Assembly: GCA_004376295.1 (NCBI GenBank)
Contig: SOJZ01000002.1
Span: forward strand, 1-64,000
Direction of reading: 5' to 3'
Origin: Candidatus Bathyarchaeota archaeon
Lineage (GTDB): Archaea; Thermoproteota; Bathyarchaeia; Bathyarchaeales; Bathyarchaeaceae
DNA: 64,000 nt
Below are positions 1-64,000 of the stretch, piece by piece (position 1 is the stretch's first letter; every line of letters begins with the position of its first letter). Under the pieces are notes generated by a model, which saw only the letters and a program-made list of their open reading frames with translations, did not search any database and was not told the DNA's origin. Made by a program: the position numbers and the translations under genes.

Positions 1-30
1 TTAACAACGTTAGGATTTATACTTCCTAGA

Positions 31-72
31 AAGAGTGAGAAGTCATCGTAGTTACTCTTACTATGTTCTCTC
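31..72. repeat. Copy 1 of a ~42-bp repeated upstream element
   Basis: This stretch matches 1156-1197 at about 36 of 42 positions, most of the differences being transitions. Both copies lie some 75-90 bp upstream of a start codon (149 and 1285), so they look like a duplicated leader or promoter-proximal element. The function is unknown. I see no gene between base 1 and 148. Confidence 0.55.
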
Positions 73-87
73 TATCGTTACAGGTTT

Positions 88-100
88 ATGCATGCATGCA
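88..100. repeat. ATGCATGCA palindromic element
   Basis: This is a 13-bp run of alternating ATGC. It is one of at least 13 exact 9-mer copies (ATGCATGCA or its complement) found in non-coding DNA between 1 and 27 kb. Other copies are near 2598, 9042, 9248, 11636, 12750, 15165, 19401, 20089, 22359, 23149, 25763 and 26247. Looser variants are near 2450, 16013, 24166, 61619 and 63190. Confidence 0.7.
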
Positions 101-148
101 TTTTTATTTTCGATGGATACTAGATGTGTCTTTTGAAGGTTAGTAGCT

Positions 149-733
149 ATGGGTTTTTCATTGGGGAATCTTGAAAGTATTGTAAAAGAGAAGATGGCAT
201 CAATTAAAGATAGTGTTCATTCTTTCGAGCATGTGAAAAGAGTCTTCAAGACAGCAACTTTTCTGGCTAAAGAAGAGAATGCAGATGTAGAACTAGTTCA
301 AATAGGAGCCCTTCTACATGATGTTGGATGGACTGTTGGTAAACCACATCACGAAACTGGAGCTAAATTGGCTAATGAGGTCTTGAAAGAGATCAAGTAT
401 CCTAAAGAAAGGAGAGAAAAGGTAACCAAGATAGTGCTCAATCATGATCTTGATTTTAGGGATAAACTAGAAACCTTAGAAGAGAGAATAGTTTGGGACG
501 CTGACAAGATCGACATACTAGGAGTTTTGGGTGTGGTTAGAGCATTTCATTGGTTTGGCAATACACCATTTGACTTGGTTGTTAAGCGTTCTTTCAAAGA
601 ATTGAAAGCCATTTATCCTTTGCTAAACACCGAAACTGCAAAAAAGATTGCGAAAAGAAGACATGAAGAAACATTAACTCTTCTTTCAGCCTTGGAAAGA
701 GAACTTTCCTTAGAAGACTTGCATATCAAATGA
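149..733 (+). CDS. HD-domain phosphohydrolase
   Basis: This 194-aa soluble protein belongs to the HD superfamily of metal-dependent phosphohydrolases. The expected metal ligands are visible: H28 in the first helix, the HD pair H57-D58 in ALLHDVGW, and an aspartate in VWDADKID near residue 117. H99-D100 (LNHD) may contribute as well. Small archaeal and bacterial HD proteins of this size hydrolyse nucleotides or other phosphoesters, and the substrate cannot be read from the sequence. The gene stands alone, with a 550-bp gap downstream and a repeated element about 75 bp upstream. Confidence 0.85.
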   Translation: MGFSLGNLESIVKEKMASIKDSVHSFEHVKRVFKTATFLAKEENADVELVQIGALLHDVGWTVGKPHHETGAKLANEVLKEIKYPKERREKVTKIVLNHDLDFRDKLETLEERIVWDADKIDILGVLGVVRAFHWFGNTPFDLVVKRSFKELKAIYPLLNTETAKKIAKRRHEETLTLLSALERELSLEDLHIK

Positions 734-1284
734 TGGGCATTCGAGATTTGAGTGCGATGAACTTTGGTTACCTTACTGATTAAGACGGTTTAATCAATTG
801 ATTAATCTTCTAGGTTTCAGATTGGAATATTTCCGATATAGTGCCCCAATTTCTCTGAAGTATCACAATCACATCCCTGAGACCTTTGAATCTAAAAAAT
901 GGAACCTGTTTTCGAGAGTGTTTTGATACAGAGAAAGAGCTTTAGACTATGGAAACTTAGAAGGTTTTTGAATAGGTTGAAACTGGCATCTCTGTAGAAC
1001 AAGGTAAGTGAAAGTAAACCTCTCTAGAAATCGGAACTTGTTCAGAGCTTCTTACTAAAACTCATAACTTCTCACTAAGAGCTAGTATCTAATCGGCTTA
1101 AAGAGATGTACTCAGCGTAGAGCGTCTTCCAAGATTCTGTTAGTTCTTAATGAACAGGAGTGAGAGGTCATCGTAGTTACCTTTACCATGTTTTCCAACA
1201 TATTTTATGTGTGGCTCTTCATCATTTTTCGGTAATTCTTATTCCTTTGCAATACTAAAAAGGAAGTAACCATGTTAGAAAGCA
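734..1284. other. 550-bp intergenic region with repeats, no gene seen
   Basis: No convincing reading frame is present. It contains the second copy of the upstream repeat (1156-1197). A 21-bp motif at 1086-1106 recurs with four mismatches at 11763-11783, ahead of the HAD gene. The region may be a leader or degraded DNA. Confidence 0.5.
1156..1197. repeat. Copy 2 of a ~42-bp repeated upstream element
   Basis: Partner of 31-72. It ends about 88 bp before the GTG start of the HExxH protein. Conservation between the copies is higher than in the flanking DNA, which suggests either recent duplication or a functional site. Confidence 0.55.
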
Positions 1285-2130
1285 GTGAGTACAATGAGGC
1301 AACAAGCATTAAGTTTCTGTAGAAAGTTGGCCAGAGCAGTCTATATTCGAAACTACTGCAAAGAGTGGCTTCCTCAGATTGACTCTGAAACACAGGAAAG
1401 GTTAATAGTTATCCGAAGGCAAGTTGAAACTGTGATTGATGGTGTTAAGCGGGAAGCATCAAAATTTCAATTGAGATGTGAAAGAGTACAGCTCTTGACG
1501 GTTGGTGCAGATAACACTCCGATCACTTGGTATACCTTTCAGTTGACAAACCCATTTAGTTTCAGAGTTGACAAACTTCTCTCTTCAGTAAAGAAATTCA
1601 CAGGAGCGACACTACCAAAAAGGTTCAAACTCCAATTTGAAATGGGCTTCATTGGGAAACATGTTACCTACCGAACTACAAACAATGTTTGGAAAATACA
1701 TGTTTCTGGTGCTAACCATTTGGCAGTTAGCGACGTACACACCATATCCTTCGACATTGAATACGTAGAAAATGCTCACCCTCATTTGATAGGTTTTGAT
1801 TTGGGACATGAAATGCTTCATTCTTTGTTAAAGATTCGTGACAAAGATTTAGGAGGTTTGGATTACAAGTTTTACAAGAGCAATGAAAACCTATTGGAAA
1901 ATGAAAGTCTGAGATTTATGAAAAGTATTTTTTCCAAGTCTGGTGATTTCTTTAGGAAGGTCTCAAACCTCATAAATACACCAATTCTAAGAAGTCTAAC
2001 AAAAACATTAGATATGATCATTTCAGACGTCTATTTGGAGCTTAATTTTCCTTTTCCACCAGATTTTGTGATGAAAGGCAATATAATCTGTCACCTATGC
2101 GGTTCACCCATAGAGATTATTATGTCATAG
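1285..2130 (+). CDS. Uncharacterised protein with HExxH zinc-binding motif
   Basis: I do not recognise the family of this 281-aa protein. The clearest feature is HEMLH at residues 175-179, preceded by a hydrophobic/glycine segment (LIGFDLG). This is the arrangement of a zincin metallopeptidase active-site helix. The C-terminus has a CxxC pair (CHLCG, near residues 270-273) that could bind metal. There is no signal peptide or membrane segment, so it is probably cytoplasmic. The start is taken at GTG 1285; ATG 1294 is an alternative and neither has a clear ribosome binding site. Whether it is a real peptidase depends on a third metal ligand that I cannot assign. Confidence 0.55.
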   Translation: MSTMRQQALSFCRKLARAVYIRNYCKEWLPQIDSETQERLIVIRRQVETVIDGVKREASKFQLRCERVQLLTVGADNTPITWYTFQLTNPFSFRVDKLLSSVKKFTGATLPKRFKLQFEMGFIGKHVTYRTTNNVWKIHVSGANHLAVSDVHTISFDIEYVENAHPHLIGFDLGHEMLHSLLKIRDKDLGGLDYKFYKSNENLLENESLRFMKSIFSKSGDFFRKVSNLINTPILRSLTKTLDMIISDVYLELNFPFPPDFVMKGNIICHLCGSPIEIIMS

Positions 2131-2667
2131 GTAATTTATCTTCAAAAACGCCTAGTTTCCTTTGACTGACGTTTCTTCCAATTCCATTAGTTTTTCTACT
2201 CATGGTTGAGAGAAGTCTCTGAATGGATTATCAATAACCAGAAAACCATTGAACTCAGAAAGGTAAAGCCAGAAAGTTGATGAAATAGCTTTCGATTTGA
2301 AAAACATTCTATAAAGTTACTTTACAGTATGAAAAAGAGAGGATAGGGAGATCGTTTACCTATGCTTTTACCGTATACTGAAGTAGAGATCGCCTTCTAG
2401 TAGCTTCTGATATTTCTTACCAAACTCAGGTGTTGCTGTCTTTCTCTTAGCATGCATGAATTCATCCTAACTGTTCTAAACAGTAGCATTAAATTCCTCT
2501 GTAACCAAAAACATAATGGGGGTTGATGAAAAGAGTATTTCTGTTTTTCTCTCCTTTCTCTCTCTTACAAAATGAAACCCCCAACCCCTCAGTCTACGCA
2601 TGCATGCAAAAGAATAAGAATGAGTTTTCACTCTAACTACGGAAAACCATAAGTTGGAGCATTTGTT
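2131..2667. other. 537-bp intergenic region, no gene seen
   Basis: The region has no supported gene. It carries two ATGCATGCA-type elements (2450-2458 and 2598-2608) and a pyrimidine-rich stretch near 2540-2570. The promoter of the ABC-2 exporter presumably lies near its right end. Confidence 0.5.
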
Positions 2668-3705
2668 TTGCCGGTCTACGCCATAGAGACAAAAAACCTA
2701 ACAAAGGTATTCGAGAAAAAAGCCAAAACGGAAGGCAAAGGTCTAAAACACTTCTTCCGTAGAGTTAGACCGAAAAAGGAAGAACTCGTAGCAGTCGACC
2801 ACATAGACCTAAGAATAAAAGAAGGAGAACTATTCGGCCTCCTCGGACCCAACGGAGCCGGCAAAACAACAACCATCAAACTCCTCAGCACACTGCTGAT
2901 TCCAGACGACGGAACAGCAACCGTCAACGGCTACGACGTAATAAAACAACCTCAAGAGGTACAAAAATCCATTGGAATTGTAACAGGCGGCGAAAGAGGT
3001 CTCTACTGGCGCCTCACAGGCAGAGAAAACCTTTGGTTCTTCTCCCAACTCTACAACGTCCCAGACCGCATAGCAAAGAAACGCATAGACGAACTGCTCA
3101 AGCTGGTGGAGCTAGAGAAACGAGCTGACGAGCATGTGGAGAAATATTCAAGAGGGATGAAACAGAGGCTACACGTGATAAGAGGCCTCGTAAACGACCC
3201 CCAAATCCTGCTGATGGATGAGCCAACATTAGGCCTCGACCCAGGCTCCGCAATAGTGATCCGCGACTTCATAAAAAAAGAGCTTCAGAAGAAACTGAAC
3301 AAGACAATTTTACATACAACCCACTACATGGAGGAGGCTGACCAGCTCTGCGACAGAATAGCCATCATCGACCACGGAAAGATAATAGCATTAGACACGC
3401 CGGAGAACCTTAAGAAGAAGATGCGAAGAACCAACATAATAAGCATGAACGTTTCAAACCTCCAGCAGGCAGATGAAGAGAGACTACGGGCAATAGAAGG
3501 AGTTAAGAAAGCAGTCATAGCCTTCACCGACCCCACAGTCGGCAAGGCATCCATAAAGATTCATTGCGACAACGCGGAAGAAGTGATGCCTGCGGCAACA
3601 GAGTTCCTGATAAAAAGCGGTGCAAGGATTATGACGCTGGAGCAGACAAAACCGACGCTCGAAGACGTGTTCATATCTCTAACGGGGAGGAAACTGAGAG
3701 ATTGA
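2668..3705 (+). CDS. ABC-2 type transporter, ATP-binding subunit
   Basis: This is a 345-aa ATPase of the DrrA/CcmA type, which powers export through an ABC-2 membrane pair. Walker A is GPNGAGKTTT, the signature is YSRGMKQRL, Walker B is ILLMDEPTLGLD, and the switch histidine sits in LHTTHYMEEAD. The C-terminal ~90 residues form the regulatory extension typical of drug and lipid exporters. It starts at TTG 2668. Its stop overlaps the TTG start of the next gene (TTGA), so the two are translationally coupled. The substrate is unknown. The first part of the gene is richer in GC-ending codons than its neighbours. Confidence 0.92.
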   Translation: MPVYAIETKNLTKVFEKKAKTEGKGLKHFFRRVRPKKEELVAVDHIDLRIKEGELFGLLGPNGAGKTTTIKLLSTLLIPDDGTATVNGYDVIKQPQEVQKSIGIVTGGERGLYWRLTGRENLWFFSQLYNVPDRIAKKRIDELLKLVELEKRADEHVEKYSRGMKQRLHVIRGLVNDPQILLMDEPTLGLDPGSAIVIRDFIKKELQKKLNKTILHTTHYMEEADQLCDRIAIIDHGKIIALDTPENLKKKMRRTNIISMNVSNLQQADEERLRAIEGVKKAVIAFTDPTVGKASIKIHCDNAEEVMPAATEFLIKSGARIMTLEQTKPTLEDVFISLTGRKLRD

Positions 3706-4532
3706 ACATAATCAAAGAGTGGCGCACTTTCAAGGCGATATTTATTCGCAACATTAAACTTTTCACGGCGTATAAGGCTTGGGTAATCGCAACCGTGATC
3801 TGGCCAATTCCGCTGTTGGCAATGAATATTCTTCAATGGGGACTTTTCGGTCCGCTGGAAGAAGTCTCAGAAACTCTTGAGCAATCTGGATTTCCCCCCT
3901 TAGCTGGCACAATAATAGTTGGAACGATAGTTTACCTGCTCTATAATCGGCTTCTCTGGGGAACCGGTGTGTCAATTCAAAGTGAGCGATGGATGGGAAC
4001 CATAGAGGTACTCTTCGTCACACCTGCAAATAAGATGACGATTCTTCTCGCTTCCGGAATGTCCTCTTTAGTGGAAGCTTCTTGGTGGATAGTCTGCATA
4101 TTCGGCATCAGCTGGATGCTGTTTGGTGTGCAACCGAGTATAGCCAGTTGGCCAACAGTCTTGTTGTGCTTGGTGTCCACTATGGTAGCTTTATTAGCGG
4201 TTGGAGTGTTCTTCGGGGGCTTCTTTATTTTAACCAGAGCAGCAGATCAGCTGGCTTCTGGGTTACAGGCACCTATTCGTTTCTTCTCGGGAGTGGCTTT
4301 TCCAGTCGATGTCCTTCCTCAAACGCTTCAACTCGTCTCTTTCGTCATACCTGTAACATATGGCATCTTAACATTGAGAGATTCTATTCTTTCAGGAGGG
4401 GACATCAGCGCCGTCTGGCTCAATATAGTAGCACTCTACGCCATGGCCGCGGTATTCCTTATTCTGGCACATTTCACCATAAGAGCCGTGGAGCGACGGG
4501 CGAAGAAAAAAGGGACATTATATATGTTCTAG
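3702..4532 (+). CDS. ABC-2 type transporter, permease subunit
   Basis: This 276-aa integral membrane protein has about six hydrophobic segments and an amphipathic N-terminus (IIKEWRTFKAIFIRNIKLF) typical of ABC2_membrane permeases. The frame is open further upstream, but the start chosen is TTG 3702, inside the TTGA overlap with the ATPase gene, because coding upstream of it would duplicate the end of that gene. The C-terminal tail, KKKGTLYMF, resembles the tail of the next permease (KKKGTLGTY), so the two are paralogues that probably form a heterodimer. Confidence 0.85.
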   Translation: MNIIKEWRTFKAIFIRNIKLFTAYKAWVIATVIWPIPLLAMNILQWGLFGPLEEVSETLEQSGFPPLAGTIIVGTIVYLLYNRLLWGTGVSIQSERWMGTIEVLFVTPANKMTILLASGMSSLVEASWWIVCIFGISWMLFGVQPSIASWPTVLLCLVSTMVALLAVGVFFGGFFILTRAADQLASGLQAPIRFFSGVAFPVDVLPQTLQLVSFVIPVTYGILTLRDSILSGGDISAVWLNIVALYAMAAVFLILAHFTIRAVERRAKKKGTLYMF

Positions 4533-4542
4533 GTGATGCATC

Positions 4543-5394
4543 ATGGAATTACGTTTCATGGCTCGTACATTTTGGGCGTCTTTCATATCTTCCTTGAAGA
4601 TGGTCATAAGATACGTCACATTAAGGGGACTTGTAGCCTTTAACATATCTGTACCTCTATTCTTTGTCCTTACGTCTTGGGTAATTGGAGAGTTCATGAC
4701 TCGTGGCACAGGCGTTTCCAGTTTCTTCACTGAGACCACAGGTACAGCTGATTACCTTAGCTTCGTAACAATAGGCTTTGCCTTCAACAGTTTCATATTT
4801 TCAGCAGTTTTCGGGGGGAGTCACGCAATAAGAGGAGAACAACAACATGGCACAGCTGAACTGGTCTTCGTGACTCCGTCCAACAAGTTGGCTTGGTTAT
4901 TAGGAAAGATGATGGGCAACTTAATCTTCAGCGTCATAACTTTCTTCACACTTCTTCTGTTCGGAGCAGTTCTCTTCGGTTTTCACCCTAAAGCTCCACC
5001 TAACATTCCACTCGCAGTAATTGCCATATTTCTCACCATGATTGCGTTGATGGCATTCGGCTTCGTGTTTGCGGGCATATGCTTCATGGCTAAAAGAGAA
5101 CACGAGCTTAGTCAGGTTCTCTGGCCTATGATGGTCCTTTTCAGCGGTCTTGCATTTCCTATAACGAATTTTCCTTTGTGGTGGAAGATAATTGCTTGGA
5201 TGATACCTGTAACTCATGGTGTTGAGATTACTCGAAACGCGCTTCTGCTGGGGAGCAGCTTCTCAGATCCTAATATACTGTTTGGACTAGGGATACTAGT
5301 TTTGCAGATGATAATTCTTCTTCCAATCGGGACAATGCTTTACACGAAGATGGAGAATGTAGCCAAGAAAAAAGGCACATTAGGAACGTATTGA
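4543..5394 (+). CDS. ABC-2 type transporter, second permease subunit
   Basis: This 283-aa membrane protein has about six transmembrane segments and is paralogous to the preceding permease. They share the layout HGTAELVFVTPSNK / MGTIEVLFVTPANK in the first cytoplasmic region and the same basic C-terminal tail. It lies 10 bp downstream of the first permease and completes a three-gene exporter operon (2668-5394). The family exports drugs, lipids or polysaccharides; no specificity can be assigned here. Confidence 0.88.
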   Translation: MELRFMARTFWASFISSLKMVIRYVTLRGLVAFNISVPLFFVLTSWVIGEFMTRGTGVSSFFTETTGTADYLSFVTIGFAFNSFIFSAVFGGSHAIRGEQQHGTAELVFVTPSNKLAWLLGKMMGNLIFSVITFFTLLLFGAVLFGFHPKAPPNIPLAVIAIFLTMIALMAFGFVFAGICFMAKREHELSQVLWPMMVLFSGLAFPITNFPLWWKIIAWMIPVTHGVEITRNALLLGSSFSDPNILFGLGILVLQMIILLPIGTMLYTKMENVAKKKGTLGTY

Positions 5395-5493
5395 CCATAT
5401 TGCATTTCGAAGCATGATATATATTAGGGAAAGAATTAGTTTTATTAACTTACCCACTTCTATTCTCCTCCATGAAGGATAGACGGTGATTCC

Positions 5494-5793
5494 ATGGAAC
5501 GCGAGATGAGCCTCAGGTTTTCTCCATTCCTTCTAAGGAAGATCAAAATTGCACTTCTTAAGGAAGGATTTCACAACACACGTTTCCAGTTTTCAAAAAA
5601 AGGCCAAATTTTCGGGTTAGTTAAACGATTCTCACTCAAACAACTCCACATAAGAGGTTTTATCGACGGCAGCATCAAAGCTGAACTCGAGATATGGAGA
5701 TTTCTCATACCCTTCCATCTCGTCCTGAAGCCAAAGATAGAACCGGCGCTTCAAAAACTAAAGGCGCTGCTCAAGGAACATGGCCTACTCTAG
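5494..5793 (+). CDS. Conserved-type small hypothetical protein
   Basis: This 99-aa basic protein contains many hydrophobic and Lys/Arg residues but no membrane helix. I do not recognise the family. The start ATG at 5494 follows a GGTGA ribosome binding site with 4-bp spacing. It sits alone between the exporter and the por operon, downstream of an AT-rich stretch (5414-5445) that could hold its promoter. Confidence 0.55.
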   Translation: MEREMSLRFSPFLLRKIKIALLKEGFHNTRFQFSKKGQIFGLVKRFSLKQLHIRGFIDGSIKAELEIWRFLIPFHLVLKPKIEPALQKLKALLKEHGLL

Positions 5794-5929
5794 CTCTCTT
5801 GATGTGGTTTTTTAGCTCACCTTTTGCCAGAATCGCGCGTCTAGTGCAGACTGGGTAAGCTAACTTTAAAAGCTACAGAAGTGTGTATATGCATCTTTCA
5901 GAAAGAACAAAGGAATAGAGTGACCAAAT

Positions 5930-6490
5930 TTGGCATCCTTACAAGAGATTCGATGGCACGGTAGAGGCGGGCAAGGAGCATGGACAGCAAGCGAACTGCT
6001 CGCTAAAGCCGCTATACAAGAGGGAAAATACATACAATCATTTCCAGAATTTGGGCCCGAACGTATGGGGGCACCTATGCGCGCCTTCACCAGAATCAGC
6101 GATGAACCCATAAACCTGCACTGTTCCATCTACACACCAGACATAGTGGGCGTCCTCGACCCAACTCTGTTGAAGACGGTTTCAGTGGCTGATGGACTTG
6201 CTGAAGATGGGATCCTCGTTATAAACACCCGAGAAACCCCCGTCAAACTTAGAAAGCAAATAAACCTTGATGGTCGCAAGTTGTGGACTGTCCCCGCAAC
6301 AGATATTGCGGCTAAGATTCTGGGAAGACCCATCACCAGCACTGCTATGCTGGGGGCTGTCGCCCGTGCTTCAGGAATAATTGATCTTAAGAGTCTGGAA
6401 AAAGCTGTAAGAAAACGTTTTTCAGTCAAACTCGCTGAGAAAAACATTGCGGTTATAAGAGAGGCATATAAGGAGGCGAAGTCGGAATGA
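5930..6490 (+). CDS. porC: Pyruvate/2-oxoacid:ferredoxin oxidoreductase, gamma subunit
   Basis: This 186-aa gamma subunit belongs to the four-subunit archaeal oxidoreductase that converts 2-oxoacid, CoA and oxidised ferredoxin to acyl-CoA, CO2 and reduced ferredoxin. The diagnostic N-terminus (IRWHGRGGQGAWTASELLA) and the FGPERMGAPM segment are present. The start is TTG 5930. It overlaps porD by 4 bp (ATGA), giving the order gamma-delta-alpha-beta. Pyruvate is the likeliest substrate, but substrate class cannot be fixed from sequence alone. Confidence 0.92.
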   Translation: MASLQEIRWHGRGGQGAWTASELLAKAAIQEGKYIQSFPEFGPERMGAPMRAFTRISDEPINLHCSIYTPDIVGVLDPTLLKTVSVADGLAEDGILVINTRETPVKLRKQINLDGRKLWTVPATDIAAKILGRPITSTAMLGAVARASGIIDLKSLEKAVRKRFSVKLAEKNIAVIREAYKEAKSE

Positions 6491-6762
6491 CCTCTGAACA
6501 TAAAGGCTGGAAAGAGATTCCGATCGCTGGGGTCTGCTGGAGACCAACAACAGACTACCTTACAGGAGACTGGAGAACACTCAAACCGGTACGAGACAAG
6601 GAAAAATGCAACAAATGTCTGATATGTTACATGTTCTGTCCAGATGGCGCCGTCACGTGGGATTCAAAAATCGAAGACATAGGATTTAACCTTGATTACT
6701 GCAAGGGATGTGGCATATGTGCTGTTGAATGCCCGAAAAAAGCAATTGAAATGGTACCTTGA
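6487..6762 (+). CDS. porD: Pyruvate:ferredoxin oxidoreductase, delta (ferredoxin) subunit
   Basis: This 91-aa protein has two [4Fe-4S] cluster motifs, CNKCLICYMFCP near residues 38-49 and CKGCGICAVECP near 70-81. It passes electrons from the beta subunit to external ferredoxin. The ATG start overlaps the porC stop, and porA begins 20 bp downstream, so the four subunits are one operon. The length is usual for the family. Confidence 0.94.
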   Translation: MTSEHKGWKEIPIAGVCWRPTTDYLTGDWRTLKPVRDKEKCNKCLICYMFCPDGAVTWDSKIEDIGFNLDYCKGCGICAVECPKKAIEMVP

Positions 6763-6782
6763 GTAGAGCGGTGTAGCATAAG

Positions 6783-8012
6783 ATGGCAATAACTAAACAA
6801 AATTTGCTTGCACTGAATGGAGATGAAGCAGTAGCTTACGCTGTGAAACAGTCAGATGTGGATGTTGTTTCAGCATATCCGATAACGCCACAAACCATAA
6901 TCGTTGAAAGATTCAGCGAATACGTACACAACGGAGAAGTAGACACAGAATTTGTATGCGTAGAGTCCGAACACAGTGCACTAAGTATGTGTCTAACAGC
7001 CTCAGCCACGGGAGTGAGAGTGTTCACCGCATCAGGATCTGCCGGTCTTGCATTAATGCACGAAATTCTTTACGTAACATCTGGTGCCCGAGCGCCAGTC
7101 GTAATGGCGATTGTGAACCGTGCTCTTTCTGGCCCGATCAATATACACTGCGACCACAGTGACAGTATGGTGGAACGAGACGCAGGCTGGATACAGATCT
7201 ACGTTGAAAACTCTCAAGAAGCATACGACTCCATCGTACAGGCATTCAGAATAGCTGAACACAATGACTTGCTCTTGCCTACCATGGTAATGCTGGATGC
7301 CTTCTTCCTCAGCCACACGCTGGAAAGCGTTAACGTCTTACCTGACGAAACCGTTCGCAAATTTGTTGGAACAAGAAAAATACCGCTGGTAAGAGGCCAC
7401 AAAGGCAAACTGGTTCCATTCAAGCTGGACCCAGAAAACCCGATAACAATGGGCCCGCTTGACCTGTACGACTACTATTTTGAACATAAGAGACAACAAG
7501 AGGAAGCAATGCAAAGAGCACCACGAATAATCAAAGAAGTACACGACGAATACGCAAGAATAAGCGGGCGTAAATATGGGAATGGTCTCATTGAACCTTA
7601 TCGCTTAGAAGACGCAGAGATAGCCACTGTATGCTTGGGATCAACAGCGGGGACAACCAAAACAGTTGTGGATCAGCTTCGCACTAAAGGAATAAAGGCT
7701 GGGTTACTTCGTCTACGCACTTATCGACCATATCCAGTACAAGATATCATAAACGCACTAGAAAACGTAAAAGCCATAGCAGTTATGGATAGAAGCCACA
7801 GCTTCGGAGCCCACGGCGGACCAATATTCCATGAAATACGTCATACTCTCTACGAGGCTTCAATACATCCGCAAATAGTTGATTACATATACGGACTCGG
7901 GGGAAGAGACATGCCGCAAACCCTCATACATGAAATCTACAAAGACCTACAAAAAATCCTTGAAACAAAACGAGTTGAAAAACCCATACAATTCATAGGA
8001 GTAAGGGAGTAA
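6783..8012 (+). CDS. porA: Pyruvate:ferredoxin oxidoreductase, alpha subunit
   Basis: This 409-aa subunit contains the pyrimidine-binding half of the thiamine diphosphate site (YPITPQTIIVERFSE) and the VESEHSALSMCLTASATG segment typical of PorA. The C-terminal domain (IATVCLGSTAGTTKTVVDQL, then AVMDRSHSFGAHGGP) is the transketolase-C-like region. Length and spacing agree with an intact gene that acts with porB, porC and porD in acetyl-CoA/pyruvate interconversion. Confidence 0.94.
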   Translation: MAITKQNLLALNGDEAVAYAVKQSDVDVVSAYPITPQTIIVERFSEYVHNGEVDTEFVCVESEHSALSMCLTASATGVRVFTASGSAGLALMHEILYVTSGARAPVVMAIVNRALSGPINIHCDHSDSMVERDAGWIQIYVENSQEAYDSIVQAFRIAEHNDLLLPTMVMLDAFFLSHTLESVNVLPDETVRKFVGTRKIPLVRGHKGKLVPFKLDPENPITMGPLDLYDYYFEHKRQQEEAMQRAPRIIKEVHDEYARISGRKYGNGLIEPYRLEDAEIATVCLGSTAGTTKTVVDQLRTKGIKAGLLRLRTYRPYPVQDIINALENVKAIAVMDRSHSFGAHGGPIFHEIRHTLYEASIHPQIVDYIYGLGGRDMPQTLIHEIYKDLQKILETKRVEKPIQFIGVRE

Positions 8013-8032
8013 AAGAGGAGGCGAAGAAAAAA

Positions 8033-8995
8033 ATGGCGTCAAAATGGAAATTCACGATAAAGGACCTCGCAGAAAAACCTGAAATCTTTATGTCAGGACA
8101 TCGAGCATGCGCGGGGTGTGGACCAGCCATAGCGTATCGGCAGATACTGAAAGCAACACGGGGGCCAATAATAGCAACGAACGCAACGGGATGCATGGAG
8201 GTCGTCTCGACAATTTATCCCTACACAGCATGGAGTATACCGTTTATTCACACAGCCTTCGAAAACGTGGCTGCCAACGCAGCTGGAATCGAAACGGCTC
8301 TGAAAGCCCTGAAGAAAAAGGGACAGCTCAAATACGACAACGTTGACGTGATAGCCTTCGCTGGAGACGGAGGCACCTACGACATAGGCATACAAGCCCT
8401 CTCCGGAGCAGCCGAGAGAGGCCACAACTTCCTTTACGTCCTATACGACAACGAAGCATACATGAATACAGGCATACAAAGGAGCGGAGGCACTCCACAC
8501 GGCGCTTGGACCACTACCTCGCCTGCTGGCCGCGTGATTCCCGGTAAGGTTAGGTACAAGAAACCTATCGCATATATCATGGTGGCACACGATATTCCAT
8601 ACGTGGCTACGGCTTCGATCGCTTATTGGATAGACCTCGTAAGAAAGACACGTAGAGGCTTAGAAGCCGAGGGCCCTGCGTTTCTACATGCACTTGCACC
8701 TTGCCCACGAGGGTGGCGTTATGATACAAGCAAAACAGTTGAGATTGCTCGTTCGGCCGTGGAAACATGCGTTTTTCCGTTGTGGGAGGCTGTTGACGGC
8801 GAATACGCTCTGTCAGCGCCTAGCAAGGTTATCGCTTTAAAGCCTGAACGTAAGAAGCCTGTTAAGGATTATTTGAAAGTTCAAGGACGCTTTAGGCATT
8901 TGTTTACACCTAAGTTTGAATATGTCATCGACGAGATTCAGCAAATCATAGATAGACGCTGGAAGCGATTGCTCAAAAAGTGCGGCATGACGTAG
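8033..8995 (+). CDS. porB: Pyruvate:ferredoxin oxidoreductase, beta subunit
   Basis: This 320-aa subunit carries thiamine diphosphate and one [4Fe-4S] cluster. The cluster cysteines lie in CAGCGPA, ATGCMEV and PCPRGW. The diphosphate/Mg2+-binding motif is AFAGDGGTYDIG, followed later by YDNEAYMNTG. The start ATG 8033 follows a purine-rich AGAGGAGGCG stretch. It closes the por operon; codon choice shifts towards T-ending codons after about 8530 without breaking the frame. Confidence 0.94.
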   Translation: MASKWKFTIKDLAEKPEIFMSGHRACAGCGPAIAYRQILKATRGPIIATNATGCMEVVSTIYPYTAWSIPFIHTAFENVAANAAGIETALKALKKKGQLKYDNVDVIAFAGDGGTYDIGIQALSGAAERGHNFLYVLYDNEAYMNTGIQRSGGTPHGAWTTTSPAGRVIPGKVRYKKPIAYIMVAHDIPYVATASIAYWIDLVRKTRRGLEAEGPAFLHALAPCPRGWRYDTSKTVEIARSAVETCVFPLWEAVDGEYALSAPSKVIALKPERKKPVKDYLKVQGRFRHLFTPKFEYVIDEIQQIIDRRWKRLLKKCGMT

Positions 8996-9068
8996 CTTCT
9001 CGCTCTTCCATAACTCGAAAACCCAATTTTTCTACTTTTAGTGCATGCATGCTACAAATAATGTTGTT

Positions 9069-9100
9069 TTTAGTGGTTGTAACATCAAAAAACCACTAAA
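9069..9100. promoter_or_regulatory. Perfect 10-bp inverted repeat
   Basis: TTTAGTGGTT and AACCACTAAA form a perfect 10-bp stem with a 12-nt loop, about 75 bp downstream of porB and 184 bp upstream of the next gene. It could act as a transcript 3' hairpin or a dimer-binding operator. The surroundings are AT-rich and non-coding. Confidence 0.5.
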
Positions 9101-9220
9101 TCAACTACTAAACTCCTTTTTTGCTATTTCTGAGAAAAGACGATTTAAACGATGTTCAAAAATTTTAGAATACAATGTTAAGTAGAGCATTGTTTCTGAA
9201 GTTTTAAGTGTAGCAAACTG

Positions 9221-9232
9221 CATATATATTAC
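9221..9232 (+). promoter_or_regulatory. Candidate TATA box for the 9284 operon
   Basis: CATATATATTAC lies 52 bp before the ATG at 9284. Archaeal initiation about 25 bp downstream would fall at or just before the ATGCATGCATGC element at 9248-9259. Confidence 0.45.
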
Positions 9233-9283
9233 AAAGAAGTGAGAAAAATGCATGCATGCTCTTCGAAAAAGGAGTGAGGAAAA

Positions 9284-9772
9284 ATGAAAATGGGTAAATT
9301 CAAGTTGGCTTTTATGATGTTGTTTGTGGTCAGCGTGGTTTACGCAGTTATGTTGGCTTCAGGCGTGAATAATTACTGGCATCGTATTGCCGAGGCAACG
9401 GAACCTAAACCACCACTTGGACAAGCTTATGTGCAATTTGAACCCTATCCCGCTACTTCCGAAGGCTCGCAATTCGCTATAGCCGGCGCTATACTCTTCG
9501 TAACATGGCTTACTGTCGCAAATCTGAAAGTTTATAAGTGCAGAAAAAAGACACTCTCGACTTTGGCTTTGATTTTTTTATTTACCGTTCCAATATTTAC
9601 GCAGACGGTTCACGCTGAAAGCTACATAAGAATTGGAGTTCTATGTGCTGGAGACGAAGAGTTCATGACAGACGAGCCAGAGTTGACTACTTTGGGGGCG
9701 TGTAACCGCCTAGCCCTAAGTGAAGGGCAGAAAGAGAACAAAAAGGGAAAGGAGAGTGATTTAAGTGACTGA
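9284..9772 (+). CDS. Membrane protein of unknown function (cassette gene 1)
   Basis: This 162-aa protein has an N-terminal hydrophobic helix (residues 8-27), a second near 63-80 and a third near 90-108, followed by an acidic/basic hydrophilic tail. I do not recognise the family. AAGGAGTGAGG lies just ahead of the ATG. Its end overlaps the next gene by 8 bp, and that gene overlaps a secreted protein, so the three form one co-translated membrane cassette. Confidence 0.65.
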   Translation: MKMGKFKLAFMMLFVVSVVYAVMLASGVNNYWHRIAEATEPKPPLGQAYVQFEPYPATSEGSQFAIAGAILFVTWLTVANLKVYKCRKKTLSTLALIFLFTVPIFTQTVHAESYIRIGVLCAGDEEFMTDEPELTTLGACNRLALSEGQKENKKGKESDLSD

Positions 9773-10166
9773 AAAGAAATTGACAGTCGGAACAGCTATA
9801 AAGATAGTTGTCTTCACGGTCTTGGCATTGATAGGTTTCTTTGCTCTATGGGGCATAACCTTCCTCCTTAGTTTAGCTTTCACGGTGAACATTGGGCTTT
9901 CAGTGTTTCTAAGTCTCTTCATAAGTGCAGTAACGATTTTCGCACTCATCACGGTCTTGATACCGCCTAGAAGGAGAATCCGCCTAGTCCTAAGTAAAAG
10001 GCAGACAGTCGGATTCTATGTTGCATGGGTCATAATCTTCGTCCTTTATTTACCTTTGATAAAAATCAACCCTCTACTATTTCTAAGTATTCTACCAACT
10101 TTAATATTTGGCACATTCTTTGTAATCTATGGCATGAGAAAGGGAAAGGAGATGGCGCAAAAATGA
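9765..10166 (+). CDS. Membrane protein of unknown function (cassette gene 2)
   Basis: This 133-aa protein has four predicted transmembrane helices (near residues 9-29, 38-66, 84-100 and 103-122) and short loops. It starts at GTG 9765 within the end of the previous gene, with GGAG upstream, and its stop overlaps the ATG of the next gene (ATGA). It was not recognised. The tight overlaps suggest that it works with both neighbours. Confidence 0.65.
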   Translation: MTEKKLTVGTAIKIVVFTVLALIGFFALWGITFLLSLAFTVNIGLSVFLSLFISAVTIFALITVLIPPRRRIRLVLSKRQTVGFYVAWVIIFVLYLPLIKINPLLFLSILPTLIFGTFFVIYGMRKGKEMAQK

Positions 10167-11425
10167 GAAAGCGTACCATCTTTGGAATCGTAATGCTGTT
10201 GGTTGTCTTATCAATGAGTTCAATGCCTGTGGTTAAAGCGGTGATATACGTTTGGGATGGCGTACATTTCGTTGAAGGTTACGAAGGCGAGTGGATTAAA
10301 TATCCACATCCAGACAGAGTTTACTACGGAATTTCTCCATACAGCACTCAAAGCGTAGACGGCAACATGCTATATCACTGTCAGCTGGACTCAGCCAAAT
10401 CAATAACTCTTGTTGCGACAGCAGATATTCTATGCGCTGGTTTAGGAACTTACCTTGGAGGCAAAATTGGCGGTCTTTATGGCGCTGTGGCTGGCTTCAT
10501 GATAGGATTAGCTTTGGGTGCATTCATAACATATGTTTCCCAAACCTATTTCCTTGACGAATATAATTGTATATGGTGGTGGCTCAGTATTTCGTTCGTG
10601 GATTGGGCCCTTGATAACGCGTACACACTATGGTACTATGGCTTAACAAATCCCTCATATGCCACAAGCCTCGTTTTGTTAATGCTCTATGAAACGGGTT
10701 ACATAAGAGTGGGTGCTATAACATTCCTCGATGCAATTGGAGCTGGATATCCATCACCGCCACAGTATACGTTATCCATCTCTGCTACAACAGGTGGCAC
10801 TACTGACCCTGCTCCTGGAACCCACACTTATGACTATGGCTCGTCTGTGACTGTTACGGCTTCACCATCCACAAATTACGAGTTTGACTATTGGCTTCTT
10901 GACGGAGCAACAATGTATGGAGACGAGATAGCCGTTACTATGAACTCTGACCACACGCTGAAGGCATACTTCGAGTACAGTGACGGAGGCGGTGGTGGAG
11001 GCGGATGTCCAACGCTTTTCGTTTGGGATGGAGAGGAGTATGCTGAAGAGGGCATTTTAGATATTCACGCAGAATCAGACATGACGGTTCAGCACTGGAT
11101 ACAGAACACTTTAGCCTTAGAAAACGGCGTTTACAAGGCTCAGTTACGAGAGTTAGACAACTACACCAGCCACATAGACCAAGTCAAACTGTACGCTGTC
11201 GATGACAAAGGAGAATGGTATTTGTGTCCCCTAACATACGCCTATCACAATGAACTTGGTAAGGTGAAGCATACTCTACGCTTTGACGACGACAACCGAG
11301 TGGACTTAAAGCCTACAGAAATAATAGACCTAAAATTCGCACCGTCAATATCATACGACAAAACAGAATACTTCATCTTCGAAATCAACGGCTACAACCT
11401 CAAACCCCTAATGTGTTTGTACTGA
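10163..11425 (+). CDS. Secreted/membrane protein with InlB-type B-repeat (cassette gene 3)
   Basis: The start is ATG 10163, overlapping the previous stop (ATGA), because it begins directly with a signal peptide (MRKRTIFGIVMLLVVLSMSS). The 420-aa product has a glycine-rich hydrophobic region near residues 85-130. A divergent InlB B-repeat-like domain follows at roughly 200-275 (TTGGTTDPAPGTHTYDYGSS, then NYEFDYWLLDG). A glycine linker of seven residues and a C-terminal beta-rich domain beginning CPTLFVWDGEEY complete it. WDG-(V/E) also occurs near the N-terminus. It is probably displayed outside the cell with the two preceding membrane proteins. Confidence 0.7.
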   Translation: MRKRTIFGIVMLLVVLSMSSMPVVKAVIYVWDGVHFVEGYEGEWIKYPHPDRVYYGISPYSTQSVDGNMLYHCQLDSAKSITLVATADILCAGLGTYLGGKIGGLYGAVAGFMIGLALGAFITYVSQTYFLDEYNCIWWWLSISFVDWALDNAYTLWYYGLTNPSYATSLVLLMLYETGYIRVGAITFLDAIGAGYPSPPQYTLSISATTGGTTDPAPGTHTYDYGSSVTVTASPSTNYEFDYWLLDGATMYGDEIAVTMNSDHTLKAYFEYSDGGGGGGGCPTLFVWDGEEYAEEGILDIHAESDMTVQHWIQNTLALENGVYKAQLRELDNYTSHIDQVKLYAVDDKGEWYLCPLTYAYHNELGKVKHTLRFDDDNRVDLKPTEIIDLKFAPSISYDKTEYFIFEINGYNLKPLMCLY

Positions 11426-11932
11426 TGAGAACAAGAACTTCACCAAGTTCCCCCTTTTTTATGTGTGCTGACTGCTTTGGAGATGTGCCACGAGCGTAGG
11501 TGCAATCATACTATTCAAAACAACTCATCTGAAACGCGCTCCTAGTTTCAATCGAGTCATGGGAGGTAGGTTCACGAAGAAGGACCCTTTCACAAGGTCA
11601 GCGGTGGAGTATGGAAGGTGCTAACCTCTAAAATTAATGCATGCATGAAACATCGTTCTCTATCTGTTATATACAATAATTAAATACAGTAAGGTTAAAC
11701 TCATGGTGACAATTCGGAATAATTCTACTTCTTATGAAAAGCAATTATCTTCTCCCATTTCTCGCATCTAATCGGCTCATAGAGTTGAGTAAGGGTTAGA
11801 GAAAGAATTCCGTTCATTCAACGCTGTGGAAATCTTAGAAGCTTCATAGAAACCTAGAAACGTTGTCTGTCGAAGTTCGATTAAGCTTCTTTCGATTGTT
11901 TTTCTGTCGAGTGGAAAACTAATTTATGAGAA
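11426..11932. other. 507-bp intergenic region
   Basis: No gene is supported here. A C5T6 tract at 11450-11460 could terminate the preceding operon. An ATGCATGCATG element lies at 11637-11647. A 21-bp motif at 11763-11783 resembles 1086-1106, which likewise lies about 150-180 bp ahead of a gene. Confidence 0.45.
11450..11460 (+). terminator. Candidate U-tract terminator of the 9284 operon
   Basis: A CCCCC-TTTTTT run sits 25-35 bp after the stop codon at 11425. Archaeal RNA polymerase commonly terminates at such T-tracts. There is no strong hairpin. Confidence 0.4.
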
Positions 11933-12652
11933 ATGTCACCAAAAAAGGAAAGAGGAAGAGATGTCTTGAATATCAGAGGAGTTCTCATTGATTTTGGGTA
12001 CACCCTAGCCTATCTTAATGAAGAGAATGTTGAGAGATATAGAGAAGAGCTTGTTTCAATTCTCACGAAATATGGATACAATAAAACCTTAGACGATTTA
12101 GTTCCCATTTTAGACAGCACCTACAGGAGCTCCACCAAGGGAGAGGTGAAAGACATTCATGAATTTTGGAAGGTACTATTAAGAAATCTGGGAATACGTG
12201 AGAGACCAATACTCATTCAAGAACTCATAGAATTGAGGAAAAATCATGTACTAACAAGATTTAGACTTTATGACAATGTAATCTCAGTTTTGTCCACTTT
12301 GAGGAAAAACTATAAACTGGCTTTGGTCTCTAATTGTTTTGTAGGCTTATCTGATATTCTGAGAGCGTTAAATTTGACCCATTTCTTCGAGTGTATTATT
12401 TTGTCATATGAGGTTGGAGTGAAGAAGCCAGACAGACGTATATATCTTGAAGCCCTTCAAAGGCTCAAGCTTAGACCTGAAGAAAGCGTTTTTGTATCTG
12501 ATGCAATCAGCGATTTAGAAGGAGCCAGAGAAGTTGGGCTTAAGACGATACTGATACGTCAAGGAGAATACACAACTCATGGGGCGAAAGATTCAAATTT
12601 TAAGCCAGACTTTCAATGTAAATATATATCCGAAATCATAGACTATCTTTGA
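11933..12652 (+). CDS. HAD-family hydrolase
   Basis: This 239-aa member of the haloacid dehalogenase superfamily most resembles phosphatases with a helical cap. Motif I is DFGYTLAY, with the nucleophile Asp near residue 21. Motif II is ALVSNC, motif III is the Lys in VGVKKPD, and motif IV is FVSDAISDLEGA. The second Asp of motif I (DxD) is replaced by Gly, as in several HAD subfamilies, so phosphatase activity is not certain. An alternative start is TTG 11963, which would remove 10 residues. Confidence 0.85.
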   Translation: MSPKKERGRDVLNIRGVLIDFGYTLAYLNEENVERYREELVSILTKYGYNKTLDDLVPILDSTYRSSTKGEVKDIHEFWKVLLRNLGIRERPILIQELIELRKNHVLTRFRLYDNVISVLSTLRKNYKLALVSNCFVGLSDILRALNLTHFFECIILSYEVGVKKPDRRIYLEALQRLKLRPEESVFVSDAISDLEGAREVGLKTILIRQGEYTTHGAKDSNFKPDFQCKYISEIIDYL

Positions 12653-12808
12653 TAGGATTAAGGTAAATACGAGTGGAAAGAAACAATCTCCCAGCTCCCA
12701 AAGTGAGATCTGCTTTTTCTAAACAGTTTGAGGTTCTTGAAACTAAGCAATGCATGCAAGAAATGAGGTTGAAAAAAGATATTAGAGAATGTAGTCTTTG
12801 TGTAAGAT

Positions 12809-13594
12809 ATGAATGATTGGATCAGGAAGTTATTTGTTGAACATTCTGAACTATTCCTAAAGCTCTTAAACTACAGATGGCCTCGCACCGAAGAACTGGT
12901 TAACGGAATTATCAAGGTTCTCAATGACTTAGGGATTACTTCAGGTAATTTGCTTGACCTATGTTGTGGAAATGGACGAATCTCAATCTACATGGCCAAA
13001 AAAGGTTTCAAAGCTGTTGGCGTCGATATATCAAGAGCTTTCGTAGAAGATGCTAGAAGGAAAGCTGAAGAACATGGAGTTTCCAAATCTGTAACCTTCC
13101 TTGAAGGAGATGTCCGAAAGCTCAAAGAAGTTGTAGGAAGCAATATACAGCCTTTCGATGTAGTTGTTAGCGCTTGGACATCCATCGGATACTATTCGCA
13201 AGAAGAAGACCTTAACATATTCAAACAAGCAAGAGAGCTTTCAAGAGAAGGGGCAGTACTCTTCATCGCTGAGACCACGCACAGCGAATATCTATCGATG
13301 AAGTTTGCCCCAACTTCCTACATGGAAGTCGAAAACATCGTCGTGCTAGAGAGTAGGAAGTATGATCCCACAAAATCACACATGACCACTTCATGGGCCT
13401 TCTACAACAAGCGTGGAGAAGACTTAAAGTTCATAGACAAAGTAGAGTTTAAACTTCATGTTTACAGCCTGGCTGAACTCTGTAGTCTTCTAAGCAAGGC
13501 AGGCTGGGAAACATCAGCGACCTACGGAAGCCTTGCAACATTGCAGCCCAGGAGCCCATTATCACACCTGAACATAGTGGCAAAAGCACAATAA
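12809..13594 (+). CDS. Class I SAM-dependent methyltransferase
   Basis: This 261-aa protein has motif I LLDLCCGNGRISIYMAKKG (near residues 51-69). A following acidic residue in VGVDIS and the post-II segment FDVVVSAWTSIGYY also fit a Rossmann-fold methyltransferase. The substrate is not indicated. It stands alone on the plus strand, convergent with mobB. An ATGCATGCA element lies 50 bp upstream. Confidence 0.85.
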   Translation: MNDWIRKLFVEHSELFLKLLNYRWPRTEELVNGIIKVLNDLGITSGNLLDLCCGNGRISIYMAKKGFKAVGVDISRAFVEDARRKAEEHGVSKSVTFLEGDVRKLKEVVGSNIQPFDVVVSAWTSIGYYSQEEDLNIFKQARELSREGAVLFIAETTHSEYLSMKFAPTSYMEVENIVVLESRKYDPTKSHMTTSWAFYNKRGEDLKFIDKVEFKLHVYSLAELCSLLSKAGWETSATYGSLATLQPRSPLSHLNIVAKAQ

Positions 13595-13688
13595 GCATAT
13601 TCCTATGTATGCGATTTTTAGTCAAAATAGGTGGTAGCGTCAGTGAAACCGTCAGAAATGCTATGGCTAGGATTGAACACCCTGACGT

Positions 13689-14504
13689 TTATCTCAATAT
13701 TTTTACATGAACTTCCTCGTTTCCTCTTATGGAAATTCCCTTCAGGGAGGAGACCATGCCGAGGATGGAGTTACGGATAATTTCCGATACAAAGGGCTGA
13801 ATAGGAACCTCATTACCGTTTATTGTTATCTTAGTTTTCAGTTTTGACCTAAGCCTCAAGGGGACGCAGTCGTTTAATTTTTCGTCTTTTCTGTACACGG
13901 CCACCGCCATTTCCTCACATAATGAATATCCACACTTTCCACAGTCTAGCCTTGGAAGAATGCTGAGAATCTTCGAGATTTTCTGTTTTTTCCTGATGAA
14001 TTTCAATGCTTGCCTGGCCAAAATCTTGGAGTCCTCCTTTATCCTCAGAATCGGTTTTCCTAACGGCCGCGTAGAGCAAAAGGCTATAATCTCCCCCTTC
14101 GCTTTTTTTCTGTAATCCTCGTATTCTTCTCTGTTTTTGACGCACAATATTTTGCCCACATGTTCGTCGTCTAGGATCAACCAAGAGAACCCTTCCAACA
14201 TTATGAAGTCGGCTTCAGACGCAAAACGGAGCAACTCGTCTAAGGAGAAACTTTTCACTCCATCTTTTATCAGTATGCCCGTTTCAATATCTGAAACGCT
14301 GACCACAGGGTTTGCACCCGCCACCGAGTGCCTCCACGTATCCTTTCCCTCAGTATCCATGGAAAAACCCTTCTGGTTAACGTGTTTGGCTGTTGCCACG
14401 CGGTATCCCTTTTTCGTCAGCGCTCGAACTATGCTTTCTATAAGGACGGTTTTTCCTGAGTCCTTGCGACCTATCACACCTATTACTGGAACCTTTGCCC
14501 ACAT
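13689..14504 (-). CDS. mobB: MobB-like GTPase with C-terminal Fe-S (CxxCG) domain
   Basis: This 271-aa protein combines a MobB nucleotide-binding domain with a C-terminal four-cysteine Fe-S domain. The P-loop is GVIGRKDSGKT (residues 8-18), and TAKHVNQKGFSMDTEGKDTW matches the molybdenum-cofactor MobB family. The cysteines lie in DCGKCGYSLCEEM with a later Cys in LNDCV. MobB helps attach GMP to molybdopterin. The Fe-S extension is seen in archaeal versions and may link it to molybdenum or tungsten enzymes. moaD and moaE lie 11-15 kb downstream in the window. Confidence 0.85.
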   Translation of the reverse strand: MWAKVPVIGVIGRKDSGKTVLIESIVRALTKKGYRVATAKHVNQKGFSMDTEGKDTWRHSVAGANPVVSVSDIETGILIKDGVKSFSLDELLRFASEADFIMLEGFSWLILDDEHVGKILCVKNREEYEDYRKKAKGEIIAFCSTRPLGKPILRIKEDSKILARQALKFIRKKQKISKILSILPRLDCGKCGYSLCEEMAVAVYRKDEKLNDCVPLRLRSKLKTKITINGNEVPIQPFVSEIIRNSILGMVSSLKGISIRGNEEVHVKILR

Positions 14505-14802
14505 CGTTCATAACTCTCCATTGTCATAGCGTGTTATTAGAAATTGACACACTAAAGAGTTATTCTTATTCGTTCCTGAAAATCTCTTCAGAAGTATACA
14601 TGCATCAAATACGGATTCTGTCCTGTCAAATATCCATCTACTATAAAGCTTATATTAAATCAGGCAGAGACTCTTTACAGAGAATGGGCTATTTTGGTTG
14701 CACCTGCAAAGATTGATTAATTGATTGTAGTTTTCATGCGTAATCTTTTTATTGTAAAACTGTTGTGTTAGGTCTTTACAGTTCCGGTGAGGAAGTGAAG
14801 GG

Positions 14803-14961
14803 ATGAACACACTACCGCATTGCCCCAAATGCAGTTCACTCGCATTGGAAATGAGTAAAGGCACAACCGACTGGCGCTGGGTGCCGGCGGACGGCAGAAG
14901 CTATCATGTCGGCGGAAAGATGAAATACCGGTGCGCCTGCGGAAACGAGTGGGAAGAGTGA
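14803..14961 (+). CDS. Small zinc-ribbon protein, 52 aa
   Basis: This short frame begins MNTLPHCPKC and ends in a second Cys pair, CACGNEW. The two pairs (CPKC near residues 7-10 and CAC near 44-46) are spaced like a treble-clef zinc ribbon. It follows GGTGAGGAAG and is GC-richer than its surroundings, consistent with coding. Tiny zinc ribbons of this kind are common in archaea and usually bind nucleic acid or serve as assembly factors. It was not assigned to a named family. Confidence 0.65.
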   Translation: MNTLPHCPKCSSLALEMSKGTTDWRWVPADGRSYHVGGKMKYRCACGNEWEE

Positions 14962-15193
14962 AAGAACAGTACTCAATTTCCCGCTTACATGGGAAGAGTA
15001 TTTTCCTATGATGTAGGAATATGTCTTACTCATCATTTTGAATTAACCAAAAGAACACATTGTTGCTCTTTCTAAACCTTGAGTAGCATTTTCTGTCTGT
15101 TGGTGTATGTCATTTATTATTATGATCTGAAAAATAAAAGAAAAGGGGAGTCTACAAGGATGCACATGCATGCATAAGTTATGTTGTAGAACC

Positions 15194-16003
15194 TCAACCT
15201 TGGTCTAGTGCTTTCTCAACTTCTTCCCGTATCATGTATCCTCCAATGTGGAGTATCGGCTCTTTCAGTTCTGGGTCTATGCTCATTGTTGCGGTGCATG
15301 GGTAACTGTGGTGGGCCCTTGCTATCGCATCATAAAGGATTTCCCTTTTTGTATCAACACCGATGAGTTTCTTTGCTACGTACCACGTTGAGCCGCATGG
15401 AGCGCTGCGCCTAACAACAGTAGAGTCTATGATTTCGGATTTGCCTCTTCTTACAGTTGAAATTTCTAATGAGGGCCGTCCCACTTCCAGTTCATCTACA
15501 AATCGCGAAATCACTGGTTTGTCCTCTGCAGGTTCCAACGAACAAAAAGGCTTCGGAAATGCAGTTTCCAAGTCCAGTTCTTGGCATCTCTCTTCCAACT
15601 GCTTTCTTAGACCCGATGGAACTTCAGTGAAGTCTTCTATTGGCACAATCAATCCTTTTATCCCAAGTTTCTGTATCTGATTTGGGATTTCCAATAATAG
15701 GTCTTTGTGTAGGCCTGAGGCTATGCATAAATCGGCTTTCGGAATCTTCTTAGGCATATACTTCTCTGGGTTGTCTATGAAGGCTGGCAGTTTAGAAGGA
15801 TCTGTCAGTTGTATTGCGGCTAGGATGTTGCGGACATGGCTGTACACGTTGTATTTGCAGGAGTCACAGTAGACGTCGCATGATTTGCAGAAGCTAAGGT
15901 CATTTATCAGGTTTCTTATCACCCGTTCTGCATATTCTCCACTGTAGATGAAGACTAGAGTTAACTCTTTTTTGTTATTAACTGAGTTCAAGTCTCTCAA
16001 CAC
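15194..16003 (-). CDS. DUF166 family protein
   Basis: This 269-aa cytoplasmic protein resembles the archaeal DUF166 family, once mislabelled as thymidylate synthase. It contains a cysteine cluster (CKSCDVYCDSC near residues 38-48) and later cysteines in APCGSTWYVA and SYPCTATMS, a pattern suited to an Fe-S or zinc site. The function is not known. The gene is monocistronic, with an ATGCATGCAT element 20 bp beyond its stop and a variant (16013-16027) just upstream of its start. Confidence 0.75.
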   Translation of the reverse strand: MLRDLNSVNNKKELTLVFIYSGEYAERVIRNLINDLSFCKSCDVYCDSCKYNVYSHVRNILAAIQLTDPSKLPAFIDNPEKYMPKKIPKADLCIASGLHKDLLLEIPNQIQKLGIKGLIVPIEDFTEVPSGLRKQLEERCQELDLETAFPKPFCSLEPAEDKPVISRFVDELEVGRPSLEISTVRRGKSEIIDSTVVRRSAPCGSTWYVAKKLIGVDTKREILYDAIARAHHSYPCTATMSIDPELKEPILHIGGYMIREEVEKALDQG

Positions 16004-16102
16004 TCATTTTTTTGCATGCGTGCATGTGCTTCGCAACCGATAATAAAACTTCCTAGGTAATTTCCCTCTTTCGGAATCAAATGTATGCATAATGGTTCAA
16101 GA

Positions 16103-16110
16103 TTTAAATT
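16103..16110 (+). promoter_or_regulatory. Candidate TATA box (TTTAAATT)
   Basis: The sequence TTTAAATT lies 27 bp before the GTG start at 16137. This places initiation at or very close to the start codon and suggests a short-leader or leaderless transcript. Confidence 0.5.
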
Positions 16111-16136
16111 GTTAGAGGCATTTCTTCTAATAAGGT

Positions 16137-17300
16137 GTGAGTGCGATCAGAAGTAAGATTAGCGATATAGGATACGTTAACAGGATACAAGATAACATTC
16201 TTGATATAAAAAGAAAAAAACTGTTGCCACTGTATGAGGATTTAAAATCTGCAAACTGTGTGGTCTGTGGCGGATCTGGAAGATCATTGTATTCCTTGAA
16301 CGCTGCGATGAGTCAAATTGCAATGAGCCAGATAGGCTGGAGAAACAAAGTGGTGTTGACTCCCGACGACCCAGGTTTTCCTGGGAAAAGCATGTACGAT
16401 GCGGCAGCCGAACTTGAAAGAAGATACAAAAAGATTTTGCTATTAATCAACTCTGGAAGCGGCCTCTCCGGAGACTCCGTGACGATGGCGCAAGATTTGG
16501 CAAGATATGTTGAAGATAAAAGGACGTCGAAGTTTTCCATGGGACTTATAACCTCTAACATGAACTCACCATTAGCCAAAATAGTTCGTGAACACGGGCA
16601 TGTCGCCAAGTTAAAAGGGCGACGAAGCTCGAAGCCTTCCTTGGAATACAGCGAGATAGGCATTATGGGTGACGTGTTCGAACTTGGAAGCCTGTTCCTT
16701 CTGTGTATGATGACTGAAGCGATTTTCCGAAACCTCCAAGTAGGTGGAATGTTTCAACTCTGCGAAGAGGAATTCACAAAGCTAGGGCCCATGATCGACT
16801 CAAATTTGGAGTCGGAAACCTATGCGCATCTTGTTGACATGATGGAAAAGCGGACCAACGTGTTTCTAGGGGGAAAAGGCACGGCAAACGAGATCACCAA
16901 AATGGCTGCCATAAGACTTTTTCACATCAAGGGTTTTTTGGGAGACAATGTATACGTAGCCAGGGGGGTGAACACTCCACGTCCTAGAGCTGGAGACCTT
17001 GAAATCTTGGTGTCGTTTTCCGGAGAAACCAAACCTGTCATTAGCTGGTGTGATGTCTTCAAGAAACTGAACGGAATGGTTCTGTCAATCACGGGGACAA
17101 GAAAGTCAACTTTAGCCGAGAAGTCAGACTTCCAAATAATCCTAGAAGAAACTGTGAAGTCAGGTCAACCTAGGAGGTTTTATATGAGAGCAGCATACGT
17201 CTTGAGTCCTTTACCAGTGAAACTTGCTGAAAGACTGCGTGAAAGAGGGCTAAAACTGCCAGAGTACATAATCAATTGGTATCACTCTGTTACACAATAG
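16137..17300 (+). CDS. SIS (sugar isomerase) domain protein, tandem
   Basis: This 387-aa protein has a first SIS-like domain containing LLINSGSGLSGDSVTMAQDL (Ser/Thr-rich phosphosugar loop) and a second half with MVLSITGTRKSTLAEKSD. The layout resembles phosphosugar isomerases or binding proteins, but I cannot name the sugar. The start is GTG 16137. CxxC occurs at NCVVCGGSG near residue 40, which is unusual for SIS proteins and could be structural or redox-active. Confidence 0.7.
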   Translation: MSAIRSKISDIGYVNRIQDNILDIKRKKLLPLYEDLKSANCVVCGGSGRSLYSLNAAMSQIAMSQIGWRNKVVLTPDDPGFPGKSMYDAAAELERRYKKILLLINSGSGLSGDSVTMAQDLARYVEDKRTSKFSMGLITSNMNSPLAKIVREHGHVAKLKGRRSSKPSLEYSEIGIMGDVFELGSLFLLCMMTEAIFRNLQVGGMFQLCEEEFTKLGPMIDSNLESETYAHLVDMMEKRTNVFLGGKGTANEITKMAAIRLFHIKGFLGDNVYVARGVNTPRPRAGDLEILVSFSGETKPVISWCDVFKKLNGMVLSITGTRKSTLAEKSDFQIILEETVKSGQPRRFYMRAAYVLSPLPVKLAERLRERGLKLPEYIINWYHSVTQ

Positions 17301-17379
17301 AACTATGTAAACAGTTTTTCAAGCGAGCATATCCATGCATTTCTATTTTTCGTGGTTGTCCTGTAGCATCTACGGGTTC

Positions 17380-18327
17380 TCATATTCTATTTGCCAAAGC
17401 AGACATCATGAAGGGCAGTATGGAAGTTGCTTCTCCCCAAACGAAGACTTTTTCAGCTTTTTCCTTGATCTTACCCCAAGACACTGCTTCTCTCGGTGTC
17501 GCCCCAGATAAAGAGCCGTCTAGTTCAATAGCAGTTGTTAGATAAACGACGTAGTCTAGTCCTCCCCTAAACTGGTTCCACCAAATTGTGTGATGTTTGC
17601 TTATTCCCCCTCCAACTATGAAAGCTCCAGTTTTCTCAGCTTCCCAAACCCGATCATTCAATAATTGCTCGTCTTTAAGGACATCAATCTTGAAATCTTT
17701 GTCTTGAGAGAACATCCATAGCTGGTATCCAATCATTCCATCAGTTATTCCTGGAACTATAATTGGAATTTTGTTCTTCGTAGCCCAGTAGATTATCGAG
17801 TTTTCAGCTTTCAGTCTTTTCCCAAATTCCCAAATCAGCTCATAAGTCGCTAATTCCTTTTTTTCTTGGTAGATTTCCGTCAAAAACGTTTGAACATTTT
17901 TTTCCACTTGTTCAGCATAAACTTTGTCCGGAACCAAAACGTTGCCTAGTCGGCTGTAACCTTTTCTCTTTACTTCCTCATCGTTCAGTTCAAAAGAGCC
18001 CTCGTAATAGTCTCCCCAGCTCCTTGCCAAATCGTGGTCCAAGGTGCCACAAGTTGTAATGACTAAATCGAACCAGTTTCGTTTCACCATCTCTGTAAAA
18101 GCACCTCTTATCCCCGTAGCAATCAAACAAGCGGGAAAAGCCAGAAAATTCAGTGATTTTTCATCCTTGATCATCCTTTCCAGGATGTTCACTGCTTTAG
18201 CTACCTTGTTCCCTTGAAAGCCACCTAGCTCTTCCATTTGCTCCAGAATTTCGTCAGAATCCTTTGACTTTCTTATCTCGAAATCTTTCACTTTCTTCAT
18301 TGTCCTAACTGTGCCGTAATCCTTCAT
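17380..18327 (-). CDS. dys: Deoxyhypusine synthase
   Basis: This 315-aa enzyme transfers the aminobutyl group of spermidine to a lysine of archaeal initiation factor aIF5A. Diagnostic segments are VITTCGTLDHDLARSWGDYY, PIIVPGITDGMIGYQ and GGGISKHHTIWWNQ, the last containing the catalytic lysine. Length matches the family. The start is ATG 18327; ATG 18300 is an alternative. It lies alone, convergent with the SIS gene. Confidence 0.95.
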   Translation of the reverse strand: MKDYGTVRTMKKVKDFEIRKSKDSDEILEQMEELGGFQGNKVAKAVNILERMIKDEKSLNFLAFPACLIATGIRGAFTEMVKRNWFDLVITTCGTLDHDLARSWGDYYEGSFELNDEEVKRKGYSRLGNVLVPDKVYAEQVEKNVQTFLTEIYQEKKELATYELIWEFGKRLKAENSIIYWATKNKIPIIVPGITDGMIGYQLWMFSQDKDFKIDVLKDEQLLNDRVWEAEKTGAFIVGGGISKHHTIWWNQFRGGLDYVVYLTTAIELDGSLSGATPREAVSWGKIKEKAEKVFVWGEATSILPFMMSALANRI

Positions 18328-18537
18328 TTAAAGATAATCGCCTATACATTCCTTGATTATCTGTCCTTTCCTGATGTTCCTTTTTTCTTACAACAGCTAA
18401 TATGAGCATACAGATCCCTGCAACACGGTTTGACCTAAAGATTCTACTCTAACGTTTCTACATGCATTCCTACGTATGTACACAAAAAGAAAAGTTCAAA
18501 TTACTCAGCACTATTTGACATGGCAAGTGTCCCTTAA

Positions 18538-19392
18538 ATGAGTAAAGTTAGTATTGTGAAAGAAACAAGACCAGTTAAGGCAACAGTCAAAGCTCTTGAG
18601 ATGATAAGGTCAGATGTGGATTACATCCTCTCCAAGCCAAAGCCGATTCTAATTAAGCCCAACTACATAAACTCAAAGCCTCCTTCAACTGGAATTACAA
18701 CAGACAGCAGAGTCATAGAAGGAATTATCAAGTTTTTGAGACAGCACAAAACAAAAGATATCATCATAGGTGAGGGGAGCGGTTGGGCAGACACCTTTGA
18801 AGCTTTCAAAGTTGCAGGTGTTGACGCAGTTGCTGAACGGTGGGACGTGAAACTTGTTGACCTTAACAAAGACAAAATCATTGAAGTTAACCCGCCCAAT
18901 CCTCTATCAATTAAGAAGATTAAAGTTGCGGAGACGAGTTTGGAAAGTATCATAATCAGCGTTCCGAAGCTTAAGCTTCACAGAATAGCCACCGTCACAT
19001 TGAGTTTGAAGAATATGATGGGCGCTTTGGCTTCTAAGGGATCTATGCATAGAGGATCCCTCAGCAAGAACATTGTAGATCTTGCCTCAGTCCTAAGACC
19101 AAGCATCTCGGTTATCGATGGGATAATTGCAGGGGAAGGGCATGAAACCAGCGGAAACCCTGTGGAGATGAACTTGGTTATTGCGGGGACAGATCCTGTT
19201 GCAGTTGATGCTGTTGGCGCCGCGGTGATGGGCATATCGCCAACTGACGTTAAACACTTGGTTTTGGCAGAGAAAAAAGGACTCGGAACATGTGACCTAG
19301 AAAAGATAACCGTGCTCGGAGAACCGATAGAAAAGGTGAAACGAAAGTTTCACAGATCGTTTTCATCAAGATTTCTTGCTCACATTAGTTAA
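18538..19392 (+). CDS. DUF362 domain protein
   Basis: This 284-aa protein shows the features of DUF362: PILIKPNYI near the N-terminus, IIIGEGSGWADTFEAF, VPKLKLHRIATVTLSLKNMMG and DPVAVDAVGAAVMG. Many members are fused to ferredoxin domains; this one lacks the cysteines and stands alone. The biochemical role is undetermined. An ATGCATGCA element begins 9 bp after its stop. Confidence 0.85.
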   Translation: MSKVSIVKETRPVKATVKALEMIRSDVDYILSKPKPILIKPNYINSKPPSTGITTDSRVIEGIIKFLRQHKTKDIIIGEGSGWADTFEAFKVAGVDAVAERWDVKLVDLNKDKIIEVNPPNPLSIKKIKVAETSLESIIISVPKLKLHRIATVTLSLKNMMGALASKGSMHRGSLSKNIVDLASVLRPSISVIDGIIAGEGHETSGNPVEMNLVIAGTDPVAVDAVGAAVMGISPTDVKHLVLAEKKGLGTCDLEKITVLGEPIEKVKRKFHRSFSSRFLAHIS

Positions 19393-19544
19393 CATGGAAA
19401 GCATGCATGCAAGATAAGGGAAGAAAGAAGACTGCTTGTCCTGAAAAACTTCAAGAATCATTGAACGTCTTCCCTCTGCTCAAAATCGATTTTGACTTCT
19501 AAAAAGCTTTAAGTCACGAGGCGGAGATCGAAAGGGGTGTACAG

Positions 19545-19973
19545 ATGCCTTCCGCTGAATTCGACTTGGAGAGAAATTTGCTCGTACGTGTTGACCCTGA
19601 CTCGGACTTGGTTCAATTTCTAGTTGAACTCGCAGAAAAGAGGGGAATCACTGCTGCAGCCTTCACGGCTATTGGTGCCCTAAAACGTGCGAAACTTGGA
19701 TTTTACGACCAAGAAAAACATGAATACCAAGAGATGACAGTTGACTCTCCTCACGAGTTAGCGAGTTGTATAGGAAACATCTCTATAAAGAATGGAAAAC
19801 CATTCGTTCACGTACATGCAGTTCTCACCGACAAAGATGGGAATACCAAAGGTGGCCACCTATTCGAGGGAATAGTTTTCGCCGCTGAAGTTCATTTGCG
19901 TAAATTAAAAGGGGCAAAACTTGAGCGAAAATACGAGGAGACAACCAACCTCTCGCTCTGGGATATGAAGTAG
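19545..19973 (+). CDS. PPC/DUF296 domain protein
   Basis: This 142-aa protein belongs to the PPC (DUF296) family, which forms trimers and is best known as part of plant AT-hook proteins and as small stand-alone prokaryotic proteins. The conserved metal-binding segment is visible: FVHVHAVLTDKDGNTKGGHL, preceded by IGALKRAKLGFYD. It starts at ATG 19545 after GGGGTG. A TATA-like AGCTTTAAG lies at about 19505. It has been proposed to bind DNA, but this is not established for archaeal members. Confidence 0.85.
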   Translation: MPSAEFDLERNLLVRVDPDSDLVQFLVELAEKRGITAAAFTAIGALKRAKLGFYDQEKHEYQEMTVDSPHELASCIGNISIKNGKPFVHVHAVLTDKDGNTKGGHLFEGIVFAAEVHLRKLKGAKLERKYEETTNLSLWDMK

Positions 19974-20034
19974 GAATATTCCGATGCTAGTTCTATTGAC
20001 GAATTCTTTATTTCCCATGCTTATATTAAGAAGA

Positions 20035-20065
20035 CAATCTAAGGTAAACACCTATACTTAGATTG
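20035..20065. promoter_or_regulatory. Perfect 9-bp inverted repeat
   Basis: CAATCTAAG and CTTAGATTG flank a 13-nt spacer, 62 bp after the PPC gene and about 208 bp before iscS. It may be a transcript-end hairpin or an operator. The 299-bp gap also holds an ATGCATGCAT element at 20089-20098 and no gene. Confidence 0.45.
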
Positions 20066-20272
20066 CTTACCACGCCTTTTTACTCCACATGCATGCATTT
20101 CGACGGTTAAATTTCTCCGTAAAAAACATTAGCCTATTTCCTCATTTCTAATAGAATTTATGTCTTTGATGGAGATACGTGAAACTCAGACTAGAAAGGA
20201 AATGCATATTTACAACCGGGTCATAGAAACAAATAGCTCAAAGAGTGAAACATATAGCCCCGGAAGATCCTA

Positions 20273-21514
20273 TTGGAGGATTTTGTCATATTTGAAAGTG
20301 TCGAGAAGTTGATTAAGGCTCATGAAGGAATTGAAAGAGAAGTCTACCTAGACTTAGAAAACTCTAGTCCCATACCCATAGAAATAGTTGAAGCAATGAT
20401 TCCATACTTCTCAGAAAAAGCTTACGGCAATCCAACGATAACCCATAAACCCGGATGGATGGCTTATGAAGAGATTCAGAAGGCTTCCCAGCGCGTAGCT
20501 GAATATGTTGGGGCAGGTTCAATTGAGGAAATAAACTTCACTCCTGGTGAAACAGAGTCGAATAACCTAGCTTTGATCGGTACGGCGCTAGCAAACAAAA
20601 AGAAGAGCGGCAAGATAGTGGTTTCAGAGATAGAACCCCTAAGCATAGTGTTTCCGTCAAAGATGCTTGAAAAACTTGGATTCAAAGTTGAAAAGATTCC
20701 AGTCGATAGAGAAGGCTTCGTGAGCTTGGAGAAGCTTCTTGATGCCATTGACAAAGAAACCATACTCGTCAGCACAATGTTGGTTAACCACGAAATTGGC
20801 ACAGTTGAGCCAATTAAGGAAGCTGTTAAAATAGTCAAGGAAAAAAATCCTGAGATACTATTTCACACAGATGCGTCAGACGCCTATGGAAGAATCCCCA
20901 TAAACGTTGACGAGTTAGGAGTCGACTTAATGACTTTAAGTAGTTATAAAATCCTTGGCCCAAGAGGCGTTGGAGTGCTCTACGTTAGAGAGGGAGTGAA
21001 CGTTAAGAGACTTTTGGAGGGGCAGATTGGAACGCAGAAGCTTTGGCCTGGAGTGGAAAATGTACCTCTCATAATGGGTTTCCTAAAAGCGTCAGAACTT
21101 GCATTCAAAAACTTTGGCGAAAATGTTTCGCGAATGAAGAAGCTTAGGGACAGATTGATAGATGGGATTTTTGAGAGAATATCTGAAACTGTTCTAAACG
21201 GACCAAAAGGGGACAAGAGGGCTCCGGATAACGTTAACATCAGCATCCTACACTGTGAAGGTGAGGCCTTAACGATTGAATTAAGCTTGAAGGGTGTTTA
21301 TGTTTCAAGTGGAAGTGCTTGCACTAGACTGATTCTGCAGCCAAGCCACGTTTTAACAGCCATTGGAAGGAAGTTTGAGGAAGCACACGGAAGCGTCTTG
21401 ATGAAAGTGACGAGATACCATACGGATGAAGACATTGAATACGTTCTTAAAGTATTTCCAAAAGCCGTTGAAAGACTCCGAGTGATAAGTTCAATCAAAG
21501 GAGATGCAAAGTGA
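20273..21514 (+). CDS. iscS: Cysteine desulfurase (IscS/NifS type)
   Basis: This 413-aa PLP enzyme removes sulfur from cysteine for Fe-S cluster assembly. Visible residues are the PLP histidine in VNHEIGTVEPI, the aspartate in HTDASDAYGRI, the Schiff-base lysine in SSYKILGPRGVGVL and the sulfur-carrying cysteine in SSGSACTRL. The start is TTG 20273. It overlaps iscU by 11 bp, so the two proteins are made together. Confidence 0.94.
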   Translation: MEDFVIFESVEKLIKAHEGIEREVYLDLENSSPIPIEIVEAMIPYFSEKAYGNPTITHKPGWMAYEEIQKASQRVAEYVGAGSIEEINFTPGETESNNLALIGTALANKKKSGKIVVSEIEPLSIVFPSKMLEKLGFKVEKIPVDREGFVSLEKLLDAIDKETILVSTMLVNHEIGTVEPIKEAVKIVKEKNPEILFHTDASDAYGRIPINVDELGVDLMTLSSYKILGPRGVGVLYVREGVNVKRLLEGQIGTQKLWPGVENVPLIMGFLKASELAFKNFGENVSRMKKLRDRLIDGIFERISETVLNGPKGDKRAPDNVNISILHCEGEALTIELSLKGVYVSSGSACTRLILQPSHVLTAIGRKFEEAHGSVLMKVTRYHTDEDIEYVLKVFPKAVERLRVISSIKGDAK

Positions 21515-22031
21515 AATGTCAAGGGCTCCATTACCATACAGTTCCAAGATACTGGAGCTTTTTAGAAATCCAAAGAATCTCGGCAAAATGGAAGACGCAA
21601 CTGTCTGTGCTATAGCAGGAAGCCCAGCATGCGGAGACATGATAGCTTTCTACCTGAAGATAAATGAAGATGAAGTGATAGAGAAAGCAACCTTTGAAAG
21701 CTACGGATGTGCAGCTAACATTGCAACCGCAAGCATTACAACAGAAATGGTTAAGGGCAAAAAATTAGAGGACGCCTGGAAGATTTCATGGAAGAAAGTT
21801 GCAGATGAAGTCGGTGGCTTACCCACTGTGAAGTTTCACTGCGGAATCCTATCTGTAGGTGCAGTTAGAAGAGCGATTAGAGAATTTTATAAGAAAAAAG
21901 GTGAAAAACCAAGCTGGCTACAAGATGAATTAACCATTGAGGAGAAGCACGCTTTAGAAGAGGAGGAGTTAGCCAGAGTTCTTTCAAAGAAGTTAGCTAA
22001 AGTTCTATCGAAGAAAATTGGAGGAAAGTAA
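21504..22031 (+). CDS. iscU: IscU-type Fe-S cluster scaffold
   Basis: This 175-aa scaffold has the three cluster cysteines in GSPACGD, ESYGCAAN and KFHCGIL and the conserved Asp after the first. Its C-terminal ~45 residues form a lysine/glutamate-rich helix not found in the short bacterial IscU. It overlaps the iscS end and is followed 20 bp later by an 88-aa protein, which makes a three-gene Fe-S operon. Confidence 0.93.
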   Translation: MQSEMSRAPLPYSSKILELFRNPKNLGKMEDATVCAIAGSPACGDMIAFYLKINEDEVIEKATFESYGCAANIATASITTEMVKGKKLEDAWKISWKKVADEVGGLPTVKFHCGILSVGAVRRAIREFYKKKGEKPSWLQDELTIEEKHALEEEELARVLSKKLAKVLSKKIGGK

Positions 22032-22051
22032 AGAAACTGTATGGAAGAAGC

Positions 22052-22318
22052 ATGTTGCTAAAGGAATATGTAAGTAGAATCGAGGAGGCTTGTGGAGAAG
22101 GTCGAGACTTCATCGTTATCTTAAAGTATGCTAAAAGAGAAGAAGCCGTTAGAAGAATACTTGAGAAATGTAAGGTTGAACGCACTTTTTCAAAGGTTAT
22201 GATGATGGGAAAATATAAGGATAAAGACATTAGTGTTTTCATAACCGGCAAACTCATTCTTAAAGGATTAAAGGGAAGAAAAGAAGCAGAAGAAATTCTA
22301 GAAGAACTACTCACATAG
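22052..22318 (+). CDS. Small protein in the iscSU operon
   Basis: I do not recognise this 88-aa basic protein. The pattern alternates helices (residues 1-15, 28-40, 72-87) and beta strands (20-26, 45-52, 58-66), giving an alpha/beta fold; the end, VFITGKLILKGLKGRKEAEE, vaguely recalls one half of a TBP-like repeat. One or two cysteines are present (C14, C40). Its position directly behind iscU suggests an accessory role in Fe-S assembly or its control; this is inference only. Confidence 0.6.
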   Translation: MLLKEYVSRIEEACGEGRDFIVILKYAKREEAVRRILEKCKVERTFSKVMMMGKYKDKDISVFITGKLILKGLKGRKEAEEILEELLT

Positions 22319-22433
22319 TTAGAAACGCACAGTATATTTTCATGAAAAACCGCGTCTCATGCATGCAAAAGTAACTTCTTCATTAGTCGTCAAAAGCTAA
22401 ATATTTCGGCGAAGAGAAAAATATCACAGAAAT

Positions 22434-23078
22434 GTGATTTGGTTGACCAAGGTTACCTGTGAAATAAGGGACTGCAAACATTGGGTGGACGGCGAATGCT
22501 CCAAAAAAGAAATCGCCAGCAAAGTAGCAGTAAGGTGGACAAAGAAAAAGAATCCACCTCTAATGGACCCATGTGAATCGGATTTACTCATTGAATACGT
22601 TAAGAAATGTAAGATTCATTTCGTTGAGATAGGGACTCATAAAGGTGGGTCTGCATCATTGATAAGCAAATATTTGCCCGTGAAAGTGAGTTTGACTACC
22701 ATCGATATATTTGAAAAAGCACCCAAGGGTTCTATGCCTCCAGAAAAGAAGCCTCCAAAGTATGAGGAAGCAAAAGAAACAATAGAAAAACAAGGTGACA
22801 TATCAAAGGTTGAAATTGTTAAGGGATATAGTTGGAAAGTTGCTGAGAACTGGGATAAGGACATAGATATGTTGTTTATTGATGGAGACCACCGATATCA
22901 AGCAGTTAAGAAGGATTTCAATAGCTGGGAACCCCATGTAGTAAAAGATGGTCACATATTGATGCATGATGTAAACTTGAAAGGGGTTAGAAAAGCGTAT
23001 GAAGAAAAATTGAGAAGTTCAAGATTCCTACTCAAAGAAAGAGTGGGAACGCTTGTTGTAATCAAAAAATTATGTTAA
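22434..23078 (+). CDS. Cys-rich N-terminal domain fused to class I methyltransferase
   Basis: The 214-aa product begins with a cysteine motif, CEIRDCKHWVDGEC (near residues 9-22), resembling the DUF1540-type short metal-binding domain. A class I methyltransferase of the Methyltransf_24 kind follows, with VEIGTHKGGSASLI as motif I and DMLFIDGDHRYQAVKKDF typical of that family. The start is GTG 22434; TTG 22443 is possible. A TATA-like CTAAATATTT lies at about 22396-22405. The substrate is unknown. Confidence 0.75.
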   Translation: MIWLTKVTCEIRDCKHWVDGECSKKEIASKVAVRWTKKKNPPLMDPCESDLLIEYVKKCKIHFVEIGTHKGGSASLISKYLPVKVSLTTIDIFEKAPKGSMPPEKKPPKYEEAKETIEKQGDISKVEIVKGYSWKVAENWDKDIDMLFIDGDHRYQAVKKDFNSWEPHVVKDGHILMHDVNLKGVRKAYEEKLRSSRFLLKERVGTLVVIKKLC

Positions 23079-23204
23079 TTCACCTTATAGCTAAACCTAT
23101 TCCCGTGATTGACAAAAGAAATGTGAAGAAATCAGACATACAACAACTGCATGCATGGATTAGTTTTAGAGAAAAACAACGTTAACATAATGCGTGCATT
23201 CTAG

Positions 23205-23226
23205 TGGGGTCGCGGGGATTTGAACC
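23205..23226 (-). other. tRNA 3'-end-like fragment
   Basis: Read on the minus strand, this 22-nt piece contains GGTTCAAATCC (T-loop) followed by an acceptor 3' strand ending CGACCCCA. Only two or three of the five T-stem pairs form with the upstream bases. No matching acceptor 5' strand (GGGGTCG), D-arm or anticodon arm is found up to 23360. It looks like a tRNA 3' remnant, as left by integrative elements at attachment sites. No integrase was seen. Confidence 0.5.
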
Positions 23227-23360
23227 TCAGCGAGTGATATTAACGCGCGCATTTCAATTTGTTACAGTGTCAACATTCTAACTATGTCAAAATTTCCGCA
23301 AAACATGTAACAGAAGAAAGAGCACGATGCATTCAAGAAATCCCGCCATCAGTCACTTAC

Positions 23361-24032
23361 TTACGTGAACATAGACTTAATCATCCTCTCTAGATTCCAC
23401 TTGTGAGCTGTTCCAACGAATACATAGATTTTAGCATCCCCACCGTGTTTCTTTGCAACATCAAAGACTTTTCTTGCCATGTATTCTTCTCTCACGACTC
23501 CAGACCATCTGCTCTCGGGCAACATCCTGTCCCACATTCTTCTAATAGTTTGGAAGTAGACCTTACCAACGATGCTGTTCATGAAGTTGGGAAATTTGAA
23601 AAAAAGTTTGGCAAACGTCATGTTGACATTATGGAACACCTTGTATGCAAACCACAGCCTCATCCTGAACCCTCTGTCCCGTTCTCTGAGGTCGCGAATC
23701 TCTTTATTACGTTGCATTCTATCCATTATGGAGACATCTATCGGTATGGGCTGGGCTTCAACAATCCTTGCAGCCTTGATTATTTCCTCCTTCTCTAGAA
23801 AGCTCATCACCACTTGCCAATACCATTTCAGCAATGGCAAAATCTCTTTCCATTCGGGGTCTTCCGAAACGTTATCTATTTTGCCCAAGTCAAAAAAGTC
23901 AAACAACTTCATAAATTCCGACCATCCTTCAAAACAGACAATATCAGGCTTGCCGTTTATTATCACACTCGCTGCCCAAATACCTGCTTTCTTGTCATGG
24001 CCGCTTAAACCAAACACCTTAATGGGCACCAT
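23361..24032 (-). CDS. Uncharacterised protein, possibly TraB/TIKI-like
   Basis: The start is ATG 24032, because GGAGGTG lies just upstream; the frame is open to 24068. The 223-aa protein has GLSGH near the N-terminus, a glutamate in VCFEGWSEF and VFVGTAHKWNLERM near the C-terminus. This is reminiscent of the GxxH motifs in TraB/TIKI-type membrane-linked proteins, but similarity is weak. There is no clear transmembrane helix, only an aromatic hydrophobic stretch near 130-165. The family remains unassigned. Confidence 0.6.
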   Translation of the reverse strand: MVPIKVFGLSGHDKKAGIWAASVIINGKPDIVCFEGWSEFMKLFDFFDLGKIDNVSEDPEWKEILPLLKWYWQVVMSFLEKEEIIKAARIVEAQPIPIDVSIMDRMQRNKEIRDLRERDRGFRMRLWFAYKVFHNVNMTFAKLFFKFPNFMNSIVGKVYFQTIRRMWDRMLPESRWSGVVREEYMARKVFDVAKKHGGDAKIYVFVGTAHKWNLERMIKSMFT

Positions 24033-24182
24033 TACACTCACCTCCTTTAGATTCTCTATTACCCGCACGAAGGACTTTTATTCTTTTATCACACACGGTA
24101 TTTTGAAATCTTAGTTATACTATTTTGTTATGATTTCTTTGGAGAGCAGCGGATCTTTTTTATCAATGCATACATGCGTAGA

Positions 24183-24944
24183 CTATTTGCTCACTTTGCA
24201 TGCTTCAACTTTCACACTTGTTATTTTGCCTTTTAACTCTTCAGAAATATCGATATCATAACTTGACTCAGATACAACCTTGACCTTTTTGAATCCTGCT
24301 TTCCTTATCGTCTCCAAGTATTCCCTTTTTTCCAAAGCTCCCGCAATGCATCCTGCCCATGCGTCAAAGCTTTTCTTTATATTTTCAGGCAATTCCCCTT
24401 CTGTGACAAGATCAGAAATCATAATCTTCCCACCAGGTTTCAATACTCTATAGGCTTCGCGAAACACTTTTTCCTTGTCGATAGATAGGTTGATGACACA
24501 GTTGCTGATGATGACATCTACGGAATTATCCTCAACTGGGAGACTCTCTATCTCACCCAACCTGAACTCTACGTTTGCGTAACCATATTTCCTAGCAGTA
24601 GATTCCGCTTTCTCAACCATTTCTTCTGTCATGTCAACCCCAATGACTTTTCCTTTACGTCCAACTCTCTTAGCTGCAAGAAAAACATCGATTCCACCAC
24701 CCGAACCCAAGTCAAGAACGGTGTCGCCTTCCTTCAAGGCGGCTAACGCAACGGGATTTCCGCATCCCAAACCCATATTAGAAGCTTCTGGAACATTTCG
24801 CAGGTCTTTATCAGAATAACCTATTCTCTTCCCAAGCTCAATGAGCGAAGGCCCGCATTTACATGATGGACAGCAGGACACCCCCGCTTTTGCCATCTCG
24901 CTATATCTTTTCTTAACAAACTTTTTGATTTCTTCCTCTTCCAT
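24183..24944 (-). CDS. arsM: Arsenite methyltransferase
   Basis: This 253-aa enzyme methylates As(III) with SAM. It shows the ArsM N-terminal cysteine cluster ([10 protein letters not shown]), the segment [15 protein letters not shown] and motif [22 protein letters not shown] cysteine follows in VIISNCVIN, and the conserved Cys in [10 protein letters not shown] completes the arsenic site. It sits beside the remnant of a copper ATPase and 2 kb from nikR and a metal ATPase, so the neighbourhood concerns metal and metalloid stress. Confidence 0.92.
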
Positions 24945-24997
24945 GTTCTTCCCCTTCTAGCTAAGACTAAGAATTCTATCTTTAAATTTCTTATGAC

Positions 24998-25202
24998 TCA
25001 ATTTTCGGGCTCCTCCAACCTTATCTTCGGAACATATCTTCTTAATAACAGCGAATTCCCAGCAACGGTAATATCACTTAGAGTCATAGCAACAACGGAT
25101 ATCTCATGCCTTAAGAGGATTCCAAGAAATGGATACAAAACACCAGTAGCCATTGGAACAGAGAAGACATTGTAGAAAAATGCCCGAAAAAAGGTTTTTG
25201 CT
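24998..25202 (-). pseudogene. C-terminal remnant of a copper-type P-ATPase
   Basis: The minus strand encodes about 67 residues in one frame and ends at a normal stop. It contains FFRAFFYNVFSVPMATGVLY and VAMTLSDITVAGNSLLLRR, which match the last two transmembrane helices and tail of CopA-type ATPases. A stop lies directly upstream of the fragment and there is no start codon. About 90% of the gene is therefore missing, and the remnant must be non-functional. Confidence 0.8.
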
Positions 25203-25223
25203 TAATCTTCTTATTTCTTATGG

Positions 25224-25574
25224 TTATCCCCCGCCGACTGGCGGAAGTATTGCGATCTCATCTCCGTCCTTCAGTTTATACATGAGACCGAGGCGTCTTC
25301 CATCTTCAGAAATCGAATTGTACGATCTTCCATTTACTAGAATTAGATAATAGCTGAGAACAGGTACCCCATCCTTATCGAACTTGATTTCATGTCTCTC
25401 AGTCTCAAAAATCCACTCTTTCCAGCTTTTGGAAACATTGCTATGCCTTCCAGGTATATGCTGAAGGAGTAAATCCATTAACGTAGTTCCATCCTCAACT
25501 TCGTACTCCTCCTCCCTTATGTTACCTAATAACTCGCGCAAGCTTGCGAAGAACCTTACCTTTACCTTCAACAC
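25224..25574 (-). CDS. moaD: MoaD/ThiS-like sulfur carrier
   Basis: This ubiquitin-like protein of about 116 aa ends in PPVGGG, the diglycine tail that is adenylated and thiocarboxylated to donate sulfur to molybdopterin. KVRFFASLRELLG is the typical MoaD start. GTG 25574 is preferred because AGGTGA precedes it; an ATG at 25601 is in frame but overlaps the stop of a flavodoxin remnant. An insertion near residues 45-70 makes it longer than a usual 80-aa MoaD. The partner moaE is at 29171. Confidence 0.82.
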   Translation of the reverse strand: MLKVKVRFFASLRELLGNIREEEYEVEDGTTLMDLLLQHIPGRHSNVSKSWKEWIFETERHEIKFDKDGVPVLSYYLILVNGRSYNSISEDGRRLGLMYKLKDGDEIAILPPVGGG

Positions 25575-25597
25575 AGAATCACCTGCCTTAGCCGGTA

Positions 25598-25714
25598 TCA
25601 TCCCCTTTTAACTTCCGCATCTAAACCCGCCTCCCTCTCACATTCAACAATAGCCTTCGCCGCCAATTTAGTTTTTTCCATTCTTGAATCATAGACTATT
25701 AACACATTAGACAT
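25598..25714 (-). pseudogene. N-terminal remnant of a flavodoxin-like protein
   Basis: A 38-codon frame begins MSNVLIVYDSRMEKTKLAAK and ends EVKRG before a stop. VLIVYDS(R)xxxT is the FMN phosphate-binding loop of flavodoxins, but the rest of the ~140-aa fold is absent. It stops in an ATGA overlap with the extended moaD frame. It is probably a truncated gene rather than a functional peptide. Confidence 0.6.
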
Positions 25715-25770
25715 GGAAGATGGTACCAAACTATAATTCGTAGCGCGCTTAGATTTTAACGTATGCATGC

Positions 25771-26064
25771 ATGCTTAGAGAAAAGTTATCACCAAAGAAA
25801 AGGAAATCCACGAGAAGCTCAGAGAGGCCAAAGACCCCGAGTTTAGCTTCTTCATAGTGGAGCGAAACCTAGTGGATGAAATTAATGTTAAAGGAGACAG
25901 GCGAGAATACGATTTCACTTGACCCTGCCATTTTTCCACTACCCTTTGCCCTACAAATTGGTGGAGAGATTAAAAAGAGAGTAAGTGAAGTTCTAGGTAT
26001 AAGAGGGGTGGAAGTTAGAGTTCAAAAACATATCATGGCGGACGAAATCGACAAAACCTTATGA
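25771..26064 (+). pseudogene. Frameshifted DUF59/MIP18-like Fe-S assembly gene
   Basis: Three frames together spell a DUF59 (MIP18) protein. ATG 25771 opens in one frame. The next continues with VITKEKEIHEKLREAKDPEF and FIVERNLVDEINV up to a TGA near 25920. The third gives DPAIFPLPFALQIGGEIKKR and VSEVLGIRGVEVRV to the stop at 26064. Two single-base shifts, near 25784 and 25918, would restore it. It is either a recent pseudogene or carries assembly errors. The downstream zinc ribbon is intact. Confidence 0.65.
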
Positions 26065-26075
26065 GAGGTGTGAAG

Positions 26076-26237
26076 ATGGCTCAGCAGAAGAGAATCTTAG
26101 TGTGCCCGAAATGCGGGTTTAGGTTTGACGTGAGCTATGCCAGAGCATTTGCGTGTAGAGGGTGCCCCTCACTTGTGTCCTGCGACTATATGAAATGCCC
26201 CAAGTGCGATCATGAATTTCCTATTAGAAAATCTTAG
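26076..26237 (+). CDS. Small double zinc-ribbon protein, 53 aa
   Basis: The frame carries CPKCGFRFDV near the N-terminus, CRGCPSLVSC in the middle and CPKCDHEFPI near the end, a pattern of paired zinc ribbons seen in small archaeal proteins. The start ATG 26076 follows GAGGTG with 5-bp spacing; an ATG at 26061 overlaps the stop of the DUF59 gene, suggesting that the pair was once a coupled operon. An ATGCATGCA element begins 10 bp downstream. Confidence 0.7.
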   Translation: MAQQKRILVCPKCGFRFDVSYARAFACRGCPSLVSCDYMKCPKCDHEFPIRKS

Positions 26238-26424
26238 ACTACCTTCATGCATGCAAAGATAAGAGATCAAAATACGTGAAGATGACCACAAAGGGCTAGA
26301 AACACAAAACACTTGTCAAAATGGATCAAAGAATTAATAGGAACACCCTAAAAAACGCCCAGAAAAGTGTGGTGTCTCCATAGTTGCTCTTTTGACTGAA
26401 TTCTAATAAGTTCTTTTGGTTCTG

Positions 26425-26838
26425 CTATGACTTTTCAGCAACTAAAGGTATTATTGTGTACTTAACCTGTTGAATTCCCCTCATTGCCCGTATTCTGCTT
26501 ATGAAGCCTAGTACCTTTTCAGCTTCTCCCTCTGTGATAAACACCTCTAAGCAATACGTTTTCCCTAAATGAATATGCATGTTGCTGGAAACTATCTCAT
26601 CGTGCTCGTGTCTAAGTCGCATTAACCGTTCATCCACATCATGTCTCTCATGCCCTGATATGACCGTTATAGTTGCAGTTACCTTTCCCGTCTCAAATCG
26701 ACTCAGTTCAAACTCGGATAACAGGTCTCTAATAGCATCTCTAATTGCTTCTGATCGACTAGAGTAACTCCTTTCCCGCATAAATGCATCTATTTTCTTC
26801 AATAAATCACTGGTAAGGGAAATGCTAACAATAGGCAA
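26425..26838 (-). CDS. nikR: NikR-type nickel-responsive regulator
   Basis: The start is TTG 26838, giving 137 aa with an N-terminal ribbon-helix-helix (SISLTSDLLKKIDAFM, then SSRSEAIRDAIRDLL) and a C-terminal ACT-like nickel domain. H77, H88, H90 and C96 have the same spacing as the four nickel ligands of E. coli NikR. NikR represses nickel uptake genes when nickel is bound. It is divergent from a metal P-type ATPase across a 141-bp gap that contains an inverted repeat. Confidence 0.9.
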   Translation of the reverse strand: MPIVSISLTSDLLKKIDAFMRERSYSSRSEAIRDAIRDLLSEFELSRFETGKVTATITVISGHERHDVDERLMRLRHEHDEIVSSNMHIHLGKTYCLEVFITEGEAEKVLGFISRIRAMRGIQQVKYTIIPLVAEKS

Positions 26839-26869
26839 GTAATCACCATAATAAACATTGGCGAAGTAG

Positions 26870-26886
26870 TTAATAATCTTTATTAA
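26870..26886. promoter_or_regulatory. Inverted repeat in the nikR/ATPase intergenic region
   Basis: TTAATAA-TCT-TTATTAA is a perfect 7-bp palindrome about 31 bp before the nikR start and 94 bp before the ATPase start. It overlaps a TATA-like stretch on the minus strand, so a regulator bound here would block nikR transcription. Whether NikR itself binds is a guess. Confidence 0.45.
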
Positions 26887-26979
26887 AAAACACCCTCTTC
26901 TTAGCACTATCTTAATAAGAGCTAGTTTACGAGATTTTGTAGAGGATGAGACTCAGCATGACCTATTGAGGATCTGACT

Positions 26980-28962
26980 ATGCATGAACGCTATGAAGAG
27001 AGTGGAAAAGGGTGCGTCGTATGCGATGCAGAGGTTTCAATAGAATCCCCTGTATGGAAAGATAGCAGAATCATTGTCATAATGTTGTCAACGATACTGC
27101 TTTCGGTAGGACTTGTCTTCGAGTTCATCCTAGAATTGAAGCTGCTTGCAGAGATTCTTTTTCTAGCCACTGCTGCGATCTCTGGATACAGCATAGCGAG
27201 AGAAGGACTCTCTTCCCTGATGTTTCGAAAAAAATTGAGCATAGATTTCCTCATAATGATAGCTGCCGTGGGCAGTTTTTTTATTGGTCATGGAGAAGAA
27301 GGAGCAACGGTAATTTTCCTCTTTTACGTAGCCGAGTTTCTCGAAGGTCACGCTAGTGAAAGAGCGAGAAGGTCAATTGTGTCTTTAATGAAGTTTGCCC
27401 CTGAGGTTGCCACTGTGAAGAGAGACGGGGAAGAAAGGGAGGTTCATGTGCATGATGTCAACATGAATGAAATAATCGTTGTCAGACCTGGAGAAAAAAT
27501 ACCAATGGATGGCGAAATCTTGAGAGGCGTTTCTAGCGTTAACCAAGCCCCTATTACTGGTGAATCCGTACCAGTAACAAAACAGGTCGGAGACGAGGTT
27601 TACGCAGGAACCATCAACAATGAAGGTTTTCTTGAAATCAAAGTGACGAAGCGATCAGATGAAACCATGCTTTCTAGGATTGTCAAGCTCGTTGAGGAAG
27701 CTCAGAAGATAAAGTCACCGACGGAAAAGTTCATAGATAAGTTTTCCAAATACTACACACCTTCTGTCATACTTTTGGCAATAGGTGTGGCAACGGTTCC
27801 CACTCTTGCATTTGGCTTGCCCTTCAACGAGTGGCTTTACAAGGCGTTGGTTCTGCTGGTAGTGTCTTGCCCCTGTGCTCTAGCCATCTCAACGCCCGTG
27901 GCTATGGTTTCTGGGATAACGAGTGCAGCGAAAAATGGCGTTCTTATCAAGGGTAGTGCTTATGTCGAAGAAATAAGCAAAATAAAGGTTTTCGCTTTTG
28001 ACAAAACAGGAACATTAACAGAGGGCAAGCTAGAAGTAACCGATGTTGTAGGCTTTGGGCACTCCAAGGAAGAGGTTTTGTTCAAAGCGACTTGCGTTGA
28101 GGGCATGTCTGAACATCCCATTGCTAAGGCGATAGTTAAGACAGCTCAAGAAGAGGAAACCGAGTTAAAGAATATTGATGATTTTAGAGCCATAACTGGC
28201 AAAGGTGCAAAGTGTGAGATCGATGGCGAAGTATACTATGTAGGTTCTGGAAAGATGTTCAAGGAATTGGCCATTGGCTTTCCAGAAGAAAAGGTTTGGA
28301 AGCTTGAGAATGAAGGAAAAACTGTAGTATTGGTTGGAAATGAAAAAGAAGCTATCGGCATGATAGCTGTAATGGACAAAATTAGAGATACCACGATCAA
28401 GAGCATCGATGAACTTAAGAGAAGTGGCATAAGAACAGAGATGATCACAGGAGATAATGAGAGGACTGCAAGAGCGATAGCAAAAAAGATAGGTATTGAC
28501 GAGTATCATGCAGAATTATTGCCTGATGACAAGGTAAAAATGATCGGGGAACACCTTGCAAACGATTATGGACATGTTGCCATGGTTGGGGACGGGGTAA
28601 ATGACGCTCCAGCTTTAGCTAGGGCAAATGTGGGAATAGCCATGGGAGCCATAGGCAGCGATGTCTCGCTAGAAACTGCTGACATAGCCTTAATGCAAGA
28701 TGACCTCACCAAGCTACCCTATCTGATCGAGTTGAGCAAGAAAACCATGAAGATAGTGAAACAGAATGTTATAGCCTCCCTCTTAATCAAGGGAAGCTTC
28801 GCCATCCTAGTCTTCCCAGGACTCATAACCCTATGGCTTGCCGTCGCTATAGGAGACATGGGATTATCGTTGGCTGTAATACTCAACGCAATGCGTATAT
28901 CATTAATAAAATCCAAAGCATCACCATCACACAAACATCCGAACCAAATGAGAAATGCATGA
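26980..28962 (+). CDS. Heavy-metal P1B-type ATPase
   Basis: This 660-aa ion pump has the CPC metal-binding motif (SCPCALAIS, near residue 297) in the sixth helix, the phosphorylation site DKTGTLTEG (near 341), the HP motif SEHPIAKA and the hinge GDGVNDAPALA. The final helices contain GDMGLSLAVILNAMR, which points to the Zn/Cd/Pb (ZntA/CadA) type rather than copper. It lacks the usual N-terminal HMA domain and has CVVC near residues 11-14 instead. It probably exports a divalent metal; control by NikR would suggest nickel or cobalt, but this is inference. Confidence 0.9.
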   Translation: MHERYEESGKGCVVCDAEVSIESPVWKDSRIIVIMLSTILLSVGLVFEFILELKLLAEILFLATAAISGYSIAREGLSSLMFRKKLSIDFLIMIAAVGSFFIGHGEEGATVIFLFYVAEFLEGHASERARRSIVSLMKFAPEVATVKRDGEEREVHVHDVNMNEIIVVRPGEKIPMDGEILRGVSSVNQAPITGESVPVTKQVGDEVYAGTINNEGFLEIKVTKRSDETMLSRIVKLVEEAQKIKSPTEKFIDKFSKYYTPSVILLAIGVATVPTLAFGLPFNEWLYKALVLLVVSCPCALAISTPVAMVSGITSAAKNGVLIKGSAYVEEISKIKVFAFDKTGTLTEGKLEVTDVVGFGHSKEEVLFKATCVEGMSEHPIAKAIVKTAQEEETELKNIDDFRAITGKGAKCEIDGEVYYVGSGKMFKELAIGFPEEKVWKLENEGKTVVLVGNEKEAIGMIAVMDKIRDTTIKSIDELKRSGIRTEMITGDNERTARAIAKKIGIDEYHAELLPDDKVKMIGEHLANDYGHVAMVGDGVNDAPALARANVGIAMGAIGSDVSLETADIALMQDDLTKLPYLIELSKKTMKIVKQNVIASLLIKGSFAILVFPGLITLWLAVAIGDMGLSLAVILNAMRISLIKSKASPSHKHPNQMRNA

Positions 28963-28964
28963 CT

Positions 28965-29125
28965 CTATTTTGCAGGTTCTTCCATTAACTTCAACATTAA
29001 CTCCTTCGTGAAAGCTACAGAAATAACGTATATCATAATCCATGCATACAAATTCAAGGATAACCACGCAATCAAAAGGCTAGTTGGTATGCTAAAGGTA
29101 ACCACAGTTCTACGTAGTTCCTATT
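28965..29125 (-). pseudogene. Possible membrane-protein C-terminal fragment
   Basis: The minus strand has a frame of about 50 codons with no start codon, reading SIPTSLLIAWLSLNLYAWIM and VISVAFTKEL to a stop. This looks like two transmembrane helices of a truncated permease. The family was not identified. Given the other broken genes nearby, a remnant is plausible. Confidence 0.3.
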
Positions 29126-29170
29126 CGATGACTTTTTGTGGGAATCAAGCCATCTGAGGCTTGCCTTGGT

Positions 29171-29611
29171 TTAGTGTGGTTCTGAAACCCAGTTGGATTT
29201 TCCGCCTTCCAGATATTCCTTCTTCCAAATTGGAGCCTCCTTCTTGTAACGCTCCACAGCCTCTCTCAGAACTGGAAACACATCCGTTCTATGAGCACCG
29301 GCCACGACGACATAAACTAACTCTTCAGAAACGTTAAACTCCCCGACGAAATGGTGGATCTGCACATCTACTACGCCAGCCCTCTTTCGAAGTTCTTCAC
29401 AAATATCGTTAAGAACTTTGTCGGCTTTTTCCTTGTACGCTTCTAGCTGCATTTTTTTTACAGCCTCGCCGTGTGTGGTTTCACCCCGGACTACACCGAC
29501 GAACACTCCAAAGGCGCCAGCCTTAGGAAAGTCTGGTTTGTTCTTGATGGATTCAAGTACGTCAAAGAGAGAAAGCTCTCCTTTGTTGTGGATGCCCGCG
29601 TGTTTAACCAT
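29171..29611 (-). CDS. moaE: Molybdopterin synthase catalytic subunit
   Basis: This 146-aa subunit inserts two sulfurs into precursor Z to make molybdopterin, using MoaD thiocarboxylate. MoaE features are GAFGVFVGVVRGET, IHHFVGEFNVSEELVYVVVA, GAHRTDVFPVL and the catalytic lysines in PIWKKEYLEGG. Length is normal. Upstream on the same strand is the remnant of the enzyme that would activate MoaD. Confidence 0.93.
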   Translation of the reverse strand: MVKHAGIHNKGELSLFDVLESIKNKPDFPKAGAFGVFVGVVRGETTHGEAVKKMQLEAYKEKADKVLNDICEELRKRAGVVDVQIHHFVGEFNVSEELVYVVVAGAHRTDVFPVLREAVERYKKEAPIWKKEYLEGGKSNWVSEPH

Positions 29612-29675
29612 ATAGACACCGCACCTTTATTGAACTGCATATATTTGTAAAGCTTTATGTCAGAAAAAACGCTAG

Positions 29676-29912
29676 TTACGCGTGCACACTGTCGGTAGAA
29701 GAACTAAGTACACGCTTGAATTTCCCTTTGTCTATCAGAACGATTTTTCCGATGCCAGCAGCCGCGAGGTAGAGTGATGCAGGGCATCCTAATCCACCGA
29801 GACCAGCTACGATGACCTTTGTGGCTTTTAGCTTTCTCTGCGTCTCTAATCCCTAACCAGAAATTAGCATCTGCCTGTTATACCGCTCTAGCTCTGATGG
29901 TGATAGGCTCAT
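29676..29912 (-). pseudogene. Truncated MoeB/ThiF/HesA-like E1 gene with internal amber codon
   Basis: The minus strand reads MSLSPSELERYNRQMLISG, then TAG at 29853-29855, then [20 protein letters not shown] with [20 protein letters not shown], and ends at TAA 29678-29676. These are the N-terminus and the nucleotide-binding loop (GxGGLG) of MoaD/ThiS-activating E1 enzymes. A normal member has about 240 residues, so two thirds is missing in addition to the amber codon. Activation of the intact MoaD must therefore depend on another E1 elsewhere. Confidence 0.8.
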
Positions 29913-30026
29913 TTGGAACCCACAAAGCTAGGTTACTTTGTTGCCATAGCACCTCATAGTTTGAGCTGGGTCATGCACAGCTCCTTAACAAAAAGCGCGA
30001 AGGAGAGCTATGGGGGTTCTTTATGT

Positions 30027-30125
30027 TTACTTCCCACAGCAGTCTTTGTATTTTTTCCCGCTACCGCATGTACAAGGATCTTCCGGTTGTGCTGCTTTCT
30101 TCGTTCCTCCACATCCACATGACAA
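30027..30125 (-). CDS. Tiny SEC-C motif protein, 32 aa
   Basis: A 32-codon frame starts at TTG 30125 after GGAGGCGA with good spacing. It ends with the SEC-C zinc motif DPCTCGSGKKYKDCCGK. SEC-C normally forms the C-terminus of SecA or is attached to other domains and binds zinc. Here it is nearly the whole protein, with an extra Cys pair (CGCGG) at the front. It may be a stand-alone zinc peptide, or what is left of a larger gene. Confidence 0.6.
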   Translation of the reverse strand: MSCGCGGTKKAAQPEDPCTCGSGKKYKDCCGK

Positions 30126-30224
30126 TACTATTCGCCTCCAATTGAAAACTATGAACTTGTGAATATAAACATATCTATCTCATATAGGGGAACGCAATTC
30201 TTTACCTCTAGGAGTTTGTTTCGA

Positions 30225-30755
30225 ATGAAGAAGGAAGTTTCTGTCCGTGATGGATTGAGGCAATTCCCTATCAGGCCTGTTTATCTGGTGTCAGTTGAAC
30301 ATGAAGGAAAAAAGAACATCATAAGTATCGGCATGTTTGCTTTCTTTTCTGGAAAACCAACGTTAGTAGGTATTGGTGTGGCGCCTGCCAGATACTCCTT
30401 TGAGTTAATTCGTCAAAGCAGAGAGTACGTAGTTAATGTAGTTGATGATAAGCTTATGGAAGCTGTGCGAATTTGTGGGGAGAAATCAGGTCGAGAAGTA
30501 GACAAATTTGAACTGACAAAACTTACTCCCGTACAGGGAGTTAGGGTGAAGGCTCCACTTATTCAAGAAAGCCCAGTTAGTATCGAATGCGAGGTTGTTA
30601 AAGAAGTGGAAGTAGGTGATCATGTCTGGTTTGTAGGTGAAGTGTTGGCAGTTCATATCCGAGAAGGCTACAACTGGAAGAATGGTTTATTATTTAAGTG
30701 GATAGGTGAAAAGGGATTCTACTATAAGGTAGGAGAAAGAGTAGGCCAATTCTAA
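30225..30755 (+). CDS. Flavin reductase-like FMN-binding protein
   Basis: The start is ATG 30225 (AGGAG upstream), giving 176 aa. The protein shows the split-barrel flavin reductase pattern: PIRPVYLVSVEHEG, IISIGMFAFFSGKPTLVGIGVAP, REYVVNVVDD and ESPVSIECEVVKEVEVGDHV. Such proteins bind FMN and transfer electrons from NAD(P)H or ferredoxin; the partner is not shown here. Downstream is nfu. Confidence 0.82.
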   Translation: MKKEVSVRDGLRQFPIRPVYLVSVEHEGKKNIISIGMFAFFSGKPTLVGIGVAPARYSFELIRQSREYVVNVVDDKLMEAVRICGEKSGREVDKFELTKLTPVQGVRVKAPLIQESPVSIECEVVKEVEVGDHVWFVGEVLAVHIREGYNWKNGLLFKWIGEKGFYYKVGERVGQF

Positions 30756-30773
30756 AACACCTCACACACGCTA

Positions 30774-30781
30774 TTTATAAG
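30774..30781 (+). promoter_or_regulatory. TATA box for nfu (TTTATAAG)
   Basis: TTTATAAG lies 34 bp upstream of the nfu ATG at 30815. Initiation about 25 bp downstream would give a leader just long enough to hold the GGTGA ribosome binding site. Confidence 0.6.
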
Positions 30782-30814
30782 ACAGTATTTTATAATGCAG
30801 TTTTGGTGAACACT

Positions 30815-31045
30815 ATGGAAGAAACGATTAGAGAACGCGTGGAAAAAGCCCTTGAAGAACTAAGACCCCGTTTGCAAGCTGATGGAGGGGACATAGAGCT
30901 CTTAGAAGTGGACCACGGTGTTGTTAAGGTTAAGATGAAGGGAGCATGCGCTGGATGTCCAATGTCAACTATGACCCTTAAAATGGGAGTGGAGCAACAT
31001 CTCAAGAAAAAGATACCAGAAATAGTTAGGGTAGAAGCTTTCTAA
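30815..31045 (+). CDS. nfu: NifU C-terminal domain protein (Nfu)
   Basis: This 76-aa stand-alone Nfu domain has the cluster-binding motif CAGCPMS and the segment LQADGGDIELLEV. It carries and delivers [4Fe-4S] clusters. ATG 30815 is chosen because GGTGA lies 5 bp upstream. It is convergent with the Mrp/Nbp35 carrier at 31354, so two Fe-S delivery proteins are side by side, complementing iscSU at 20.3-22.0 kb. Confidence 0.92.
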   Translation: MEETIRERVEKALEELRPRLQADGGDIELLEVDHGVVKVKMKGACAGCPMSTMTLKMGVEQHLKKKIPEIVRVEAF

Positions 31046-31353
31046 CACTAGCTTAGTGAAATGAGCTAAACGAGAGAACACGCGCTCCTTGTGGAACAAT
31101 TAATTTCGAAAAACAAGTAGAGAAACCGTCATAGGATTCATTAATTCGAAAATGGACAGAGCTTAGGTCAAGTTGGGTTTCAGAGTAAGTGACTAGACTT
31201 ATTCTTTGGATTGAGATGTTTTTTTGAAACTCACCTAAAAATAGCAAACTACTGAACCCACAATGCCCATTACAAAGTATTATGCAATAATCATCGTCGT
31301 TTCTTAAACTGTTTGCAACCATGGATATAGTATCCTTATTCAACTACCTCCTT
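31046..31353. other. 307-bp region between nfu and mrp
   Basis: This gap holds one possible minus-strand frame (31053-31343) described separately. No other signal is visible. Confidence 0.4.
31053..31343 (-). CDS. Possible hypothetical protein downstream of mrp
   Basis: A 96-codon frame starts 11 bp after the mrp stop at TTG 31343, immediately preceded by AAAGGAGGTAG, which is a strong but very close ribosome binding site; ATG 31322 is a later option. The product contains CIILCNGHCGFSSLLFLGEF and is not recognised. Composition is similar to neighbouring coding DNA. It may be a real second gene of the mrp operon, but support is limited. Confidence 0.4.
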   Translation of the reverse strand: MNKDTISMVANSLRNDDDYCIILCNGHCGFSSLLFLGEFQKNISIQRISLVTYSETQLDLSSVHFRINESYDGFSTCFSKLIVPQGARVLSFSSFH

Positions 31354-32256
31354 TCATCGCTTTTCGGATTGTGCCTTCTTAGTTTTAAGGAATGCTTCGA
31401 TCTTTTTGACAATTTTCATAAAAGCCTTTGTTGCAGGAGAATTCATGTGCTCAACTATGAAAGGCACACCTTTGTCGGAGGCCTCGCAGATTTCAGGATC
31501 TATTGGAATACCTCCTAGGAAAGGAATCATCAAGTCTTTCGCTATCTTTTTTCCGCCTCCAACTTTGAAGATGTTGATTTCTGCGCCGCATTTTGGGCAG
31601 ACGAACCCGCTCATGTTCTCTATGATGCCTATGACAGGGATGTTCAACTTCCTGGAAAAGGTCACAGCTTTCTTAACGACGATCTGCGAAACCTCTGAAG
31701 GTATGGTAACTATTACAACACCGTCCATTTCTGGAATAAGCTGCATGATGCTGAGGGGCTCGTCGCCGGTCCCTGGAGGAAGATCTATGAAGAGAAAGTC
31801 AAGTTCTCCCCAAACGATGTCTGACAGAAACTGACTGATTGCATTCATCTTTAACGGGCCACGCCAGATGACTGGTACTTCGTCGCTTGGAAGCAGGAAG
31901 TCCATAGACAGCACCTTAATTCCCAAAGGGCCCATTGCTGGAAATATGCCTGCAGGTCCAGCTTGAAGTCTTTGTCCATGCAAGCCGATTATCTTTGGCA
32001 CACAAGGGCCTGTTATGTCCGCGTCAAGAATTCCTACACTATAAGCATAACCATGCATGGCAAAAGCCATCGCCAAGTTCACCGTCACAGTGCTCTTACC
32101 TACCCCACCTTTGCCGCTTATCACGGCTATTTTGTGCCTGATCTTACTCATTCTAGCTCTGATTTTCCGCTGTTCTTCTTCGTAAGCCTGTTTTCTTACG
32201 TCGGCTAATTCCTTTGCCTTTGAACTCAAACTACATTCACCGCCACATTTTCCCAT
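31354..32256 (-). CDS. mrp: Mrp/Nbp35-type Fe-S cluster carrier ATPase
   Basis: This 300-aa P-loop ATPase binds and transfers [4Fe-4S] clusters. The deviant Walker A GKGGVGKSTVTVNLA is near residue 49. The N-terminus has CGGEC, as in Nbp35 proteins, and the C-terminal half has CPKC in GFVCPKCGAEI, the bridging cluster site of the dimer. Switch II is DLPPGTGDE. Length and motifs are intact. Confidence 0.93.
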   Translation of the reverse strand: MGKCGGECSLSSKAKELADVRKQAYEEEQRKIRARMSKIRHKIAVISGKGGVGKSTVTVNLAMAFAMHGYAYSVGILDADITGPCVPKIIGLHGQRLQAGPAGIFPAMGPLGIKVLSMDFLLPSDEVPVIWRGPLKMNAISQFLSDIVWGELDFLFIDLPPGTGDEPLSIMQLIPEMDGVVIVTIPSEVSQIVVKKAVTFSRKLNIPVIGIIENMSGFVCPKCGAEINIFKVGGGKKIAKDLMIPFLGGIPIDPEICEASDKGVPFIVEHMNSPATKAFMKIVKKIEAFLKTKKAQSEKR

Positions 32257-32466
32257 ATTTAAACGAACTAAATATCCGAGGTGCTTACCAGATAGAGCAT
32301 ATTTAACGATTTCTACCTATTTTGAGCAAATAGATGACAGCACAATATTGTTGTTCTCACTGGTGGTTTCATCGAAGCCGTCGGTACATTTGCTGTAAGA
32401 CCAGCTTTCCCACATATCCGGTCGTGATGCGGCCAATCTACGCGATGGTCTCATGTATGCAACAGA

Positions 32467-32475
32467 TTTATAAAG
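32467..32475 (+). promoter_or_regulatory. TATA box for the thioredoxin gene (TTTATAAAG)
   Basis: TTTATAAAG lies about 51 bp before the ATG at 32526. A leader of about 25 nt containing GGTAGAGG would result. Confidence 0.55.
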
Positions 32476-32525
32476 TGCTACAATCAGATTGAGCGAAACA
32501 AGAAACCACATCGGGTAGAGGCTCT

Positions 32526-32942
32526 ATGAAAAAGGAGAAGGACGAGGAACTGGAGAAGATTAAACGAGCAAAACTGGAAGAAATGATGCATGGAGTAGTT
32601 CAAAACCCTGTGAAACCAGCTTCGGATAAACCTATTGAGGTAACTGATGTGACGTTCAAGGAGACTATTCAAAATCATTCTCTGGTAGTGGTTGACTGTT
32701 GGGCGGCATGGTGTGCTCCATGCCGTATGGTTGCCCCTATCATTGACGAGATGGCGCGAGACTACGCTGGGAAAATTTTGTTTGGGAAACTGAACGTAGA
32801 TGAAAATCGACAAGTCGCCACGCAATATGAGATTATGAGCATTCCCACGCTACTAGTGTTCAAGAATGGACAACTTGTAGATAGAGTCGTTGGCGCGATG
32901 CCTAGGCAAATGCTAGAACCAAAAATAACACGCTATCTCTAG
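32526..32942 (+). CDS. Thioredoxin with charged N-terminal extension
   Basis: This 138-aa protein has the active site WAAWCAPCRMVAP (CAPC near residues 63-66), the cis-proline segment SIPTLLVFKNG and a ~35-residue N-terminal Lys/Glu-rich helix before the fold. Thioredoxins reduce protein disulfides. The N-terminal extension is longer than in classical 105-aa members. The CoA-binding protein follows 26 bp later. Confidence 0.92.
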   Translation: MKKEKDEELEKIKRAKLEEMMHGVVQNPVKPASDKPIEVTDVTFKETIQNHSLVVVDCWAAWCAPCRMVAPIIDEMARDYAGKILFGKLNVDENRQVATQYEIMSIPTLLVFKNGQLVDRVVGAMPRQMLEPKITRYL

Positions 32943-32968
32943 TACGCTGTTAAGGGAAAAGAAATGTG

Positions 32969-33367
32969 ATGAACGAGGAATTAATTAAGGAATTTCTGAA
33001 TAAGCGAAACATATTCGCAGTTGTGGGGGCCAGCAGAAACCCTAAGAAATATGGATACCAAGTGTACAAAGACCTAAAAGAAGCAGGGTACACGGTGTAT
33101 CCAGTAAACCCAAACGCCGACGAAATCTTGGGTGACAGATGCTATTCAGATATCAAGAATTTGCCAGCAAAACCTGATGTTGTCGACCTTGTGGTACCAC
33201 CGAAAGCCACAGAAGAAACGGTCAAGACCTGCAAGACGTCCAGAATCACAAAGGTTTGGATGCAACCCGGATCAGAATCTGAAACAGCCATCAAATTCTG
33301 TCATGACAACAACATTGATGTCGTACACGGAGTCTGCGTTATGATCGAACGCAAAGGTTTGACGTAA
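32969..33367 (+). CDS. CoA-binding domain protein (YccU type)
   Basis: This 132-aa single-domain Rossmann protein has VVGASRNPKKYGYQVYKDLK and YTVYPVNPNADEILG, typical of the CoA_binding_2 family. VCVMIERKG closes the domain. Members bind CoA and may respond to acyl-CoA or oxidised CoA; the exact role is unknown. GTG 32966 is an alternative start one codon earlier. Confidence 0.88.
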   Translation: MNEELIKEFLNKRNIFAVVGASRNPKKYGYQVYKDLKEAGYTVYPVNPNADEILGDRCYSDIKNLPAKPDVVDLVVPPKATEETVKTCKTSRITKVWMQPGSESETAIKFCHDNNIDVVHGVCVMIERKGLT

Positions 33368-33466
33368 AAAGATAGATTGCAAAAGAGAAATTGCCTTGTT
33401 TAAACCCGTCGGTTGCATGTTAGATCTCATAGACACTATACGCAAAGGGAAGGAGGGCATCGGTAG

Positions 33467-34177
33467 ATGGAGATAAAGGGAGTTATTGACCTCAGTTTTG
33501 TAGATTGGGACGGAAAAACATCATCTGTCTTCTTCCTTCCAAACTGCAACTTCCGTTGCCCGTACTGTCACAACGTTGCCCTTGTTCTTCACCCCGAAAC
33601 TGGGGAGACAACTCCTTTTGAACGAGTAGAAGATTATCTGAAGAAGCACAGAACTTGGATTGATGGAATATGCATTACAGGTGGAGAGCCGACGCTTCAC
33701 AATAATCTGCCAGACCTCTGTTTAAAAATGAAGGAAATGGGCTTCCTAGTTAAGTTAGACACGAACGGGAGCAACCCGATGATGGTGAAAGCGCTGATTG
33801 AAAAGGAGCTTGTCGACTACGTAGCCATGGACATCAAGGCTCCGCTGACTGCGGAAAAATATTCTAAGGCAATAGGCGTCAACGCAGAGAAGCTTCTCGA
33901 GAAAGTGAAGAAAACCATAGAACTCTTACTGGGATCCAAGATAGATTATGAGTTCAGAACCACAGTAGTCCCTACACTGCACGAAGAGAAAGACATAGAA
34001 GAAATATGCTGCAGTATAAAAGACTGCAAGAAATATGTTTTACAGAAGTTCGATATCAGCGTTGGAAAAGAAACTTTGGATCCAAATTTCAGCAAGTTGA
34101 AACCTTATACAGACAAGGAAATGGAGATGTTTCTGATGACAGCTGAAAAATTACTTCCTAACGTTAAACTAAGGTGA
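33467..34177 (+). CDS. Radical SAM glycyl-radical activating enzyme-like protein
   Basis: This 236-aa protein has the cluster motif CNFRCPYCHN (near residues 27-36), then ICITGGEPTLHNNL and VKLDTNGSNP, as in anaerobic ribonucleotide reductase activators (NrdG-like) and PflA-related proteins. It cleaves SAM to a 5'-deoxyadenosyl radical to activate or modify a partner. No glycyl-radical enzyme occurs in this window, so the partner is unknown. Confidence 0.88.
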   Translation: MEIKGVIDLSFVDWDGKTSSVFFLPNCNFRCPYCHNVALVLHPETGETTPFERVEDYLKKHRTWIDGICITGGEPTLHNNLPDLCLKMKEMGFLVKLDTNGSNPMMVKALIEKELVDYVAMDIKAPLTAEKYSKAIGVNAEKLLEKVKKTIELLLGSKIDYEFRTTVVPTLHEEKDIEEICCSIKDCKKYVLQKFDISVGKETLDPNFSKLKPYTDKEMEMFLMTAEKLLPNVKLR

Positions 34178-34214
34178 TTCCAGCAAGCCTAATAGATTCT
34201 GAAAAGCCTAGTGG

Positions 34215-35054
34215 CTAAACACCCATCATATACAAAACTATTCCTACTGCTAGAGCAAACAAGGTTGTAAAGATTTGAACATAGATGGTATCTTTGGCCG
34301 AGTACGAAAGCAAAGGTAGCAAGCCGTGGCCGTCCTGAGATATTGTATTGACGAGTAAGACGGAAAAGGGAATCAATCCCTCGGAAAATAGCACAAGGAA
34401 AAACAAGTGAGGGCCAGACTCGGGGATAATACCAATCAAAGCAGCAAGAACAACTAATGAAAACGCAGGTAAACCTAATACGATTGACTCTAAAGCAAAG
34501 TTTTTCATCAGAAAATCGACAACGAGAAGGGTGAAGAATATCCACAAAAACAATTTTGGTATATGCTTTTTAAGAATATGGGCATAGACATGGTCTTTCA
34601 AGAAATGTCTAAAGTTAAATTCTTCTTCATGGATTTCTATCTCACAAGGTTGACCTGTCTTCAATTTGATGCGGTTAACAATTTTATCTGCGAGAAAACC
34701 ACCAACTATTCCAACCATAACGCAGATGGCGAAGATAAGCAGAGCTGTTTCCGGGATCATAGTCAACATGATAAACGCTTCATCTCCCGCGGTGGATAAC
34801 ATTACCGCGACTAAGGCACCGAAACCCACTAGCCCGTGAGTGTAAAGGGAAACTATAAAGAAGGCGTCTATGCAACCAGGTATGGCTCCCAGAAGAGATG
34901 CAATTGCGTATTGATTTATCGGCTTTTTTGTTATCTTTTCTCTGATTTTATCCTTAAATTTTAACTGTAAAAATTCAATTATAATCATCAATAGTGTTAC
35001 CATGAAAATTATTTTCATCGTTTCCAGAAAGGTCGCTGTTATCTCGTTCCACAT
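34215..35054 (-). CDS. Putative heavy-metal permease (ArsP_2-like)
   Basis: This 279-aa protein has about eight to ten hydrophobic helices in two halves separated by a cytoplasmic loop (HEEEFNFRHFLKDHVYAHIL). ASLLGAIPGCIDAFFIVSLY in the first half and IGIIPESGPHLFFLVLF in the second are characteristic of the putative 10TM metal exporter family related to ArsP. It lies 31 bp downstream of a DtxR-type regulator, supporting a metal or metalloid role. Confidence 0.78.
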   Translation of the reverse strand: MWNEITATFLETMKIIFMVTLLMIIIEFLQLKFKDKIREKITKKPINQYAIASLLGAIPGCIDAFFIVSLYTHGLVGFGALVAVMLSTAGDEAFIMLTMIPETALLIFAICVMVGIVGGFLADKIVNRIKLKTGQPCEIEIHEEEFNFRHFLKDHVYAHILKKHIPKLFLWIFFTLLVVDFLMKNFALESIVLGLPAFSLVVLAALIGIIPESGPHLFFLVLFSEGLIPFSVLLVNTISQDGHGLLPLLSYSAKDTIYVQIFTTLFALAVGIVLYMMGV

Positions 35055-35084
35055 TTAGATCATCTTTCATCTGACTTTTTTTAT

Positions 35085-35525
35085 CTAAGACTTTCCTTTG
35101 CATCCTTCACCGCTGAATATGGTCTTGTTACATGGGCAAGTGTCGGGGTGTCCATAGCTTTGACAAATAGTGTTTGCAAGGTCCTCCGAAGCGTAATGAT
35201 CCAGCTTAGAAGCCTCTTCACAAGCCTTCTGAACCTTGTAGCATAGAGCGTTTACAAATAGAGTTTCCAAAAGCCTGTGTTTTCTCAACAGTTTTTTAGC
35301 TTCAGCAATTCCCTCTTCCGTCAGTTCAACCCCGTAGTAACGTTTGTATCTAAGCAGCCTTTTCTCAGCGAGCTTTTGAAGCATTTCGGTCACGGTGGCT
35401 GGCCGAACTCTGACAGTCTTTGCTATAAGCGTTGTCCCAACTTTGCTAGACTCCTCTTGCTGTTTTCTGTATATTAGCTTCAGATACTTCCCCTCGTTCA
35501 CGGTGACTCTGGGTTCAACACTCAA
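35085..35525 (-). CDS. DtxR-family metal-dependent regulator
   Basis: This winged-helix regulator is about 146 aa if it starts at TTG 35525, with GGTGA upstream; GTG 35537 is also possible. The DNA-binding part includes VRVRPATVTEMLQKLAEKRL and VELTEEGIAEAKKLLRKHRLLE. The metal-binding part includes ALCYKVQKACEEAS, KLDHYASEDLA and HPDTCPCN. DtxR proteins sense Fe, Mn or related metals. It probably controls the adjoining permease, and its promoter is divergent from nadA. Confidence 0.85.
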   Translation of the reverse strand: MSVEPRVTVNEGKYLKLIYRKQQEESSKVGTTLIAKTVRVRPATVTEMLQKLAEKRLLRYKRYYGVELTEEGIAEAKKLLRKHRLLETLFVNALCYKVQKACEEASKLDHYASEDLANTICQSYGHPDTCPCNKTIFSGEGCKGKS

Positions 35526-35742
35526 AATGACGTTCACCGAGAGAAAGAAAGTTAGGTCTAACCTAAAAATTTTTCTAAAAGACTCTTCCTCTCTATACCT
35601 AAATCTTACACACACATACACAACCAGCCACAACCCAAAATACAACCACATTAAAAAACGACGAACGGTAAAGATATATCCCTTAAAGTGGTTACAAACT
35701 TTCCGAAAAAACGCCAATTCCAATAATCACTGGAGGTCAACC

Positions 35743-36651
35743 ATGAACCTCGTCAACAAAATCCAAAAGTTGAAAAAAGAGAAGAAGGCACTCCTACTGG
35801 CTCACAACTATCAGAGACCAGAAGTTCAGGACACCGCAGACTACCTAGGCGACAGCATCGAATTATGCAGAAAAGCAATGGATGAGAAAGACGCGGACAT
35901 TCTAGTGTTTTCGGCAGTTGATTTTATGGCCGAGTCAGCTGCCATACTGAATCCGAACAAAAAGGTTCTTATCCCAAGCCTCGGCGCAAGATGCCCAATG
36001 GCACAGATGCTAACTGCGGAGCAGGTTAGATTATGGAAGAAAAAATACCCAGGAGCACCTGTGGTTCTTTACGTCAACACGCTTGCTGAAGCAAAGGCAG
36101 AATGCGATATGTGCTGCACCTCCGCCAACGCCGTGAAGGTGGTGAATAGCCTGGATGAAGACACTGTACTTTTCGGGCCTGACGCTAACCTAGCGTGGCA
36201 TGTTCAACAGAAAACTAGAAAGAAAATTATTCCAATTCCACGCAGAGGTTGCTGCCCAACTCACATCCTCTTCACCAAAGGAGACATTCAACTCTTGAAA
36301 GAGATGCATCCTAACGCTGTGGTTATGGTTCATCCAGAGTGTATTCCAGAAGTTCAATTATCAGCAGACTTTGTTGGAAGCACCTCACAGATGTGCAGAC
36401 ATGCCCGAGAGACATCCGCAACAAAATACATAGTCGGAACAGAAATCGGACTCATCCACCGTCTCAAAAAGGAAAATCCGAAAAAAGAGTTCATACCACT
36501 TTATGACGGAGCTATTTGTCCAAACATGAAAATGAACACGTTGGAACGAATATTTCTATCCCTCAAAGAAGAAAAGCACCTCATAACTATTCCAAAATTG
36601 ACCGCGAAAAAAGCTCGAAAAGCCTTAGAAAAAATGATTTCTTTACCTTGA
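35743..36651 (+). CDS. nadA: Quinolinate synthase A
   Basis: The 302-aa enzyme makes quinolinate from iminoaspartate and dihydroxyacetone phosphate for NAD synthesis. ATG 35743 follows TGGAGGT; the frame is open further upstream but that region is the DtxR promoter. The [4Fe-4S] cysteines lie in DMCCTSANA, VHPECIPEV and DGAICPNMKMNTL. AHNYQRPEVQDTADYLGDS is the family N-terminus. nadB and nadC are not nearby. Confidence 0.95.
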   Translation: MNLVNKIQKLKKEKKALLLAHNYQRPEVQDTADYLGDSIELCRKAMDEKDADILVFSAVDFMAESAAILNPNKKVLIPSLGARCPMAQMLTAEQVRLWKKKYPGAPVVLYVNTLAEAKAECDMCCTSANAVKVVNSLDEDTVLFGPDANLAWHVQQKTRKKIIPIPRRGCCPTHILFTKGDIQLLKEMHPNAVVMVHPECIPEVQLSADFVGSTSQMCRHARETSATKYIVGTEIGLIHRLKKENPKKEFIPLYDGAICPNMKMNTLERIFLSLKEEKHLITIPKLTAKKARKALEKMISLP

Positions 36652-36801
36652 CAGCCTTAAATTCCATGTTTCCTCTGGGGACTCGCCTCACTCGAAAATA
36701 CAAATACCGACGATGCATATAACTAGTTGAAGTCTTTTCCGCTCATAACTCAAAACGCAATCCTAAAGAAGCATAGATTCCTAGAATTAATGGGAGACAG
36801 C

Positions 36802-37476
36802 GTGAAAACCTCAAGACTTTCAATGCTTTTGATATTTCTACTATTTGTAGGTATGCCCCTCGCTTATGCTTCTCCAATTTTGCACATTACAGCAAGAACC
36901 GACAAACCTTCGTATTTCCAAGTAGAAACTATTAGAGTCCGCGGGAAGGTAACTCTGGGAGAAAATCCGCTTAGAGGATCACTGGTAGCGTTAGAAGTAA
37001 GGAATGAAAGCAGAGATATCGTAGCTGTGGGGACTAGCCAAACCAATGAAAAAGGCATATTCGCTTTTGCTTTCAAATTGTCACCAAACACTGATTCACA
37101 AAATTGTACAGTGTACGTTAGCGTACGGTGGGAAAATCAAACGGCTGCTAATTGTTCGACTTTTTTGGTAAAAGCCTCAGGTTCAACTCGATATCATGAA
37201 AGCTCTGGCAATCAAGGAATCCCAAGCAGCGTAGTAATCTCAATTCTGCTGGTCTTGTTTGGAATTCTTCTAATGTCTGTCTTGATAATCACGATTTTCC
37301 TTTTTCTTAAATTGAAGGAAATAAAAGTAAAAATAGAACCCCCTGCCCCACCTGAAAAACAAATTGACGAAAAACATAAAGCGTGCATGAACTGCGGAAA
37401 GAAATTTCTTAGTATTCGCACATTTTGTCCATATTGCCTTACTTATCACGGCCAAGACGGTGTAAAGAAAGCCTAG
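36802..37476 (+). CDS. Membrane-anchored Ig-like protein with cytoplasmic zinc ribbon
   Basis: The start is taken at GTG 36802, which has GGAG 5 bp upstream and gives a 224-aa product beginning with a signal helix (SMLLIFLLFVGMPLAYA). An extracellular beta domain like MG2/Ig (TDKPSYFQVETIRVRGKV) follows, then one transmembrane helix (VVISILLVLFGILLMSVLII) and a C-terminal zinc ribbon with CMNCGKKF and FCPYC. Such a topology could pass an outside signal inward, but no partner is evident. Confidence 0.65.
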   Translation: MKTSRLSMLLIFLLFVGMPLAYASPILHITARTDKPSYFQVETIRVRGKVTLGENPLRGSLVALEVRNESRDIVAVGTSQTNEKGIFAFAFKLSPNTDSQNCTVYVSVRWENQTAANCSTFLVKASGSTRYHESSGNQGIPSSVVISILLVLFGILLMSVLIITIFLFLKLKEIKVKIEPPAPPEKQIDEKHKACMNCGKKFLSIRTFCPYCLTYHGQDGVKKA

Positions 37477-37696
37477 TAGCCACTCTGATAACATCTTTTT
37501 GTGAAAGCCTTCTCCAAGCGTCAATTTAATTATATCTCGGATACGCCTAACTCGAATCTGCCTTCAGCATAGTTTATCCCAATTAGACATCGAGTCACCA
37601 GAACGTCAAAGTCTAAGAAAGAGTTAAGAACATTTAATAGAAATTTCTTTAAAGAGGTTCGTAGTGTTAGTTGGTTAGCCATCGGGAGAAACTGCT

Positions 37697-37846
37697 ATGG
37701 ATTCATCAGGACGGCGGGTTATAGGTTCCCTGTTATTGATGTCAGGTTTGACTTTTCTCGTCTTGGGATTATATACAGGTCAGTTGAGCTACGTTCTGGA
37801 ACTTGTGAAGACAGTCTTTGAAACTGCCATTGCAGGGGCACCCTAG
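37697..37846 (+). CDS. Small one-helix membrane protein, 49 aa
   Basis: The frame begins MDSSGRRVIGSLLLMSGLTF, runs into a hydrophobic helix up to LGLYTGQL and ends with an amphipathic segment, LELVKTVFETAIAGAP. GGGAG lies 8 bp upstream of the ATG. It resembles the small subunits or regulators often missed in annotation. I cannot name a family. It sits in an otherwise empty 590-bp gap. Confidence 0.5.
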   Translation: MDSSGRRVIGSLLLMSGLTFLVLGLYTGQLSYVLELVKTVFETAIAGAP

Positions 37847-38069
37847 CGTTGAAAGAGCCTTCTTTCGGCACTACGAACCGCATCTCCCGTTGATCATGAC
37901 TGTAAGGGCAGCTATGGCTTCGTGTTTAGGCTCGTGTTTTGCCCTCAGATGATTGCGCATTCGCCTATTCTTCCCAAACTACTTAATTTTCTTATGTGCC
38001 TGGTAGCTTAGTCACGTGTTATCACAGCTTATATCTCGAAGGTACAGTAAGAGTATGTGCAGGAGGTGA

Positions 38070-38630
38070 ATGATAATCATCCGAAGCGAGGAAGGTGAAA
38101 GAGATGGAATACTGCATGTTGCAAGGTTGATGCTTGTTTCAGCTAGGACTGCGCCAAAATCCGGCGGCGTTGACGACGTATTAACAGCAATTGTTCTTGG
38201 AGCAAAAAGGGAAGCCTTAGCCGTAGAAATGGATAAGATCGCCGAAGAAAGAAAGATTGATGGATTTGGGCGGGACGCGGAAAACGTGAAAGATTCTGAA
38301 GTCATTGTACTGGTTGGTGTAAGGGGAACGAAAAGCTTTGGTCTGGACTGTGGTGCCTGTGGCTATGCCAACTGCGATGAGTTCGAAAAAGCCGAGAAAA
38401 AAGTGGGACGAGACTTTGTGGGGGCAACGTGCCTTCTTAAGGCGTTAGATCTTGGAATTGCATTGGGATCAGCGGTGAAAACAGCTAGTATCTTCAATGT
38501 GGATAATCGGATAATGTATAGAATTGGAGTTGCAGCTAGGCGGCTAAACTTGCTGCCAGAGGCAAGCGTCATCATAGGGATTCCGCTATCTGCGGGGGGT
38601 AAGAACATATATTTCGATAGGAAACGTTAG
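38070..38630 (+). CDS. DUF2148 (ferredoxin-like) domain protein
   Basis: This 186-aa protein shows the DUF2148 pattern: ARLMLVSARTAPKSGGVDD, LDCGACGYANCDEFEKAE and CLLKALDLGIALGSAVKTA. The CGACGYANC motif is typical of an Fe-S ligand set. The only in-frame start after the preceding stop is ATG 38070, directly abutting AGGAGGTGA with no spacer, so initiation is unusual. It is followed by a DUF2099-like gene. Confidence 0.85.
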   Translation: MIIIRSEEGERDGILHVARLMLVSARTAPKSGGVDDVLTAIVLGAKREALAVEMDKIAEERKIDGFGRDAENVKDSEVIVLVGVRGTKSFGLDCGACGYANCDEFEKAEKKVGRDFVGATCLLKALDLGIALGSAVKTASIFNVDNRIMYRIGVAARRLNLLPEASVIIGIPLSAGGKNIYFDRKR

Positions 38631-38666
38631 GGATATCCGAATCTTGCGTCTATCAATGTGATTATC

Positions 38667-39143
38667 ATGCAAGGTGAACATGAGATTTTATGTTGCGGCA
38701 CACGTGTGAAGATTTGTGGCAAAAGAATTAGAGTAGTTAGCGAGCCGAAGATTCTTCGCTGTCCCCTGAATGAAACCTTGTACGGATTTAAGTCAACCAA
38801 TAAAGACACGGTTAAGAAAATCGTGGACATTAGAAAACTTGAGAAAAACAAAAACGTGAATGTAACGATTTTCTCGGTGTGTAACATGTGCGCCACTGAA
38901 GAAGCCGCGAAGTACATTGCTGACGCTGATATCGTTTGTGCCAGCGCCTCGAAAATCATCAGAGAGCACATAGGTTCAAAAGCGCTGATGCAGATTGGAG
39001 TTGCTATACCTATTTTCGTGCTAACCAAAAAAGGGAAGAGAATTGTTCTAAACTATCTCTCAACATTCAGTGAGAAGACCGTTGTTTTTAGAAGCAATTT
39101 GCCTTATTTGGTTGTGGACAGGGAACCAACATTGAAAGAATGA
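38667..39143 (+). CDS. DUF2099-like protein (methanogenesis marker 8 relative)
   Basis: This protein of about 158 aa starts at ATG 38667 or 38658. EHEILCCGTRVKICGKRIRV, EPKILRCPLNETLYG and VCNMCATEEAAKYIADADI recall the N-terminal half of the DUF2099 family. The recognised methanogenesis marker protein is about twice as long, so this may be a single-domain relative. Six cysteines are present. The preceding gene is the DUF2148 protein, 37 bp away. Confidence 0.5.
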   Translation: MQGEHEILCCGTRVKICGKRIRVVSEPKILRCPLNETLYGFKSTNKDTVKKIVDIRKLEKNKNVNVTIFSVCNMCATEEAAKYIADADIVCASASKIIREHIGSKALMQIGVAIPIFVLTKKGKRIVLNYLSTFSEKTVVFRSNLPYLVVDREPTLKE

Positions 39144-39167
39144 GAACTGCTATCGCTAGTCTGCTTA

Positions 39168-39767
39168 TCATACTGAATCAGTTTGTTTCATTTTCTCATA
39201 CATTTTTTCCAGAGTCCAACGGATCGTTGACTTGAGCTCCTGTAACCTTTCAGGCCTAATGTTTTTGATAGTTACTTCACGAATGGTATCTCCGTCACGG
39301 ATAATGTTGTAGGACAATATCTTATCTGGGGTTATGTTTCCAGTACCCGCGGCTTCATGGTCTTTTTCCTGCATTTTTGCTAGCACCCTCTCTACAAGGA
39401 AGGATGTGAACGGTGGAATGTTCACATCGAAGTTTTTATCTTTGGGGAGCACAATTCGCATAGAATCCTCTGCGACGTACATATCGGCGAGAAGGTCGCC
39501 TGTTACTGTTTTCAACGGGATGGTTTCCCCATACTCCATGGTGGGTAGTGGAAGAGCTGTTTCAGAGGGGGTGGACGGCATTACCTGTGGAGGTGTGGGC
39601 GTAGGCTTTACCATTTCTGCTCGTTTAAACCCCTCTTCTAGCAGCGAGGTGTCAGTGAACTCGAGTAAAACTCGTAATCCTCCTAGTTCAGTTTCTACTT
39701 CTTCTATGCGTTTTTCCAGCCACGCTCTAAACTCTGCCATCTTCTTTATTTTTTCTTTCTCAACCAT
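39168..39767 (-). CDS. Hypothetical archaeal protein with coiled-coil N-terminus
   Basis: This 199-aa protein starts with a Glu/Lys-rich coiled coil (residues 1-45). A proline-rich linker (PTPTPPQVMPSTPSE) follows, then a mixed alpha/beta domain (LLADMYVAEDSMRIVLPKD to the end). It is not recognised. The start follows GGAGG within a short convergent arrangement with the DUF2099-like gene. Cytoplasmic location is expected. Confidence 0.6.
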   Translation of the reverse strand: MVEKEKIKKMAEFRAWLEKRIEEVETELGGLRVLLEFTDTSLLEEGFKRAEMVKPTPTPPQVMPSTPSETALPLPTMEYGETIPLKTVTGDLLADMYVAEDSMRIVLPKDKNFDVNIPPFTSFLVERVLAKMQEKDHEAAGTGNITPDKILSYNIIRDGDTIREVTIKNIRPERLQELKSTIRWTLEKMYEKMKQTDSV

Positions 39768-39889
39768 TCATCTCCCCTCCACTACATGAATAGGCTTGTA
39801 TTCTTTTATCTGCGCTCCATAGGAGTTACTTATAGAATGCACAGTGCCACATTTAAGTATGAAAGAAGCTTTTGAGATGTGGGTGCCAT

Positions 39890-40432
39890 ATGGCAGAGAA
39901 AACGTACGATTTCAATCTTCTCGTTTCCTGTTCATGGAGTGCATATGGAAAGGCAAAGAAAGAAATCGTGCATATCTTGGGAACGCTTGGTGACGAGAAT
40001 CCTCTTGTGAAGCGTACAGTTGCAAAGGGAATAGTAGGCGTGAGGACCTGTTTAGACTCACGGGAGGTTACACGTAGACTTCGAACACTGTTTGATGAGG
40101 ATCCTCTTATCTTTCAGCACACCTTGAAGTGGGTGCCCGTGGACCTTTGGACACGCTCGGACATGGACTCTATGAAAAGGGCGGTTGCAGAGTTGAGAAG
40201 CCAAATTCATGCTGGTGAAAGGTGGCGTATGACTGTGGAAAAACGTAGATACACACGATATCACAAGGTTGAAATCATAGGGGAACTTGCCGGCCTCATA
40301 GATGAAAAAGTTGATCTTACAGATCCTGATAAAACTCTTCGCGTAGACATAATAGGCCGATATGCGGGAATGTCCATTCTAACGCCGAGGGACGTTTTCT
40401 CTGTGACAAAACTTTACTCTAATGTTTTCTGA
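39890..40432 (+). CDS. THUMP-domain protein (Tan1-like)
   Basis: The start is ATG 39890 (GGTG just upstream), giving 180 aa. The protein resembles the single-THUMP adaptor of tRNA N4-acetylcytidine formation. The THUMP core includes GKAKKEIVHILGTLGDENP, VAKGIVGVRTCLDSREVTRR and KVDLTDPDKTLRVDIIGRYA. THUMP domains bind the tRNA acceptor region. The partner acetyltransferase (TmcA/Kre33-type) is not in this window. Confidence 0.82.
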   Translation: MAEKTYDFNLLVSCSWSAYGKAKKEIVHILGTLGDENPLVKRTVAKGIVGVRTCLDSREVTRRLRTLFDEDPLIFQHTLKWVPVDLWTRSDMDSMKRAVAELRSQIHAGERWRMTVEKRRYTRYHKVEIIGELAGLIDEKVDLTDPDKTLRVDIIGRYAGMSILTPRDVFSVTKLYSNVF

Positions 40433-40741
40433 TGCCATGAATAACTGAGTTTGCAGCTATCTTAATCTTAGACCAGATTCTAGAACCACTATGGATGTTT
40501 GCGAAGTCACCGGTATCCCATTCAGCACCTATAATGGGCAATTTGTTAATTTTAACGCCTGAACCGACCTTGCAACTCTCAGCGACAATACAGTGACTTA
40601 TATGTGAAAAATCACCTATACGAGTGTTTTCATAGATCAAAGAACTGGCTTACCAACTAAGGGAAGCATTGGCTTAGGCTTGGTATAAGTGAGCGGTCTC
40701 AGTCTTGTTCCATGCCCACCGGCTAATATGACCGCTTTCAT
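40419..40741 (-). pseudogene. Nucleotidyltransferase gene with large internal deletion
   Basis: On the minus strand, ATG 40741 opens [19 protein letters not shown] up to GKPVL, the N-terminus and NTP-binding loop of GlmU/RmlA-type sugar-phosphate nucleotidyltransferases. A stop follows in a TTGA overlap, and a second frame (40640-40419) continues IYENTRIGDFSHISHCIVAE to the end, the left-handed beta-helix tail of the same family. About 230 middle residues are absent. It is clearly inactive. Confidence 0.85.
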
Positions 40742-40840
40742 AGCTTGGCTCTTCTTTCTTTGTATAGATGCGCTTGGGAATGCATGAAGAGCACTTGAGG
40801 AAACGTTGAGATTATGCCAGAGCTTTTGAGTCTTCTACGC

Positions 40841-41302
40841 TCATCGATGTATGAACTGTTTGACTTCGACTCCACATTCATCTGTTAAGAATCGTTCAAA
40901 CTCTTGGAATACTGTACTATTTGTCTCGTTTAATTTTAAGCAAATAGGTTTGCCTGCGTATGCCCAGCTTAAATCGTAAATTGCGGTTCTTTTTGAGAGT
41001 TCGGGGTTGTTTACAACTGTCTCTACCAATTTTTTGGATGGAGTTTGTGGAAACAACCAAGCGGTGTATGAAACGTCGACTATATGGTAAGAGATGTCCT
41101 TACGAATGACACATTTATGTTTTGCAGCAACCTTTTCGAAGGTTGAAGGATGAACCGTTCGAATCCAAAGAAAGTTATGATATTTATCATCTGTTTTGAC
41201 CCAATCTTCGAATCCAGAAGTTTTCCAGCCCCTTGATTGACATTGCTCCTTGAAAGATTTGAGAAGCTCCCAGATTTTGGGAAAGTCTAAGGTAACGGTC
41301 AT
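40841..41302 (-). CDS. Hypothetical protein, 153 aa
   Basis: The start is ATG 41302, preceded by GAGGT with 7-bp spacing; the open frame extends to 41368. The protein is mixed alpha/beta with several Trp/Tyr (SFKEQCQSRGWKTSGFEDW, DVSYTAWLFPQTPSKKLVET) and no membrane segment or recognised motif. A TATA-like ATCTTTAAATC lies on the minus strand about 55 bp upstream. The function is unknown. Confidence 0.6.
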   Translation of the reverse strand: MTVTLDFPKIWELLKSFKEQCQSRGWKTSGFEDWVKTDDKYHNFLWIRTVHPSTFEKVAAKHKCVIRKDISYHIVDVSYTAWLFPQTPSKKLVETVVNNPELSKRTAIYDLSWAYAGKPICLKLNETNSTVFQEFERFLTDECGVEVKQFIHR

Positions 41303-41582
41303 GGACGTACCTCGTATTTTCTTATAGAAGATTGTTCTATTTTCCGTCGATTTAAAGATATTTGACAATAATACTGCAAAAATTCCATAAAAAAATCGAA
41401 TTATTGAAAAATTGCAGCAAAAACGCTCGGTCTCCTACAATTGTCCGAAAGATTTCTCAGAGATACTTATGTTTGAAGTCAATAAATCTGACGAAAAACT
41501 TGGAAGATCTCTACATTTTTCCGAGGATAAAAAATAAATGTAAAAAACCGTTAACATACTCTTCTTCCTCAAGGTTAGGAAC

Positions 41583-42083
41583 ATGAAAATAAAAAATCAA
41601 GCGGTCGTCTTAGATAACTTGGACTGGAAGATTCTCCAGGTCCTTCAGGAAAATGCAAGGCAGACATACACTGAGATTGGTCGGCTTCTAGGTGTGGCGC
41701 ACTCCACCGTCTACGATCGGATTCGAACGATGGAAAAGTATGACATCATCAAAAAATACACGGCTGTTGTAGACCTTGAGAACATTGGAATAAAACATGT
41801 TACTGCAATCATGACGGTATTTACAAGTCCACAGGAAAGTGAAAAGGTGGCAAAAAAGTTGTCGGAATCAAAAGAGGTTTTAGAGGTTTCAGCGTCTCTT
41901 TCCGAAAATTTGTCGATAATTGCAAAGGTGGTGGCAGAAGACCAGAATAGGCTTCACTTGTTCATCGCACAATCGGTTGCACCTCTTCCGGGAGTATTGA
42001 GGATTCGGACTTCAATTATTACAAGAAAATATAAAGATGAAAGGTTTTCAATCGAGAAGTGGAAGACGGAATCCAAACATTGA
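41583..42083 (+). CDS. Lrp/AsnC family transcriptional regulator
   Basis: This 166-aa regulator has an N-terminal winged helix (LDNLDWKILQVLQENARQTY, then EIGRLLGVAHSTVYDRIRTM) and a RAM/ACT-like effector domain. Members respond to amino acids or metabolites and form dimers or octamers. It sits upstream of DUF5752 and divergent from a hypothetical protein, giving two possible local targets. Confidence 0.9.
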   Translation: MKIKNQAVVLDNLDWKILQVLQENARQTYTEIGRLLGVAHSTVYDRIRTMEKYDIIKKYTAVVDLENIGIKHVTAIMTVFTSPQESEKVAKKLSESKEVLEVSASLSENLSIIAKVVAEDQNRLHLFIAQSVAPLPGVLRIRTSIITRKYKDERFSIEKWKTESKH

Positions 42084-42134
42084 AAGAAGAAAATTTATAC
42101 ATTTTTGAGTAGCTACTGCCAAGTGCGTTAAGTC

Positions 42135-42144
42135 TTTATATAAA
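42135..42144 (+). promoter_or_regulatory. TATA box for the DUF5752 gene (TTTATATAAA)
   Basis: A perfect TTTATATAAA palindrome lies 42 bp before the TTG start at 42177, placing initiation near 42165 and supporting the TTG over upstream codons. Confidence 0.65.
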
Positions 42145-42176
42145 GCTTTCAGCATCCTTACAAATGAGGGATTCAC

Positions 42177-42515
42177 TTGGTAGCGAATTCATCCATTTCT
42201 AGGATTCTTAGGAAAGTGCCCAGAGAAAACGCATTCTACTTCTTCACATCTATTGGAAACTACACAGGTGAGAGCGCTGCATCCTTGGAAGAGTTTGTGA
42301 GAAAGATTAAAGAAGTTGACGCCAAGTCGTTGGGGTTTCATCTCTACAGAGGAGATTTTGAAAAGTGGGTGGCTGAAACTCTTGAAGACGAAGAGTTAGC
42401 TGAGAAGATTACGAGTCTAAAAATTCTTAGTCCTTCTGGAAGCTCGTTGCGAAATCAGCTTTATCTCATTGTTTCAAAGAGGTTTGAGAAGCTGAAAGGT
42501 GAGTTTTCTAGTTAA
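42177..42515 (+). CDS. DUF5752 family protein
   Basis: This 112-aa protein fits DUF5752: FYFFTSIGNYTGESAASLEE, then SLGFHLYRGDFEKWVAETL. Members are small cytoplasmic archaeal and bacterial proteins of unknown role. The start is TTG 42177, with GGGA upstream. It has its own TATA box, so it is probably monocistronic. Confidence 0.75.
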   Translation: MVANSSISRILRKVPRENAFYFFTSIGNYTGESAASLEEFVRKIKEVDAKSLGFHLYRGDFEKWVAETLEDEELAEKITSLKILSPSGSSLRNQLYLIVSKRFEKLKGEFSS

Positions 42516-42657
42516 GCATGTGAGATTAAAACCCACATGAGTTGGAATTTCGGTTGCTTTCACTTTCGGATAAGCCTCTCACCGTATTAGTGCGCGCATA
42601 TTAGCAAAAGCGAACAAATAAATTATTCATTTCGTTTATTGTATTACAGAAAGGAGA

Positions 42658-43722
42658 ATGGTAATGAAGCTTTCCAGCAGGTTCGCTCTTTCCAATATGT
42701 TCGTTCTTGCCCTCCTGTTGATCTTTGTCATTGATGTTTATTCTGAAAGTGTAGTTTTCATTGAATTCTTCTATATCGACCCTTCAAAATCCCCGTTTGC
42801 TTGCTGGACATGTGAAGGCTGGAAGGATTCGTGGAGAATATTCTTGGAAGCGAAAAACTTGATTGACGACATCAAAAAGGAATATGGTGATCAAGTAGAA
42901 ATTGAGCGAGTGGATAAAAGGACAATTGAGGGGCGTGATCGATTCAATCAATATAATTTGACGACACCACAAGCTGTTGTCATAAACCGTACAATCAAAC
43001 TCGAGGGGGAACAAATTACCTACGAGAATCTGACGAAAGTCATCGATGAATATCTGGCGGGAGAAGAGCCTGATCCTTTTCAGCCTCAGCCTCTAACCAT
43101 AATTGGCGCGTTTTCGCTCGGATTTTTTGAAACTTTTTCTCCATGTCTGATTGCGATGTTGGCGTTTATACTAAGTTATACAATTGGAAAAACAACCCGT
43201 TTTAAAGAAAGTATGTTACGCGTCATGACTTTTGGGATAGGCTTTGTTTCTGCCGCGGTACTCCTTGGAGCAACAGTTGCGTTAATGTTAATCTCCATGC
43301 CGAGTATTCAAGTTGTTCTAGCGTGGATTATGTGTATTTTTGTCATTCTTTTTGGACTTAATTTATTGGGATTGTTGAATGTACCTATTCAAACGAAACC
43401 TTTGGTGAAAAAACTGGCTGGAAAGTATGCTACCACGTATATTGGACTCCTTCTACTTGGCTTTATTTTCTACTTCCTCGACCCATGTATTGCACCATTT
43501 GCCTTCACGATGTTGATAATGCTTCAAAACTTTGAATTTATGCTCCCTCTTATGGTATTCTGTCTAGGTGCCATCATTCCATTCATCGGCATCGGAATCG
43601 TTGCTGGTTACACATCGAAGTTAGCTAGAATTACTTATAAGCACAGGTCCAAGATCAGAGCAATTAGCGGGTTAATTCTGATAGTTTATGCACTATACCT
43701 CATTATTTTCATTCTTTTGTGA
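42658..43722 (+). CDS. CcdA/DsbD-like transmembrane redox protein
   Basis: This 354-aa protein has an N-terminal signal helix and an extracytoplasmic thioredoxin-like domain (FIEFFYIDPSKSPFACWTCE, with CxxC in CWTC). Its six-helix CcdA membrane domain contains FFETFSPCLIAMLAF and YFLDPCIAPFAFTML, the paired cysteines that relay electrons across the membrane. It probably passes reducing power from cytoplasmic thioredoxin outward. Start is ATG 42658 or ATG 42664 after AAAGGAGA. Confidence 0.85.
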   Translation: MVMKLSSRFALSNMFVLALLLIFVIDVYSESVVFIEFFYIDPSKSPFACWTCEGWKDSWRIFLEAKNLIDDIKKEYGDQVEIERVDKRTIEGRDRFNQYNLTTPQAVVINRTIKLEGEQITYENLTKVIDEYLAGEEPDPFQPQPLTIIGAFSLGFFETFSPCLIAMLAFILSYTIGKTTRFKESMLRVMTFGIGFVSAAVLLGATVALMLISMPSIQVVLAWIMCIFVILFGLNLLGLLNVPIQTKPLVKKLAGKYATTYIGLLLLGFIFYFLDPCIAPFAFTMLIMLQNFEFMLPLMVFCLGAIIPFIGIGIVAGYTSKLARITYKHRSKIRAISGLILIVYALYLIIFILL

Positions 43723-43830
43723 ACAACCCGAATTTGCTCATGGTAGAAGCACAAGAGGTAGCAATATCAAAGGGCAATCCACCCATCTGTTTAACAACAA
43801 CGGTGCCCACATAAGGCGCTTCGATAGTTC

Positions 43831-44019
43831 TTATATCCAGAGCTTTGAGTAGCAGATTAAACAGTAGTAAACGGTGTATGACTCACGTTTTCGTGGGCAT
43901 ATGTGCGCCCAAGCTTTCTCTCCAACATAAAGGTGGTGACCACAAATCTTACACTTTGGCGGACCATCCAAGCGACTGACAAGGTTTTGCATTACAGTTA
44001 TTTTGTTCCAAGCCGCCAT
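43831..44019 (-). CDS. Small zinc-finger protein, 62 aa
   Basis: A 62-codon frame (ATG 44019) contains CKICGHHLYVGE, HICPRKRESY and CLICYSKLW, a Cys/His pattern resembling a zinc ribbon. It lies alone between convergent genes. Its size and basic character suggest a nucleic-acid or regulatory accessory role. Confidence 0.55.
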   Translation of the reverse strand: MAAWNKITVMQNLVSRLDGPPKCKICGHHLYVGEKAWAHICPRKRESYTVYYCLICYSKLWI

Positions 44020-44522
44020 GACCAACAACCTCTAAAGTTGTAGTCTCGTTAAGAATCTTGTAACAGAGTTTTTTATACTTTTTGTAGATCATTCCTGTGG
44101 TCTTGTCGGCCTGTTTGCCCCTCTCACTTCAGGACTCGTTCCAAATAGCATGTTACATTCGTCGGGGCAATTAGTGTAAGCAGTGGTCTTCCCGTTGTTA
44201 TTTCTCCACAAACGCCTTCTCCTTCGAGTCCGGAGATCTTACCTATTACTATTTTAGAGCTGATGAACCTTTAGAGCTTGCTTTGAAAGAAGTGTTTTGA
44301 AGAATCCCCTTGAGTTTACGGTTCGGTTGTTGCTCTGTCTTTCATTTTCCATTCATTTACAGATGACACGCTATTGTATCGTCTTTGCTACTAACTATCT
44401 TGAACCAAGGTTCCATTATTTTGCAGTCTTATCAACATGTTGGTATCTGGCACAGAATGAGCGTGGGGTGGAAGACTCGGAATAAGCTCCGAGAGGGAAA
44501 TCGTGTAGGGAGGATTCGCAGT
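44020..44522. other. 503-bp region, no gene supported
   Basis: Short frames occur on both strands but none has a ribosome binding site, recognisable motif or coding-like composition. The region lies between the zinc-finger gene and the 3' end of the C25 peptidase. Nothing further is visible. Confidence 0.45.
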
Positions 44523-46013
44523 TCAGTATATTGGTTTGTTTCTAGTCTTCAAAAGGTAGATGTTTGTGACCAAAAGTATAACCGCTACGAGTAGGAAGAA
44601 GTATAATAGGTCCAAGGTTCCTATGAGTTGAGTTTCCAAGCCGCCGTGACTTGTCTGTAGAGCAGAATAGTCATCTTTCAGGCTATCATAGTCATTCTGT
44701 AAAGAATAGTTGTTCTCCTCTAAACCTTCGATCTGTAGTCTTAGGTTTATAACTAGGGGCAAATCACTCACAACCTCTTCTTCTCGTTTCTGCAGTTCAG
44801 CAATTTCTTCTTCACCCAACCATCGTAGCCGAAGCGTAGGATCACCAATTATGGTTAACCCGTAGAACCATTTTTTTCCGATGTATGCACTGCTGAGTCC
44901 GAATTCACCCTGACCCCATTTGATGAACCATTCTTTGAATGCATCGCCTATTGTTCTGCCTCTAGCTAGGGCTTCGTAAAAAGTCCAATACATGAGCATG
45001 CCACCTGTTTTGGTGCTGCTTATGGCCAGCAATCCATGGTTGCCTTTGAATATGATTGAACCGGCAAGATAGTCTGGTTCGGTAAACTTTGCGGCTTCGC
45101 AGATGAAAAGCTGGTAAAAGAGGGCGTTAGGGTCAATTTCTTGGTATTCCGTGGAGTAGATTACGCCGCCGTCTCCTTCTGGCACCATAAATTGATGTCG
45201 GTTCCAAGTGCCATGAGAGCGAAGGTGTACCCACTCATAGCCTTGTCCTAATCTCTCCTTGTAATCGTTGGCGTTTGTCGTTGCCTTGTCTGTTACAACG
45301 GTTGTTTCATTGTACAGCAGTTTGAGAGAATTTTCATCCATGCTTTTGAAGTTCACCCAGTCATCGTCAATGTATATCAACGCTCGTCTGGGTAGTGAGG
45401 GCGCGTCGTTTCGGTAGTCATGGTTCTTGTTGAAGTAATTGTTGATTAATGAGACTTCGTCGTCGCCTAGGTTAGAGGTTTTGATTCTTCCAACCCATAT
45501 TTCAGGGTCGATTTTCATCTTTCCTGTATGTTCATCATATACCCCATCGTTGTCGTTGTCTATCCAGTCTCCGTCGAGGTCCATGTAGTACAGGTCTGTT
45601 GGAAATCTTTCGTAATCCCATTCTGTGAACATCTCGAATTCCGCTGCGGGTAGGTCTCCGATCAAGAGGGCGCCTGCCAAACTGTTGTTAGAGTAGAATT
45701 GTTGCAGGGTTTCACGGATACGAGAGGCATTCGATTCGGACCAGTTCAATATTATTGCGTCTTCGAAACCAGAATTCATTAGATCCTGTCGATACTGATC
45801 TAAAGAGTCTTTTATATCATCGTAGATGGTTGAGTTGACAAAAACTAGAATGATTAGGCTCGTCAAATTTGTTCCAGTGGGCTGACTTACGAGTTCAACA
45901 TCTACTGCCTTGTCTGAAGCTGCATAACTCTTAGCCTCTGTCCTGGCAACAATCGTGGGAATAAGAATGCTCGCCATTAAGGTGGTTACAATCAAAACTA
46001 TTGTTTTCTTCAA
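44523..46013 (-). CDS. Secreted peptidase, C25 (gingipain) family-like
   Basis: This 496-aa protein starts with a signal peptide (residues 1-27) and has a caspase-like catalytic domain. H267 in LRSHGTWNRH and C305 in LFICEAAKF form the C25 catalytic pair, and FYEALARGRTIGDAFKEW and IIGDPTLRLRW complete the family pattern. DLDGDWIDNDNDGVYDE (near 145-161) is a calcium-type acidic loop. The C-terminus has a coiled coil (residues 400-465) and a transmembrane helix (470-490), so it is anchored on the outside of the cell. Gingipain relatives cut after Arg or Lys; the specificity here is unknown. It lies next to peptide transporter genes. Confidence 0.85.
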   Translation of the reverse strand: MKKTIVLIVTTLMASILIPTIVARTEAKSYAASDKAVDVELVSQPTGTNLTSLIILVFVNSTIYDDIKDSLDQYRQDLMNSGFEDAIILNWSESNASRIRETLQQFYSNNSLAGALLIGDLPAAEFEMFTEWDYERFPTDLYYMDLDGDWIDNDNDGVYDEHTGKMKIDPEIWVGRIKTSNLGDDEVSLINNYFNKNHDYRNDAPSLPRRALIYIDDDWVNFKSMDENSLKLLYNETTVVTDKATTNANDYKERLGQGYEWVHLRSHGTWNRHQFMVPEGDGGVIYSTEYQEIDPNALFYQLFICEAAKFTEPDYLAGSIIFKGNHGLLAISSTKTGGMLMYWTFYEALARGRTIGDAFKEWFIKWGQGEFGLSSAYIGKKWFYGLTIIGDPTLRLRWLGEEEIAELQKREEEVVSDLPLVINLRLQIEGLEENNYSLQNDYDSLKDDYSALQTSHGGLETQLIGTLDLLYFFLLVAVILLVTNIYLLKTRNKPIY

Positions 46014-46125
46014 TTTCTGTGACTCTCCAATAACTTATGGAAAATGAGACCATTTAAAGAAATCTAGACGGAAGCATCCAATTGGAGGCTGAATGGGCTT
46101 TTATGGTATCGAAACAGAGGTTGGG

Positions 46126-47154
46126 CTATAGGTTATCGTCTCTTAGGTGATGAACTCTTAGGCAAGCAACCTTGTGTCTTGGCTGGATTTCGATAAGTGA
46201 GGGCTCTTCTCTGTGGCAGTTATGCGTTGCGTATCTGCATCTCGGGTGAAACTTGCATCCGGGGATGGGAACCATCGGGTTTGGAGGTTCTCCTTTTAAT
46301 CCTCTGAGCTTTCTCTTTACGCCATCAATTCTGGGAGTTGCAGCCAACAAACCTCTTGTGTATGGGTGTTTGGGTTCCTTGTAAATTGATATCACGTCGC
46401 CGTATTCCACTATTTTTCCAGCGTACATGATTGCAACGTAGTCGGACAGTTCAGCTATGACGGATAGATCATGTGTAATCAACAGCATAGATAGGTTGAA
46501 TGCTTTCTTCATCTCTTTTAGCAGTTGCAGCACTTGTCTTTGCACCATTAAATCCAATGACTTGGTGGGTTCATCAGCTATGAGCAACGATGGGTCGCAT
46601 ATCAACGCCATGGCAATCATGATGCGTTGGCCTTCTCCTCCGCTGAACACGTGAGGGGCCGAGTGGTATCGATGCTTAGTGTCCTTTAAATCAACCTTTC
46701 CAAGATATTCTAACACGACTTCTCTTATCTTTTCTCTCCTTACTTGTTCGTGTGCTTCAAGTGCTTCTCCGACTTGGGGTCCTATAGTTTTCGTTGGATG
46801 TAAAGACGTAATAGGGTTCTGGAAGATAATTGAAATTTCCTTGCCTCTTACTTGTCTAATCTCTTCTTCAGAAAGTCTAAGAAGGTCTCTGCCTCTGAAC
46901 AGTACTTCACCTTCGACTATTTCGCCTCTCGAAACAACTTTTCTCGATGAACCGCCAGAAACTAGAGAAAGGTGTGGAATTAGCCCCAAGATGGAGAAGG
47001 CCACGGTGGTTTTGCCCGAGCCCGACTCTCCCGCCAACCCCAGCGTGCTTGACTCGCCAATGCTAAAATTCACGTCGTCTACGGCTTTGATTGTTCCCCG
47101 TGGGGTGTGGAAATAGGTTTTGAGATTGCTAACGCGTAGTAACTCTTTGACCAA
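46126..47154 (-). CDS. Oligopeptide ABC transporter ATPase, OppD-like (second copy)
   Basis: This 342-aa ATPase has Walker A GESGSGKTTV, signature FSGGEGQRIM, Walker B LLIADEPTKSLD and the C-terminal oligo_HPY cysteine motif (GCKFHPRCRYATHNC) that binds a [4Fe-4S] cluster in some members. The signature differs from the canonical LSGGQ. It is a second OppD, about 5 kb from the main opp operon and possibly exchangeable with it. Confidence 0.9.
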   Translation of the reverse strand: MVKELLRVSNLKTYFHTPRGTIKAVDDVNFSIGESSTLGLAGESGSGKTTVAFSILGLIPHLSLVSGGSSRKVVSRGEIVEGEVLFRGRDLLRLSEEEIRQVRGKEISIIFQNPITSLHPTKTIGPQVGEALEAHEQVRREKIREVVLEYLGKVDLKDTKHRYHSAPHVFSGGEGQRIMIAMALICDPSLLIADEPTKSLDLMVQRQVLQLLKEMKKAFNLSMLLITHDLSVIAELSDYVAIMYAGKIVEYGDVISIYKEPKHPYTRGLLAATPRIDGVKRKLRGLKGEPPNPMVPIPGCKFHPRCRYATHNCHREEPSLIEIQPRHKVACLRVHHLRDDNL

Positions 47155-47174
47155 CTTTTACTCCTTTCGGTAGT

Positions 47175-47573
47175 CTATTGTGAGATTGCCTTTTTCTGTG
47201 ATTTTTCTGTGAGTCCGCCTAAAATAGAAAGTAGAAATATGAAACCCCATAGGACTATGGTTTTGACAGCGGTGTTGGGGATTATGAGGGCGAAGCAAAC
47301 GAAAACCCAAGTACCCACAGCAAGAAAGGCACAGCCAACAACAATCCAGAACTCCCACCACATAAATATGGACAAAAAATCCTTTAGATCTTGGAGCACC
47401 ATTAGTTTCTCCTTGAACGCTTGGTATGCATCCAACCGAATATTAGCATGTATAGTTGTAGCAGAGGTAGATAAACTTTGGCAATTACGATAAATCTCAC
47501 GGTGATTCTGTTGCATTCTGGCGTGTCGGTTCATCTGTATGTCCGTTTTTAGTGTCCTTTTGGTTAAATTCAT
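47175..47573 (-). CDS. Two-helix membrane protein, 132 aa
   Basis: The hydrophilic, basic N-terminal half carries many His, Asn and Gln. Two transmembrane helices follow near residues 72-95 and 100-118. It was not recognised. AAGGGGAAAT lies upstream of the ATG and the second OppD gene begins 20 bp after its stop, so the two may be co-transcribed. Confidence 0.55.
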   Translation of the reverse strand: MNLTKRTLKTDIQMNRHARMQQNHREIYRNCQSLSTSATTIHANIRLDAYQAFKEKLMVLQDLKDFLSIFMWWEFWIVVGCAFLAVGTWVFVCFALIIPNTAVKTIVLWGFIFLLSILGGLTEKSQKKAISQ

Positions 47574-47631
47574 ATTTCCCCTTTAGAAGACAACCCAAAA
47601 AACTGGAAACTTAAAGGAGTAAAGATTTGTT

Positions 47632-47745
47632 ATGGAGAATCGATTTTTGAAGCGAAGTTTGACAGTGATTAATATAGCGATACTAGCAACAATGCTTGCC
47701 GTGAAACCAGTTGTTTCACGTTCTTCCCTTTCTAAGATAAGGTAG
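47632..47745 (+). CDS. Short secreted-type peptide or signal-peptide remnant
   Basis: A 37-codon frame with AAGGAGT upstream reads MENRFLKRSLTVINIAILAT, then a hydrophobic stretch and a short basic tail before the stop. It looks like a signal peptide with little attached. It may be a decayed secreted protein or a tiny peptide gene; evidence is weak. Confidence 0.3.
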   Translation: MENRFLKRSLTVINIAILATMLAVKPVVSRSSLSKIR

Positions 47746-47796
47746 AACTTGATACACACCGCGTGTTACTACATGAAGTTTCAGATGTTTCTCTGA

Positions 47797-49905
47797 TCAA
47801 TCGTTATGTTCGCGTTGAGTTACGGTCTTTCTCATCTTAACCGTGAATATCAAAGCAATCAAAATGATCGCTAACACTATTGCAGCCAAAACCCAAGTAA
47901 AATTAATTCCTATTGTCGCATCCCTCGGAAGCACATTTATCTCTGTCTGACCTTGTCCATTCTGGTACTCAGTTTTTGTAGCTATTGCCGAGATTGTGAC
48001 CACGGTGTTTTCTGTTACTGTTGGGGTGGTGAACATAGAGACAATATATCCGGTTGAATTCGTTTTTTCCGTCTTAGGTGAAAAAACTCCGCCCTTGTCT
48101 GAGAACAATGTTACATTTGCGTTAGAAACAGAGTTCAATTCAACAGTTACTCGGACGGTTACGGTCAAATTTTCGCCAGACTGAACTGCCTCAGAATCCG
48201 TAGCAATGAAAACAACCAAGGTTGATTGAACCTTTACAGTGACAAATGCTGTGTTGTTACTTTCAAGACCAAGATCATCCAAAACTTTCAGAGATCCAGT
48301 GTATATGCCTAGCGATGTGTAAGCGTGCACTGTCACTGGTTGCGTGATCCAACTACTGTTTGTGCCGTCACCGAAATCAAAGAAATAGCCATTAATGCGG
48401 CTGTCATCAGTTGACTTGGAAGCATCAAACGTGATCATTTGGTTTGTGGTTACCACTGTTTCGTTTACTTCCAGTACGGCAATCGGAAGTCTATTAACAG
48501 CTGCACTCGTAAGAAAAGGCTTAAGAACTAGGTCGCTTTCGTCGCCATTGACTGAGTTGCCTTTTCCGTTGGTGTTCAGAATTTCATGATATGGACCAGT
48601 GGGATCCCCCCAATAGTTGTGGGTTGCATTCACGGTTGCGCCGTTTGACACATACACTCCGTAAGTGTTGTTGTAGATATCGTTGAAGTGGGCAATGTTA
48701 TCCGTGTCGTCTTCATAGAAAGCCCCATACGCATTGTAAGAAATCGAATTGTGCGTTATATTTGTTCTAATGCCTTCTTCTGGTTCTCTGAGGGCTCCTC
48801 CGAAAACATAAATTCCTTTGTCCACATTTGCTGACACGGTGTTGTTCGATATCACTACGTCAAAATCTATGTACTGATTGTGAGTATTGGCGAAAAGATG
48901 CACTCCAATTCCATTAGACATGATCTTGTTATCAGAGATTGAAACACGGTAGATGGTGCCGAGCCAAGGTCCACTGCAATTTAAATAGATTCCATACTTC
49001 TCGTTAGAATACACTGTGTTTTCAGAGATTAGTGTGTCATAAATTAGGTTTGTGGCGAAGTAGCCGAAACCGCCCCAAATGTAGAAGTAGATTCCGTTTT
49101 TGTTGAAATTGATGGTGTTTCGAGAAATGGTTACGTTGTTGATCCAGCCCGAAGTTATAGGATAAACGTGGAACTTGATTCCATTCTCGTTAGAAGAAAA
49201 AGTGTTGTCTGAAATTGTGATGTTTTTGATTTGGCTAATTCCTACGCTACTTGCGTATAAGTGGATACCGTTGTAATTTGAGTCAATAATGTTATTGAGA
49301 ACTTTTATGCCTGAGGACACTTTCCCAGTAGAAGAAATCCCATTATTGTTGAGTTTAATGGTGTTTCCTTTTATGATAACGTTGCTCTCACCGATTACAT
49401 GAATGCCACTGGAATAGTTGTTGATTATGCTAGAGTTTTTGATAATGGCCTTGCCTGAGTTTTGTATTGTTACCCCGTTTTCTGCATATTCTACGATGCA
49501 GTTTCCTAAGATGAAAGATTCGTTCTCTGCCGTAGCAAATTTTATGGTGTTCCAATCGCCAGCGCGTGGAATCATGTTGTTGGAAGTGAAAGTTATCCAT
49601 TTATCATTTGTTCCTACTGCATACAAGCTTCCGTTAATGAGCAGGGAGAAGTTTCCGTCAAATTTGATCTCGACTCCGGGTTCTATGGTTAAGGTAGTTC
49701 CATTACTGATTGTTACGTTACCTGTTATCGCATATGGGCTTCCACTTAACGTCCATGTTGTGTCTTGAGAGATAATGCCTTGCACAAATGTAAGGTTCTC
49801 CGCGTAAGATGCGACATTTAGAGCCGAATCCATGGGACTCGTGACTATTAACACAGCAACGATACTCAAAAGCGCTGTTTTTTCTGCATCACTAAGGTGT
49901 AACAC
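47797..49905 (-). CDS. Membrane-anchored surface protein: beta-helix, PKD and Ig-like domains
   Basis: This 702-aa protein has a signal peptide (1-32). A right-handed parallel beta-helix of NosD/periplasmic copper-binding type follows (about 50-465, many NN-x-I-x-N-N turns). Next is a PKD domain (about 475-555, YFFDFGDGTNSS). After it come an Ig-like domain (about 560-655, ANVTLFSDKGGVF) and a C-terminal transmembrane helix (667-690) ending in a basic tail. The many Asn-X-Ser/Thr sites suggest glycosylation. It is probably an S-layer-associated surface protein that binds or cleaves glycans. Confidence 0.82.
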   Translation of the reverse strand: MLHLSDAEKTALLSIVAVLIVTSPMDSALNVASYAENLTFVQGIISQDTTWTLSGSPYAITGNVTISNGTTLTIEPGVEIKFDGNFSLLINGSLYAVGTNDKWITFTSNNMIPRAGDWNTIKFATAENESFILGNCIVEYAENGVTIQNSGKAIIKNSSIINNYSSGIHVIGESNVIIKGNTIKLNNNGISSTGKVSSGIKVLNNIIDSNYNGIHLYASSVGISQIKNITISDNTFSSNENGIKFHVYPITSGWINNVTISRNTINFNKNGIYFYIWGGFGYFATNLIYDTLISENTVYSNEKYGIYLNCSGPWLGTIYRVSISDNKIMSNGIGVHLFANTHNQYIDFDVVISNNTVSANVDKGIYVFGGALREPEEGIRTNITHNSISYNAYGAFYEDDTDNIAHFNDIYNNTYGVYVSNGATVNATHNYWGDPTGPYHEILNTNGKGNSVNGDESDLVLKPFLTSAAVNRLPIAVLEVNETVVTTNQMITFDASKSTDDSRINGYFFDFGDGTNSSWITQPVTVHAYTSLGIYTGSLKVLDDLGLESNNTAFVTVKVQSTLVVFIATDSEAVQSGENLTVTVRVTVELNSVSNANVTLFSDKGGVFSPKTEKTNSTGYIVSMFTTPTVTENTVVTISAIATKTEYQNGQGQTEINVLPRDATIGINFTWVLAAIVLAIILIALIFTVKMRKTVTQREHND

Positions 49906-50075
49906 CTTAGAACCTCAACTACAATAGTCTAATGCCTTGGTTGATAAATGCGTTTCTTTGCAGTGATCTTAAGGTTTACGGTTCGTTGTTGAATTGATGA
50001 GAATTTGTGAGTCTTAAATAGTTTACGATACATGGTTGTTGCTTTGGCAAACACTATGACAAGATTTTGAGAGCT

Positions 50076-50483
50076 CTAGATTTCAGATTGCTCTGACATG
50101 GCATCGCCTATAAAACATCCGATAATTGCTCCCACTATTATGAATGTTATCCCTATGATTAGAAACCGTCCGACAAAGTGTAACGCTACGGTGATATCAA
50201 AGTTAAGCAATTCTATATTTCCCGTAAGCGTCAAAGAAGGTGCCACAATTGCTACAATTGCTAGAGAAGCTCCTATGACAATAGATCCCATCGTGTAAAA
50301 AATTGTTTTTTCAAGGTCAACAATGAGGGCTCCATATAAGAGGCTAAAAACGAAGACTATAAGAATGTGAATAATGAGTTCTGAGTCGTTTGCATGCCAC
50401 ACATATGCTGTTACATACGCAGCTGCATAGTCTATGCCCAAAGCTATCATAGCGCCTATTTCCAACATTTTTCTTCTAAACAT
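50076..50483 (-). CDS. Four-helix membrane protein, 135 aa
   Basis: The product has four transmembrane helices with short loops and an acidic C-terminus. It is not recognised. Its start overlaps the stop of the preceding membrane gene (50476-50913) by 8 bp, so the two are co-translated and follow the opp operon on the same strand. Confidence 0.6.
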   Translation of the reverse strand: MFRRKMLEIGAMIALGIDYAAAYVTAYVWHANDSELIIHILIVFVFSLLYGALIVDLEKTIFYTMGSIVIGASLAIVAIVAPSLTLTGNIELLNFDITVALHFVGRFLIIGITFIIVGAIIGCFIGDAMSEQSEI

Positions 50484-50913
50484 TTTGACTCACTATCTTT
50501 TCGCAGTAGATGTAGAATGTTATTTCGGAGATGCTGAGGCTTGTTGCGAGACCTACTATCAGTATAAACCAAGTATGCGGGGGCAAAAACCCTGCGAGGA
50601 GAAACGGCGAGGCTAAGCCTGCAAATATTATCAAAAACAATAAGACAAGCAGTCTTTTTTTGGGTGCCTTTTCCATGTCTGGAAATGAGCTTTCTTGGTG
50701 TGTTGGTCTCATACTTGCGAGCCGAATCTTTAGTACAGATGCAATCATTGTTAAAATGGATGTAAAAACGATATAGTATGATAAGAGAAGGGGTTTTTCT
50801 CTCAGCAATATCAGTGCTAGAATAGTGGATAGAATTGCCGTGGTAACATTTAAGTAAACCCTGCTGATGTTGTGGGAATACTTTGGCATTTTCTTTCTTG
50901 CAGTTTTGTACAT
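50476..50913 (-). CDS. Four-helix membrane protein, 145 aa
   Basis: The product contains two pairs of transmembrane helices (near residues 15-38/40-60 and 85-105/110-130) separated by a polar loop. It lies between an LEA-like membrane protein and the 135-aa protein, overlapping the latter by 8 bp. It is not recognised, but the context links it to the Opp transporter operon. Confidence 0.6.
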   Translation of the reverse strand: MYKTARKKMPKYSHNISRVYLNVTTAILSTILALILLREKPLLLSYYIVFTSILTMIASVLKIRLASMRPTHQESSFPDMEKAPKKRLLVLLFLIIFAGLASPFLLAGFLPPHTWFILIVGLATSLSISEITFYIYCEKIVSQNV

Positions 50914-50926
50914 GTGTCTTCTCTTC

Positions 50927-51418
50927 CTAAGAAGTGCCGATTTCTCTTGAAATTGTTAGCCGATATCGTCCAATGATAGGGCCATGTAGCATGATGAGAA
51001 TTGAAGTAGACCAGTTTTTCGGCGTAGTTTCTTGGAACATTTCTATCTTAGTCGGTGGGACATTTGTTTCAATTGTTACGTTTGTGCTTGATTGTGGCGG
51101 AATTTGCATGGGGCGGTATTCTGATGGTTCTGAAGGGCGTGTGAAAATGAAAAATTGACCATTGAGGTAGATTCTCTGTTCAAAGTAGAATGTGTGGAAT
51201 TCTTGTGGTGTTGGATTGTTTAAAGTTAGAACAGTTTCTATGCTTATATGAGTTGCATTATGTTCTATAACGTTGAACTCTGGGATTGATACGTTAAACG
51301 CGTGTAGGGCTGTGTATGCACTGAAGTAAGAGTTGAAAGAATAAATCATCGCGGTCATTGACATTATCGTGCCTATTGTAAAAACAAGTGAAATCGTCCT
51401 GTTAGTCTTTCTTGACAC
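50927..51418 (-). CDS. Membrane-anchored LEA-like extracellular protein
   Basis: This 163-aa protein has one N-terminal membrane anchor (residues 9-30). A beta-rich extracellular domain follows with the LEA_2-type pattern ISIETVLTLNNPTPQEFHTF and PPQSSTNVTIETNVP. LEA_2 domains act as interaction or stress-related modules. It is 54 bp downstream of oppF and may be part of the same transcript. Confidence 0.55.
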   Translation of the reverse strand: MSRKTNRTISLVFTIGTIMSMTAMIYSFNSYFSAYTALHAFNVSIPEFNVIEHNATHISIETVLTLNNPTPQEFHTFYFEQRIYLNGQFFIFTRPSEPSEYRPMQIPPQSSTNVTIETNVPPTKIEMFQETTPKNWSTSILIMLHGPIIGRYRLTISREIGTS

Positions 51419-51472
51419 ATTGATTCCCCAAGGAGTTCTGAGAGTGAAAAGGAGAATAAACGTTTACGTTTT

Positions 51473-52483
51473 TCAAGCTTTATATTTGTGGCATGCCACA
51501 TATCTGTTCTTTTCTATCTCGACCATTTTAGGTTCCTTTGTTTTGCAGACTTGCATCACGTAAGAGCATCTTGTGTGGAATCTACAACCAGAAGGCGGAT
51601 TGATAGCGCTGGGGACCTCACCTTTTATCACAACGTCACTTCGTTTCGCTGTGGGATCTGGGACAGGCACGGCGGAGATAAGTGCCTCGGTGTATGGGTG
51701 TAACGGCTTTAAGATGATGTCTTCTGTTGGGCCTTTCTCGATAATCTTTCCCAAGTACATTACTGCTATTCGGTTACATATGTATCGGGCTAGAGCTATG
51801 TCGTGAGTTATATAGAGAAATGATGAATGATGCTTTTTCACCAGCCCAAGCAACAAATCAAGAACTTCGCTTCTGATAGAAGCATCAAGCATGGAAACAG
51901 GCTCGTCTGCCATCAAAAATTCAGGTCGGAGTACAAAGGCTCTTGCTATGGCAACTCTCTGCCTTTGCCCACCACTCAGTTCGTGGGGGAATCTGTAAAT
52001 GTACTCCTCCGGCGGCGTCATTTCTAAATCTTCCAAAACTTCCATCACTCTCTCTCTAAGCTCTTCCAAGTTTTGCGCAACCTTCAGCAGTTGTAGAGGC
52101 TCGGCAATAATGTCAAAGACACCCATTCTTGGATTTAACGACTCGTACGGGTCTTGGAAGATTATTTGCATTTTTCGGCGTAGTCTTCTCATTTCGTTTT
52201 CGTTGGCGATAGCCGTTACGTCTAGGCCTTTGAAGTACACTTTCCCTGCTGTCGCCGGCAAAAGCCTTAGTAACAATCTTCCTGTTGTTGTTTTTCCACA
52301 GCCACTCTCACCCACTAGTCCAAGGATTTCCTCTTTCTTTATGACAAAACTTATGTCGTCTACTGCATGAACTTGAAGAACACGCTTAGACATTAATGTG
52401 CTAACAAACCCCATTTTTACGGGGAAGTATTTCTTCAAGTTTTGAACTTCTATGCATACATCTTGCGACATGTTTTCACGCAC
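51473..52483 (-). CDS. oppF: Oligopeptide ABC transporter ATPase, OppF-like
   Basis: This 336-aa ATPase has Walker A GESGCGKTTTGRLL, signature ELSGGQRQRVAIARAF, Walker B FLMADEPVSMLD and the oligo_HPY tail GCRFHTRCSYVMQVC. It pairs with OppD to energise peptide uptake. The start overlaps the end of oppD by 8 bp. Confidence 0.93.
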   Translation of the reverse strand: MRENMSQDVCIEVQNLKKYFPVKMGFVSTLMSKRVLQVHAVDDISFVIKKEEILGLVGESGCGKTTTGRLLLRLLPATAGKVYFKGLDVTAIANENEMRRLRRKMQIIFQDPYESLNPRMGVFDIIAEPLQLLKVAQNLEELRERVMEVLEDLEMTPPEEYIYRFPHELSGGQRQRVAIARAFVLRPEFLMADEPVSMLDASIRSEVLDLLLGLVKKHHSSFLYITHDIALARYICNRIAVMYLGKIIEKGPTEDIILKPLHPYTEALISAVPVPDPTAKRSDVVIKGEVPSAINPPSGCRFHTRCSYVMQVCKTKEPKMVEIEKNRYVACHKYKA

Positions 52484-53438
52484 CTACAAGATGGCATGCC
52501 ACCGTATGTTCTTTGCCACCTGCCTCCACCATTTTAGGCTCCATTGTTCGGCAGACATCCATGGCGTATGAGCATCTTGCATGGAATCTACATCCGGATG
52601 GTGGATTAAGAAGGTCAGGTGGGAAGCCATGTATTGAAGATAGCTGTGTTTTTGGTCCCACCACGCTTGGAAAAGCACCAATCAATTTTGCAGTGTATGG
52701 ATGTATCGGTTCTTTGAAGATAGACACAACACTTCCGAATTCCACAATTTTTCCGGCATACATGATGGCAATCTTATTGCATGTTTCAGCAAGCATTGAC
52801 AGATCATGGGATATAATGATCATGGAGAGATTTAGTTTTTGCTGCAGTTCTCTCATAGCTTTGAGGACCTGAGCTCTTACGATGACGTCTAACGCTGTTG
52901 TGGGTTCGTCTGCAATAATCAGGCTTGGATTGCACGCCAAAGCCATCGCTGTCACCGTGCGCTGTTTCATGCCCCCGCTTAGTTCATGGGGATAGCGGTT
53001 AATCATAGAGGCGCCGATTCCAACGAGGTCCAAAAGTTTGCCAGCTCTTTCCAACGCTTCCTTCTTGCCTACGTTTTCGTGGGCAATGATTGGTTCGGCT
53101 ATCTGGTCTCCAATGTGAATTGTTGGGTGAAGGGCATTCATGGCTCCTTGAAATATCGCGGAGATTCGTTTCCATCGGAACTTATCTCGAAATTGATCGT
53201 CGTTCATTCCTACGATATCGACGTCATCAAAAACAATTTCTCCGCCCAGAATCTCTCCGTTCCAAGGCAAGAGCCTTAGAATGGTTAATGCTGTGCTGGT
53301 TTTTCCACAGCCAGATTCCCCGGCGAGTCCCAAAGTGTCTCCCTTGTTCAATTCGAAGCTAACATCGTCCACAGCTTTGACATATCCTCTCATCGTTTGG
53401 AAATACATTTTGAGGCTTTTGACTTCTAAAAGGGCCAT
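52476..53438 (-). CDS. oppD: Oligopeptide ABC transporter ATPase, OppD-like
   Basis: ATG 53438 is chosen because it lies just after the oppC stop. The 320-aa ATPase has Walker A GESGCGKTSTALTIL, signature ELSGGMKQRTVTAMAL, Walker B LIIADEPTTALD and the oligo_HPY tail GCRFHARCSYAMDVC. It is the main partner of OppF in the operon. Confidence 0.93.
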   Translation of the reverse strand: MALLEVKSLKMYFQTMRGYVKAVDDVSFELNKGDTLGLAGESGCGKTSTALTILRLLPWNGEILGGEIVFDDVDIVGMNDDQFRDKFRWKRISAIFQGAMNALHPTIHIGDQIAEPIIAHENVGKKEALERAGKLLDLVGIGASMINRYPHELSGGMKQRTVTAMALACNPSLIIADEPTTALDVIVRAQVLKAMRELQQKLNLSMIIISHDLSMLAETCNKIAIMYAGKIVEFGSVVSIFKEPIHPYTAKLIGAFPSVVGPKTQLSSIHGFPPDLLNPPSGCRFHARCSYAMDVCRTMEPKMVEAGGKEHTVACHLVGA

Positions 53439-53439
53439 T

Positions 53440-54888
53440 TTACCGTCGTCTCCGCAGCCTTGGGTTGACAATTTCATCTATCGCGAATCCCATGAACACA
53501 AAGGCTAAACAAACGAGTGTGATGGCTATTCCTGGGGGAATTGCCCACCACCAAGCAAAGTTCTCGAAGGCGCCGTGTCCAAAGGCATAGTTGAGCATTT
53601 TTCCCCATGTAGGCACTCGGGGATCACCAAATCCCAGAAAGCTAAGTGAAGCCTCTGCCAGGATGCCCCCTGGGACGCTCAGTACTAGTGACGCTAGAGC
53701 GATTGGAATGATGTTTGGCAGCAAGTGTTTGCGCATGATATAAGGTCTACTTGCGCCAGAGGCTACCGCGCATTCGACAAAGGCAGCCTCTCTGATAGAT
53801 AGAATTTGAGATCTGATAGTTCTCGCCAAACCTAGCCATCCAAACAGAGCTATGAAAATAATAACGTAGAACACGTTCTTCCCGAAGAGTTTCACCAACG
53901 TCAGTAGTAATGGTAGCCCTGGCAGACACAGCAGAATATCAACTATGCGCATGAGTGTCTCGTCAACCGCACCACCTACATATCCAGCAACGATGCCTAC
54001 GAGAACGCCTATGGACGTCCCAATAGCAGCTGCCATCAGCCCTATGATCAGTGAAACTCTGGTACCGTAAATCAATTGTGAAAAGACGTCAGACCCTGCA
54101 AAATCTGTGCCAAGTATGCCATGAACAAGACCTGGAATGAAGAATTTGAAATCCAGCAAACTTATTTCAGCTCTGGCCATTCGTGTGTCCTCCTCAGGTC
54201 TGAAGGACACTTGGAAGACCAAACTGTATTCACCTATGATTGGATTTGAAAAAATGAGGTTTGCGAGGTTGATTGCCTTCGGGTCGGAATAGCCAATACT
54301 TTTGAGTAGCCAGTAGTCTGTTGATTCTGCTATAACAGACAGACTCCTAGGCAAGTCAGTATATGGTTCTTTCCAAATACGAGTAGAGGTTCCGTTGGGG
54401 TTAACTAGGAACAGTTTAGATGAATACCTGACGTCTGTGAGATTCTTTGCTACCCAGTCGAATGTAACGGCGAATCTGTTCGGTGGGACCGAATAGGAGT
54501 AGTTGAAACTAGTGGTGAAAGAGATATCTACCATCTTCGTTTCTCCAGTCATGTAGAAACTGCATTCCACGTCTTTTCCAGGATAGATTTCAACGAAATC
54601 GGATCCGTTTCCGATCTCCCAAAGAGGGAATATTTCCATTGTACGTGGGTAATCGCTGTATTGAGGGAGGATTGTCATCCAACCAGGCTGTGCGAAACCA
54701 TCGGCTACTCGAGAAGGTGTTATTGGATCGTACGGGGTTAGCCAAGGAGCAAAAACTGCCATTACTATAAACATCAATAGGAGCACTAGACCAAAAAACC
54801 CTATTTTGTTGTGGCTGAATTCTTCCCAAAATCCTTTGATCTTTCGTGAGTATATTGTTCTCCTTTCCTTGGAAAATAGAGTTGCCAT
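53440..54888 (-). CDS. oppC: Oligopeptide ABC transporter permease, OppC-like with large insertion
   Basis: This 482-aa permease is longer than the usual ~300. After the first helix (about 30-52) there is a ~180-residue extracytoplasmic insertion (about 75-255) before the core permease, which begins ILGTDFAGSDVFSQLIYGTR and contains the coupling motif EAAFVECAVASGASRPYIMR. The insertion is beta-rich (STSFNYSYSV-like strands) and could help dock the peptide-binding protein. Confidence 0.9.
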   Translation of the reverse strand: MATLFSKERRTIYSRKIKGFWEEFSHNKIGFFGLVLLLMFIVMAVFAPWLTPYDPITPSRVADGFAQPGWMTILPQYSDYPRTMEIFPLWEIGNGSDFVEIYPGKDVECSFYMTGETKMVDISFTTSFNYSYSVPPNRFAVTFDWVAKNLTDVRYSSKLFLVNPNGTSTRIWKEPYTDLPRSLSVIAESTDYWLLKSIGYSDPKAINLANLIFSNPIIGEYSLVFQVSFRPEEDTRMARAEISLLDFKFFIPGLVHGILGTDFAGSDVFSQLIYGTRVSLIIGLMAAAIGTSIGVLVGIVAGYVGGAVDETLMRIVDILLCLPGLPLLLTLVKLFGKNVFYVIIFIALFGWLGLARTIRSQILSIREAAFVECAVASGASRPYIMRKHLLPNIIPIALASLVLSVPGGILAEASLSFLGFGDPRVPTWGKMLNYAFGHGAFENFAWWWAIPPGIAITLVCLAFVFMGFAIDEIVNPRLRRRR

Positions 54889-54900
54889 CGACTTTCTCTC

Positions 54901-55893
54901 CTATCTTCTAACCCCCACTCGTATGCGCGGATCCAGGATTCCATATAGAAAGTCTGCGATGAGATTGCATATTATTACCAGGACGGCATATATGAAAAGC
55001 ACTGCCTGAACTACTGGGTAGTCGTTGGCGTTTAAGGCTGCTATATACCATGAACCGATTCCCGGCCAAGTGAATATGTATTCGGTTATCATGGCTCCTG
55101 TGACAATTGCTGGAATGGATAAGGTTATGATCGTACTGATTGGTGGAAGGATGCTTCGGAAAGCATGTCTGTACAACAATGTTCTTTCACTTAAGCCTTT
55201 AGCTCGTGCCGTGACCATGTAGTCTTGGGTGAGGGCATCGATTATCAGGTTTCTGACATATAGGGCCCATCCCCCAAAGCCGGCTATTATGAGTGACAGG
55301 GCTGGTTGTGCCAGATGCCATGCTACGTCAGCCATATATACGATAGGATCAGTCGGTTTTGGGACGCTCGTCATATGTCTTGATGGAAAGAATTGGAAGC
55401 CGAACCATAAGAAAAAGAGATAGGAAAAAAAGAGTAGAAAAATCATCTGAACAAAGAATGTTGGCACCCCGTCTGCGAAGAGTCCCACACCGAGAGAAAA
55501 AACGTCTGCTTTGCTTCCTCTTCTGGATCCAGCGAACACTCCCACGGAGATACCAAGAATTATTGTGCCTATTGTTGCTGTTCCAAGAAGCAGAATCGTG
55601 TTAGGTAGGCGCCACGACAGCTCTGTAATTACTGGCATCCTTGACTGGAAGGAAACACCAAATCTCCATGTGAACATGTTTTGGAGATACTTAATGAATC
55701 GGATATGAAGTGGTTCTAATAGACCCCATGATTCAAGTAGCATTTGCTTCTGTTCTAGTGTGAAATCTGGATTGAGTATTGTTGATGTAGGGTCACCCGC
55801 CCACATAACTTGGAATATTATGAAATTTAGCGCCGCTACGACGAACAGAACACCTATCGCGATTATTATTCTCTTAGCCAGATATTCTCTCAT
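54901..55893 (-). CDS. oppB: Oligopeptide ABC transporter permease, OppB-like
   Basis: This 330-aa permease has six helices, the N-terminus REYLAKRIIIAIGVLFVVAA, the segment FGVSFQSRMPVITELSWRLP and the coupling motif DYMVTARAKGLSERTLLYRH. It opens the operon oppBCDF on the minus strand. It is divergent from the solute-binding protein gene at 56105, and the 211-bp gap between them must hold both promoters. Confidence 0.93.
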   Translation of the reverse strand: MREYLAKRIIIAIGVLFVVAALNFIIFQVMWAGDPTSTILNPDFTLEQKQMLLESWGLLEPLHIRFIKYLQNMFTWRFGVSFQSRMPVITELSWRLPNTILLLGTATIGTIILGISVGVFAGSRRGSKADVFSLGVGLFADGVPTFFVQMIFLLFFSYLFFLWFGFQFFPSRHMTSVPKPTDPIVYMADVAWHLAQPALSLIIAGFGGWALYVRNLIIDALTQDYMVTARAKGLSERTLLYRHAFRSILPPISTIITLSIPAIVTGAMITEYIFTWPGIGSWYIAALNANDYPVVQAVLFIYAVLVIICNLIADFLYGILDPRIRVGVRR

Positions 55894-56043
55894 ATAACCG
55901 CTTCCTCTTCTTCCTGTTCTTTCTTCTGTTAATATTTATGTCCATGCGTTAAGCACGTCAGGTTTTCACGAGAATCTATTTAAAGTTATCTAAACTCTTG
56001 GAAGTCTACTTCTATATAATTGTTCTATAGGTTTTTTTAGATA

Positions 56044-56055
56044 ACTTTATATTTT
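56044..56055 (+). promoter_or_regulatory. Candidate TATA box for the solute-binding protein
   Basis: ACTTTATATTTT lies 50 bp upstream of the ATG at 56105. Initiation about 25-30 bp downstream would leave room for the AAAGGAGAAAG ribosome binding site at 56088-56098. Confidence 0.55.
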
Positions 56056-56104
56056 CCCTCCATGCTATTAATCATGCTGAAAAAAAGAAAGGAGAAAGAA
56101 AGAT

Positions 56105-58174
56105 ATGATGATGAATAAACCATTGAAGCGTGTAAGCTTAGCATTGATTTGCATATCGATTCTTGCAACGATGTTCGCAGTAAATCCCGCTTTTGCGCAA
56201 CCTCAGCGAGGTCCTAGAATTGACACTTTGCGGTATAAAGTTACTAGGTCCCCTGCCGCTCAATTGATAGAGATGACGCTTGGTCCACCAACTGGCAGCG
56301 ACCTGTGGCTGGGCATGATTAGGCCCACAGATGTTGAAGCGATGGATGACCTAGGTTACAGCTTAAGCTCTAGGTCACTGTTGCACTTCTGTGAATTCGG
56401 CTTTAACATGCGTAACCCACCACTTGACGACGTGAACTTCAGGCATGCTCTTGCCCACTTGGTGCCAAAAGAAAAGATCATTGGAACATTGTTCAAATAC
56501 ATTAACATACCAATCTCTACAGCGGTGCCTCCAGCCCAAGGATTGTGGTATAACCCATACACTGATCCACATCCATACAGCCGAGCAGAGGCTGAAGCCA
56601 TATTGGCTGCGGCTGGTTACCAGAAGATCGGCGACGTTTGGAAGATGCCTGACACCAGCGACATCCCCAACTTGAGAGTATACATTCCACTGGAAATCGT
56701 GGCGCCAACATCTTACACTATCGGCAGGTTGTTTGTTGACGAGGCTCATGCGATAGGCTTAACCAGCCTTAACTTGGAACCCATGGACTTCGCAACGTAT
56801 ACGGCCTTGGCTTTCGACGACTGGGACTTTGACATATTCTGGGTTTGCTGGAGCTTAGGCAGGTTCCCAACTCTACTATACTCATTCTTCCATTCTTCAA
56901 ACCTCTTCTTGGGAAGCTACAACCCCTACGGAATCAACTATCCAGCCCTAGACGCAGAAATTGAGACCTTCTATTATGGTCTTGACCACCCAGCTAAGGT
57001 GGCGGCCGCAAAGAAGGCTCAAGAGCTCGTTATGGGTGGAACAACCATTGATCCATTACTCTACCCCGCACAGGCAGGAAGGGAGCAGGCAATACCGCTA
57101 ATACCCGTCTATTCAAGAAACGCCTATGACGTCATGACTGACGACGATATGGGTACCCCTGACCCATCAGATGATGAAGGCCTTAGGGGAGGAATCAACA
57201 TGTTCGGCTATGGCATCAACAACGGTTGGACTTACATGAACGCCTACTGGAACACACCCGATGGATACAGACCAGGCACCACTGACAACATGATTGTGCC
57301 GGTTCATGACGAGTTCCCAGAAACACTCAACCCAACCTCCGGAAGCACAGTCTATGCATGGGACATTATGGACAGAACAATGGACGGACTTATGGCTACG
57401 AACCCGTATACTCACAGAGATGAACCATGGCTAGCCACCTCATGGTCTTATGGAATTGAGGCAGGCGGCATGTACATAAGATTCGATCTTCGAACTACAG
57501 ACCTTCACGGACAACCCATTGAGTGGCAAGACGGAGTTAACATAGCACCTAGCGACGTACAATTCTCATGGGATTTCCTCGCCGACCACGAAATATCAAG
57601 GTATTGGGACGACATGATGTACTACCTAAGTTCTGACATTTCTGGAAACGAGATTACGGCACACATGAGCACAACCAGCCAATGGCTGATATACGCCCTT
57701 GCTGGAACTGCGTATATGCTTCCACCACCAGTCTGGACACCTATGATTGGACAGCCAAAGAACACCATAGAATCTTGGGATCCATCAGCTGAGGCGGGAC
57801 CGGGAGGTCTGCCAACAAAAGTTTACGGAGTAGGCCCGTTCATACTGCAGCACAGCACCTTAGAGTTCGCAAATAACGGCTACGGCGATCTTGACGCAAA
57901 CCGCAACTACTGGCTAGAAACAGATGACATCACAGACATAATCGCAGACATGTTCCACAGCGCAGGCGACGTTGATTACATCGGCGAAGTTAGCATTGTT
58001 GCTCTTCAGGCTATAAACTTGGCCATGTGGACCGCTCCAGGCGATTCTGACTGGTACGAAAACGCAGACATCTGTGGTCCTGGAGGAACACCGCCAGACA
58101 GCTACGTTGGCATAGACGACCTTGGAACTGCCGGCAAATTCTACGGCGAACCTAAAGAAGTGCCTCGTATGTAA
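56105..58174 (+). CDS. Family 5 peptide-binding protein with C-terminal dockerin-like domain
   Basis: This 689-aa secreted protein has a signal peptide (about 1-32). It combines SBP_bac_5 segments in unusual order. C-lobe features come first (DDVNFRHALAHLVPKEKIIG near 105-125, YSRAEAEAILAAAGY, AKKAQELVMGGTT). N-lobe features come later (DEFPETLNPTSGSTVYAWDI near 400, PWLATSWSYG, WQDGVNIAPSDVQFSWDFLA). The last ~69 residues (about 621-689) have dockerin spacing: GDVDYIGEVSIVALQAINLA, a spacer with ADICGPGGTPPDS, then VGIDDLGTAGKFYGE. It is presumably the substrate receptor of OppBCDF. Seventeen bases separate it from a cohesin gene. Confidence 0.85.
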   Translation: MMMNKPLKRVSLALICISILATMFAVNPAFAQPQRGPRIDTLRYKVTRSPAAQLIEMTLGPPTGSDLWLGMIRPTDVEAMDDLGYSLSSRSLLHFCEFGFNMRNPPLDDVNFRHALAHLVPKEKIIGTLFKYINIPISTAVPPAQGLWYNPYTDPHPYSRAEAEAILAAAGYQKIGDVWKMPDTSDIPNLRVYIPLEIVAPTSYTIGRLFVDEAHAIGLTSLNLEPMDFATYTALAFDDWDFDIFWVCWSLGRFPTLLYSFFHSSNLFLGSYNPYGINYPALDAEIETFYYGLDHPAKVAAAKKAQELVMGGTTIDPLLYPAQAGREQAIPLIPVYSRNAYDVMTDDDMGTPDPSDDEGLRGGINMFGYGINNGWTYMNAYWNTPDGYRPGTTDNMIVPVHDEFPETLNPTSGSTVYAWDIMDRTMDGLMATNPYTHRDEPWLATSWSYGIEAGGMYIRFDLRTTDLHGQPIEWQDGVNIAPSDVQFSWDFLADHEISRYWDDMMYYLSSDISGNEITAHMSTTSQWLIYALAGTAYMLPPPVWTPMIGQPKNTIESWDPSAEAGPGGLPTKVYGVGPFILQHSTLEFANNGYGDLDANRNYWLETDDITDIIADMFHSAGDVDYIGEVSIVALQAINLAMWTAPGDSDWYENADICGPGGTPPDSYVGIDDLGTAGKFYGEPKEVPRM

Positions 58175-58191
58175 ATTTGGAGGTAAATAGA

Positions 58192-59565
58192 GTGAGAGGA
58201 AAAACTATATTGTGGTTGACGCTGATTGCATTGCTTATGGGCGTTGCTGTACCAAACTTAGGCGTGGCACAACCGTATACAACAATCTCTGTTGATCCCT
58301 CGTTGATTACTGGTCTTTTGCCAGGTGACTCGTTCGGTGTGGACATATACATTACGGACGCTGTAGGTGTTCACGCTTGGGAAGTTAAACTGGCATATGC
58401 ACCATACATGGACGTCATGGTTGTGACTGACATCATCGAAGGCGACTTCCTCATGGGAGGCGGCATGACAACGTTCGCTAAATACGTAGACCATTTCTAT
58501 GGCTTTGCTATGTTCGGAGCAACTGGAGACATGGACCATTACGGAGTCTGGGGTGAAGGCATTCTGGCAACAGTGGTCTTCTCCATCTTGGAAGCAGGTG
58601 AATGTGACCTTAACCTCTACGACACAATACTCTTAAACCGTGACAAAGAGGAACTATCCCACTCAGTCGTGGATGGCTACTACCTAGGTCCCACAGCAGA
58701 TCTGAGAAAGCTGTTGGGAACTGCACGTGGACGCAAAGCACCATATACAGCCCCGGCTTCCATGGATATGAAAGCCCAAGTCGAAAACACAGGGTATGCA
58801 GATATTTACGCCCGTCTCAAGTTCTCATCTGTGCACGAAAGCGGCAAGACAGTCACGCTATACAGCGGACAACACCTATGGACGACAGAGCCCAGAGCAC
58901 CAGAATACTACTACGTGAACGAGTTCACGCCTGTCTGGACCGCATGGGATATGATCGGCGATGAGCCATGGATAGATGAGGCAGAAGATGGTAGCTACAT
59001 TGAGGGATGGAACCACGGTGAAATCATAGGAATCTTCGGTTTCGAAGACATAACTTTGAATCCAGGAGACATAATCTCCCAAGTGACACTCGAGGGCTAT
59101 ACACAAGTCGATGGCGGCCATATTGACATTGACATCTACGTCTATCCAACTATGGCATGGATAGACTCACTGTGGGGCGGTGCCGACTGGGCATGGCATA
59201 CTACACGGTGGGTAGACCCCGTCACCTCGAACATCGATCCATCACTAAAAACTCTAGCAGGCTTCAACGACTGGACGATTCTGATATACTGCTACGCTGC
59301 TGCTGGCGAATCCACGAAGCTTGACGCATTAAGGCTGAAGGTGGAGTTCACAGGCATAGAAGGCGACCCAACATGGGAGCACATACCCGTAGGTGCACCA
59401 CCAACTGACTTACCACCAGCCGTATGGGATATATACGATTTCGATGCAGGCGATTGGGACACGACTGTCACGTGCGAATACAGATACAACTATCCCGACC
59501 CACGCTTCTTACAAGTTTGGCAAACAGCAAAAACAATAGAGACCTACTCTTGGTCCGTCAAATAG
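58192..59565 (+). CDS. Secreted cohesin-domain protein
   Basis: The start is GTG 58192, 7 bp after GGAGGT. The 457-aa protein has a signal peptide (1-26) and a cohesin-like domain (about 30-165). Within it, GDSFGVDIYITDAVGVHAWE, GDFLMGGGMTTFAKY and the signature GEGILATVVFSIL are visible. A ~290-residue beta-rich C-terminal region follows with no recognised family and no membrane anchor. Cohesins bind dockerins; the gene directly upstream encodes a dockerin-like tail and the gene downstream a dockerin, so it could link them. Confidence 0.78.
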   Translation: MRGKTILWLTLIALLMGVAVPNLGVAQPYTTISVDPSLITGLLPGDSFGVDIYITDAVGVHAWEVKLAYAPYMDVMVVTDIIEGDFLMGGGMTTFAKYVDHFYGFAMFGATGDMDHYGVWGEGILATVVFSILEAGECDLNLYDTILLNRDKEELSHSVVDGYYLGPTADLRKLLGTARGRKAPYTAPASMDMKAQVENTGYADIYARLKFSSVHESGKTVTLYSGQHLWTTEPRAPEYYYVNEFTPVWTAWDMIGDEPWIDEAEDGSYIEGWNHGEIIGIFGFEDITLNPGDIISQVTLEGYTQVDGGHIDIDIYVYPTMAWIDSLWGGADWAWHTTRWVDPVTSNIDPSLKTLAGFNDWTILIYCYAAAGESTKLDALRLKVEFTGIEGDPTWEHIPVGAPPTDLPPAVWDIYDFDAGDWDTTVTCEYRYNYPDPRFLQVWQTAKTIETYSWSVK

Positions 59566-59589
59566 CCATAAAAGGCAAGACGGGCTTCC

Positions 59590-59610
59590 CCATTTCCCTT
59601 TTTTGTTTTG
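59590..59610 (+). terminator. Candidate U-tract terminator
   Basis: A pyrimidine run, CATTTCCCTTTTTTGTTTTG, lies 25-45 bp after the cohesin gene stop and just ahead of the BNR-dockerin gene start at 59639. It is a plausible archaeal transcript end. Confidence 0.4.
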
Positions 59611-59638
59611 AATATTAACAATCGCGAGTGGTTAATGT

Positions 59639-61570
59639 ATGAACAGGCAAAGACTAGATTTTTTTTTCGCATTCACTCTCTTACTCTTGGCACTACTGAA
59701 TGTGCCATATACTTCTGCAGTCACGTGGTCATCAGATGAACGCCTAACCGAGGCTCTTGCTTTCGAGGGGGCTCCTTCAATAATCCAAACAAGCAACAAT
59801 AAAATATGGATTGTGTGGAAAAAAGTCGTACAATCCACCTCATCAATATTCTATACAACATCCTCAGACTATGGTGCGTCTTGGTCCCCCGGGAAGAACA
59901 TAACAGCTTTTCCCCGCCTAGATACAAACGTAGATCCTGCAATTGTACAACTTTCAAATGGCACTATCTGGGCGGTCTGGTCGGCTGAGAAAGTTCCTCC
60001 CGACTTCAGTTTGAGCGCTTCCCCCTCACAACTGAGCATCCTCACAGGTGGCTCCGACAACTCTACTATCACAATAGCCTCCATAAACTATTTTCAAGGC
60101 TTGGTAGACTTGGCTGTCATCTCGATCAAGCCTATGACTGATTCTATTAACACAACTTTCACCCCACCTCAAGTCAATGTTCCACCAAACTCCGAAGCGA
60201 ATTCCACCTTAACGATCGATGTTGCGGTAGAGACGACCCCTGACAACTACACACTAGTGGTGAGGGGGACAAGCGGAAGTCTGTGGGATTCTACAACCAT
60301 CGAGGTAGAAGTCACAAACTCAACATCATCCTCCACCTCCATCTCTGACGAGACAACGCCTCTTTCCCCCATTTTTCCAATGCAATCGGAAGTCAATTAC
60401 GAGATCTACTACAAATACTCGCACGATAACGGAACCAACTGGTCAAGCGAATACAAACTCGTAGAAAACCCAGCTGATGACCTTGGCCCCTTCATTCTTC
60501 AAACTTCAAACGGCACTATCTGGCTCGTCTGGTCGCGCGACATCACAGCGTACAATTCTGAAATCTTCTACAAAACCTATAATGGGTCAACATGGTCAAA
60601 TGACACTCAGCTGACATACGATGATTCCCCCAAGAATTACCGTCCAGCAATTACTCAAATGGAGGATGAAAGAATTTGGGTCATCTGGCATTCAAACCGA
60701 TACGACCCGGAAAAGAATGAGATACTCTACAGAACCTATAATGGGTCAGCATGGTCAAATGCCACTCTGCTACCTAACGACCTGGACTTGGACCGCAAAT
60801 ATCCTGCAGTCTTTCAAGATGGCAACGGAACAATATGGATGTTCTGGACGGGGCGGATCAGTGGTGAGAGTGATGGTGATGATATTTATTACAATCAATC
60901 ACTTGACAATGGTACCACGTGGGAAAGTAGCGTTCATCTCATTGACCACGGAGCTGAAGATTGGGGTCCTGCCGCAATCCAGAGTATCGACTCAAGAATC
61001 TGGGTTGTGTGGACGTCAAACAGAAGTTACTCAGAGGGCAACTGGGACCTCTATTATAGAACTTCCTTCGTTCGCAATGTGGCGGTAACCGAGATTATAC
61101 CTTCCGAGACCCAAATCTACCAAGAAGAGAATGTTACAGTAGACGTGACGGTTCAAAACTACGGTGACTACAATGAAACATTCAGTGTGAACTGCTACAC
61201 CAACTCAACATCAATCGGTAGTCAAGGTGTCAACCTAACTGCGAAAGCATCAGACGTAGTAACCTTCACTTGGAACACCTCGGGTTTCGCTCGAGGCAAC
61301 TACATTCTGAAAGCGAATGCAAGCAGTGTTGGCGGCGAAACCTATACCGGAGACAACACCATTACCCACGAAAATGTTCGAGTGAAGCTACTTGGCGACG
61401 TAGACGATAATGGAGTCGTCGACATCTCGGACCTGTATGCACTAAGTGTGGCTTATGGCTCTGTTCCGGAAAACCCTAACTGGAATGAAGAAGCCGACAT
61501 GAACGGAGACAACGAAGTAAATGGTCTTGATATGTCTGCGCTCGTCAAAAAATATGGTGAAACAGGATAA
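59639..61570 (+). CDS. Secreted BNR/sialidase-like repeat protein with CARDB and C-terminal dockerin
   Basis: This 643-aa protein has a signal peptide (1-28). BNR-like repeats follow (SSDYGASWSPGKNI, SHDNGTNWSSEYKL, SLDNGTTWESSVHL), with an Ig-like segment near 120-210. A CARDB domain lies at about 480-580 (SVNCYTNSTSIGSQGVNLTA). A classical type I dockerin (about 585-643) comes last: GDVDDNGVVDISDLYALSVA, then ADMNGDNEVNGLDMSALVKK. BNR repeats form beta-propellers that bind glycans. No sialidase Arg triad was identified, so catalysis is uncertain. It is rich in N-glycosylation sequons. Confidence 0.85.
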   Translation: MNRQRLDFFFAFTLLLLALLNVPYTSAVTWSSDERLTEALAFEGAPSIIQTSNNKIWIVWKKVVQSTSSIFYTTSSDYGASWSPGKNITAFPRLDTNVDPAIVQLSNGTIWAVWSAEKVPPDFSLSASPSQLSILTGGSDNSTITIASINYFQGLVDLAVISIKPMTDSINTTFTPPQVNVPPNSEANSTLTIDVAVETTPDNYTLVVRGTSGSLWDSTTIEVEVTNSTSSSTSISDETTPLSPIFPMQSEVNYEIYYKYSHDNGTNWSSEYKLVENPADDLGPFILQTSNGTIWLVWSRDITAYNSEIFYKTYNGSTWSNDTQLTYDDSPKNYRPAITQMEDERIWVIWHSNRYDPEKNEILYRTYNGSAWSNATLLPNDLDLDRKYPAVFQDGNGTIWMFWTGRISGESDGDDIYYNQSLDNGTTWESSVHLIDHGAEDWGPAAIQSIDSRIWVVWTSNRSYSEGNWDLYYRTSFVRNVAVTEIIPSETQIYQEENVTVDVTVQNYGDYNETFSVNCYTNSTSIGSQGVNLTAKASDVVTFTWNTSGFARGNYILKANASSVGGETYTGDNTITHENVRVKLLGDVDDNGVVDISDLYALSVAYGSVPENPNWNEEADMNGDNEVNGLDMSALVKKYGETG

Positions 61571-61679
61571 ACGAGCTTGGGCTTAATGAAATCATTTTGA
61601 TTTCTGAACCGCAGAATGCGCATGCATGCCAAGGGTCGCCGGAAAGAAATCGTTGTACAATTACGGACCACAATGGATA

Positions 61680-61688
61680 AATTTAAAT
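61680..61688 (+). promoter_or_regulatory. Candidate TATA box for the anchored cohesin gene
   Basis: AATTTAAAT lies 55 bp upstream of the ATG at 61743, giving a short leader. It is preceded by a GCATGCATGC element at 61619-61628. Confidence 0.5.
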
Positions 61689-61742
61689 GTTGCATCAAAT
61701 AAAGCACTGATAACTTGGACTGATATAGGCGAGTGAAGTGAA

Positions 61743-62945
61743 ATGAAAGGACGAAAGCGTTTATTGTTACCGCTTTGCATGTTTGCCTTGAGCGTCATGA
61801 TAGTTGGTCTAGTTCCTACCGCGTTTGCGGCGCCAAATATCTATACGTACCCAGAAACGTCAATTCATGAACCTGGTGAGACCTTTACAATTGATGTGAA
61901 GATTTCGGATGCTATAGATGTGTTTGCATGGGATTTCAAGCTGAGTTGGAACGCCTCTGTCCTCAACTTTACTGGAATTGAAGAAGGCGATTTTCTAACA
62001 GGATTTGAACAAACACCCACATACTTTGTCAACAAGACCTACCAAGACGAGGAGGGCCTAGATTACATAGGGGTTGCATGCACACTGCTCGGCCCCGACA
62101 CTCCAGGCGTAATTGGGCCTGGAATACTGGCCACTGTAACGTTTTTAGTAGAGAGCAGAGGTGAAACCGCCCTGGACCTCTATGGCACCCAGTTGAGGGA
62201 CAGCAGAATCAGCCCAATCGAACACACTGCGACTGATGGTTTGTTCACGAACATTGCATATCCTCCCACGGCCAGCTTCACGTATTCTCCTATCAAACCT
62301 GATATCGATGAAGACGTAATGTTCAATGCGAGTGCCAGTTCCGATTCAGATGGTTACATAGTTGGTTATTTCTGGGACTTTGGAGATGAAGACACTGCCA
62401 ACGAGATTGAACCTTTCGTTTATCATGCCTATGATGAAGGCGGACCCTACTCTGTTACACTCACGGTTACTGATAACGAGGGGTGGAATGGTTCTGTTAC
62501 TCATGACGTAGCGGTTAGGTATGCGCATGACATAATGGTTATATCAGTTTCTGAATCTCACACCACAGTTACGGCCGGTGACAGTGTCACTATTACCGTG
62601 ATCGTTGGTAATGTGGGATCTGAAGATGAAGACGGGTTTGACGTGAACGTTTATTATGATGGTACTGTCGCGGCACCATCTCAGACTGTGACCACTCTGG
62701 CTTCAGGTCAGAACAAGACGTTGACTTTCAGTTGGGATACAACAGATGTGGCTGAGGACACCTATAGAATGAAAGCTGTGGCGAGTTCAGTTTCTGGTGA
62801 AACTTACACGGAGGACAATACAAAGTTAGGTGGTACTGTCACTGTTACTACGGCTGGGGAATTTCCGTGGCTGTACGTCGGTGCTGGTGTTGTTGTAGTT
62901 GTGATAGCTGGTGTAGCACTGTACTTGTGGAAGCGTAAAGGATAG
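61743..62945 (+). CDS. Membrane-anchored cohesin-PKD-CARDB protein
   Basis: This 400-aa protein has a signal peptide (1-29) and a cohesin-like domain (about 30-175, with GETFTIDVKISDAIDVFAWD, EGDFLTGFEQTP and GPGILATVTFLVES). A PKD domain (about 178-260, GYFWDFGDEDTAN), a CARDB domain (about 262-365, FDVNVYYDGTVAAPSQTV) and a C-terminal transmembrane helix (about 375-394) ending KRKG follow. Its topology makes it the natural cell-surface anchor of the cohesin-dockerin set. Its CARDB end (SSVSGETYTEDNT) closely resembles that of the BNR protein (SSVGGETYTGDNT). Confidence 0.85.
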   Translation: MKGRKRLLLPLCMFALSVMIVGLVPTAFAAPNIYTYPETSIHEPGETFTIDVKISDAIDVFAWDFKLSWNASVLNFTGIEEGDFLTGFEQTPTYFVNKTYQDEEGLDYIGVACTLLGPDTPGVIGPGILATVTFLVESRGETALDLYGTQLRDSRISPIEHTATDGLFTNIAYPPTASFTYSPIKPDIDEDVMFNASASSDSDGYIVGYFWDFGDEDTANEIEPFVYHAYDEGGPYSVTLTVTDNEGWNGSVTHDVAVRYAHDIMVISVSESHTTVTAGDSVTITVIVGNVGSEDEDGFDVNVYYDGTVAAPSQTVTTLASGQNKTLTFSWDTTDVAEDTYRMKAVASSVSGETYTEDNTKLGGTVTVTTAGEFPWLYVGAGVVVVVIAGVALYLWKRKG

Positions 62946-63155
62946 AGTGCTTTATAGAAGTAAAGACCGAGATCAAAACTCCATTTTTTCTTGCTGCTCT
63001 CTTCTTTTTGATTGAGAGTGGAAAATGATGTGTTTTGAATTGTTTTTTGTGTTGAAACCGGAAGAAAGCGGCGTAAAACCGTCTATAACCATGCTGCAAG
63101 TTTGTGTTTCAGCAACTTTCAAATCATTTTTCTGCACGCATACATAGAATAATAT

Positions 63156-63165
63156 TATATAAAAA
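63156..63165 (+). promoter_or_regulatory. TATA box for the right-edge cohesin gene (TTATATAAAA)
   Basis: TTATATAAAA lies 73 bp upstream of the ATG at 63229. Initiation near 63190 would coincide with the ATGCATGCA-like variant GCATGCACGCA at 63190-63200. Confidence 0.55.
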
Positions 63166-63228
63166 AATGAAGTAAACCTTAATAGAATTGCATGCACGCA
63201 TATGTTGTATAGAGAGGAGTTGGAGAAG

Positions 63229-64000
63229 ATGAAGCGGCCTAGTCTGCGCCCTATACACGGTATGTGTATAATATTTCTAGTTCTTTCTGCTCTATTTGTT
63301 TCCTCAATTCCATTGGCAGATGCATCTCCTGATGTGCTGATAACTGTTGATCCTCCTTCGATCACTGGCCCTCTGCCAGGCGACCAGTTCGGTGTGGACC
63401 TATATATTGTGGATGCCTTGGGGGTGCACGCGTGGGAGGTCGAGCTGCTTTTCGACAAGAAGGTTCTACACGTCATTGAGTTTATTGAAGGCGACTTTCT
63501 GATGGGAGGTGGCGTCACAACCTTCAATTATTACATAGATAACCCCACGGGTTATGCCCAGTGCGGAGCAACTGGAGACGCAGACCATTACGGAGTCTGG
63601 GGTGAAGGCATTCTGGCAACAGTGGTTTTTGAGGTTATGGGGGGAGGCAACAGCCCCATCGACATCTACAGCTCAACTCTCTTGGACCGAGAAAAAACTC
63701 CTCTGCCTCACACGGCGGAGGACGGCTACTTCCAAGGCAAGGCGCCATACGCCAAATTCACGTATTCCCCCAGTCCTATAAGTGACGGTTACACTCCAGC
63801 GGCCAACCAAACGGTAACATTTAATGCGAGTGACAGCTACGATCCAGACGGAACAATCGTAAACTACCATTGGGATTGGGGTGATGGAACAACACCAGGG
63901 GATACCACCAACCCTGTGATCGATCATGTTTTCACTCAGCCAAAAGTCGCAGGATATATTGTTAATCTCACGGTCACAGACAACGCAACCAACGAAGAAT
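63229..64000 (+). CDS. Cohesin-PKD protein, 3' end outside the window
   Basis: This frame starts at ATG 63229 after GAGGAGTTGGAG and stays open for 257 codons to the window edge; it is partial. A signal peptide (1-34) is followed by a cohesin-like domain (about 36-165, GDQFGVDLYIVDALGVHAWE, GDFLMGGGVTTFNYY) and the start of a PKD domain (about 170-257, NYHWDWGDGTTP). A 63-base block is almost identical to the cohesin gene at 58192, so the two are recent duplicates or have exchanged sequence. ATG 63202 is an in-frame alternative. Confidence 0.82.
   Translation, partial: MKRPSLRPIHGMCIIFLVLSALFVSSIPLADASPDVLITVDPPSITGPLPGDQFGVDLYIVDALGVHAWEVELLFDKKVLHVIEFIEGDFLMGGGVTTFNYYIDNPTGYAQCGATGDADHYGVWGEGILATVVFEVMGGGNSPIDIYSSTLLDREKTPLPHTAEDGYFQGKAPYAKFTYSPSPISDGYTPAANQTVTFNASDSYDPDGTIVNYHWDWGDGTTPGDTTNPVIDHVFTQPKVAGYIVNLTVTDNATNEE

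Follow-up and report, generated by a model that had tools for sequence, protein, structure and literature searches.

A circularly permuted transporter receptor with a C-terminal dockerin, encoded beside cohesin genes in Bathyarchaeia

The window analyzed here (the whole stretch of 64,000 bases) spans the first 64 kb of contig C2, which is 77,981 bases long and belongs to a Candidatus Bathyarchaeota genome (1.89 Mb, 99.8% complete). A complete Opp/Dpp importer set (two permeases and two ATPases; 51473-55893, minus strand) lies beside a receptor gene, and divergent from oppB/C/D/F runs a receptor-cohesin array of at least nine genes, which extends beyond the window to the contig end. Genes are named by their starts, with a small correction that places the starts of two cohesin genes at 58177 and 63202. 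The features are as follows.

51473-52483, minus strand: oppF, oligopeptide ABC importer ATPase (ABC_tran and oligo_HPY); place and divergent orientation are the same in loci L091, L092, and L128
52476-53477, minus strand: oppD, oligopeptide ABC importer ATPase (ABC_tran and oligo_HPY); a conserved neighbor of the receptor
53440-54888, minus strand: oppC, permease (BPD_transp_1 and OppC_N)
54901-55893, minus strand: oppB, permease (BPD_transp_1)
56105-58174, plus strand: circularly permuted SBP_bac_5 receptor, with signal peptide, C-part (aa 36-372), N-part (aa 397-602), and dockerin (aa 621-682)
57965-58150, plus strand: the receptor's C-terminal dockerin, where relatives carry a transmembrane (TM) helix; the first Ca loop is degenerate
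58177-59565, plus strand: secreted cohesin protein of 462 aa without TM or dockerin (cohesin at 58270-58692)
59639-61570, plus strand: secreted BNR-CARDB-dockerin protein (Pfam), with same-place counterparts in genomes G078 and G160
61743-62945, plus strand: cohesin-PKD-CARDB protein with a C-terminal TM anchor (Pfam); the L091 orthologue is 35% identical
63202-64000, plus strand, gene cut by the window edge: cohesin-PKD/CARDB protein; the whole product has 1181 aa and a C-terminal TM (L013 3202-6747)
66861, beyond the window: cohesin and dockerin
68108, beyond the window: cohesin, CARDBs, and dockerin
72600, beyond the window: cohesin, PKD, and TM
77168, beyond the window: cohesin and dockerin, gene cut by the contig end

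An earlier, sequence-only reading of the window had noted a C-terminal membrane anchor on one of the genes and raised the prospect of further cohesin genes to the right. A C-terminal TM is present in 61743, 63202 also ends in a TM beyond the window, and the contig does continue with more cohesin and dockerin genes (the last four listed) to its end. A little upstream of the opp genes, the minus strand encodes a peptidase C25-like protein (44523-46013) and a NosD/beta-helix-PKD protein (47797-49905), each with a C-terminal hydrophobic segment.

All three genes of the window that had been taken as cohesin-like and consecutive encode true cohesins, although the BNR gene intervenes. Pfam matched the cohesin of 61743 (PF00963; 3.1e-10), with PKD, CARDB, and a C-terminal TM, and its search returned no cohesin match for 58177 and 63202. 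A cohesin profile built without these two scored them at 104.8 and 99.0 bits, respectively (shuffle control, ≤5.1 bits in 200 shuffles of each), and an 11-sequence cohesin profile matched PDB cohesins, 2xdh among them. The 58177 cohesin, the only one of the three that was modelled, gave a cohesin fold (pLDDT 93.9); its top PDB match was 2xdh, an Archaeoglobus fulgidus cohesin (TM-score 0.79/0.81; E, 1.7e-13), and all 50 matches listed for the model were cohesins or cohesin complexes. Each array protein has one cohesin, and the sole two-cohesin protein sits elsewhere, on C40. The earlier word "scaffold" is loose, because one cohesin per array protein looks like one-to-one tethering and not like a multi-cohesin scaffoldin.

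The dockerins of 56105 and 59639, both named in the earlier reading, likewise hold up under profile search. Pfam found BNR_2, CARDB, and Dockerin_1 (PF00404; 5.7e-8) in 59639, where both F-hand repeats have Ca ligands; the glycan binding once ascribed to this BNR protein found no support. The 56105 dockerin was missed by Pfam and detected by a local dockerin profile not containing 56105 (E, 2.5e-6). It aligns with the intact dockerin of a paralogue on C12, but its loop 1 (DVDYIGEVSIVA) has lost Ca ligands that the paralogue, with both Ca loops kept, retains (DVNRDGVINDVD). Loop 2 has an inserted stretch common to the C12 paralogue and the G160 receptor. This degenerate state, and the circular permutation described below, go beyond the earlier reading.

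Dockerin cargo in the window's genome and its relatives includes subtilases, BNR proteins, and beta-helix proteins. Dockerin-bearing glycoside hydrolases were absent from the locus and from the dockerin proteins scanned in four genomes (several sequences partial), in keeping with the earlier description of the system as non-cellulolytic. On C12 (genome G000), a subtilase-dockerin gene (L015 224-4417) is convergent with a second permuted receptor-dockerin gene (L015 5209-8586), whose product has extra beta domains after the dockerin. A stretch of ~12 residues (DITGPEDPPASGEYPPDG) is inserted in dockerin Ca loops, often in both, at L013 17168-17980, L016 6832-7515 (minus strand), and L016 1891-3771. 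In cohesin protein 66861 (L013 6861-8105), two dockerin repeats, the first seen by eye only, are apparently split by an inserted beta domain of ~150 residues, which gave no Pfam or PDB match.

The window's gene order is repeated within the genus by L091 (isolate CSMAG_2176) and in another genus of the family by L128 (G160), as oppFDCB, divergent SBP-dockerin, cohesin (464-473 aa in L091/L128), BNR-dockerin, cohesin-TM (434-448 aa), and long cohesin-TM (982-995 aa); a second G160 locus (L144) has a variant of this order. Gaps between the receptor and the first cohesin gene are 2, 9, 2, and 23 bases. Proteins along the array are only about 34-35% identical between the window and L091, so the gene order is old and has been kept.

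Receptor 56105 matched SBP_bac_5 (Pfam; 6.2e-31) in two stretches that cover profile positions 3-365 with the C-terminal half first: positions 145-365 were matched ahead of positions 3-156, so the canonical order of halves is reversed. Residues 209-354 of solved dipeptide receptors align to the start of 56105, and residues 101-198 of one solved receptor align to its aa 447-543. A native-order profile aligned to 56105 without a break (1-527) but split the canonical bacterial receptors used as controls into two swapped stretches; with a rotated profile, the result was the reverse for both. A single-sequence scan of genome contigs gave no matches. The permuted family was matched in 43 of 257 genomes of the class, and the members examined there, in a Thermofilales genome (L090), and in other classes of Thermoproteota have the permuted order, which is therefore not an assembly artefact; a fault of a single assembly was rejected, with dozens of genomes repeating the order. 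A model of the permuted receptor built from 7 sequences was poor (pLDDT 42.9; pTM, 0.32), so the permutation rests on profile order, which identifies 56105 as a circular permutant of SBP_bac_5.

Two other SBP_bac_5 receptors, L064 991-3342 (minus strand; G000, C31) and L058 1003-3372 (minus strand; G078, C21), have a different permutation point, with ~115 C-part residues, then the N-part, then the remaining C-part; permutation seems to have occurred more than once. The L064 receptor also ends in a C-terminal TM. The permuted receptors L037 8576-11500 (minus strand) and L046 8899-11814 (minus strand), from G128, have a beta domain of ~150-190 residues inserted inside the receptor part, and the L037 receptor ends in a helical repeat.

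The C-terminus of the permuted receptor differs among lineages. It is a hydrophobic segment with a basic tail in families f21, f22, f16, and f3 of the class and in all 16 complete permuted receptors from outside the class, which makes the TM-ended receptor the likely ancestral state. The remaining families of the window's order mostly have a dockerin there (n = 27; 20 assigned by profile and 7 by eye), and two receptors (L037 and L135) have neither. A lipoprotein anchor on the dockerin receptors was rejected, as none of the 27 has a lipobox. A hydrophobic segment after residue 60 was found in only one of them; alternatively, the receptor might be anchored by a signal peptide that stays uncleaved.

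Among the neighborhoods fetched, a cohesin gene lay by 17 of 27 dockerin receptors versus 0 of 20 TM receptors (Fisher P, 5e-6), but the tree holds only about two TM/dockerin changes, hence two independent pairs and no phylogenetic significance, so this P value overstates the case and is no test of function. Genome-wide, one and the same profile found 10, 16, 22, and 1 cohesins in four dockerin-type genomes and none in eight TM-type genomes. By the cohesin profile used, G128 has only one cohesin for two dockerin receptors.

The domain calls, the TM or dockerin tails, the lack of any other predicted anchor, the presence or absence of cohesins, and the kept gene order together point to a tethering model, which we regard as probable: an Opp-type importer whose anchorless permuted receptor would be held at the surface by cohesin-dockerin pairing. 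In the window's order, a dockerin would have replaced the receptor's C-terminal TM helix, and linked genes (61743, 63202, and 72600) would supply cohesins on PKD/CARDB stalks with C-terminal TM anchors. The secreted receptor would then plug by its dockerin into such a stalk beside OppBCDF, and BNR protein 59639 would dock in the same way, as would the secreted subtilases encoded elsewhere in the genome. We infer the cohesin-dockerin binding, the surface location, the peptide substrate, and the choice of cohesin-dockerin partners from sequence. The earlier proposal that a surface system is built around a peptide-binding protein is thereby strengthened, with anchor replacement, the conserved locus, and the lack of cohesins in TM-type genomes behind it, and the surface location as a prediction. 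Several points count against the tethering model: the 56105 dockerin has lost ligands in loop 1, and the neighboring 58177 has no visible anchor; the small number of TM/dockerin changes on the tree, the seven tails assigned by eye, a signal peptide that might stay uncleaved, and the single cohesin of G128 weigh on the same side.

A wider version of the tethering model is possible, in which protein digestion and peptide catching are joined. Dockerin subtilases and permuted dockerin receptors would be plugged into TM-anchored cohesin stalks beside the Opp permease. Such an assembly would be analogous to a cellulosome, though non-cellulolytic, and would have evolved when a dockerin replaced the receptor's TM anchor. 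We hold this only tentatively, at clearly less than even chances.

The lost ligands of loop 1 bear on a different reading, in which the array belongs to a general extracellular adhesion or matrix system (PKD, CARDB, BNR, and beta-helix), the dockerin receptor is incidental, and its degenerate dockerin has ceased to bind. Stalk and adhesion-type domains are numerous in the array, and most dockerin cargo is unrelated to transport, as such a system would have it. Yet 27 receptors keep a dockerin and lack any other predicted anchor, the receptor and cohesin genes form a conserved, closely spaced pair beside the opp genes, and the C12 paralogue retains both Ca loops; we consider this reading unlikely.

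Slightly less likely again is that the dockerin serves as an assembly tag of a soluble or released complex, the receptor binding the anchorless 58177 and working off the membrane or on another cell or substrate. The gene 58177 starts 2 bases past the receptor stop and has an orthologue at the same place in L091 (464 aa, 34% identical); it and its counterparts (464-515 aa) follow the receptor gene directly and have no C-terminal TM. Against this, an ABC receptor is required to deliver to its permease, the same array has TM-anchored cohesins downstream, and the receptor's relatives are membrane anchored. Under the tethering model, 58177 may be an adaptor or a soluble competitor. Finally, an illusory permuted order, from tandem fusion of two partial receptors or an assembly or gene-calling artefact, would agree with the unconfident receptor model but is highly improbable given the spread of the order over 43 genomes of the class and further classes, the presence of exactly one C-part and one N-part (one whole receptor), and the detection of canonical-order control receptors by the same profiles.

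To our knowledge, archaeal cohesins and dockerins have had no known role since they were noticed in A. fulgidus. Here, one receptor family has a membrane anchor or a dockerin at the same position, and the dockerin form accompanies membrane-anchored cohesins beside a transporter; this alternation and the linked cohesins suggest a specific function, receptor tethering, and give a short list of testable domain pairs. In anoxic sediments, where Bathyarchaeia abound, they have been proposed to ferment peptides (PMC9534799).

Compared with bacterial cellulosomes (e.g., CipA of Clostridium thermocellum), the locus shares cohesin and dockerin modules and anchored cohesin proteins but its array lacks a multi-cohesin scaffoldin and glycoside hydrolases were not seen; a cellulosome was rejected on these grounds. 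The non-cellulosomal A. fulgidus cohesin (2xdh) is the best structural match of the 58177 cohesin but is only ~21% identical. With Opp/Dpp importers (SBP_bac_5, DppA), the system has the receptor family and the OppBCDF gene set in common; it differs in the swapped halves of 56105 and in a dockerin instead of a membrane anchor. The literature searched yielded a single natural case of a permuted transporter receptor, the circularly permuted glucose receptor TpMglB-2 of Treponema pallidum; its authors suggest that permutation and tethering are linked (PMC4990184). TpMglB-2 is likewise a naturally permuted ABC-transporter receptor but is a cluster B sugar-binding lipoprotein, whereas 56105 is an archaeal SBP_bac_5 receptor (peptide type) of a family with a C-terminal anchor or dockerin. 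The permutation is a further natural rearrangement of a transporter receptor, in a different receptor class, with the new C-terminus used for anchoring.

The closest parallel is in ANME archaea, for which dockerin-bearing NikA/OppA receptors and cohesin proteins, scaffoldin-like proteins carrying as many as five cohesins, and S-layer dockerins have been described (Chadwick et al. 2022, PMC9012536); according to the same paper, binding has been verified for archaeal cohesin-dockerin pairs. Dockerin receptors in archaea are therefore not a new idea, and both systems combine NikA/OppA-type dockerin receptors with cohesin proteins in non-cellulolytic archaea. They differ in that ANME have multi-cohesin scaffoldin-like proteins, whereas here there is mostly one cohesin per TM-anchored stalk, the locus beside the opp genes is conserved, the receptor is permuted, and its relatives have a TM at the dockerin's place. 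As far as the literature was searched, it is new that such receptors occur in Bathyarchaeia, that they are permuted, that a dockerin has replaced a TM among members of one family, and that the array is conserved.
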